In this document: piece by piece, positions 1 through 40,334 of the stretch | Position numbering within the stretch: position 1 is the stretch's first letter | Layout of the letters: every line of letters starts with the position of its first letter | The notes under the pieces: model-generated | What the model saw: the letters and a program-made list of their open reading frames with translations, nothing else | What the model was told of the DNA's origin: nothing | Database searches by the model: none | Translations under genes and position numbers: made by a program | Assembly: GCA_014729915.1 (NCBI GenBank) | Contig: WJJD01000155.1 | Span: 1-40,334 of the forward strand | Reading direction: 5' to 3' | DNA length: 40,334 nt | From: Candidatus Woesearchaeota archaeon | GTDB lineage: Archaea; Nanobdellota; Nanobdellia; Woesearchaeales; GW2011-AR15

Positions 1-72
1 AAATTGATATAAACAACAACTCTTTTATTTTTTTTAGGTACATATTCTGTCACCTCAGATAGATTTGTACCT

Positions 73-101
73 AATCACCCCTTAGCTTATAAGGGGTGAT
101 T
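73..101. terminator. Strong intergenic hairpin (12-bp stem AATCACCCCTTA / TAAGGGGTGATT, loop GCTTA)
   Basis: Perfect inverted repeat read directly; lies upstream of the first ORF, probably 3' of a gene outside the window. Confidence 0.5.
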
Positions 102-189
102 TCATTTATATGAGTTTTGGTCGTTTTTCAGAATACCCATTAATGTTCTATAATAAAGCTTATATTCTATTCATTATTTAATTAATGTA

Positions 190-1935
190 ATGAAAAAAAG
201 AGGAATTGAATCTATTGAGCAATGGATGATTATTATTGCTGGTTTTGTTATCGGAGGATTAGTCTTTGTTGGAGGATACAAACTTATTTCTTTGCAGGTC
301 AAGAATAATGAAATCAATAATATAAAAGATAATTTTCACCGATTAAAAAATGTGATGCAGGAAAGTTGTTATTCCGGAAAAAACAGCCTTAATTCAGATT
401 CATTTACTTTCTCTTCATTAGTTAATAACCTCTCTATAAAAAACTCATCCAACCAAAAATACGAGTCAGGAGATCAGTTATGCATAAACATCCAGGGCAC
501 CGGAGAGATATGTGAAAAATTAAAAAACTGTTATTATATTATGGAAACAATTGATCAGACTCAAAATGAAAGTATATTGTATCTTGTAAATAAGATATTA
601 AAAAGAACAAAAAATATTAATGTGAATTTGTTTGTTAAAAAATCAAATGTAACTAAGGTGTGCACGACTTGGAAAAAAAAACTGAATAAACAATCTGAGT
701 TTTATTTATCTGACTCTCTTGTTAAAAGGGGAGGAGGTTGTATAGATTCCTGTCAATGCAGTTCTGGTTATATTTGCACCAAAACTTCACACTGCTGTCC
801 AAAAGGAAAAGAATATATTAATGGTGTATGTGCTTTGACCTGCACAGAAGATCATTGGAAGTATTCTGACGGGGATTGTAAACCTGATAATAAGTTAACA
901 AGATCATGGTCTAAAATATCTCAATGTGAAAACGGTGTTTCTCATCCTAATCAAGAAAAAATTGATTGTACTTATGCTTCTGCATGTCAAAAACCAAGTA
1001 TTGGGGAAGCAAAAAACTATCTGGAAATAAAACAAGGGAACATACCAATTCTTTTAGCAATAGGTCATGCCGGTTGGAAAAAGGCCGGAAATAAAAGAAA
1101 TGAAGGATATGCAGCTGACCCATTACTTTATGAGCTTGTAGATATCTTAAGAACACAACTAAGTCAAAAAACAAATGGATTAAAACCTTACATTGTATAT
1201 AACCAGGCAAATAGAAATTATATGAATCCAAACAGACCTATTGGACACAATGAAGCCTATAATTCTAATAACCAGCTTGCAGAAAATATTTACTTTGGTT
1301 TTCATGATTATGTAGACTACATGGTGTGTAAATTAGAAGAAAAATTCGGACAAGATATGGGTATTTTAATTAATCCTCATACAACAGATCTTAGCTGGGA
1401 CAGAGGACATGACAGATATCATAAACCCTGGGATAGGATTTGTGAAATCGGAATTTATGCAAATATTAATAACTTAGACTCAAAGAAAAACACAATGCAA
1501 TCCCTATACCAGAGAAAAGGTGGTGGTGCAGTCAGGGGAGAAAACAGTATTCCATATTATTTATATCATGCACAGAACTGGCCAAACGAAGCAGCTGTTT
1601 GGCCTGATGTAAATAATAAAAATTCAAAAACAGAAACAATAAATGGAAATGATGTCTGGCATGTTATCCCGGCAAAAATTAATGGAAATTGGGAAACTGC
1701 TTTGTTTAATGGTGCACAAACAATAATTTGGCACAGTACCCAGACTTACAACAGAAATCAAAGATGGCAATATGGTATTGATGCTTTCCAGATAGAGATG
1801 AATTACCGCAAAGATTCCGGGTTTGGAAAAAGCGGAGGAAACCTTGATGATACTTTTGCAAATATGTTTATAGATGATTTTACAGATGCAATTCTTTTTA
1901 GCCTGGAAAAAAATTATGACTGGACTATGGAATAA
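190..1935 (+). CDS. Membrane-anchored extracellular protein: pilin-like N-terminal segment (MKKRGIESIEQWMIIIAGFVIGG), Cys-rich module, N-formylglutamate amidohydrolase-like C-terminal domain
   Basis: ORF of 581 aa; N-terminal KKRG plus hydrophobic helix; Cys module CIDSCQCSSGYICTKTSHCCP; putative catalytic-type motifs GHAG, NRNYMNPNR, INPHTT, QIEMNYR resembling the FGase/HutG fold. Confidence 0.6.
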   Translation: MKKRGIESIEQWMIIIAGFVIGGLVFVGGYKLISLQVKNNEINNIKDNFHRLKNVMQESCYSGKNSLNSDSFTFSSLVNNLSIKNSSNQKYESGDQLCINIQGTGEICEKLKNCYYIMETIDQTQNESILYLVNKILKRTKNINVNLFVKKSNVTKVCTTWKKKLNKQSEFYLSDSLVKRGGGCIDSCQCSSGYICTKTSHCCPKGKEYINGVCALTCTEDHWKYSDGDCKPDNKLTRSWSKISQCENGVSHPNQEKIDCTYASACQKPSIGEAKNYLEIKQGNIPILLAIGHAGWKKAGNKRNEGYAADPLLYELVDILRTQLSQKTNGLKPYIVYNQANRNYMNPNRPIGHNEAYNSNNQLAENIYFGFHDYVDYMVCKLEEKFGQDMGILINPHTTDLSWDRGHDRYHKPWDRICEIGIYANINNLDSKKNTMQSLYQRKGGGAVRGENSIPYYLYHAQNWPNEAAVWPDVNNKNSKTETINGNDVWHVIPAKINGNWETALFNGAQTIIWHSTQTYNRNQRWQYGIDAFQIEMNYRKDSGFGKSGGNLDDTFANMFIDDFTDAILFSLEKNYDWTME

Positions 1936-1962
1936 TATTATGTTTTGCTAAACCAAAAATGA

Positions 1963-2085
1963 TTAGCCTCTCTTAAATTTTTCACATTCGATAATATAAA
2001 TAGAAAATCCTTTCTCCTTCATTTTTTCAGAATCTTTTTGATCCTGGCAATTTGTTCTTTTTCCGCAGTTATTGCAAATTGACAA
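1963..2085 (-). CDS. Possible small Cys-rich zinc-binding protein (40 aa, TTG start)
   Basis: Reads (M)SICNNCGKRTNCQDQKDSEKMKEKGFSIYIIECEKFKRG; GAGGG upstream of TTG; CxxC-x5-C layout similar to the C-terminus of the 152-aa zinc protein at 30485-30943. Confidence 0.4.
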   Translation of the reverse strand: MSICNNCGKRTNCQDQKDSEKMKEKGFSIYIIECEKFKRG

Positions 2086-2146
2086 CTTTTCCCTCTATAA
2101 ATAATTAAGAACAAAAGTTACTTTTATATTTTTCTGTTAAGAAATA

Positions 2147-2268
2147 TGGACCCGGAGGGACTTTCATATCCAAAGCAATGCTTTTGGATTTTTGAACCCT
2201 CGACCCACTGCTTAGAAGGCAGTTGCCCTTTCTGTCTTAATAAAGAATCCAGACTAGGCTACGGGTCC
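2147..2268 (-). tRNA. tRNA-Arg(TCT) with two non-canonical introns (2229..2247 in D-loop, 2161..2190 in T-loop)
   Basis: Acceptor GGACCCG/CGGGTCC, anticodon arm ACTGC-CTTCTAA-GCAGT (anticodon TCT), T-stem GAGGG/CCCTC; insertions in D- and T-loops each form BHB-like folds; the spliced product is a 73-nt cloverleaf with T-loop TTCAAAT. Confidence 0.85.
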
Positions 2269-2510
2269 TTAACCTTTGAAGAATAAATATCTTGTTTTAA
2301 AGTTTTTTGTTTAAATCCACTTCTCCATGGAAAGATCATCATAATATTTCCCTTGTATTTGATCTCTTTTTTAAAAACAGCTGCTTTTTTATGGATTAAT
2401 TTTCTTTTTTCTTCAAATAAAACTTTTTATAATTACAGAAAGTTATAAAAGTTATAAATTTCCAAAAAGTTTATATTATACAACTCATTTTAAATAGCCG
2501 GGTGTTAATA

Positions 2511-2750
2511 ATGGATGTAAGTATTAAAAACATTCCTGACAAGGATTGGAGGGCATTTAAAGTTGAGGCTGCAAAGCACAATCTAAAGACAGGAGAGATG
2601 TTTTCAAAGCTAGTAAATGAGCACAAAGAAAAATGTGAAAAGGGCAACTGGAAAAAATTTTTATACAGTGAAAAAACATTGACAGAAAAAGACACTAAAA
2701 TCATAAAAGAATCTATAAAAATATTCAGAAGAGATACTGAATTTAGATGA
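2511..2750 (+). CDS. vapB: VapB-like antitoxin
   Basis: 79-aa ORF (ATG at 2511) with N-terminal ribbon-helix-like segment; 4-nt overlap (ATGA) with the downstream PIN toxin. Confidence 0.65.
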   Translation: MDVSIKNIPDKDWRAFKVEAAKHNLKTGEMFSKLVNEHKEKCEKGNWKKFLYSEKTLTEKDTKIIKESIKIFRRDTEFR

Positions 2751-3148
2751 AATTATTAAAATATATTTTGGATACGAATATCTATATTGAAATAGAAAGA
2801 AATAATCAATCTATTAAAAAAAAAATCGAGAGTTATCTTAAAAAAAAAAATGGACTTCTTTATTTAACTTCACCGACATATACTGAATTATTTTATGGAT
2901 TTTTAAAGAGAAATCCTAAAGATATTAAAAAAAAGCTTGAAAAGTTAAACAGCCTGCCTGTATTAAATACTTCTAAGAGAAGTGCATTAATGTGTGCAGA
3001 TTTAAAACATAATCTTGAAAAAAAAGGAAAAATAATTCCGATATTTGATCTTTTTATTGCAAGCATAGTTATTGCAAACAAAGGAATTTTAATTACAAGC
3101 GATCCGCATTTTAAAGAGATTGGTAAAATTAGGTTAATTTATTTATAA
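2747..3148 (+). CDS. vapC: VapC-like PIN-domain ribonuclease toxin
   Basis: PIN acidic residues: LDTNIYIEIE, TYTELFYGF, IFDLFIASIV, TSDPHF. Confidence 0.85.
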   Translation: MKLLKYILDTNIYIEIERNNQSIKKKIESYLKKKNGLLYLTSPTYTELFYGFLKRNPKDIKKKLEKLNSLPVLNTSKRSALMCADLKHNLEKKGKIIPIFDLFIASIVIANKGILITSDPHFKEIGKIRLIYL

Positions 3149-3189
3149 TTTTTTCAAAACCTGTGTTTTAAAGGTTATATATACATAAA

Positions 3190-3300
3190 TTATAGAGAAT
3201 TTTGAAAAACATCAAAATTCTTTAAGAAGAACTTTGAATTATTCTCTATAAACATCTGAAAATAGAGATCAATTTATAGGTAATTCAAAGTTCTCTATAA
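3190..3300. repeat. 111-nt palindromic element with 10-bp terminal inverted repeats TTATAGAGAA/TTCTCTATAA and nested hairpins
   Basis: Hairpin AGAATTTTGA/TCAAAATTCT (3196-3221); 13-bp inverted repeat GAACTTTGAATTA/TAATTCAAAGTTC (3229-3241/3281-3293); inner TCTCTAT/ATAGAGA. Confidence 0.75.
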
Positions 3301-3310
3301 TAAAAAAATT

Positions 3311-4624
3311 ATGTTTTTGCTGGACACCCCAAAACATAATGAGAAAAACTTATCTTTTAAAATGTCAAAATCATACATCAGAACTAGTGATATTATCATA
3401 AGAAAAGAATATTTTGGCGGGATTGCCTTTAATAAACAAAATGCAGTAAATCTTGAACTTGATAAAGAAGGCTTTTTTTTATTATCAATCCTTGAAAAAC
3501 CATTATCTTTAAAGAAAATAAAAAATAAACTTAACCTGCATTTCTCAAAAATCTTTTTAAACTCAGAAATTAAACCTATTTTGGATTCATTAAAAAAAAA
3601 CGGATTTGTAAAGATTATACATTTACCGTGCAATTTTAAAAAACCTCAGAAATTTAATGAAAACAACTTTCTTCCAAATGTTTTATCAGCTCCTGAAACT
3701 GTACATCTTTCTGTCACTGGAAAATGCAATTTAAATTGTGTTTTTTGTTATGGAAAATCAAAAACTCCTGACCTTTCCAAAAAAGAGATTTTCAGGATGA
3801 TTGATACATTATCATCAATGAGAGTATTTCAGCTTGCAATAGGAGGGGGAGAACCTTTTTTAAGAAAAGATATCTTTGAGATAATAGACTACACCAGACA
3901 AAAAAATATTATTCCAAACATAACAACAAACGGAACTCTTATTACAAAGGAGATTATAGAGAAAATAAAAAATAAAATAGGTCAATTAAATCTCAGTTAT
4001 TATGAAAATTTCAAAAAACTAAATGATATTTTACAACTTTTAATAAAAAACAATATCAGAACTGGTATAAATATCTTGGTTACAAAAAAGAATCTACCAG
4101 TACTAAAAAATATTATAAATGATCTGTTAAGATATGATATCGCAAATATAATTATCCTAAGACCAAAACCAGGAAAAAATAAAAAATGGTATCAACAAAA
4201 TCAATTTTCTAAAAAAGAATTAAATAAATTAAAAAAAGTACTTGACAAATATCAAAAAAAAATAAATGTTGACTGTTCGCTGACATGTCTGATGTATAAT
4301 ATTCCAAAACAAGAATTACAAAAAAATTCTGTTTTTGGCTGTGTTGCAGGATCTAGATTTTGTACAATAAAAAATAACGGTGATGTATTCCCTTGCTCAT
4401 TTTTTAATGAAAAAGACTATCTTGCCGGAAATATCGTTAAAACAGACTTTGAAAAAATCTGGAAAAAATCACAAACATTTAAAAAATTCAGAAAGTTAAC
4501 TAAAAAAATAAAAGGAAAATGTAGAACTTGTGAAATAAAAGAACACTGCAAAGGTTGCAGAAGAATAGTGTTGGAATTTGGAGATGATTTTTATGATTCA
4601 GATAAAGGATGCCTAAAGAGGTGA
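3311..4624 (+). CDS. Radical SAM/SPASM protein with PqqD-like N-terminal domain (PqqE-like / RiPP-maturase-like)
   Basis: VTGKCNLNCVFC (CxxxCxxC), GGGEP motif, C-terminal Cys cluster CRTCEIKEHCKGC; N-terminal ~90 aa resembles a PqqD/RRE-type domain. Confidence 0.85.
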   Translation: MFLLDTPKHNEKNLSFKMSKSYIRTSDIIIRKEYFGGIAFNKQNAVNLELDKEGFFLLSILEKPLSLKKIKNKLNLHFSKIFLNSEIKPILDSLKKNGFVKIIHLPCNFKKPQKFNENNFLPNVLSAPETVHLSVTGKCNLNCVFCYGKSKTPDLSKKEIFRMIDTLSSMRVFQLAIGGGEPFLRKDIFEIIDYTRQKNIIPNITTNGTLITKEIIEKIKNKIGQLNLSYYENFKKLNDILQLLIKNNIRTGINILVTKKNLPVLKNIINDLLRYDIANIIILRPKPGKNKKWYQQNQFSKKELNKLKKVLDKYQKKINVDCSLTCLMYNIPKQELQKNSVFGCVAGSRFCTIKNNGDVFPCSFFNEKDYLAGNIVKTDFEKIWKKSQTFKKFRKLTKKIKGKCRTCEIKEHCKGCRRIVLEFGDDFYDSDKGCLKR

Positions 4625-4625
4625 T

Positions 4626-5213
4626 TTGATGAAAATAATAAGCAAAAAAAAATATTTTGATTGTGACCATAGTTCTGTTAGTTATGAATTTATATCTGAT
4701 AAAAAGATATCTGATGAGGCAAAAAACTTTGCAAGACAAAGCAGCAGCCGTTTTAGAATCAGCAGGCATAAACTTGAAATTACAATTCCCGGAGAACATT
4801 ATCTTTATGATCATATCCAGGATACTCTTCTAGAAAAATATAACATTCCTTTGTTAATTTATGAAGATTACGACTGGTGGAACTTTTTAATTATGCTTGA
4901 ATATGATGAAAAAATGATGAAGGAACTTAAAAAATATGATGATGTTGGATCTGATCACACAATTCATATTACAAAAAAAAGTAAAAAAATCGAAATCTGG
5001 ATAACTGTACATATAAACTATGGTTATTCTCAGGACGAATCTCCCTTTAATATACTTGAAGATATTTTTCTTGATATAAGAGAAGATATCTTAAGCAAGA
5101 ATTTTGAATCATTGGACATATTAAAAATGTATTGTGAAGAAAAAGATATTTCAGATTATAAAACCAGTTCAGAATTGTATGATAGATTAATTTCCATATT
5201 AGACAAACACTAG
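4626..5213 (+). CDS. Unknown 195-aa protein coupled to the radical SAM gene
   Basis: Starts 1 nt after the radical SAM stop; no recognised family; a related fragment is present at ~12021-12095. Confidence 0.75.
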   Translation: MMKIISKKKYFDCDHSSVSYEFISDKKISDEAKNFARQSSSRFRISRHKLEITIPGEHYLYDHIQDTLLEKYNIPLLIYEDYDWWNFLIMLEYDEKMMKELKKYDDVGSDHTIHITKKSKKIEIWITVHINYGYSQDESPFNILEDIFLDIREDILSKNFESLDILKMYCEEKDISDYKTSSELYDRLISILDKH

Positions 5214-5479
5214 TGTGTTATTTTAAATTTGATAAAGTTCATGTTCAGAAAGAATTTTGTTAGGATGAAAATAACAAAACAACCGAGTATTTATGAGTAG
5301 TCCCGATTGAATCAGATTTTTTGTAGATTTGAAATCAAAAAACAAATTGCCAAAGAAAATATTGGTTAAATTAGTCACTGATTCACACATGATTTCTGAA
5401 TAACAACTCAAAAAGTTTGTAAAATAACGTAAAACTTTCAAAGAACAATAGTTTTCCAATTACAAAAAATTATGATTTT

Positions 5480-6460
5480 ATAACAAAAGTGTCACCAATC
5501 TTTTGATAGATGAGTAATACCTCAGCACAAGAGGAGGATCAATTTCATTTTGAGAAAAGTAAACTTCTTTTTTCAGGAATGAAAGACCTTATAAATAACC
5601 ACAGATTATACCTTGCAACAGCATAACAAAAATAAAAAAATCTAATTATTTTGTTCTGAGAAGTTGTTTTAGGCAGGAAGATATTTTAGGGTAGGTGCTT
5701 TCCTGTTCTCCATACTATTAGTGATTTTGACATATCTAAAACCCCTATCCAAGAGAACAAGTTTTATCTCAACAAACTGTTTAGCATTAAGGATTAATTC
5801 ATCAAGAATTTCAGGCAAATTACCATCTTTTGTATAGATTTTTAGACCCAAAGTTATAATCTTATTTTTATACATAGCTTGCATTGTCAAATATTTGAAA
5901 AAGTAATTTGTTCCATTTTTATGTTTAGCACCTCTAACACTTTTATTTTCTTTTCTATCTTTTGAATAGGTTTCCTGTTCATGGAGGTCAAATATTAAAG
6001 TTTCTTAGTACTTTTTTCCTTTCTTTGTTTTAGGGAACATTTTGAAAAACTGTTTTTTGAAAATATTTTCAAACTGTTCATCAACATCTTCATAAAGCAA
6101 TTTCTTTATTTTGGAAAGTAAAGAGTTCCCGTTTGGTACATCGTCCATTTCATTCATCACTTGACTACTATTTTCAGCACAGGTTTTGAATAAGCTCATA
6201 AAACTAACTAAGTTAAAATATTGACTCTCATCAAACTTAATCTTTTTAGTCCTATTAAGACTCAACATGTTGTTGATTTGTTCTCTTGCAGAGAATAGTA
6301 AGGTTTTTAATTCACTTAATTTTATTTCATTTTGCATGTGATCATCATTACATGCTTGCATGTAAGAGAACTTAACTTTTTCTCTTATTGCAATTTTTTT
6401 AGAATTCTTTATCCTATATATTAAATTTTCAATCGGCCCTACTGTCAATATTAATAACAA
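5480..6460 (-). pseudogene. Decayed DDE-type IS transposase (multiple frames)
   Basis: Fragments 6005-6460 (151 aa), 5669-5890 (LVLLDRGFRYVKITNSMENRKAPTLKYLPA) and downstream IIRFFYFCYAVARYNLWLFI are consecutive pieces of a DDE transposase separated by frameshifts/stops. Confidence 0.65.
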
Positions 6461-6529
6461 TTAATTAACTACTTTTTAATAGTAAAAATAGAAACATTTA
6501 AATACCAATAATATAATTATTTAATAGTA

Positions 6530-6676
6530 ATGACAAAAATAGGGATAAGTGTAACAATTAAACCTGAAACATTACTCATTTTAAGAAAATTAATGAGACT
6601 ACAAAAAAAGAAAAAAAGCCATGTTGTAGAGGAAGCTATATTGAAGTATGCAAGAGAGGTAGGAAAAGATGAGTAA
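6530..6676 (+). CDS. Small ribbon-helix-helix (CopG-like) protein, 48 aa
   Basis: MTKIGISVTIKPETLLILRKLMRLQKKKKSHVVEEAILKYAREVGKDE; beta-strand plus two helices typical of RHH; stop overlaps the ATG of the next ORF. Confidence 0.65.
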   Translation: MTKIGISVTIKPETLLILRKLMRLQKKKKSHVVEEAILKYAREVGKDE

Positions 6677-8705
6677 TGACTTGGTTGAAACATTATTACG
6701 AGAAGAAATTGATCAAAAAGATAATTTGGATAAGATAATTGAAGAATTAAATAATGGAAGGAAAAAATTAAAAGAATGGAATAAACCAGGGAATTCTCCA
6801 TTCAACGCTGATTTAGCTCCACTCAAAAAAAGTAGAATTATTGATGAATATATTTACGGTAGTCCTCTTTGCTTAATTATAGAACTATTCTATGAAAATT
6901 CAATAGGAACTGTAAATAGAGATATTAACAACAGAGAAGGATTTGAGTTATTTAGTGCAATTATAAATAACATTTCAATATTTAAATCTTATTTAGAAAA
7001 CTTTTATTCTGAAAAAGATAAAGAGCTTTTTATAGCTCTGATTCCAAAAATTTTAAGGTATGGAATTTCACTTGATAACTTCTCAGAGTTTTACAGGGAA
7101 TTTACAAATACTTATGATCTCCAGAAGATTACAACTAAAGAACAGCTTAATGAAAAATTTGCAGAAAATCTTGAAAAAAGATTCGGTTATAAACCAAAAA
7201 GCCTTGATTTTGATTCAATGTTAAGACTGCTTTGTTATAGGACAGTTAAAGATGAATATGATAAATCTCCTCAAAAAGTAAGGCTTCCTTTAATTGATGA
7301 AAAAATAGCAATTGCAGAATTAATGAAAAGACATGATCAGAATAAGAATAAAAAATACAATGCAGGTTCCGGGATTCTGGGAGAAGAAGATATTGACATG
7401 AGGTTAAGAACTAATGATCTTGGAGCATTTTCTGAATTCAATCAGTTATATTGGTTATTACAAAAAAAAAGTACATCCAAGTTCATTCCTCAAATTGCAG
7501 TGGCTTATCAATTAGATTCAAAAATCCCAGAAAGATTTGAAGATCTTTTCAAAGAGAATGGTATTCTTACTAACAGAAACTATACAAATATATTACAAAA
7601 ATATGAAGGAGGAATTAATCTTCTGAATTATCAAAAATTTGTTAAAGACATGACTAATTTAATTAATGGAATATTATCCAGAAACCCTAAAATCCAAAAG
7701 GATCTTTTGATGGAATTCAGAACACATCTTGAAACCCTGGCTTATGGGGTTAAATTCGGAACAAATATCCAAAAAATACAGGTTGATACTGGATATAATT
7801 TTGTAGAAAACATTACAGATCTTACAAGAGCTTGTTTTTCTCCTTCACAAGAACCTGATGATAAATTAAAAAGAGAATTTTCTCTATTATATGAGCTAGA
7901 TCCTGATGTAAATATTATCGGGATGTATGGTTATCCTAAAGGAAAAAGAGGACCTCAATTAGCAAAGGCAATAACTTTTATTCGAGACCATGTTTATTAT
8001 AAACAAGGAAAAGAAAAAAGAGAAAAAGCATTAGTTGTTGATGGACTTATTGCATCAGAATTTTTAGAATATCTTCCCGAGGGAATTGACTGGAGAGAAA
8101 TCATGTATAATTCAATAATGAAACATGCAGACAATATAGGAGCAAAAAAGGTTCTTTTAAATCTTGAAAACAGCGGATCACAAAGAAGTGTTAATATGTT
8201 TAAACAATATGTTGTTGAAAGAGCACTTGAACAAAAAGTTATTCAAAAGGAAGATATAAAATGTAAAAATGGTGGAAGACAAGGTCCAAAAATAACTATA
8301 AGAAAACAAAATATTAAACGAATCGGGAGTTCAGTTGAAATTGATTCCGGAAAGAGTTTTGATTATACACATAGGGTGGATTATTGCTTATCAAGAGATA
8401 GTAATTCTGCACCTGAAAAAACTGCAGGAATAGATTCTTCCGGCTTTTATTATGGTCAGCAGTACTTTGATTCTTTGTTTGGATGGAATTTATTTGTTTT
8501 GAAAAACAGGGAAAATATTGAAAAACAGAGTGAACAAAAAGGAATTACTGAACTTACAAGAGAATATGTTGCTGATCTTTTAGATTATGAAAAAAGAGAA
8601 ACACAAGAACAAGGCAGAGGAATTCATCATAAAGATAGGATGATAAGACCGGAATGGAATTTAGGTATCGGTTACATGAATGCAATTGAATTTAAACTTG
8701 AGTAA
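6669..8705 (+). CDS. Large protein of unknown function (678 aa), translationally coupled to the RHH protein
   Basis: Long uninterrupted ORF overlapping the RHH stop; no family recognised. Confidence 0.8.
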   Translation: MSNDLVETLLREEIDQKDNLDKIIEELNNGRKKLKEWNKPGNSPFNADLAPLKKSRIIDEYIYGSPLCLIIELFYENSIGTVNRDINNREGFELFSAIINNISIFKSYLENFYSEKDKELFIALIPKILRYGISLDNFSEFYREFTNTYDLQKITTKEQLNEKFAENLEKRFGYKPKSLDFDSMLRLLCYRTVKDEYDKSPQKVRLPLIDEKIAIAELMKRHDQNKNKKYNAGSGILGEEDIDMRLRTNDLGAFSEFNQLYWLLQKKSTSKFIPQIAVAYQLDSKIPERFEDLFKENGILTNRNYTNILQKYEGGINLLNYQKFVKDMTNLINGILSRNPKIQKDLLMEFRTHLETLAYGVKFGTNIQKIQVDTGYNFVENITDLTRACFSPSQEPDDKLKREFSLLYELDPDVNIIGMYGYPKGKRGPQLAKAITFIRDHVYYKQGKEKREKALVVDGLIASEFLEYLPEGIDWREIMYNSIMKHADNIGAKKVLLNLENSGSQRSVNMFKQYVVERALEQKVIQKEDIKCKNGGRQGPKITIRKQNIKRIGSSVEIDSGKSFDYTHRVDYCLSRDSNSAPEKTAGIDSSGFYYGQQYFDSLFGWNLFVLKNRENIEKQSEQKGITELTREYVADLLDYEKRETQEQGRGIHHKDRMIRPEWNLGIGYMNAIEFKLE

Positions 8706-9729
8706 GATTAATATCAAATTTATACTGGTTAAAAACAACCAATGAGTCACAGGTTATTATTTCTTCAGAGAATTTTGTCCTAATACTATTTAATATATTG
8801 TAAAAATGAGCATTATTTTTAGAAAAAACACTAATCTGGTAGTTCCAATCACCTTTAAATTTCATATACCAGGGAACACATCTTAAAGTTTTCATATAGC
8901 TTAAAAATTTTTTTTCATCAATATTTTTAATTTTAAAAAGAATCTTATGCCATTGAAATCCAAGAAAACTCAGGGAAATCATTGGAATGAATCCTTTGAT
9001 TATTTTACTTTTTGTTAATTTTTTTAATCTATTTTCAACAGCTGTTCTGGAGTAATTTATTTTATCTCCGATTTCTTTTATATTAATCCTAGCATTATGC
9101 TGCAGGATTTCAAGTATTTTTAAGTCAGTTTCATCAAAACCTGATTCAGAAATTTCTACATTTAACTCCTTATAAAAAGATGATTTGTTAATCCGGTAAT
9201 TTTGTTTTTTAAAAGAATCTTTTCTGTCTACTAATAATTTCAATCCAAGATATTTTTCTTTTTCAATTGAGAGAACAACATAATCATGTATTAGGTCTCC
9301 ATAAGTTTTCATTAATTTATTAAAGATATTTTCAAATTCATCATTATTTTTATGTGTAATAAAGACTCTTAGATCCCATCTTCCCCCGCATGCCTGGACA
9401 CGATTTATTTCTTTTATTTTCACAAGTTCCTCAATTACATTATTGAAATTATCAAATTTTCTTATTTTTATACATAGAAGGGTTATTTTTAAGTTGATTT
9501 TGTTAGAGTCAATAATTGTAAAAAAACCATTTAAAATCTTTTTTTGTTTTAAGTTTTCAATCCTGTAATAAACAACTTCTCTGCTGACATTCAATTTCTT
9601 GCCTATATATGATAAAGAAAATCTTGAATTTATACTTAAAAGATATAATATTTCTTTATCAAGATTATCTAGTTTTTCTCTTTGAGGAAGATCATAAATT
9701 TGTCCTACAAAAGATTTTTTTTCCTGCAT
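8692..9729 (-). CDS. Tandem Lrp/AsnC-like transcriptional regulator (two HTH plus effector-domain units)
   Basis: Two HTH segments: LDNLDKEILYLLSINSRFSLSYIGKKLNVSREVVYYRIENLKQKKIL and FDETDLKILEILQHNARINIKEIGDKINYSRTAVENRLKKLTKSKII. Confidence 0.85.
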   Translation of the reverse strand: MQEKKSFVGQIYDLPQREKLDNLDKEILYLLSINSRFSLSYIGKKLNVSREVVYYRIENLKQKKILNGFFTIIDSNKINLKITLLCIKIRKFDNFNNVIEELVKIKEINRVQACGGRWDLRVFITHKNNDEFENIFNKLMKTYGDLIHDYVVLSIEKEKYLGLKLLVDRKDSFKKQNYRINKSSFYKELNVEISESGFDETDLKILEILQHNARINIKEIGDKINYSRTAVENRLKKLTKSKIIKGFIPMISLSFLGFQWHKILFKIKNIDEKKFLSYMKTLRCVPWYMKFKGDWNYQISVFSKNNAHFYNILNSIRTKFSEEIITCDSLVVFNQYKFDINLTQV

Positions 9730-9860
9730 ATTTTTATATTTTTACTAATTTATATATAAATTTTATTGTTTTGATAAAAAATTTAATAAAAATATTTATA
9801 TATTAAATATTAGTTCTTGTAATTACTTTAAAATGATAAAAAATTGAAAGGTGATAATAA

Positions 9861-11084
9861 ATGTCAACTCAAGAAGAATTCAATAGTTTTTCACAACAGG
9901 TTAATTCATTAGAACAAGTAATTAGAAAAGCAAAAGGAGATTTTTTTAAACAAGAAGATAGGGTTTTAGAAGCTTGTCTTCAGGCTATTAAATCTGATTA
10001 TAAAGAAACTCAAAGTTTAAAAACAAATACACAGTTTCCTGATTCAAGTGAACTTCATTATCGTTTTTATCAAAGAATTAAGGAACATTTGTTAAATTAT
10101 ACTCAAGAAAAACAAAATATTATTTCTTTATTGCATTGGTATAAGCAAGAAGGAGGAGTAGTTCCAAATTTTGATGCTTCAGATAATTCACAATTATCAT
10201 ACGTAATTGGTAATGCAATAGCTCATTCTGTGTTTAATTCGTCAGATAGATCTTCTCTTGAATTTAATCCTTTTGATGTTCTCGAGAAAAGAGTCGGCAA
10301 TTTATCAGGAGAAAAAACAGGCTTTGCACAAGACATAGATAAAAAGGCATTCTGGAAAGGATTTTGCCAGAGAATATTTGGAATAAATGAAATCCAAACA
10401 AGAATATATGATTCTATAAAACAAGATCTATCTGAAGATGAAATAACAGAACAGGAAATAAAAGAATTATTATCATTTAACCCGGAAATAAGCCAGGATA
10501 CAATTTCAAGGGCATTAAGTGTTCATTTTGGAGACAGTTTTAATAGTCTAACAAGGAATAATTCTGGTTACAAATTAAGTTTATCATTAAAAAAATGCTC
10601 TAGTTCAAGTTATGAAGAATTACCAGATATTTGTCTTGATTTAGATCAGGAATATTGTATTTCAAGCGGAATAGAAGTATCTTATAAAAGAACTTTTAAA
10701 AGAAGTAAAAAACAAGACAGGCTTGATTTAATACAACAGATATTTAATCAATTATGTATGCCCGGACAAATTATTGATAAGCAGGAAGAGGTTAGATATG
10801 CGGCAGATCTGGTAGTTGATTCAAATGAAAATAGATTTTATCTTAATCAGGATTTTAAAAAATCAGGTTCTCTTGATACTGAAAAAATAACAGAATTTGC
10901 ACAAGATAAAATATATGATCCTGACAATACTTTCGAAAGTATATATGTATCTCAAGCTGGAGGAGAAGACAAGTTTATTGAAATTAAACAGCCTTTTGGA
11001 AGAAAAACAGTAGAATTAATTCTTAATTACAGACTAAGAAAAGGACAGAAACTTGACCTTTATTCAATGCATGCTAATGTTTAA
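9861..11084 (+). CDS. Unknown 407-aa protein
   Basis: Long ORF; AAAGGTGAT ribosome-binding-like sequence upstream; ends at an in-frame TAA, after which the same frame stays open. Confidence 0.65.
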   Translation: MSTQEEFNSFSQQVNSLEQVIRKAKGDFFKQEDRVLEACLQAIKSDYKETQSLKTNTQFPDSSELHYRFYQRIKEHLLNYTQEKQNIISLLHWYKQEGGVVPNFDASDNSQLSYVIGNAIAHSVFNSSDRSSLEFNPFDVLEKRVGNLSGEKTGFAQDIDKKAFWKGFCQRIFGINEIQTRIYDSIKQDLSEDEITEQEIKELLSFNPEISQDTISRALSVHFGDSFNSLTRNNSGYKLSLSLKKCSSSSYEELPDICLDLDQEYCISSGIEVSYKRTFKRSKKQDRLDLIQQIFNQLCMPGQIIDKQEEVRYAADLVVDSNENRFYLNQDFKKSGSLDTEKITEFAQDKIYDPDNTFESIYVSQAGGEDKFIEIKQPFGRKTVELILNYRLRKGQKLDLYSMHANV

Positions 11085-12020
11085 TTAAAAAACACAAAGA
11101 AGATAAAAAAAAGAATTCAAAAATTACCAAATCACAACCCAAAAACCAGAAAAGTAAAAGAAGGAAAGATTTACTATATTCCTTTAGTTTTTTCAAGCCT
11201 GGATTCTTTTGTGGAATTATATAAAACACATGGATTCCATTATATGGATACGATATTACAGAGGAATTGTAAAATAACACCTTATTTTGATGCTTCAATT
11301 CCTGTTGAGACTGCAATTAATTCTGGAAAAATAAATCAACTTACAGAAGAATGGAAGGGAGATAGTTATTTAGAAATATTTTATGATCCAAAAAATTCGG
11401 ATTTATCTGTTAATTTTATTTATCTTATTGAAGAAAAAAATGGACAAAATATCATTCATGATATCTCAGGAACTATTACTTATTCATATCCTGAACGAAT
11501 ATGGGATCAAAAGTATATAGATAGGGTAATTAGCTTAATGGAAAAAATAAAAGAAAAATCTGGTAAAAAACTGAAGATAGGTTACGGCTCAATTATATTT
11601 CAGGAAGGTCGTGACCCTATATTTAGTGCTTATTAGCAGGATCATAATCCAAGCTTTGAAAGGACTATAATAGCTGCACCTTTTAGTTTAACTTCTCTAA
11701 GGGATTTAAAACAAAAACCATTATATACTGAAGGAGAAGCTATTAGGTTTACTGGACCTGATAATAGTTTATATGAAGTTAGCCAAGGAGATATTTCTGA
11801 TGTAACAGCAAAAATATTAACCCGGGAAGCAGAAATAGCAATGCAGGGATATGGCTATGATATGATTGTTTATCTATCTCAACAAGGAGAAAATATCTCT
11901 CCTTATCATATGATAGTTGTCCCATCAGATAATCCAAAGTTTGTGTGTTCTGTTGGAATTAATTCTGGAAGTTTAGAACCAACTCCCAAAATTAAATATC
12001 ACAGGATTCAAATGGAATAA
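11085..12020 (+). pseudogene. Same-frame continuation interrupted by TAG at 11634-11636; likely decayed or truncated gene
   Basis: Frame is open from 11085 to 11633, then TAG, then 127 more sense codons (QDHNPSFERTIIAAPF...KYHRIQME) to TAA at 12018; no ATG/GTG/TTG before 11211. Confidence 0.5.
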
Positions 12021-12095
12021 AATTGAAAAAATTTGATGATATTGGAACAAATCATACATTTCATATAATAAAAAAAGGAAAAAAATCAAATCCCG
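12021..12095 (+). pseudogene. Fragment related to the 195-aa radical-SAM partner
   Basis: LKKFDDIGTNHTFHIIKKGKK aligns with LKKYDDVGSDHTIHITKKSKK of the ORF at 4626-5213 (14 of 21 identical by eye). Confidence 0.65.
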
Positions 12096-12320
12096 AACAA
12101 TTTCCCAAATTCTTTTATCTTAATTATTTTTGTTTTCTCAAATATTTTTTCTTTTAAAAAATTTCTATTTTCTGTAACAAGATAAGTTTTTCAAAGGAAG
12201 TCTCCCAATCCGGAACGACTTTTTCTGCTAAAAGCAAAGGAATTACTTCCAGATTATCCTGTTATTCCCTCCGAGAGAACAGAACTTCTCTCTGCAAAAA
12301 TATCAAGAAGAATGTTGTAT
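12086..12320 (-). pseudogene. Relic of a PIN-domain (VapC-like) toxin gene
   Basis: Frame pieces YNILLDIFAERS and, in another frame, TYLVTENRNFLKEKIFEKTKIIKIKEFGKLFGI* resemble the N- and C-terminal parts of a PIN domain, with frameshifts between. Confidence 0.4.
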
Positions 12321-12354
12321 AAAAATTTTTTATTTTTAATTAATTAAATACAAA

Positions 12355-13452
12355 TCAAGGAAGCCAGGTTTTCGGATTCTTAAGTTTTTCAGGGAGATAA
12401 TCGCTCATGACAAAATTCAGGCCGTGTTTTGCAAGTGCCTGCTGCTCAGCTCTTTTCTTTATCTTTGCCATCTCAATTAAAGCTTTCTGCCACTGCTTGA
12501 AATGCTTGACAAAAGGATCGTTTTTTACTCCATCTTTTATCCTTTTTATATCTCTATCTTTTAATGGATGTGTAGGAAGATCATAGTTTTTAATGTCTCT
12601 TGTTGTGATTCCTATAAGTTTTGCCTGAGGCACACAAAAATACTGGTTGATATGAGCTGCATTTCCTGAGCCTACTTTTAATGTCCTGTAGATATTTAAA
12701 AATCCATACGGATCAGCATCAACAAAAGCAAAAACTGGAATCTTCATCTCATCACTCAGCCTTCTTACAAATCTCCTGCATGCCCTTGTAGGTACTCCTC
12801 CCATTGAAACCAGCACACAGCTTGCTTTCTTATAATAGCCGTGCTTAACTAATCTTTGAAACATACCTGCTGACTCAATGACAAGAACAAATTTTGCTTT
12901 TGTCTCAAACTTAAGGTGCTCAACTGAAATCGGGACAGAATAAGCTCCTGAGCCGAACTTTGTGCAGTCAATCTTTATCTCTTTTCCTGTATTCGGATCA
13001 ATATCAATGACCTTAAGCTCTCCTGCAACATCTCCTCCTTTTTCCTCAGGGATGAACCCAAGCTGCTCCCTGTTTACTCGACACATTGCCTCAACATCAT
13101 CCATGACCCTGTCTGATTCATTCTGTTCATCAAACCTTGCATCCTCCCAGTTCTTTGAGACATAATAGATCTCCCTTTTGGTTGCTATATCATCTGTCTC
13201 AACCAGCTCTTTTGATACATCCATCATCCTCAATGTCTGGGCAAATTTTTTAACAGTTGAAGCTGTCAATGTCCTTATTTTTTCTCTATCCTGGATTTCA
13301 AAGTATCCCTTATCAGGATCATAATCTACATTAGAAAGAGATCTTATTGGAAGAGCTAATTTAGGCTTTTTCTTATGCAAAACACTATCATATATATTGT
13401 CAGCTATATCTTTTATTTTTTCTACAACCTGGGCATCCTGTTCAGTTTTCAT
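12355..13452 (-). CDS. top6A: DNA topoisomerase VI subunit A
   Basis: Spo11/Top6A features: EIYYVSKNW, toprim FVDADPYGFLNIYRTLKVGSGNAAHINQYFCVPQAKLIGIT. Confidence 0.97.
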   Translation of the reverse strand: MKTEQDAQVVEKIKDIADNIYDSVLHKKKPKLALPIRSLSNVDYDPDKGYFEIQDREKIRTLTASTVKKFAQTLRMMDVSKELVETDDIATKREIYYVSKNWEDARFDEQNESDRVMDDVEAMCRVNREQLGFIPEEKGGDVAGELKVIDIDPNTGKEIKIDCTKFGSGAYSVPISVEHLKFETKAKFVLVIESAGMFQRLVKHGYYKKASCVLVSMGGVPTRACRRFVRRLSDEMKIPVFAFVDADPYGFLNIYRTLKVGSGNAAHINQYFCVPQAKLIGITTRDIKNYDLPTHPLKDRDIKRIKDGVKNDPFVKHFKQWQKALIEMAKIKKRAEQQALAKHGLNFVMSDYLPEKLKNPKTWLP

Positions 13453-15083
13453 TTTTTCTTAATCTTAAAATCTTCTCCGTTCAGTCTTTTATCATTACTT
13501 ATTGCATCTTTTATTTCAGGAAGTTTCATTGACCTGGATTTTTCAAGAACTGCCCTTAGATATTCTTCAAGCCTGTCCTTCTGAGAATCATCCAAATCCA
13601 GTATATTTTTTAATGCAATGCTTACATGAGGCAGATACTTAGAAATATAGTCAATTTTTTTAAGTTCTCTTTTTATCCTTTTTTTCTTTGCAAGATATCT
13701 TCCAAGATCCCGTCCGCATTCCTGTAAAGCAAGTTTGATCTCTTTTATTATTTCAGGATAATGGGCAATTGCTTCTTTTGCTTCAGATGTAAAGGGAACC
13801 CATGTTGAAGCCATATGCACTAAAATTACACATGGTCCTGTCGGATAGCTGTTTCTTGACTGTCTTAATTTATAATTTCTCCAATTCGTCTTTATCACAG
13901 ATTCTGAAATTGCACAAGCACCTTTCTGGTAAAGCAAAGGGACGCGGTTTGCAAAACGCATTATCTGTACAGAATCATCTGCAGAAAGATCGCCGCCGTA
14001 TGCTATTGCAGCCTCTATTATAAATGGGTTTCCCCTGTATACTGAAGGATCGCGGGTTGTTGAAGTATAAAATTCTGCCTGTATCTCTTTTTTTATGCCT
14101 TTTAATATAAGATCATGGCCTATTGGTGAGATACAGTCTGTCTGGGGATTCATGATTTTTGTCTTCTTGATTCCCTTTATCAGTTTTTCAGCCATATCCC
14201 TGGAAATTTTTCTTGGTTTTGTTTTAGGAAGAAGAGTAGAGTTTTTACAGATTTTTTTTGCTGTTCCTCTGCCGACCCTTGAAAATTCATTCATCAGAAA
14301 CGACTGTAATGTCTTGTGTTTTGTTGCCTGAAGCATCTTAATTAATATACCCAATTCAACCCCATAAGGATGCGGCATTATCTCTTTTGCTTCCTCAGGC
14401 TTTTTTTCTGTTGCCCTGGGGTAAATTGTCTGTTCTGCTTTTGGATTAGTATAGATTATTGTTGCATGAGGATTTATAATTGCAGTATCTTTTATATACT
14501 CATCAACTGACTGGGAACCTCTCATGTATGATCCTTCAAGATCAATTTCAATTCTTGTGCCGTGCTCTTTTTCCCACTCTCTTTCTTCCTGTTTTAAAAT
14601 CTTTGGCTTATTTTTTTTTGTGTCAAGCTTTAATTCAGTATAAACCGCCTTATGATCTCTTCCGATTTTTGAAATTATCTTTGCAGGTCTTCCTGTTGTA
14701 AGCTGTCCGTACATGACACTTGCAGAAATTCCGATTCCTTGTTGTCCGCGGGCCTGCTTTAAGACATGGAATTTGCTTCCGTAAAGCAATCTTGCAAAGA
14801 TATGGGGAATCTGTTTTTTTACAATTCCGGGTCCGTTATCTTCAACACAGATCCGGAACCTGTCATCACCAAAATCAATTATCTCAATATGAAGTTCAGG
14901 CAGAATATTTGCTTCTTCACATGCATCGAGCGCATTGTCAACTGCCTCTTTTACAGTTGTTAAAAGTGCTTTTTTTGTATTATCAAACCCTAGAAGATGC
15001 CTATTTTTTTCAAAGAATTCCGCTACACTGATCGCTTTCTGTCTTTTTGCTAATTCAAATGCAATCGGTTTTGAATTTCCCAC
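13449..15083 (-). CDS. top6B: DNA topoisomerase VI subunit B
   Basis: GHKL ATPase motifs EAVDNALDACEEANILPELHIEI, VEDNGPGI, GQQGIGISASVMYGQ; 4-nt overlap with top6A. Confidence 0.97.
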   Translation of the reverse strand: MGNSKPIAFELAKRQKAISVAEFFEKNRHLLGFDNTKKALLTTVKEAVDNALDACEEANILPELHIEIIDFGDDRFRICVEDNGPGIVKKQIPHIFARLLYGSKFHVLKQARGQQGIGISASVMYGQLTTGRPAKIISKIGRDHKAVYTELKLDTKKNKPKILKQEEREWEKEHGTRIEIDLEGSYMRGSQSVDEYIKDTAIINPHATIIYTNPKAEQTIYPRATEKKPEEAKEIMPHPYGVELGILIKMLQATKHKTLQSFLMNEFSRVGRGTAKKICKNSTLLPKTKPRKISRDMAEKLIKGIKKTKIMNPQTDCISPIGHDLILKGIKKEIQAEFYTSTTRDPSVYRGNPFIIEAAIAYGGDLSADDSVQIMRFANRVPLLYQKGACAISESVIKTNWRNYKLRQSRNSYPTGPCVILVHMASTWVPFTSEAKEAIAHYPEIIKEIKLALQECGRDLGRYLAKKKRIKRELKKIDYISKYLPHVSIALKNILDLDDSQKDRLEEYLRAVLEKSRSMKLPEIKDAISNDKRLNGEDFKIKKK

Positions 15084-15171
15084 TCTTTTTTTCCCTCTTT
15101 AAATTTAAGATTTTTAAAAAGTTCACTCTTTATAAAACTTTTTGATAACTGGAATATATATATTTGATTCT

Positions 15172-15933
15172 CTAAAGAAATAATAAGGTAATAACTCCAA
15201 GAATAAGACAATATATAGAAAAGTAAGAGAACCTGTTTTTTTCAATTATCTTCATAAGAAGAGACAAAGACAAGTATCCTGTAGTAACTGCAGTAAACAT
15301 TCCGATAATAACAATATTGAAATTATCAAGTTGTAAGATTTCAGTGATCTTTAATAGATTTGCTCCGACAATTGCAGGAATTGCTAAAAGAAAAGATAAC
15401 CTTGCAGCTTTTTTTCTATTGATTCCAAGTATCATCGCACCTGAGATAGTTGAACCTGATCTTGATATCCCGGGAAAAATAGCTATTGCCTGAAAAAATC
15501 CGATAACAAGAGAATTTTTAAGAGAAATGTTTTCTGATTTTTTTATTGGATAGCGTGAAAAAAAAAGTAAAATTGAAGTTATAATTAGAGAAATTCCGAC
15601 AGAAAGTGTACTGTCAAACATTTCTTTTAGTGTATTATTTAATAAAAACCCAGTAACTGCAATAGGCACAGAAGCAATTCCCAGATAGAGAGTATAGTTA
15701 ATTGATTCTTTTTTTTTATTTAAAACCCCTGTTATTAATTCAAACAATTCTTTCCTGAAATAAAACAGGATTACAAAAAAGCTGGCTAAATGGAGAAAAA
15801 CATTGAATCCGACTGAATTATCCAGCTGCAAAAATTCTGATGCAAGGACAAGATGGCCTGATGAACTTATGGGAAGCCACTCAGTAATTCCCTGGATTAT
15901 TCCCAATATTATTGCCTGTCTTAAAGTAACCAT
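15172..15933 (-). CDS. uppP: Undecaprenyl-diphosphatase (UppP/BacA family)
   Basis: GITEWLPISSSGHLVLASEF and FPGISRSGSTISGAMILG motifs; multi-TM. Confidence 0.95.
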   Translation of the reverse strand: MVTLRQAIILGIIQGITEWLPISSSGHLVLASEFLQLDNSVGFNVFLHLASFFVILFYFRKELFELITGVLNKKKESINYTLYLGIASVPIAVTGFLLNNTLKEMFDSTLSVGISLIITSILLFFSRYPIKKSENISLKNSLVIGFFQAIAIFPGISRSGSTISGAMILGINRKKAARLSFLLAIPAIVGANLLKITEILQLDNFNIVIIGMFTAVTTGYLSLSLLMKIIEKNRFSYFSIYCLILGVITLLFL

Positions 15934-15974
15934 GTAAAATAAAATGACCTAAAGGTATTAATAATTACCGTTTG

Positions 15975-16164
15975 TGTAAAAATGCTCGCAACAACCCACC
16001 GTTCACAAAACCGTGGCAGCAAAAATTAATAATTTTCAGGGTAAACTTTCAACATTTTTGCAACTTCTGGTCTTTTATATATTTCTTAACTAGAAAAATC
16101 TTTCGCTCTTCTGACATAATTCAAAAGCTGCCACTGTTTCTTGAACAGTGGAGAGTTTTGAATT
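15975..16164. repeat. Non-coding repeat copy A (190 nt) with terminal stem-loops
   Basis: Left end TGTAAAAATGCTCGCAACAACCCACCGTTCACAAAACCGTGG and right end GAACAGTGGAGAGTTTTGAATT are both found in copy B at 19352; right end forms CCACTGTT-TCTTG-AACAGTGG enclosed by TTCAAAA/TTTTGAA. Confidence 0.75.
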
Positions 16165-16382
16165 ATAGAAAATAAAAACAAGAACCATTTTTAAAGAAAT
16201 ACATATTACATGTTTTTAAAGACGGGCCAAAACCTACCGGAAAAAGATACTGCATTAATTCATTAAGCCTGAACTTTGAGAAAAATGCTTAGTAAAAAAC
16301 TTTTTAAATACCTGATGTTTTCATCAGAAAATACAGTATTCCCGGATACTACAATTCGATTTGTAGGAGGGTTGGTGAAAAA

Positions 16383-17030
16383 ATGGACAAAGATACAATA
16401 AAAAAAGCATTGAAAAATTTAAAAGAGAATTCTTCTAAAAGGAATTTTAAACAGACAATCGATCTGATAATAAATCTTAAGGATATTGATCTTAAAAAAG
16501 TAAAGGTTGATTTTTTTGTAATCCTTCATAAAGAGAAAGGAAAAGACACAAAAATTGCAGGTCTAGTGGGTCCTGAACTGATAGATTCTTCAAAAAAAAC
16601 ATTGAATACAACAATTCCCGTAAATGAGTTCGAAAAATACCAGAAAAATCCAAAACTTATAAAAAAATTAGCAGACGACCATGATTTTTTCATCGGACAG
16701 GCAACAATCATGCCAAAGATTGCCACAGTTTTCGGAAGAGTATTAGGACCAAGAGGAAAAATGCCAAATCCAAAAGCAGGATGTGTTGTCCCACCTAATG
16801 CAAATCTTTCCCAAGTGTCAGATCAATTAAAAAAGACAATACATCTTAGTACAAAAAAAGATCCTGTAATACACACAATTGCCGGCTCAGAAGATACTTC
16901 TGAAGAGATTATCATTGACAATGCAATAACTATTTATAATGCTCTCTTAAGACAGCTTCCAAACAGAAGGAATAATATTAAATCAGCTTACATAAAGTAT
17001 ACTATGAGTAATCCAGAAAAATTAATGTGA
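16383..17030 (+). CDS. rpl1: Ribosomal protein uL1
   Basis: Motifs GRVLGPRGKMPNPKAG and flanking L1 sequence; GGAGG upstream. Confidence 0.95.
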   Translation: MDKDTIKKALKNLKENSSKRNFKQTIDLIINLKDIDLKKVKVDFFVILHKEKGKDTKIAGLVGPELIDSSKKTLNTTIPVNEFEKYQKNPKLIKKLADDHDFFIGQATIMPKIATVFGRVLGPRGKMPNPKAGCVVPPNANLSQVSDQLKKTIHLSTKKDPVIHTIAGSEDTSEEIIIDNAITIYNALLRQLPNRRNNIKSAYIKYTMSNPEKLM

Positions 17031-18022
17031 TAAAAATGAAAGCTCACGTTTCAGAAAAGAAAAAAAAAACAGTAGATGAATTTGTTGAACTCCTTAATAA
17101 TTATCCAATTATAGGATCAGTAAATATGGAGAATCTACCGGCAAAACAACTCCAAAATATAAGGAAAAGCATCCGTGAAGATGCTGTCCTCAAAATGACA
17201 AAAAGAAGATTGATAAAGATAGCATTTGAAAAATCTAAAAAAGATCTGGATAAACTAGTTCCATATCTTAAAGGAATGCCGGCTCTGATTTTTACAAAAG
17301 AAAATCCGTTTAAACTGGCAATGAAACTTGAAAAGAACAAATCATCCGCTCCTGCTAAACCAGGCCAACCCTCTCCAAAAGACATTTATGTGAAAGAAGG
17401 ACCAACTGCATTTTCACCCGGTCCAATAATAAGCCAGCTATCAAAACTCGGGATAAAAACAGGTGTTGAAAACGGAAAGATTGTAATAAAAGAAGATTCT
17501 CTGGTATGTGAAGAAGGGGAAGAAATATCTGAAGATCTGGCGGGAATTTTAGTAAGACTAAAGATAGAACCTATGGAAATTGGACTGAATCTTGTGGCCA
17601 TGTATGAAGACGGCACAATTTATGAAAAAGATATTCTGACAATTGACAGTAAAGAATATCTCAAAAAAATTAAAACATCAGCATCTGTAGGATATAATCT
17701 TGCAATGTTTATCAATTATCCTACAAAAGATACAATCAACAGCCTAATTATCAAAGCAAATAGAGATGCAAAAACACTCGCAATCTCTCAGGATATAATC
17801 ACAAGTGACAACATAACTGAAATTTTAAGTAAAGCATTTAATCAATTAAAATCATTATCAGCAAAACTTTCAAAGGAAGTTTTACCTGAAGAGTTTAAAA
17901 ATATCAAAGAACCTAAACAAACTGAAGAGAAAAAAGAGGAAGAAAACAAAAAATCTGAACCGGAAAAAGAAGAAAAAAGCGATGAAGAAGCGGCTCAGGG
18001 TTTAGGATCTTTATTTGGTTAA
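17027..18022 (+). CDS. rpl10: Ribosomal protein uL10 (P0)
   Basis: P0/L10 N-terminal region plus EEAAQGLGSLFG C-terminus; overlaps uL1; ATG likely at 17036. Confidence 0.95.
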   Translation: MIKMKAHVSEKKKKTVDEFVELLNNYPIIGSVNMENLPAKQLQNIRKSIREDAVLKMTKRRLIKIAFEKSKKDLDKLVPYLKGMPALIFTKENPFKLAMKLEKNKSSAPAKPGQPSPKDIYVKEGPTAFSPGPIISQLSKLGIKTGVENGKIVIKEDSLVCEEGEEISEDLAGILVRLKIEPMEIGLNLVAMYEDGTIYEKDILTIDSKEYLKKIKTSASVGYNLAMFINYPTKDTINSLIIKANRDAKTLAISQDIITSDNITEILSKAFNQLKSLSAKLSKEVLPEEFKNIKEPKQTEEKKEEENKKSEPEKEEKSDEEAAQGLGSLFG

Positions 18023-18050
18023 CAAAAACAAGTTTTTGGAGGAAATTAAA

Positions 18051-18368
18051 ATGGAATATATATATGCGGCAATGTTATTACATAAAGCTGGAAAAAAAGT
18101 TGATGAAGCTGGAATAAAAAAGGTAACGGAAGCTGCCGGAATAAAGGCAGACGATGCAAGAATAAAAGCACTTGTTGCAGCTCTTGACGGAGTAGATATT
18201 GAAGAAGCATTAAAAAGCGCACCTGTCCAAGCAGTAGCAGCATCACCTGCAGCAGGTTCATCTGACAAACCAGCTGAAGAAAAAAAAGAAAAAAAGAAAA
18301 AGAAAAAAGAAGAAGAAAAAGTATCAGATGAAAAAGCCGCTGAAGGACTTGGTTCCTTATTCGGTTAA
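18051..18368 (+). CDS. rpl12: Ribosomal protein P1/L12 (archaeal)
   Basis: MEYIYAAMLLHKAGKKVDEAGIKKVTEAAG start, charged hinge, EGLGSLFG C-terminus; GGAGG upstream of the ATG at 18051. Confidence 0.95.
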   Translation: MEYIYAAMLLHKAGKKVDEAGIKKVTEAAGIKADDARIKALVAALDGVDIEEALKSAPVQAVAASPAAGSSDKPAEEKKEKKKKKKEEEKVSDEKAAEGLGSLFG

Positions 18369-18427
18369 TTTTTTTACTCTTTATTGTTCAATCAAACAAT
18401 TAAAGGGACAACATCAAAGTTGAGATC

Positions 18428-19333
18428 ATGACTAATGAAAATAATAAGGATACACTGAAAAAAATTTCTGGTATTCGTAAAGAAATCACTGAATTACGAA
18501 TCGAATTAACAGCTATAGATGAGAAAAAAGAAAAAGCTTTTGATAATAAAAAAGTTTTTTCAAAAAAGATTTCTAATGTTATTAATGAGTTAAAAGACTA
18601 CAAAAAAAAACGTGATGAACTGACTGATCAGGTCAAAAAATTAAAAAAAGAAAGAGAAAAGTACAATTCCAAAGTATCCAAACATATTGACAAAATAAAA
18701 GAATTAAACAAAGAAAAAGAAAAATTGTTTAAAGAGCATGACATAAAAGTTAATCCTTTAAAAATAACAGAACAGATTGAAAAAATAGAATTTAAAATTC
18801 AGACAGAAGCTCTTCCATTTAAAAAAGAAAAGGAATTGATGAAAAAAATCAATGATATGAAGAAAAAACTCGGAGAAGCTAAAAAATTTAAATCTTTCTG
18901 GAAGGATATTGATAAAACTTCAAAAAAAATCAAAGAATTCAAAAAAAAAGCTAATGAAGTACATTTAAAAATTCAGGAAAAAGCAGACGAGAGTCAAAAA
19001 TTTCATGAAAAAATGATTGAATGTTCTGATAAAATTGACGAGATAAAAAAGCAGGAAAAAGAAGCTCATAAAGTATTTATGGAATATAAAAATCAGTTCA
19101 ATGAAATAAATAACAAACTAAAAAAGAAACTTGTTGCTATGAATAAGCTAAGTGACAAGGTAACTAAAACAAAAAGAGAAAAAAGAAAGGCCAAAATTAA
19201 AAAAGAAAAACAGACCTTAAAAAAGAAAAGTGAAGAAGTGCAGAAAAAAATAAAGCAGAGAAAAAAACTCACAACAGAAGATATTCTTATTTTCCAGGGA
19301 ACATTAAGTAAAGAAAAAGAACAAAAAAAATAA
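18428..19333 (+). CDS. Archaeal coiled-coil protein
   Basis: Almost entirely Lys/Glu-rich coiled coil; follows the P1 gene. Confidence 0.8.
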   Translation: MTNENNKDTLKKISGIRKEITELRIELTAIDEKKEKAFDNKKVFSKKISNVINELKDYKKKRDELTDQVKKLKKEREKYNSKVSKHIDKIKELNKEKEKLFKEHDIKVNPLKITEQIEKIEFKIQTEALPFKKEKELMKKINDMKKKLGEAKKFKSFWKDIDKTSKKIKEFKKKANEVHLKIQEKADESQKFHEKMIECSDKIDEIKKQEKEAHKVFMEYKNQFNEINNKLKKKLVAMNKLSDKVTKTKREKRKAKIKKEKQTLKKKSEEVQKKIKQRKKLTTEDILIFQGTLSKEKEQKK

Positions 19334-19351
19334 AATTATTTAGTTTTTTTA

Positions 19352-19405
19352 TGTAAAAATGCTCGCAACAACCACCGTTCACAGAACAGTGGAAAGTTTT
19401 GAATT
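19352..19405. repeat. Non-coding repeat copy B (54 nt)
   Basis: TGTAAAAATGCTCGCAACAACCACCGTTCACAGAACAGTGGAAAGTTTTGAATT matches both ends of copy A without the ~130-nt middle. Confidence 0.75.
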
Positions 19406-19429
19406 CTATCTGAAAAAAATTAATGAAAC

Positions 19430-21523
19430 TTATGCTACAACAACCTGTTTGTTTGCTGAATCATATTCAAGAAGAATATTATATGTATTGAAAATATCAT
19501 GCATGAAGCGAAGATTATCTTTATCTCCGCAATAGTGTTCTTTGTTTCCGATAAAACTGCACCAGTTTCTTAAAATTAAGATTTTTGTCATATCTGTTTC
19601 GGTAATTCTCTTATATTCTTTATCATATTTATAGTTTAATGGAAGAACAATTTCACTGCAAACAAAATCTTTTTTACTTCTTCCCTGTCCTGCAGTGTTC
19701 CAGCAATCAATTATTCTTTGGAAGAGTATTTCCTTTAATGAATAATATTTCAGATCTATGTTGAGCTCCTGTACTTTTATAGCACCATCAGAAGATGAAG
19801 AAAAAGCTATTGGAATCTGGCAGGTTTCCAAAGTTGGATCACAATATGATTCCATAGCAGTCAGAAGTTCCTGAGTAAAATCATGTTTCCGGATATCATC
19901 CTCATCTGAAAAAGAAGATCCATGCAATGTTAAATCCCCAATCTTTATCTCATATCCTTCTGGATCTAGATAATATTTTATTCTGAGATTGTTTAGAAAG
20001 ACAGCCCCCTGATGGTCGGTTTCTATTCTCAATTCACAAATGTCTCCTGGATTGTTGCATGCCCTAAATTCATCCGTAAAATCAATTATCCATGGGCTTT
20101 TTTTCTGGTCAAGCTTTGATGAATAAGATTCAACTAGATTATTATTAACATAAAAATCAATATTTTCAGGGTATGGTGAGATTATCACGTTAAACAGTTC
20201 TTCTAACAAGGCTGTTTTGTTTGTGTAGGCTACATAGTTGCCACCACTTGTGTCTTGTGCTATTCTCTGCATCCATCTCATAATCTGTCCGCATGTATGA
20301 TCCCAAGTTGTAAAGCATTCAGGATCCCCAATTTTATATCCTTCTGTTCCACCAGATGCATCACCGTGAATCGGAATAATGTTTACATTATTCTGTAATC
20401 CTGCCTGAACAGCTGAATCAACTGCAGGCTCTTCTGTTCCTGTAAATATATCATCTGGAATATCATCATCCTGTGAAAGAAGCCACTGTCCGTTTGGGGG
20501 TGGATACCAATGATGAAACAAAGGACCTCCCCCTGTAGGATCAGAATCACTTATCGGGACAACTATTTTTTTGGATTCTGTTCTCCAAGCATGGTTAGAA
20601 GCTGCCCATGCTGCTCCTTTAGCCCAGGCTTCATCTTCATCATCCCACCTGTGCCAGAGATCCTGATCCTGGTATTGAAAATGAGTTGACATACTGTAAT
20701 ATTTTCCAGTAGGATTTCGTCCACTGCAATATTCTCTGCTCGGCTCGCATCCCCAGTCCCTAAACCATATCGGAGAAGTCATAAGTCCCATGTCCCGGTC
20801 CAATTCAGGTTCCTGATCTATCAAAATATCCGGATGAATTGTATCATCCATGCAGTCACCCGTAGTTTCCCCTTCTCCTAACCCATATACTGTTGTTTTT
20901 AAAACTACATTTTCTTTTTCGAGTTCTTTACTAAGCTCAGAAATAATTCCGCAAAGAGCATCCCATTCATTTGCCATGCTTTTTGAGGTGTCTATTACAA
21001 AAACTAAATCAACTTTGCCAGGAAATTTATCTCCTGATAACTCAATTTGTGAGGTAGTAATTTCCCCTTTAGGAATCCTGACATAAAATGATCTTTCTCC
21101 TCCACCAGCTGAAAAAAATGCTGATTTTTGAATTTTGCCGTCATCAAATTCATTTTCTATTCTTTCAACAAGAGTTAGTTTAAAAGAAGCATTTTCTATG
21201 ATAGAATCTTGAAATACTGATATATCGGCATAGTGATTACTGTCCTCTGAAAAATCAACAAACAGATCTTTTTTTGTGTTGGCGAATTCTTTTATTGATT
21301 TTTCTTTGTTGTACAATACTTCAGTTTTTAAACTCAGATAATTTTCACAATATCTGTCCTTCTCAGATTTAACCCTATAAATTGTTCTGCAATAGATTTT
21401 TCTGGTTATATCTGACTTTGATTTAATTAAGGTAAACAATATCATAATAGCTGCAACAGTAATTATAACAGAGAATATCAGATATACAGATAATTCTGAT
21501 TTTTTGTTCAATAAAAGGTTCAT
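19430..21523 (-). CDS. Membrane-anchored von Willebrand factor A-domain-like surface protein
   Basis: N-terminal NKKSELSVYLIFSVIITVAAIMILF anchor; MIDAS-type DLVFVIDTSKSM; Cys- and Trp-rich insert. Confidence 0.75.
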   Translation of the reverse strand: MNLLLNKKSELSVYLIFSVIITVAAIMILFTLIKSKSDITRKIYCRTIYRVKSEKDRYCENYLSLKTEVLYNKEKSIKEFANTKKDLFVDFSEDSNHYADISVFQDSIIENASFKLTLVERIENEFDDGKIQKSAFFSAGGGERSFYVRIPKGEITTSQIELSGDKFPGKVDLVFVIDTSKSMANEWDALCGIISELSKELEKENVVLKTTVYGLGEGETTGDCMDDTIHPDILIDQEPELDRDMGLMTSPIWFRDWGCEPSREYCSGRNPTGKYYSMSTHFQYQDQDLWHRWDDEDEAWAKGAAWAASNHAWRTESKKIVVPISDSDPTGGGPLFHHWYPPPNGQWLLSQDDDIPDDIFTGTEEPAVDSAVQAGLQNNVNIIPIHGDASGGTEGYKIGDPECFTTWDHTCGQIMRWMQRIAQDTSGGNYVAYTNKTALLEELFNVIISPYPENIDFYVNNNLVESYSSKLDQKKSPWIIDFTDEFRACNNPGDICELRIETDHQGAVFLNNLRIKYYLDPEGYEIKIGDLTLHGSSFSDEDDIRKHDFTQELLTAMESYCDPTLETCQIPIAFSSSSDGAIKVQELNIDLKYYSLKEILFQRIIDCWNTAGQGRSKKDFVCSEIVLPLNYKYDKEYKRITETDMTKILILRNWCSFIGNKEHYCGDKDNLRFMHDIFNTYNILLEYDSANKQVVVA

Positions 21524-21534
21524 TTCAAAGATAT

Positions 21535-22911
21535 TTATCCGAACTCTCCTCCGGAACCGGATGGAGGACCCTCGCCATCATTGCTGCTACCCCCTGTACA
21601 TCCTGGTGCCTTGCAAGTGACAGGAGGTTTTTCTGCGTTTGCACCCAGATAAACATGTGTGGAAAAAGTCATCTCAAGATTCTGTTTCTCATCATATCCC
21701 GGCCGCATGTGTTCGTACTTATTATCTTTGCATGTGATTTCTGCAATGTAACTTACATCTTCCTGGGTTCCCACTCCAAAACAGGAATCAGGACCATCTC
21801 CAATTTGACTGCCTCCTGCATCAGATGATTGTTGAATCGGAACACCATTAAAATCAAGAGAACCTGATTTGCATGGTGGAACAGGTAATTGATCTCCTCC
21901 CTGAAAACCCGACCCCCTTGGACAATATTCATCCTCACAATCACCTGAAGTGCATGCATCCGCCTTAAAATTTACATACGTGCATCTCCCATACCTGCAT
22001 TCCTGAGCAGATTCTGTACCATCATCACACTCCTTTGTTCCTGTACAGTCAATCCTTTCCATATCCAAATCAAGATTCACATATTTACAAGGAAGTTCAA
22101 AATCACATTCAAAATCCTCTCCTTCATATTTCATATTCAATGAAGTTTCCAGCTCCAAAACCGACTCCTCAACTTTCGAGAGTATTTCATCTTCATTTAG
22201 AAAAGGAGCATTGCATCCAGGACCAGATCCTGTTACCTGGACTGCCGGCATCTCATTGCAGGTTTTCTGGGAAAGATCCTGTTGATCAACCCATGCCTTT
22301 ATCTTTCTGTACATATAGAAGAATCTCCAGTCTGTTACTGTCGCTGTAAATTCCTCTAATTGTTCAACATTAATTTCCTGGGATTCACCTGATTCAGGAT
22401 TTAAATAATTGATCTTTGCAGTACCAGAAGGCTTTGCATAAATATCAAATCCTTGATCATATTCTCCCTGCCCGAGCTTATCTTCATCAACTAAAATCTC
22501 TATCTCTTCAATCTGTGGAAGTTCGATATATTCAATATTTCCGTACTGGCTTCCCATCAGATTTGTTAAAAATTGGTTTATATATTGTTTTGCAGGCTCT
22601 TCAAGTGAATCTTTGACAGTTTCAAGATCAGGTGCATTGGGTATCCCGTAACTTATCCAATAGCAGTTGTTTGGAGATTCTCCCCAGCCAAGGCACGAAT
22701 CAGCACTGTCAAAAGTTGAAAATAAGCTTGAATAAACCCCTGAATCAATACTGTACAATCCCAAAAGATCCTCATAACTCATACCTGTCTCAATTTGTGC
22801 TCTTTGTTCTTGTTCAAGATCCATATCTTTTGACATATTTACGATAAAATATGCCCCTATTACCAATGCTATTATTATTAATGTTAAATAAACTGAACCT
22901 TTTTTATTCAT
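21535..22911 (-). CDS. Pilin-like/anchored Cys-rich extracellular protein
   Basis: MNKKGSVYLTLIIIALVIGAYFIV N-terminus (ORF track starts at 22935); Cys-rich ectodomain; Gly/Ser-rich C-terminus. Confidence 0.7.
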   Translation of the reverse strand: MNKKGSVYLTLIIIALVIGAYFIVNMSKDMDLEQEQRAQIETGMSYEDLLGLYSIDSGVYSSLFSTFDSADSCLGWGESPNNCYWISYGIPNAPDLETVKDSLEEPAKQYINQFLTNLMGSQYGNIEYIELPQIEEIEILVDEDKLGQGEYDQGFDIYAKPSGTAKINYLNPESGESQEINVEQLEEFTATVTDWRFFYMYRKIKAWVDQQDLSQKTCNEMPAVQVTGSGPGCNAPFLNEDEILSKVEESVLELETSLNMKYEGEDFECDFELPCKYVNLDLDMERIDCTGTKECDDGTESAQECRYGRCTYVNFKADACTSGDCEDEYCPRGSGFQGGDQLPVPPCKSGSLDFNGVPIQQSSDAGGSQIGDGPDSCFGVGTQEDVSYIAEITCKDNKYEHMRPGYDEKQNLEMTFSTHVYLGANAEKPPVTCKAPGCTGGSSNDGEGPPSGSGGEFG

Positions 22912-22927
22912 CTTATTTACACCTCCT

Positions 22928-23416
22928 TTAATCAAAATATAAGTAAATTATACCAGCTGCATAGTCTGTTTTACATGGCAAGGGGTATACAAATTCATAC
23001 GTATTTATGTTTTTCCTATTAAATGTTTCACAGAAACCTTTCTTGCTTGTTTCTGAATCAATACATAATGTTCTTTGAATCTGAAGAGACCATTTATTTT
23101 TTCCAAAAAAATCATTCAGCTCTCTTTGTGTTTCTGAAATTACATTATAGCTTATCCCTGAAATTTTAAAATCAGTCTCATTATAGCAAGTATAATATCC
23201 AAATAATTTTGATAAAGTCTCTTTTTTGACTGTTATCTGCAAAAAAAGATAAGGAGCTGTTTTTGAATAGATGTTTTTGTAGTCATTTGAGATAGCTTCA
23301 GTTTCAGTAACTGAGTATCTTGCAGATCTTATTCTTGAAAATACAAGCACAATAACAAGTACAATTATTATTAATGAAATAGAAATTAACTCAGATAACT
23401 GGCTCTTTTTTTTCAT
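22928..23416 (-). CDS. Pilin-like small anchored protein (162 aa)
   Basis: MKKKSQLSELISISLIIIVLVIVLVF N-terminus; overlaps the upstream gene. Confidence 0.7.
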   Translation of the reverse strand: MKKKSQLSELISISLIIIVLVIVLVFSRIRSARYSVTETEAISNDYKNIYSKTAPYLFLQITVKKETLSKLFGYYTCYNETDFKISGISYNVISETQRELNDFFGKNKWSLQIQRTLCIDSETSKKGFCETFNRKNINTYEFVYPLPCKTDYAAGIIYLYFD

Positions 23417-24141
23417 TGTCTGATATTTACCTGATTATTTTCATACTGTATATATATTAATTTTTTTCCTTTTTTAACAGAAAAATCATTAACCTTACAC
23501 GGAAAATACGGATGAAAATAATCAGTTCCAATAATAAGTTTGTTTTGTGAATTTAAATATTTTATATCAAAATCAGAATCCAGTCTAAAGGTCAAATCCT
23601 TGTTTGCAATACAGGATTTTTTAATATTTGTATAAAAATCAGATATTTTTCCGATATATACATATAATTTAAATAATCCCGGGTTTGATATGCCTTTTTT
23701 ATATTTTATTATGCATGGAAACGTTGTTGTTAATCTTCTTTCCAGCCATTCAGGATTATTATTTACCGGCCCGATTATCCAGGATTTTGTATTCTTAATA
23801 TCAATAATTTCTGCAGTATAGATAAAATATAAATTCTGAGCACACCACGGATCCCTGTTTTTCCTGTCAAACTTACTTAATTTTTCAGCCTCAAATATAG
23901 CTTTTATTGGTGACTGGCTGCCTGATTCTTCAGACACTCTTCCCAACGCACCGCATTCAGGTGTTGACATGAACACATTCATAAAAGAATTTAATTTTGT
24001 GTAATATCCAAAATCTTTCTTAAGCTTGTTTTTTTCATACCTTGTTGAAAAAAGATTAAAAAAAATAAAAAATACAATTAAAACCATAAATATTGCAAAT
24101 AATATCTTTGTTGTAAGAACAACTCCTTTTTTTTTATACAT
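23413..24141 (-). CDS. Pilin-like anchored protein (242 aa)
   Basis: MYKKKGVVLTTKILFAIFMVLIVFFIFFNLF N-terminus; overlaps both neighbours. Confidence 0.7.
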   Translation of the reverse strand: MYKKKGVVLTTKILFAIFMVLIVFFIFFNLFSTRYEKNKLKKDFGYYTKLNSFMNVFMSTPECGALGRVSEESGSQSPIKAIFEAEKLSKFDRKNRDPWCAQNLYFIYTAEIIDIKNTKSWIIGPVNNNPEWLERRLTTTFPCIIKYKKGISNPGLFKLYVYIGKISDFYTNIKKSCIANKDLTFRLDSDFDIKYLNSQNKLIIGTDYFHPYFPCKVNDFSVKKGKKLIYIQYENNQVNIRQ

Positions 24142-25771
24142 CTTTTTTTTTGAAATACGTTTTGATAATTATTAATATTAATATTGCAATAATTATTAAA
24201 ATAAAAATTACATGCTTAAAACCTGATCCCTTATTTAAGGATTGTTCTGTTTTAATACAATCCCTGTCTTTATCGATACAATCCGGATCACAAATCCCAT
24301 CGATATTATCATTGCATATATTATCTTTTAATGATGAAGGACAATCTTCAGGACAATCCAGGTTTGTTTCTGTTTTCTCACAAATATTATTACCGCATAT
24401 TTTTTTTTTGTCAGAAACTGCTGTTGTTTTACTTAAAGAATCTTCTTCTGTCTTTTCAGTGTTTATTTTATTCTTCTCCTGATTTTTATTTTCCTGAATA
24501 ATTTTTGCATCAGGTTCCTTTATCTCTATATACTTTTCATCAACCTCTCTGGAATCTGAATCATCTGATCTTGATTTAATTGACGAATCCAGACTGCTGT
24601 CAGAAGAATCTGTGTTTTTTGAGTCGGTTGTTCCAGAATCTTGGTCTTCTTTATCGACAATCTCATTTTCCTGATCTAATTCTATTTCCTGCTGATCAAC
24701 TGGTAAATAGTCCTGTAGATTTTTTTCAGCAGACTGTAATTCCCAGACATCCAGTTTTGTGCATTCTCCATCTCTGTAGATCATGTTTTCAGGACAACAG
24801 TGGCCTGATGTATCACAAAATAATTCCCGGCTGCATTCACAGGAATTTATGCATTGATCTCCTTTGTCCCTAAGATAGATCTTTTCAACACAGCCAGATT
24901 TATTTATATATTCCGTAAGAAAGCTGCAGCTGTATCTGCAAAATCCTTCTGAACAGGAGCAATCTTCAGGCGATGTTTCACAGTTCTCACCGAGATCACA
25001 TTCACAATTACCATTTTTCTCATGGGGACAATCAATATCATCCATTCCGCAGTCAGGATCACAAACCCCGTTTGTACCCCTGCAGTCAGAATCACAAATC
25101 GAATCATAAACAAGATGAGAATCAGGTTCACAGATATTGTCATCTGAAATTACGCAGTCAGGATCATATATTCCCCCGTTCCTGAATGAGTCATAACAAT
25201 CAGGATCGCAAATCCCATCTATATCATTATAATCAATTGTCCTGTCCTTGTTTAAATCTATGCAGGAAAGACTGCAGATGTTATTTTCATATTCGTGATA
25301 ACATGCATCATCACATTTATCTTCAATTGTGCAAAAAGGATCGCAGATATTATCATTAAGATTGCATTTTTTATTGTCTGTTATTAATAAATTTTTATTT
25401 TTAAGATAAAACTTTATTGTTCCCTGAGACTCTAATTTTGAAGGTAATACATTAATATTCCAGGCTGGATAATATTTGGTTATTTTCAGATCCGGATTAA
25501 ATGTCGTCAATATAAGTTCGTTATTAGAAACCTCTATTATATAATCATTGTTCAATATCAGATTTACTGACAAATTAACATCATTTTGGTATGATTCAAT
25601 CTGTTCAATAACTGAAAGGATGTTTTCTGCAAAATCGTCATAATATTCCTGTTCTGATACTTTTGCCTGGCTTAAAATGACTGATCTTAAACTTGAGATT
25701 GCAATCACTCCTATGACCATAAGACCAAAAACCATGATCATATTAAGAACAGTAGCACCTCTTTTATCCAT
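24134..25771 (-). CDS. Doubly anchored surface protein with repeated Cys/Asp motifs (DGICDPDC-type)
   Basis: MDKRGATVLNMIMVFGLMVIGVIAISS N-terminus; repeats DNICDPFC, DGICDPDC, NGVCDPDC, DGICDPDC; dockerin/EF-like DLNKDRTIDYND; C-terminal TM plus KKK. Confidence 0.75.
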   Translation of the reverse strand: MDKRGATVLNMIMVFGLMVIGVIAISSLRSVILSQAKVSEQEYYDDFAENILSVIEQIESYQNDVNLSVNLILNNDYIIEVSNNELILTTFNPDLKITKYYPAWNINVLPSKLESQGTIKFYLKNKNLLITDNKKCNLNDNICDPFCTIEDKCDDACYHEYENNICSLSCIDLNKDRTIDYNDIDGICDPDCYDSFRNGGIYDPDCVISDDNICEPDSHLVYDSICDSDCRGTNGVCDPDCGMDDIDCPHEKNGNCECDLGENCETSPEDCSCSEGFCRYSCSFLTEYINKSGCVEKIYLRDKGDQCINSCECSRELFCDTSGHCCPENMIYRDGECTKLDVWELQSAEKNLQDYLPVDQQEIELDQENEIVDKEDQDSGTTDSKNTDSSDSSLDSSIKSRSDDSDSREVDEKYIEIKEPDAKIIQENKNQEKNKINTEKTEEDSLSKTTAVSDKKKICGNNICEKTETNLDCPEDCPSSLKDNICNDNIDGICDPDCIDKDRDCIKTEQSLNKGSGFKHVIFILIIIAILILIIIKTYFKKKDV

Positions 25772-25895
25772 ATGAATATAATTAAGAACAATCTATATAA
25801 ATATTTTTATGGATTTTCTCTGGAAATTCCATATCAATTATTTGTGTTTTTTCTAATTAATAATATTTATAAAAATATAATATTTTCACAATAGG

Positions 25896-27917
25896 ATGAA
25901 AGAGACATATTACTGGGCAGACAAGATTGCTAAAAAAGTAATTAAAAGAGTAAAAAATTCTGATATTTTAAAAAAATTAGTTAAAAATAACAAATACGGA
26001 TACTTAGTGTATGATGAAAAAACTCCGTCAGGAGTTATTCATATCGGATCTGGAAGAGGGTGGATTATACACGATGTAATTGCCAAAGCATTAAGAGACA
26101 GGGGAGTGAAAGCATCATTTGTGTTGTCAAGCGATGATATGGATCCTTTGGATAAGGAATCAAAAGAATTAACAAAAGAACAAAATGAAAAATATATGGG
26201 TGTTCCATTCAGATATATTCCAAGCCCGAAAAAAGGTTATGAAAGTTACGCAGATTATTATTTTTCACAGGCAACTGAAAAATTTGATGAATTCGGAATA
26301 AAAGCAATTCTTGAAAGTACAGGACAGGAGTATGAAAAAGGAACATTTAACAAAACAATTAAAATCGCTCTTAATAATGCTCATAAGATTCAAGATATTT
26401 ATAAGAAATTATACGGAGATGATGTTGATGCCGCTAAAAGACTTCCCTTTAATGTAAGATGTCCAAAATGCGGAAAAATAGCGACCACTCTTGCATCAAA
26501 ATGGGATAAAAAAAAGGAAAAAATATATTTTGAATGCAGGGATGATGTTCAGCCGTGGGCAAAAGGATGCAATACAAAAGCATGGATCTCTCCTTACAAC
26601 GGCAACGGAAAATTTCCCTGGAAAGTTGAATGGCCTGCAAAATGGCTCTCAAAAGGAGTCATTGTTGAAACAGCTGGAAAAGACCATTTTACTAAAGGCG
26701 GCTCCAGGACAATCGGGTGCATGATTTCAATGGATGTCTTTAATTATCCACCACCTTATCCGTCAAAAGGATATAAAACCGGACCTGGATATGAATGGGT
26801 AACTGTAGGCGGAAAATCTATGTCAACTTCCCGAGGCAGAGGATATTCGTTTGCAGAGTCAACCGAACTTGCTCCGGCATCAATTTTACGGTACATGCAG
26901 GTTAAAGCAAGACCTAATGCTGTGATTGATTTTCAGCCATATGAATCAAATGATCTTATTTTATTGTATGAAAGGTATGACCGCACAGAAAGGATTTATT
27001 TTGGCAAAGAAAAAGTTGACAAAAAAGAGCAAGCAAAGCAAAGAAGAATCTATGAGTTGAGCCAGATTGGTAAGATTCCAAAAAAATTACCTCCCCAGAT
27101 TCCTTTTACACATGCAGCTGTTTTAGCTCAGATTTTTAAAAGCGATAAAGATGTAATTGAAAATTTAAAAGAAACCGATCATCTTTCAGATAAACTCAGC
27201 ACAAAGGAGATAGAATATGTTAAAGAAAGAATTGATTTTGCTAGAAAATGGGTAAAAGAATTTGCTTCTGACAGATATAAATTCTCATTGCAAAACAAAG
27301 TTTCTGATGACATCGTTTTTTCTGAAAAACAGGTAAAGGCTCTTCATCTGCTCTCAGAAAAATTAAAGGAAAGTAAATATAATGAAAAAGAATTGTATAA
27401 TGAGTTTTATAGAATCTGCAAAAAGATTGATATTAAAACCAAAGAATTTTTCCAGGGAGCTTATCTTGCTCTTCTTAACAAAAAAAGAGGACCAAAACTA
27501 GCACCATTTATTCTGGCTGCAAAACAAAAGTCGATAGAATTATTCTCAGAAGCCAATGTTTCCAAAAGAAAAAATAAAGAAGAGAACATGAACATGATTG
27601 AGTTTGATGATTGGAAAAAATTAGAACTAAAAGTCGGCAGGATAATTAAAGCTGCTAAAATTAAAAAAGCTGACAAATTATATAAATTAATTATTGATAT
27701 CGGAAAAAAAGAGCCGATCCAGATTGTTTCAAGTCTTGTTGATTATTATTCAATTAAAGAATTAATTAACAAAAAAGTCATTGTACTTGTAAATCTGAAA
27801 CCAGCAAGATTCAAGGGAGAAATTTCTGAGGGGATGATTCTTTGTGCTGAAAATAAGGATAATTGTGTTCTTTTAAGTGTTGACAAAGATATTAAACCAG
27901 GAAGTCCTGTAACCTGA
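25896..27917 (+). CDS. lysK: Class I lysyl-tRNA synthetase fused to a C-terminal Trbp111/EMAP-like tRNA-binding OB-fold domain
   Basis: HIGSGRGW and KSMSTSRG signature regions of class I LysRS; C-terminal FDDWKKLELKVGRIIKAAKIKKADKLYKLIIDIG...ISEGMILCAENKDNCVLLSVDKDIKPGSPV. Confidence 0.93.
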   Translation: MKETYYWADKIAKKVIKRVKNSDILKKLVKNNKYGYLVYDEKTPSGVIHIGSGRGWIIHDVIAKALRDRGVKASFVLSSDDMDPLDKESKELTKEQNEKYMGVPFRYIPSPKKGYESYADYYFSQATEKFDEFGIKAILESTGQEYEKGTFNKTIKIALNNAHKIQDIYKKLYGDDVDAAKRLPFNVRCPKCGKIATTLASKWDKKKEKIYFECRDDVQPWAKGCNTKAWISPYNGNGKFPWKVEWPAKWLSKGVIVETAGKDHFTKGGSRTIGCMISMDVFNYPPPYPSKGYKTGPGYEWVTVGGKSMSTSRGRGYSFAESTELAPASILRYMQVKARPNAVIDFQPYESNDLILLYERYDRTERIYFGKEKVDKKEQAKQRRIYELSQIGKIPKKLPPQIPFTHAAVLAQIFKSDKDVIENLKETDHLSDKLSTKEIEYVKERIDFARKWVKEFASDRYKFSLQNKVSDDIVFSEKQVKALHLLSEKLKESKYNEKELYNEFYRICKKIDIKTKEFFQGAYLALLNKKRGPKLAPFILAAKQKSIELFSEANVSKRKNKEENMNMIEFDDWKKLELKVGRIIKAAKIKKADKLYKLIIDIGKKEPIQIVSSLVDYYSIKELINKKVIVLVNLKPARFKGEISEGMILCAENKDNCVLLSVDKDIKPGSPVT

Positions 27918-27969
27918 GTAAAATTATCCTTAATGAGGCATTTATAAAAATAAATTTAATAACTTTTGT

Positions 27970-28053
27970 ATGGATGATGCAGATAAAAAATTATTTATTT
28001 ATTCAGTATTGATACTGACAGGTATTTTGTTAATCTATTCTCCTATTCCTTAG
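27970..28053 (+). CDS. Possible 27-aa single-TM small protein
   Basis: MDDADKKLFIYSVLILTGILLIYSPIP*; start and stop present, hydrophobic core. Confidence 0.3.
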   Translation: MDDADKKLFIYSVLILTGILLIYSPIP

Positions 28054-28254
28054 AGTGTTAATTATTTTTTGTTTTATTTTTTATGAGCAGTACATATGGT
28101 TGAGCAAATTTTTTGCACTTTAACTTCTTGGAAATGAAGATAAAACAATTGTGAAATTTATTTAGTAAAACCATAAAATATTTAAAGAAAGATATAATCA
28201 AAAGAATATATTGGGGGACATATATTTTTACATGGTAAATCACAGGAATTTAAA

Positions 28255-28530
28255 ATGAAAGACAAAGATATTTTTAACATTTTTTTCAGGGAAAAGCCGT
28301 CTATGATGCTTGTTACAATGAGGAATAATAAAAAAGAGATGTATGCATCTTACCTTGCAAAGCAAATTGATTGTACATATTCCCATGTTGTAAAAATCTT
28401 AAAAGAGATGCATAAAGCAGGTCTTGTTGAATTCCATAAACAGGGAAGATTAAAGCTTCTTAATCTAACAAAAAAAGGAGATGAAGTAGCAAAACATATT
28501 GATAAAGTCAGAATGATTTTTAAGGATTAA
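28255..28530 (+). CDS. Winged-helix DNA-binding protein (91 aa)
   Basis: YASYLAKQIDCTYSHVVKILKEMHKAGLVEFHKQGRLKLLNLTKKG resembles a MarR/ArsR-type wHTH. Confidence 0.75.
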   Translation: MKDKDIFNIFFREKPSMMLVTMRNNKKEMYASYLAKQIDCTYSHVVKILKEMHKAGLVEFHKQGRLKLLNLTKKGDEVAKHIDKVRMIFKD

Positions 28531-29912
28531 GATAGATTTTTTTTTACAGATTCTATAAATTCAGATTCTTTGTCTTTTAGAACATACCCGCCTGCAGCAT
28601 TTTTATGTCCACCGATTTCAGAATCATCAATATTAATTACAATTTCTTTTAATATTTCTCTTAAATCACTATTTATTATATTTCCGGTTTTTCTTATCGA
28701 TATTTTAATAATATTATCTGGTGTATAACCCATACTGATTATGTAAGTTTCCTGTTTAAAATTATTAGAATTTGATATTATAGAAGCAAGTGTTCCTATG
28801 ATAGTATATCGAATATCATTTCCGGTATTTAATATGATGTAATTTTTTCCCTTAATAATTTTTTTGGTATCTTTATTTTCTTCATACCATCTGAGAGCAT
28901 TTCCGATTTCTCTTCTGTATTGATCCATACATTTTATCGCTTTTTGTTTAAGGTCATCCCTATTAAGGCACGCTCCGATTCCAAGAGAGGCAGCATCCAT
29001 TCTTCCGCATGCATTTAACAATGTTGAAAATTCTTTGGCATCTCTTGTAGGAAGATTTTTTTGTTCCTCAACTAATATATATCTTTTTCCCAGGATATCT
29101 TCAGGATTTTTTTGATTAGTTCTTTTCATAACAATAGCTGTTATCAGGCGTTGTTTTTGTTTTTCATCTAATTGATTATACTTTACCCAGTCTCCTTTAA
29201 TTTTTGGCTTAATTTGGATCTGATTTAAGAATTGTATTGCGCAGGATTCAGAACCTGAAACACCGGGAATAAAAATATCTTTGTCATATGCAAGAAGTTT
29301 GAATAATGGTTTTGTTTCAATTCCAAACCAGTTTATTGATGTCTTTATTTTTATCTTGTTTAATAAAACAGCTTCTTTTAAAAATTCATTATTAAAACCT
29401 GAAAATCCAGAATTTTCCTGTGCATCACCAATTGCTCCGATAATCGGAAGATGACACAGTTCTCTGTTTTTTGGGTTCAATGCTTTACAAAACAAATAAA
29501 CCACACCGCTTCCTGAAATTTCCTCAGATCCGTCAATATCATATAAATGAGGATTAATATGAACTGCTTTATTCTGATTTATTTTTTCAATAAAGTGATG
29601 ATCCAGAATAAAGATTTTCCTGTTTTTTAAGTATTTTAGAATGTATTTTATTTGTCCAGATCCAAGATCAGAAAAAATATATGCCTTATATTTTTCTGAA
29701 GATAGTTTTATCACTTCTTTTTCAGTAAGCTGTGGAACAATAGTTAAAGAATACGATCTATTGTTCCTGTTTAAAGCGGAAATAAGCTGAGATGCTGAAC
29801 AAAGTCCGTCAGCATCATAATGGCTGATAAGCCTTATTTTTTCGCTTTTTTTGATTAAACTAAACTTTTTTACAGCATTAATAATATCCGTTCTGAACTG
29901 ATCATATTTCAT
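28527..29912 (-). CDS. DHH/DHHA1 phosphoesterase, archaeal RecJ-like
   Basis: SHYDADGLCSA, FILDHHFIEK, C-terminal GGHKNAAGGY. Confidence 0.92.
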   Translation of the reverse strand: MKYDQFRTDIINAVKKFSLIKKSEKIRLISHYDADGLCSASQLISALNRNNRSYSLTIVPQLTEKEVIKLSSEKYKAYIFSDLGSGQIKYILKYLKNRKIFILDHHFIEKINQNKAVHINPHLYDIDGSEEISGSGVVYLFCKALNPKNRELCHLPIIGAIGDAQENSGFSGFNNEFLKEAVLLNKIKIKTSINWFGIETKPLFKLLAYDKDIFIPGVSGSESCAIQFLNQIQIKPKIKGDWVKYNQLDEKQKQRLITAIVMKRTNQKNPEDILGKRYILVEEQKNLPTRDAKEFSTLLNACGRMDAASLGIGACLNRDDLKQKAIKCMDQYRREIGNALRWYEENKDTKKIIKGKNYIILNTGNDIRYTIIGTLASIISNSNNFKQETYIISMGYTPDNIIKISIRKTGNIINSDLREILKEIVINIDDSEIGGHKNAAGGYVLKDKESEFIESVKKNLS

Positions 29913-29917
29913 AAGGT

Positions 29918-30373
29918 TTATTCTACTAACAGGTTAACATTTTTTGGATTATAATTCCATGAAGATGCCAGTTTTTTGGATTCTTTGTAATATTTTACTA
30001 ATCTTCTCACTTTTGATTCTGTTAACCTTAGTCCCCTTATTGCAACTTTATCTTTTTTATTGTTTTCAAGGTGTTTTTGCAGTGCAACAACCTTTTTTAA
30101 TAAATTCATAAGATCTTCAGGAATCTCAGGCAAAATCTTTTTCTCTACAAGAATCTTTGATATCTTTTTTTTTGTTATAAGTTTCACATCAGGAATTCCA
30201 TACGTATCCCTAAGATGAAGTCCGATTTGTGAGGGTGTCATTCCCTGTTTTGCAAGTTTAACTATTAATAATTCTATTTCTTTTGGTTTATATCTTATCC
30301 AGCTGTGAATAACTTTTTTGCTGGGTTTTGTTGAACCTGATTTTCCTTTTCTTCTTGAATGCATTCGTGCCAT
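29918..30373 (-). CDS. rps15: Ribosomal protein uS15 (archaeal)
   Basis: MARMHSRRKGKSGSTKPSKK...QIGLHLRDTYGIPDVK...RGLRLTESKVRRLVKYYK; adjacent to the RecJ-like gene. Confidence 0.95.
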   Translation of the reverse strand: MARMHSRRKGKSGSTKPSKKVIHSWIRYKPKEIELLIVKLAKQGMTPSQIGLHLRDTYGIPDVKLITKKKISKILVEKKILPEIPEDLMNLLKKVVALQKHLENNKKDKVAIRGLRLTESKVRRLVKYYKESKKLASSWNYNPKNVNLLVE

Positions 30374-30484
30374 TTTTAAACTCCGGGAGAACAAGTCTTA
30401 AGCTGATTCTCCAGTATAGGAATGTTAACAACAAACCTATCTCTTGAACTAATTGTTAGAAAAAAGGTTTATTTATAAGGTTTT

Positions 30485-30943
30485 TTATTCATGAATTATC
30501 TCAATAAAATGTTTATGAACATATATTTCAACATTGTTTTTTTCAGAGAATCTCTCAATCTCTTTAATATGGGCTTCACAGACCTCTCTTAAATCACAGT
30601 TTTTGCATTTTGTTGCTTCTATTTCAGATCTTTTTTTCCAGTCTTTACACGGAATTTCAAAGAGCCAGGTTATTTTTTTTCCTATTTTTGAATCTTTTCG
30701 TATTGTCTTAGAATGAATCTTTTTTTCATCAAAAAATCTCCCGATTGTATTGCATTTATCACACACAAAAGATTTTCCGGGATTTTTATGCTTATAGATT
30801 CTTGCATCTGATTCGCACTTAGGACATTTTATTTTTTTTCCTTTCCAGTTGATCTTTTTCATTGAAACATAATCACAGTTAGGACAGATCAGGGCAATTT
30901 CATTTTCAATACAGTCGTATCCGCATTTTGGACAGCTTGCCAT
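30485..30943 (-). CDS. Multi-zinc-ribbon protein (152 aa)
   Basis: Several CxxC pairs: CPKCGYDC, CPNCDY, CPKCESDA, CDKCNTIG, CKNCDLREVC. Confidence 0.75.
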   Translation of the reverse strand: MASCPKCGYDCIENEIALICPNCDYVSMKKINWKGKKIKCPKCESDARIYKHKNPGKSFVCDKCNTIGRFFDEKKIHSKTIRKDSKIGKKITWLFEIPCKDWKKRSEIEATKCKNCDLREVCEAHIKEIERFSEKNNVEIYVHKHFIEIIHE

Positions 30944-30990
30944 ATATCTATTAATTTGAAAAGGATTATTAAATGTTTTGGAGAAAAAGC

Positions 30991-31064
30991 CGTCCCTGCC
31001 GGGATTTGAACCCGGGTCTCAAGATCCGCAATCTTGCGTTCTGTCCAAGCTAGACTACAGGGAC
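30991..31064 (-). tRNA. tRNA-Arg(GCG)
   Basis: GTCCCTG/CAGGGAC acceptor, anticodon arm CAAGA-TTGCGGA-TCTTG, T-arm CCGGG-TTCAAAT-CCCGG; no intron. D-stem contains a C12-A23 mismatch. Confidence 0.88.
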
Positions 31065-31135
31065 TTACTTAACCAACAAAAAAACTTAATCTCTTTATAA
31101 ATGTATTATTTAAAAAATCAGAGAAGGTGTTCAAA

Positions 31136-31161
31136 AATGGATTTCTAAAAAGAAATCCATT
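31136..31161. repeat. Perfect 11-bp hairpin AATGGATTTCT-AAAA-AGAAATCCATT upstream of pth2
   Basis: Direct inverted repeat. Confidence 0.6.
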
Positions 31162-31205
31162 ACAAAAACAAAAACCTTTTATTAACCCTATATTTAATAT
31201 GATTT

Positions 31206-31550
31206 ATGAACTATAAACAGGTAATACTAATAAGACAAGACATCAAGCTTCCAAAAGGAAAAACTGCTGTTCAGGCTGCACATGCTTCTGTAGATGCAGT
31301 ATTAAAATCTTCTGAAAAAAACATAAAGGAATGGAGGAAAAAAGGAATGGCTAAAATAGTTGTAAAAGTCAAAGATAGAAAAGAGCTTTTTAAGTTTATC
31401 CAGTCTGCAAAAGATGCAGGCCTTGTAGCCTCTGTTATAACTGATGCAGGTAAAACCGTTGTATGCCCGGGAACTGTCACATGTGGTGCAATCGGACCTG
31501 ATAAAGAAGAAAATATTGATAATATCACAGGAGAGCTGAAATTAGCCTAA
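31206..31550 (+). CDS. pth2: Peptidyl-tRNA hydrolase 2
   Basis: KQVILIRQDIKLPKGKTAVQAAHAS, ITDAGKTVVCPGTVTCGAIGP. Confidence 0.95.
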   Translation: MNYKQVILIRQDIKLPKGKTAVQAAHASVDAVLKSSEKNIKEWRKKGMAKIVVKVKDRKELFKFIQSAKDAGLVASVITDAGKTVVCPGTVTCGAIGPDKEENIDNITGELKLA

Positions 31551-32117
31551 TAATGCAATAAAAATATCTCCAAATGCTAATAATAATATTATGTTGACGA
31601 CAAAATTAAGACCTGTCTCAAATATCATTTCTTCAGGTGCAAACATAAAAATTATATCAAGTCCGAGACAAATTATAAATTTTATTGTAACAAGAATCAA
31701 TCCAAGTAATACAAAATTAACATCAGGATATTGAACAGCAACAAAATTTATGAGCAAAGTAAAAATTATTGAAAGAGTTGTATCTTTATCAAGTCTTGCT
31801 GTTAAAAGATCCGGAATGATCTCTCCTGCAAATATTAAAACCAAACCATATCCAAGCCCATAGGTTCTTGTTAAAACTAAACTTAAAAACACTTCAAGAC
31901 CAGGATCAACACGAAACGTCAATAAGTTGATATTATAATTAATAACTCCGGTAAGAGCTGTTAACGTTAAAAAAATAAATATCCTGATCTCAAATATTAA
32001 AGATAAAATAAATGCTGTCAGAAACATTATCACAAGAATAGAAAAGGTTTTTTTGCTCATGCTTTTTTTTTCATGAGGCTCAAGACCCCTTCTTCTGTAT
32101 TCGTCCTCTTTCATCAT
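31542..32117 (-). CDS. Multi-TM membrane protein of unknown function
   Basis: Several hydrophobic helices; convergent 9-nt overlap with pth2. Confidence 0.7.
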   Translation of the reverse strand: MMKEDEYRRRGLEPHEKKSMSKKTFSILVIMFLTAFILSLIFEIRIFIFLTLTALTGVINYNINLLTFRVDPGLEVFLSLVLTRTYGLGYGLVLIFAGEIIPDLLTARLDKDTTLSIIFTLLINFVAVQYPDVNFVLLGLILVTIKFIICLGLDIIFMFAPEEMIFETGLNFVVNIILLLAFGDIFIALLG

Positions 32118-32149
32118 ATTAAATAGGGTTTTTATCTATTTAAATTTAA

Positions 32150-33520
32150 TTATATAGCTAAGAGATCTTTCATCCTATGAATTTCAATGAGGTTTGTTGC
32201 TGGCCTGCCCGGACTGTACAAACCTGCTGTAAAAAGAACAAGATCTGATTTACTGATCAATTTTTTTTTATATGCAAATCTTGAAGCATGAAGAATTTTA
32301 TCATTTTTTGGCATATCCTTATATACTACTGAAAATATACCAAAAAACAAATCCAGTTTTTTTTTAACATTTTCTGAAGGTGTTATTACTATAATTATTT
32401 TATCCATCCTGAACCTGGATATCATTCTTGCAGTAAATCCGGAATTGCTTAAAACAACAATTTTATCAATGGAAAGAATTTTTTCAATCTCATAAACTGA
32501 ATGACTTATAGCTTCTGTAATGCTTATTTTCTCCAAGCTTTTTATATCTGATTTTATCTCATTTTCCACTTCAAGTGAGATATTTCTCATCTCTTTTACT
32601 GCATTAACAGGATATTTTCCTATTGCTGTCTCTGCTGAAAGCATTATTGCATCAGTTCCATCTATAACCGCGTTTGCAACATCACTTGTTTCTGCTCTTG
32701 TTGGTGTCTCTGAATTAATCATAGACTGAAGCATCTGTGTTGCAGTAATTACTAATTTTCCTTTTTCATTGCATTTTTCAATTATCTTTTTTTGAATTAA
32801 AGGTATTTTCTCAGGCTTGATTTCTGTTCCGAGGTCTCCTCTTGCAATCATCACTCCATCTGATTTTGTAAGAATTTTATCAAAATTATCCAGTCCCTGT
32901 CTGTTTTCGATTTTGGCAATGACACCAATATCAGAACGCTTTAATTTTTTTTTTAATTGCTCAATATCTTTTGTCGATCTTGTAAAGGATAATGCAATAT
33001 AGTCGATTTTATGCTTTATTGCAAACTTTATCCCTTTGATATCTTTGTCATGAAGAATAGGAAGATTAAAAAAAACTCCATTTATATTTACACTTTTTGC
33101 ATTTTTTAAAACCCCGTCACATAAAAATTTGAGTCCCAATAATCTTTTTTTTTTAAAAATTATTTTTGCTTTAAGTTTTCCATCATTAAAATAAATAATG
33201 TTTCCCTTTTTTACTCTATTATAAAAATCAACATCAAAATAAATATCATTTTCTTTTGTAAAACCAATCTTAATAAGATCATCCTTTGAAACAATTTTTG
33301 TATTATTGGTATACATTCTGACTTCCGGACCCTTTGTATCTAAAATTATTGTTAGGTTTTTTATTTTACGCAAATTAGTAATTAATTTTTCATAATCTAT
33401 AAATCGTCCGTGGGAAAGATTGATACGTGCACAATCCATTCCGTTTGAAATCATCTCTTTTAAGATCTTTAAATCAGAACTGGCTGGTCCAAGAGTACAT
33501 ATTATCTTTGTTTTTTTCAT
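32150..33520 (-). CDS. pyk: Pyruvate kinase
   Basis: KIICTLGPASSD, IARGDLGTEI, TATQMLQSMINSETPTRAETSDVANAVIDGTDAIMLSAETAIG. Confidence 0.97.
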   Translation of the reverse strand: MKKTKIICTLGPASSDLKILKEMISNGMDCARINLSHGRFIDYEKLITNLRKIKNLTIILDTKGPEVRMYTNNTKIVSKDDLIKIGFTKENDIYFDVDFYNRVKKGNIIYFNDGKLKAKIIFKKKRLLGLKFLCDGVLKNAKSVNINGVFFNLPILHDKDIKGIKFAIKHKIDYIALSFTRSTKDIEQLKKKLKRSDIGVIAKIENRQGLDNFDKILTKSDGVMIARGDLGTEIKPEKIPLIQKKIIEKCNEKGKLVITATQMLQSMINSETPTRAETSDVANAVIDGTDAIMLSAETAIGKYPVNAVKEMRNISLEVENEIKSDIKSLEKISITEAISHSVYEIEKILSIDKIVVLSNSGFTARMISRFRMDKIIIVITPSENVKKKLDLFFGIFSVVYKDMPKNDKILHASRFAYKKKLISKSDLVLFTAGLYSPGRPATNLIEIHRMKDLLAI

Positions 33521-33681
33521 CTTTGTTTTCTTATTGGTATGTCATTATCTTTAAGACAATCCATCACCCATACAACCTTAAGATCAAGCTCTCTGGCTAT
33601 TTTTTGCATACTATTTTTATTCTGATACATCTTAATTATTTTTTTTCTGATTTTTCGTTTGATATTGGCTTTGGGTCTCAT
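33517..33681 (-). CDS. Small HTH-like protein (54 aa) overlapping the pyk start
   Basis: MRPKANIKRKIRKKIIKMYQNKNSMQKIARELDLKVVWVMDCLKDNDIPIRKQR*; stop overlaps the pyk ATG (ATGA). Confidence 0.6.
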   Translation of the reverse strand: MRPKANIKRKIRKKIIKMYQNKNSMQKIARELDLKVVWVMDCLKDNDIPIRKQR

Positions 33682-33732
33682 ATTCAAAATAACACTAATT
33701 ATATTTATAAATTTGTCTGATTTTTATATAAA

Positions 33733-35322
33733 TTGATGTCTGAAGAAAAAAAAAAGGTAATAAAAGAGATTGACGAGTTTGAAGAAAAAGTTGAGCGTGA
33801 AGCTGAACTTAAAAAAATCCTTCAGTATGTAATCCCTGAAAAAGAATTTAAAAAAACCGCAGAATTTGTAAAAGACGGGTTTGATTATGTAATTGAAATT
33901 GAGGAGTTTTTCAGAAAAGACTTCTTTTTTGACTGGCTTCCAAAAAAAATAAAAAAATACCTTAAACTATTAATCCCATTTGTCCTTATGTTTATTGTAC
34001 TATATCTTCCATTGGACATAAACAATGAAATTAAAAAAGCTCTTGCTCTATTTGTCTGCATATCATTTTTATGGGCTCTTGAATCAATAAGTATGATTGT
34101 CACTGCTCTTTTCATTCCTGTTCTTGCTGTCGCACTTGGTTTAATTAAGGATTCCAACCCGTTCTCTTCATTTTCTAATCCGATCATTTATTTATTGCTT
34201 TCAGGACTGATTATAGGGATGGCTTTCCGAAAGCATGGAATCGACAGATATCTTGCACTTAAAGTAATGGCTTTTTCAAAAGGAAGCATAAAAAGACTTC
34301 TTTTTTTTACAATGCTTATAACCGGACTTCTTGGTATGTGGATGTCAAATACAGCAACGCTTGCGTTAATGATTCCTGTAATTCTTTCTATATCAAAAGA
34401 GATAAACCAAAGAACAGAAAAAGATTATACAGCTATGCTGCTTTTATCAGCTGGTTTTGGCGGAGCTATCCTCGGTCTTTCAACTATTCTCGGAGGTAAC
34501 CCGAATGCTATTACTGCTGCTTTTTTAAGAAATATTTCAGACTTTACTTTTTTTGACTGGACTAAGATCGGATTTCCCGTATCAATAATTCTTTTTATGC
34601 TTGCGTATTTTATCTTTATCAAGATGTATAATGTAAAAGAGGAAAAAATAGATATTTCCAACTTGATTTTGAGTGCAAAACAGCAAAAACTAAGTGTTGA
34701 TCAGGAAAAAGTCCTTTTGATTTTTCTGCCCACAATTTTTCTTTGGATTTTTGGAGGAGAACTTTCATCTTTTTTAAAACTTCCACTGGATTTTTACAGG
34801 ACCGAAGTTATTGGTCTTTCTGCATCAATTCTGCTTTTTGCATTCAAACTTTTAGAATGGGAAGATGTAAGAAAAGTTCCATGGGAAATTTTTCTCCTTG
34901 TAGGCGGAGGACTTACTCTCGGGCAGATTCTCATTGACTCAGGAACATCTCTTTATATTTCTGAGAAGCTTTTTATTTTATTTCAATACTTTCCAAAATG
35001 GACCGTAATTTTAATTATTGTTTTTTCTGCAGTCATTTTGGCTAATTTTGTCAATAATTCATCAACAGTTATTATCCTGGTTCCGATTCTAATAAATTTA
35101 TCATCAATGCTCGGGATAGAAAAACAAGTTGTTGCAATAGGTGCTGTAATGGCTACAGCAATATCTCCTCTAACTCCAATTGCTATCCCTTCTTTTTCAT
35201 TAATTTACGGAACGGGAAATGTTTCAAGAAAAGAGATGGTAAAAACAGGCTTTATTATATCTATATTTTGCGGTGTGATACTTGGCGCTATCCTGTTTTT
35301 AATAAATGAAATATTTTATTAA
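33733..35322 (+). CDS. SLC13/DASS-family Na+:dicarboxylate/anion symporter
   Basis: Multi-TM; LLGMWMSNTATLALMIPVILS and AVILANFVNNSSTVIILVPI / AIGAVMATAISPLTPIAIPS repeats. Confidence 0.9.
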   Translation: MMSEEKKKVIKEIDEFEEKVEREAELKKILQYVIPEKEFKKTAEFVKDGFDYVIEIEEFFRKDFFFDWLPKKIKKYLKLLIPFVLMFIVLYLPLDINNEIKKALALFVCISFLWALESISMIVTALFIPVLAVALGLIKDSNPFSSFSNPIIYLLLSGLIIGMAFRKHGIDRYLALKVMAFSKGSIKRLLFFTMLITGLLGMWMSNTATLALMIPVILSISKEINQRTEKDYTAMLLLSAGFGGAILGLSTILGGNPNAITAAFLRNISDFTFFDWTKIGFPVSIILFMLAYFIFIKMYNVKEEKIDISNLILSAKQQKLSVDQEKVLLIFLPTIFLWIFGGELSSFLKLPLDFYRTEVIGLSASILLFAFKLLEWEDVRKVPWEIFLLVGGGLTLGQILIDSGTSLYISEKLFILFQYFPKWTVILIIVFSAVILANFVNNSSTVIILVPILINLSSMLGIEKQVVAIGAVMATAISPLTPIAIPSFSLIYGTGNVSRKEMVKTGFIISIFCGVILGAILFLINEIFY

Positions 35323-35334
35323 TCTAAAAAAGAT

Positions 35335-35490
35335 TTATTTTTTTTTAGATTTCTTTTTAGCTTCTTCTTTTTTCTTTGCTTCACTGTTTTTTGTTTTGCA
35401 TTTTTCACAATACAAAGAACCTGCATAACTAGGATAGAAAACTTTTTTACAGATCAAACATTTTTTTCTTACTTTATAATTTTTTGCCAT
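35335..35490 (-). CDS. Small zinc-ribbon, Lys-rich protein (51 aa)
   Basis: MAKNYKVRKKCLICKKVFYPSYAGSLYCEKCKTKNSEAKKKEEAKKKSKKK*; two CxxC pairs. Confidence 0.65.
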   Translation of the reverse strand: MAKNYKVRKKCLICKKVFYPSYAGSLYCEKCKTKNSEAKKKEEAKKKSKKK

Positions 35491-35547
35491 TTTATTTTTC
35501 TGGAAAAATATTATAATTATAAAAGTTTTGGAAAAAAGTGTAAACTA

Positions 35548-35654
35548 ATTATCAAATTGAACAAAAGATAATTTTTTCAAACTTCTGTGGGAATTTAGAA
35601 CATTCTTTTTGTGATCAGAAGTTATTTTTTTACAATCCCTTAGTTAGGGATTGT
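35548..35654. repeat. Cluster of three successive inverted repeats, last one a terminator-like hairpin
   Basis: ATTATC/GATAAT (35548-35572), AACTTCTG/CAGAAGTT (35580-35623), ACAATCCCT-TAGTT-AGGGATTGT (35632-35654), just 3' of the protease stop. Confidence 0.55.
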
Positions 35655-35661
35655 GAAAAAC

Positions 35662-38600
35662 TCATCCAAACGCAAATCCTTTCCCGTTTTCACAGCCATT
35701 TGTAGCATATAAATCATCATACGGTAAAGAAGAAATTGAATTTGGTTTATACGGGTTACAGTTATATTTTATTAGCCTGCAGGAGCATTCGTTTTCTTCA
35801 TAACCTTCTGCCTTATCTGGGTTGTTTATTCCTCCTAAAGGATAATCAATACAATACCTTTTTGTATCCTGGTTATATTTTTCACATTTATAAACTTTAA
35901 TTATATCCCATGCCCAATAATCAAAATTTGGTGGATTATTATCAGCATCAACATAATGATGATAAGTTGCTTTTGCGCATGTATCTGTAAGTTTTTTTAC
36001 TGCATATGTTAGATCTGCTACATCTTTAGACGCAATATATATGCTTCCTTTTTCTGATAAGCTTGGTGAAAGGCTAGTATCATAGCATCCTGTACTAGGA
36101 ATAATGTCTTCACGAATATTATTAATTGCATTATTAATTTCAGGAGTGTTTGCACAGCAAAGAGTATAATGCTTTTCAGTTTTTGAAACTTCTTTACACC
36201 TCTCTACATAATTGCCGTTTTGTGTATCAAAATTACATAAATTATTGTTGGGTGTAAAATCAGCATAATGGCATTTTTCATGGCCTGTACCAGAATTTCC
36301 CATCAAGGTAATTGGAGAGGTATCGCCATCAGTATAGCAATTTCTTTCAATTCCTGATAACTTACTCCAATCAGACCAGGCTATACTGCTCCAGTCAGAC
36401 ATCCATGCATGAATATCTGAAAAATCCCTGTTCTGCCTGTAAGTGTCATATTCCCAGATTTCACACACTCTCCATCCATCCTGGCAATTGCTTTCTGCAT
36501 TTGAATATGTAACTAAATTATTGCAGCTCACACATTTTCCATCTGATAATACTGTCCTAGGTATGCCATATTCACATCCATAATTGCATCTTAAGTGGCT
36601 CTTGCAATCAGGATCATCGCAATCAACTAAATTATCACAGTCATTATCTATTCCATCATAACAGAAATTATAAACATTCTCTATTTTAAATTGTGAACTG
36701 CACTGGTCTATGCATTTTTGCTCAGGATTAATTATTTGCGAGCAGGTATCACAGGCATTTCCATACTCATCTCCGTCACTGTTTTCCTGGTCAGGGTTAT
36801 AAATATAAGGGCAGTTATCATCAATGTTTAAAATATTGTCAGAATCTATATCCCCATCACAGGCATCTCCTTTCTGGTCATCGTCAATATCTGATTGATC
36901 ATAATTAAATATATCCTGGCAATTGTCACATGTGTCTCCAATTCCATCGTTATCTGAATCCTCCTGGTCAGGGTTAAAAACAAGCGGACAGTTATCTTCC
37001 TCATCAGGAATGCTGTCATTGTCTTTGTCAAAATCACATACATCTCCTATGCTGTCATTATCAGAATCTTGTTGATTTGGATTATAATCATATGGGCAGT
37101 TATCGCACATATCTCCTATGCCATCTCCTTCAAATACTTTGCATGCGCATAACCTTTTAACTGTTCCGGCATTATAATCACATTTTTGATATTTGGTTGA
37201 CTCAGTCCTGTAGTAGCAGGTTGACCCATCTTTTTCTGCTCCCGGAAGATGCCAGTGCCAGCTTGGATTTTCTATTATTTCAGTTGCTGATTTACAAGTG
37301 CAGTCAGGAACAAAGTGCTTTAATATTGAACATTGTTCATCATCATTCCAGAGGGCTTTTCCTTGTGCATCACCAAGACACTCTAACCCATTATTCTTTT
37401 TACAGACTTCTGTGCATGGGTCTCCCCCAAGATCACTATAAAACCAGCAATAATTATTTTTAAAATAACCTCCTTTTAAAAAACATTTTTCTTTCTGAAA
37501 CTCTAAACTAGGCAGATCAGAATCAAGTTGATAAGGGTTATATATTTCAGGGCAATTATCACAAACATCACCTATTTTATCCATGTCAAGATCTTCCTGC
37601 ATTTGCTGGCATTCATCTTGACATTTGTTAAATGCTATTACTTCAGAGACACATTGTTCATTGTTATAAGTTCCTCTAAAGCAAGTTCCAACTAAAGGCC
37701 CATTTGCCTTTTTTTGACAATTATCACATGCATCTCCAATACCATCATTATCATAATCATTAATGCCTGAAGCAAGACAAATAAAATTATTGTTTTGATA
37801 ATCTGTAAATTTACCAATTAAGCAATCAGAATCATCACAGTCTCTTTTTTCATAACAAAAATCCATGCAGCACCCAATACCTATATTATTTGACTTATTA
37901 TAACAATTTATTTCATCTTCACTGCAGGTTTTCGTGCAGGTTGGAAGTTTTTTTCCAACACCCCAGTTACAAAATTTATCATTATCCTTATCTTTGCATA
38001 ATATGTTATAAGAGCTAGATGACTCAAACGGAGTGATTATTTGGACGAGGTCTAGGTTTTCAACATTTGTCTTTAGGTTTAAATATCCATATTCCCCCCA
38101 GTATTTACCCCAACTCTTTTCTTCATCTACCATAGACATTGGACCCCAACTATTTTTAAAAATCCAGATTGTTTTTCCATCATTATTATCTATGTCATAG
38201 CCAATTAATGTCATTGAATGTAAAAATGGAATAACTGTTGCCTCTAAAGGGCCATATTTAATGATTTTTTCTTTAATAAATTCCTCTGTTAAACCACTGT
38301 ATGCAGTATGGTGTGCATAATCATCAAAAGAAATTGCGTTTATTCCATTATTAATTAACTCTGAACAAGGAACATCCTTAAAATTATTTGGACAGCCATA
38401 ATCTTTTGCAATATATGGCATAAAAGAGCCTTCAATTATGCATTTATCTGATACAAACTTTATCGAAAGCCATGTACCTCCTTCACAAGATCCAATGTCC
38501 ATTTTGTAATCATTATCATATCCGCAGGATAGTAAATATTGTTCAGAGAGATTAAGGTCAATATGCTGGTTATAAAATAGGTTAAATACAGTTTCAATAG

Positions 38601-40334
38601 AGCCAACACTCCCAAAAGCCCAGCAGCTTCCACACATACCTTGATCTTTAACATCAGTAATCCATCCATCTGATGGAATAATATAAGAACCAAAAGGATA
38701 AGTAATTACTCTTGGTGAATCATAATAATCTGAATATGACTTATTTGCGCCATGGACACTTCTCCAATCCCATTTTTCAGGAAGATTATTAACCTTGTTT
38801 GGATTTAATGGTTTGTTATATGGCCCGGACATATCAAATATTCCTCCCTGATAATATTCATAACCTTTAAGGTTTGGTAAAATCCTTACTGCTATAACCT
38901 TGTTTTTGATATCCCTAATATCCCCGTTTTGATCAAAGAATACATCTTTTCCGAGAATTATTTTGGTCTGATTTTCTACATTAATAAGATAAAAAATGTC
39001 ATCATTGTTTTTTTGAAGAAATGAGCCTCTAATACTATTATTCACTAAAAATAAATTAAAATATCTTTTTTTGTTTTCATACATTAAACTAGAAAACATA
39101 GTTTGTGCAGGGTTCCATCTTATTCCATTTTTTTGTTTATTTTTTAAGATATTGTTAAATTTTTCATTCTCATGTATTTTTTTTTTTCCCTGGATTAAAG
39201 ATGCTATTTTTTCATTTGACAATAAGTTTTTATTTGATTTATCTTCATAGGTGATTATTACTGAATCTAAAACGATTGTTGCATCTTCTATTTCAGCTCT
39301 TATTGAATCTAACACAATGGGCTTAAAAATACAGCTCTCATCACAGTATTTTTCAAATTTAATATTTACATGATTATTATTAATTAAAGGATTAGCTTCA
39401 AAAATAATATATTCTTTTACTAACCCGTCACCATTTTTTCCTCTTAATACAAGTCTAGCAAGACTTGTGTAATTATTATTTAGACTAAGGTATCCATTTA
39501 CTCTTAAAGATATAATCTTTTTATCTAAATTTCGTATAGTGTTTGTATCAATTAAATCTACAAATCTAACCTGTACGGTATTTGTGAATGTCTTTTTGTT
39601 ATTTGTAATATTCCATTTATTGTTTATTACAGAGTTATATTTTTCCTCATTTTGTTCTGATAATTGTGATGCTATACTTGCATTCAGATATTGTTTTAGT
39701 GTTTTTAGATCCTTAGAATCAAAGATACTATTATACATTTTTTCAAATTTTAAAGGAGGGTTATATTCTTTTGTTAACAATTGTTGACTACATTCACTTA
39801 ATCCACTTTTATCAATTATTATCCCATACTCATTATAATTATACAAAGTTGATCCGCACTTGTACTCATCAATTTCTATATCTTTATAGCAGTAATACTC
39901 TCTTACATATTCAGTTCCATCAATTGTTGTAATGCAGTCATTATATATCCTGCTGCTATCCACACATGTTCCATTTGTGAAGATTTCAGCATTTATTTCT
40001 TTAGAATAATCTGAATTATGGCAATTTCCAAAACTCTTTCCTTGTTCTTCTGTTATGCCTTTTGTTATTTCACAGATTGCGCAGTATCCTGTTTTTTTTT
40101 CTGCAGTGCACTCATATTCTGGGCTTATATAGCTTCCTAAGCCCTGGCCGCAGACTAAGTCTAGTTCTTTGTTAGGCTCATCTAATTCTATGTTGCACCA
40201 TGACCTCTGCTCTCCTGTCAAGTCATGGCAGCTGTCTTTTAGAACGCAGGATAAGGGAGCTTTTTCTTTATTATTGCTATTATTGTCACAAGTACAGGAA
40301 ACAGTTACTCCTTTTCTGGTTTTTACTGGAGTGC
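35662..40334 (-). CDS. Giant secreted papain-family (C1A) cysteine protease with thrombospondin type-3-like Ca-binding repeats; 5' end outside the window
   Basis: Catalytic-type DQGMCGSCWAFGS, LHSMTLIGYD, FKNSWG; multiple DxDxDxIGDxCDNCP repeats; frame remains open from 40221 to the window end, so the listed start is not the true start. Confidence 0.92.
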   Translation of the reverse strand, partial: TPVKTRKGVTVSCTCDNNSNNKEKAPLSCVLKDSCHDLTGEQRSWCNIELDEPNKELDLVCGQGLGSYISPEYECTAEKKTGYCAICEITKGITEEQGKSFGNCHNSDYSKEINAEIFTNGTCVDSSRIYNDCITTIDGTEYVREYYCYKDIEIDEYKCGSTLYNYNEYGIIIDKSGLSECSQQLLTKEYNPPLKFEKMYNSIFDSKDLKTLKQYLNASIASQLSEQNEEKYNSVINNKWNITNNKKTFTNTVQVRFVDLIDTNTIRNLDKKIISLRVNGYLSLNNNYTSLARLVLRGKNGDGLVKEYIIFEANPLINNNHVNIKFEKYCDESCIFKPIVLDSIRAEIEDATIVLDSVIITYEDKSNKNLLSNEKIASLIQGKKKIHENEKFNNILKNKQKNGIRWNPAQTMFSSLMYENKKRYFNLFLVNNSIRGSFLQKNNDDIFYLINVENQTKIILGKDVFFDQNGDIRDIKNKVIAVRILPNLKGYEYYQGGIFDMSGPYNKPLNPNKVNNLPEKWDWRSVHGANKSYSDYYDSPRVITYPFGSYIIPSDGWITDVKDQGMCGSCWAFGSVGSIETVFNLFYNQHIDLNLSEQYLLSCGYDNDYKMDIGSCEGGTWLSIKFVSDKCIIEGSFMPYIAKDYGCPNNFKDVPCSELINNGINAISFDDYAHHTAYSGLTEEFIKEKIIKYGPLEATVIPFLHSMTLIGYDIDNNDGKTIWIFKNSWGPMSMVDEEKSWGKYWGEYGYLNLKTNVENLDLVQIITPFESSSSYNILCKDKDNDKFCNWGVGKKLPTCTKTCSEDEINCYNKSNNIGIGCCMDFCYEKRDCDDSDCLIGKFTDYQNNNFICLASGINDYDNDGIGDACDNCQKKANGPLVGTCFRGTYNNEQCVSEVIAFNKCQDECQQMQEDLDMDKIGDVCDNCPEIYNPYQLDSDLPSLEFQKEKCFLKGGYFKNNYCWFYSDLGGDPCTEVCKKNNGLECLGDAQGKALWNDDEQCSILKHFVPDCTCKSATEIIENPSWHWHLPGAEKDGSTCYYRTESTKYQKCDYNAGTVKRLCACKVFEGDGIGDMCDNCPYDYNPNQQDSDNDSIGDVCDFDKDNDSIPDEEDNCPLVFNPDQEDSDNDGIGDTCDNCQDIFNYDQSDIDDDQKGDACDGDIDSDNILNIDDNCPYIYNPDQENSDGDEYGNACDTCSQIINPEQKCIDQCSSQFKIENVYNFCYDGIDNDCDNLVDCDDPDCKSHLRCNYGCEYGIPRTVLSDGKCVSCNNLVTYSNAESNCQDGWRVCEIWEYDTYRQNRDFSDIHAWMSDWSSIAWSDWSKLSGIERNCYTDGDTSPITLMGNSGTGHEKCHYADFTPNNNLCNFDTQNGNYVERCKEVSKTEKHYTLCCANTPEINNAINNIREDIIPSTGCYDTSLSPSLSEKGSIYIASKDVADLTYAVKKLTDTCAKATYHHYVDADNNPPNFDYWAWDIIKVYKCEKYNQDTKRYCIDYPLGGINNPDKAEGYEENECSCRLIKYNCNPYKPNSISSLPYDDLYATNGCENGKGFAFG

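Follow-up and report, generated by a model that had tools for sequence, protein, structure and literature searches.

Location and structure of the tRNA-Arg(UCU) gene

The minus strand of positions 2147-2268 in the window (the whole stretch of DNA analysed, 40,334 nt of contig WJJD01000155.1) holds a tRNA-Arg(UCU) gene whose D-loop and T-loop each contain an insertion, as found by sequence inspection and ARAGORN. No tRNA was called at these positions in the unspliced sequence by ARAGORN or Rfam, and tRNA-Arg(tct) was called by ARAGORN only when both insertions were taken out, not when one was; the double removal restored a normal tRNA, as expected for archaeal BHB tRNA introns. The preliminary description of a tRNA-Arg(UCU) with two non-canonical introns thus agreed with the sequence, the coordinates and the ARAGORN call after double removal. 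Read on the minus strand, the gene begins with GGACCCG TA GCCT AGTCTGGAT, followed by the D-loop intron TCTTTATTAAGACAGAA and A GGGC; it continues with A ACTGC CTTCTAA GCAGT GGGTC GAGGG TTCAAA and ends with the T-loop intron AATCCAAAAGCATTGCTTTGGATATGAAAG and T CCCTC CGGGTCC A. The features are as follows.

2293..2301 (-): candidate TATA box CTTTAAAAC, about 30 nt upstream of the tRNA (sequence inspection)
2247..2268 (-): exon 1, acceptor 5' strand, D-stem 5' strand and D-loop start, ending ...CTGGAT (sequence, ARAGORN on the spliced gene, orthologues)
2230..2246 (-): D-loop intron, best estimate 17 nt, TCTTTATTAAGACAGAA (intronless orthologues, register scan, parallel tRNA-Arg(UCG) intron)
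2191..2229 (-): exon 2, D-arm end, anticodon arm, variable region, T-stem 5' strand and T-loop TTCAAA (spliced-gene analysis)
2214..2216 (-): anticodon TCT (UCU) (spliced-gene analysis)
2161..2190 (-): T-loop intron, 30 nt, position 59/60, near-strict BHB (sequence, BHB scoring, motif in other tRNAs)
2147..2160 (-): exon 3, last T-loop nucleotide (U60), T-stem 3' strand, acceptor 3' strand and discriminator A (sequence)
30991..31064 (-): intronless tRNA-Arg(GCG), the internal comparison in the window (ARAGORN, Rfam)

The CCA end is not encoded in the gene, and similar A/T-rich boxes lie upstream of its orthologues. A split or permuted gene was rejected, since the three exons are contiguous and in order, and so was an assembly error, since the same site is interrupted by different sequences in other tRNAs and in other genomes.

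Among the neighbouring genes, a small ORF followed by a gene for a PIN-domain protein, resembling a VapBC-type toxin-antitoxin pair, lies directly beside the tRNA (2502-3148, +). The window also encodes a class I lysyl-tRNA synthetase to which a tRNA-binding domain is fused at the C terminus (25896-27917, +) and a 1519-aa protein (35662-40221, -) that combines thrombospondin type 3 repeats with a papain-family protease domain and is possibly a secreted or surface protein.

The T-loop intron

The T-loop insertion has a BHB motif at its exon-intron junctions, as archaeal tRNA introns do: an outer helix GAGGG/CCCTC, a central helix UUCA:UGAA, a 5' bulge AAA, a 3' bulge AGU and a strong inner hairpin. 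The motif departs from the strict form by one extra A opposite the 5' bulge, and we call it near-strict. It scored 14/14 (central 4/4, outer 3/3, inner 3/3), a value reached by 0.7% of shuffled introns (P = 0.007), in keeping with the helices, bulges and 30-nt intron (2161-2190) that had been proposed from the letters alone. Site 59/60 is among the known non-canonical intron sites of archaeal tRNAs (PMC4090602), and six other tRNAs of this genome have the same kind of T-loop intron.

The D-loop intron

An insertion of about 17-19 nt is present in the D-loop, with a motif of a more relaxed kind. The preliminary description gave a bulge AAG on the 3' side; folding gave instead a 2x2 internal loop (AG/AA) between GCCT/GGGC and TCTG:CAGA. 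Depending on the register, the central helix had 3-4 of 4 pairs and the inner helix 1-3 of 3, with a weak outer helix; the best score, taken alone, was not above chance (shuffle P = 0.28). Three registers fitted about equally in the scan, leaving the cut sites ambiguous.

Comparison with other genes narrowed the choice. Intronless orthologues have the D-loop AGTCTGGATA followed by GGGC (L132 and L134; L158 for UCG), and the tRNA-Arg(UCG) gene of the same genome (L162) has an identically placed 17-nt D-loop insertion, while its counterpart in another genome of the same genus (G001, L158) is intronless with the same mature D-loop as L162; on the sequences, the L162 intron represents a recent gain or loss. 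Because of these comparisons we prefer a 17-nt intron (2230-2246), which more likely than 19 nt is the actual length, with a mature tRNA of 75 rather than 73 nt. The insertion itself therefore stands as first described, whereas the 19-nt register (2229-2247) and the 73-nt tRNA do not; the alternative D-loop that had been mentioned in passing, with the cut shifted by 1 nt, is the version favoured by the intronless orthologues. The predicted spliced product is AGUCUGGAUAGGGC with the 17-nt intron and AGUCUGGAGGGC with the 19-nt one, and the D-loop expected in the mature tRNA after excision is AGUCUGGAUA.

Since the D-loop motif is relaxed and not individually significant, and the architecture of the splicing endonuclease (described below) predicts narrow specificity, it might be supposed that only the T-loop intron is spliced and that the D-loop insertion stays in the mature tRNA, giving it an unusually long D-loop. 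We consider this improbable: ARAGORN found no correct tRNA with the T-loop insertion alone removed, the orthologues have a 10-nt D-loop, and in several other tRNAs of this genome the D-loop is interrupted by 17-31 nt, in some cases with a well-formed BHB, such as Pro-UGG (14/14, P = 0.0065) and Val-UAC (P = 0.012). The shuffle tests for six D-loop introns gave P = 0.0065, 0.012, 0.047, 0.062, 0.28 and 0.58, which combine to about 0.0006 by Fisher's method (calculated by hand), so that as a class the D-loop BHBs are above chance.

Copy number and the probable need for splicing

A BLAST search with the spliced tRNA found no second Arg(UCU) gene in the genome, which is a metagenome-assembled genome (MAG) of 186 contigs, approximately 94% complete; the gene is thus single-copy in the assembly, a point for which the preliminary description had proposed a check. 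Because of that incompleteness, an intact second gene could lie in the missing part, and the present gene might then be a degenerating pseudogene with another Arg(UCU) gene serving the cell. We regard this as very improbable: the BLAST search found no other copy, none of the stems or consensus positions is disrupted, and many tRNA genes of this genome and of relatives are interrupted in the same way.

AGA accounts for 206 of the 339 Arg codons (61%) in 21 ORFs of the window. As no second Arg(UCU) gene was found, AGA is the main Arg codon, and both EndA and RtcB are encoded by the genome, as expected of a host with archaeal BHB tRNA introns, splicing of this tRNA is very probably essential; that it takes place in the cell is what we infer from the sequence.

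Our preferred reading, to which we assign a probability of about 0.86, is that this is a functional and probably the sole tRNA-Arg(UCU) gene of a woesearchaeal archaeon, both introns being cut by EndA and the exons joined by RtcB into a 75-nt tRNA. The pre-tRNA would fold as a cloverleaf with two additional hairpins at the exon-intron junctions. EndA would cleave the BHB-like motifs in the T-loop (59/60) and the D-loop (near 20/21, with the exact D-loop cut sites as predicted above), its homotetramer presumably handling the relaxed D-loop motif as well, and RtcB would ligate the exons into a standard 75-nt tRNA reading AGA.

Introns in other tRNA genes of the genome

Rfam and pattern searches recognised 29 archaeal tRNA genes in this genome, of which at least 13 have one or more non-canonical introns according to our own annotation. 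The introns are located as follows.

Arg(UCU): D-loop and T-loop
Arg(UCG): D-loop
Glu(UUC): D-loop, 37/38 and T-loop
His: 37/38 and T-loop
Asp: 37/38 and T-loop
Lys(UUU): 37/38 and T-loop
Gln(CUG): T-loop
Gln(UUG): D-loop and T-loop
Pro(UGG): D-loop
Val(UAC): D-loop
Asn: D-loop
Leu(UAG): D-loop and 37/38
Ile(GAU): 37/38 and V-loop

Once spliced, 10 of the 13 were recognised by ARAGORN as the right tRNA; Glu(UUC), Leu(UAG) and Ile(GAU) have one further intron each, read by eye, which was left in during this test. The tRNA-Glu(UUC) gene (G000:C72:38397 region, locus L196) apparently has three introns, in the D-loop (by eye), at 37/38 and in the T-loop. The Rfam model RF00005 detected only about 22-26 tRNAs in the genome, and several of the missed ones were recovered by a search with the T-loop motif; general tRNA scanners can thus under-count tRNAs in DPANN genomes. 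A bacterial-looking tRNA-Gln(CUG) followed by CCA was also found (G000:C44:12733-12803, -), and part of a second copy lies towards the opposite end of that contig (91-156, -); the sequence is possibly a contaminant or mobile element.

Distribution in the order Woesearchaeales

The host lineage is Woesearchaeales (DPANN), and its EndA gene is 69% identical to those of named Candidatus Woesearchaeota MAGs. A strict T-loop pattern (GGTTCRAWN{9,39}YGAAAGTCC) was found in 94 of 149 genomes of the order, with 268 matches against 10 for the control, but in only 14 of 88 genomes from other orders of the class, with 22 matches against 7 (tallied by eye). A looser pattern was dropped because its background across the order was too high (361 matches against 273 for the control). 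The inner hairpins of 48 T-loop introns had a mean of 4.3 bp compared with 1.9 bp after shuffling, and none of 300 shuffled sets was as high.

Orthologues of tRNA-Arg(UCU) are intronless in many other genera (L132-L138 and others), while T-loop introns are present in L139, L149, L151 and L152, 37/38 introns in L150 and L160, and anticodon-stem introns in L154 and in L161, the latter from a genome (G002) of the same genus as the host. The absence of introns from many genera and the anticodon-stem intron in the same genus indicate that introns come and go quickly. In one genome (G171), similar, near-identical 42-nt T-loop introns are present in the Arg(UCU), Ser and Gln genes, and comparable T-loop intron families occur in G158, G219, G173, G240 and G234. 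Such sharing of near-identical introns among the tRNA genes of a single genome is the mark of transposition of the Thermoproteales type, and on the sequences it suggests that tRNA introns spread by copying between tRNA genes.

Splicing endonuclease and ligase

The genome has one alpha-type EndA gene (191 aa, contig C145; L001:1213-1788), as in the alpha4 type with its single alpha gene of about 180 aa. The same arrangement, asked about in the preliminary description, was found in nearly all of 60 relatives, 58 of which exceeded the PF01974 cut-off. In a profile of 52 relatives, Y127, H137 and K168 (the catalytic triad by alignment) are invariant, as are R161 and W188, which align with the Arg and Trp bulge-recognition pair of ARMAN-2, R275 and W384 (PMC12397907); residue 54 is mostly basic (K or R in 43 of the 52). 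The nearest fold to the AlphaFold model (pLDDT 90) was that of the Methanocaldococcus jannaschii enzyme 1A79, with a TM-score of 0.91 by target length and 40% identity. The alignment showed neither the crenarchaeal nor the ARMAN specificity loop in the woesearchaeal profile, where Sulfolobus tokodaii carries several extra residues and ARMAN-2 a shorter insert following 'YG'. An epsilon2 or crenarchaeal type was rejected, as there is no fusion and no loop. The earlier supposition that this lineage has a broad-specificity enzyme like that of Thermoproteales was thus not supported by the gene found, a single alpha-type EndA with an M. jannaschii alpha4-like fold and no loop insert; its specificity may nevertheless be broad, though not by a known architecture.

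According to a review, only (alpha-beta)2 and epsilon2 EndA remove relaxed-BHB introns efficiently (PMC6379350). On this view the loopless alpha-type EndA should have a narrow specificity, and the D-loop intron would not be easy for it to remove: a narrow enzyme might still cleave near-strict T-loop motifs, but relaxed D-loop motifs, if this rule holds, would be cut inefficiently. Two explanations present themselves: relaxed BHBs are tolerated by the loopless single-gene EndA, or the enzyme has a partner that has escaped recognition. A partner could be a beta subunit too divergent to detect, in a classical broad-specificity (alpha-beta)2 enzyme; non-canonical introns usually accompany (alpha-beta)2 or epsilon2 EndA (PMC6379350, PMC4033280), and R161 and W188, both invariant, correspond to the Arg/Trp pair assigned to these types. 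Our alpha profile picked up the beta subunit of Nanoarchaeum equitans at E = 1e-17, yet in this genome and 12 relatives, including one in a single contig (G006), it found alpha only and no beta subunit of the N. equitans type; searches with PF01974 and PF02778 agreed, the latter detecting no beta subunit either, and the crenarchaeal and ARMAN loops are absent. A beta subunit of crenarchaeal type is too divergent for this profile, which reached the (truncated) Pyrobaculum aerophilum beta at E = 0.17 only and did not list that of Aeropyrum pernix. On balance we consider a hidden beta subunit unlikely.

As a tentative proposal, to which we give somewhat less than even odds, the loopless single-gene (homotetrameric) EndA of Woesearchaeales, with its Arg/Trp bulge pair, would excise both strict and relaxed BHB introns. 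Trp188 (Tyr in M. jannaschii) and the basic residue 54 are, as a conjecture, candidates for another route to broader specificity. If this proposal is true, the woesearchaeal enzyme would add another functional class to the archaeal splicing endonucleases, one that let copied introns enter D- and T-loops throughout a DPANN order, contradicting the model in which intron invasion requires an extra loop or a beta subunit.

The RtcB ligase gene (contig C31) contains an intein that has a LAGLIDADG-like domain (G000:C31:14922-17726, -, locus L202), so that the ligase must itself be protein-spliced.

Comparison with known systems

A search of the open-licence literature found nothing relevant on tRNA introns of Woesearchaeota, and no report of introns to this extent in Woesearchaeales alongside a loopless single-gene EndA. 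The individual elements are all of known kinds; what looks new is their extent in this order together with such an enzyme. In published models, non-canonical tRNA introns go with an EndA that has acquired an extra loop or a beta subunit (PMC6379350, PMC4033280, PMC12397907). In Woesearchaeales, a large uncultured order, many such introns coexist with a seemingly plain alpha-type EndA, which makes the coevolution model directly testable.

Among solved enzymes, the M. jannaschii alpha4 EndA (1A79) is the best fold match and likewise has no loop insertion, but it is of narrow specificity (PMC6379350) and has Tyr at the position of the invariant Trp188. The N. equitans (alpha-beta)2 EndA (3IEY) is the closest in sequence (E = 1.6e-39), with a C-terminal Trp in both, but it has a beta subunit (NEQ261), and none was found in the woesearchaeal genomes searched. 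ARMAN-2 (Ca. Micrarchaeum) is also a small DPANN-type archaeon with multiple tRNA introns, and its epsilon2 EndA has the Arg/Trp pair at the bulge-recognition positions (PMC4033280, PMC12397907); that enzyme, however, is a three-unit fusion with an ARMAN-specific loop, neither of which the woesearchaeal EndA has. In the Asgard archaea Atabeyarchaeia and Freyarchaeia, a lineage unrelated to Woesearchaeales, most tRNAs carry introns, often more than one and at non-canonical positions (PMC11291895).

Introns outside 37/38 were initially described to us as best known from Thermoproteales. They are indeed reported there, but they, or multiple introns, are also reported in ARMAN and Korarchaeum (PMC4033280), in Thaumarchaeota (PMC8450103) and in Asgard archaea (PMC11291895). 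The genes of Thermoproteales resemble those described here in their short BHB introns, of which a gene has several, at sites that include 20/21, 45/46 and 59/60, and in the presence of similar introns in different tRNAs (PMC4090602, PMC4033280, PMC8450103). The present host, in contrast, belongs to Woesearchaeales (DPANN), with T-loop site 59/60 a frequent one, and has a single alpha EndA gene without the crenarchaea-specific loop, whereas theirs is a loop-bearing (alpha-beta)2 enzyme. The woesearchaeal intron families match the intron transposition described for Thermoproteales (cited in PMC4033280), and these near-identical families provide a second, independent lineage for studying the spread of tRNA introns.
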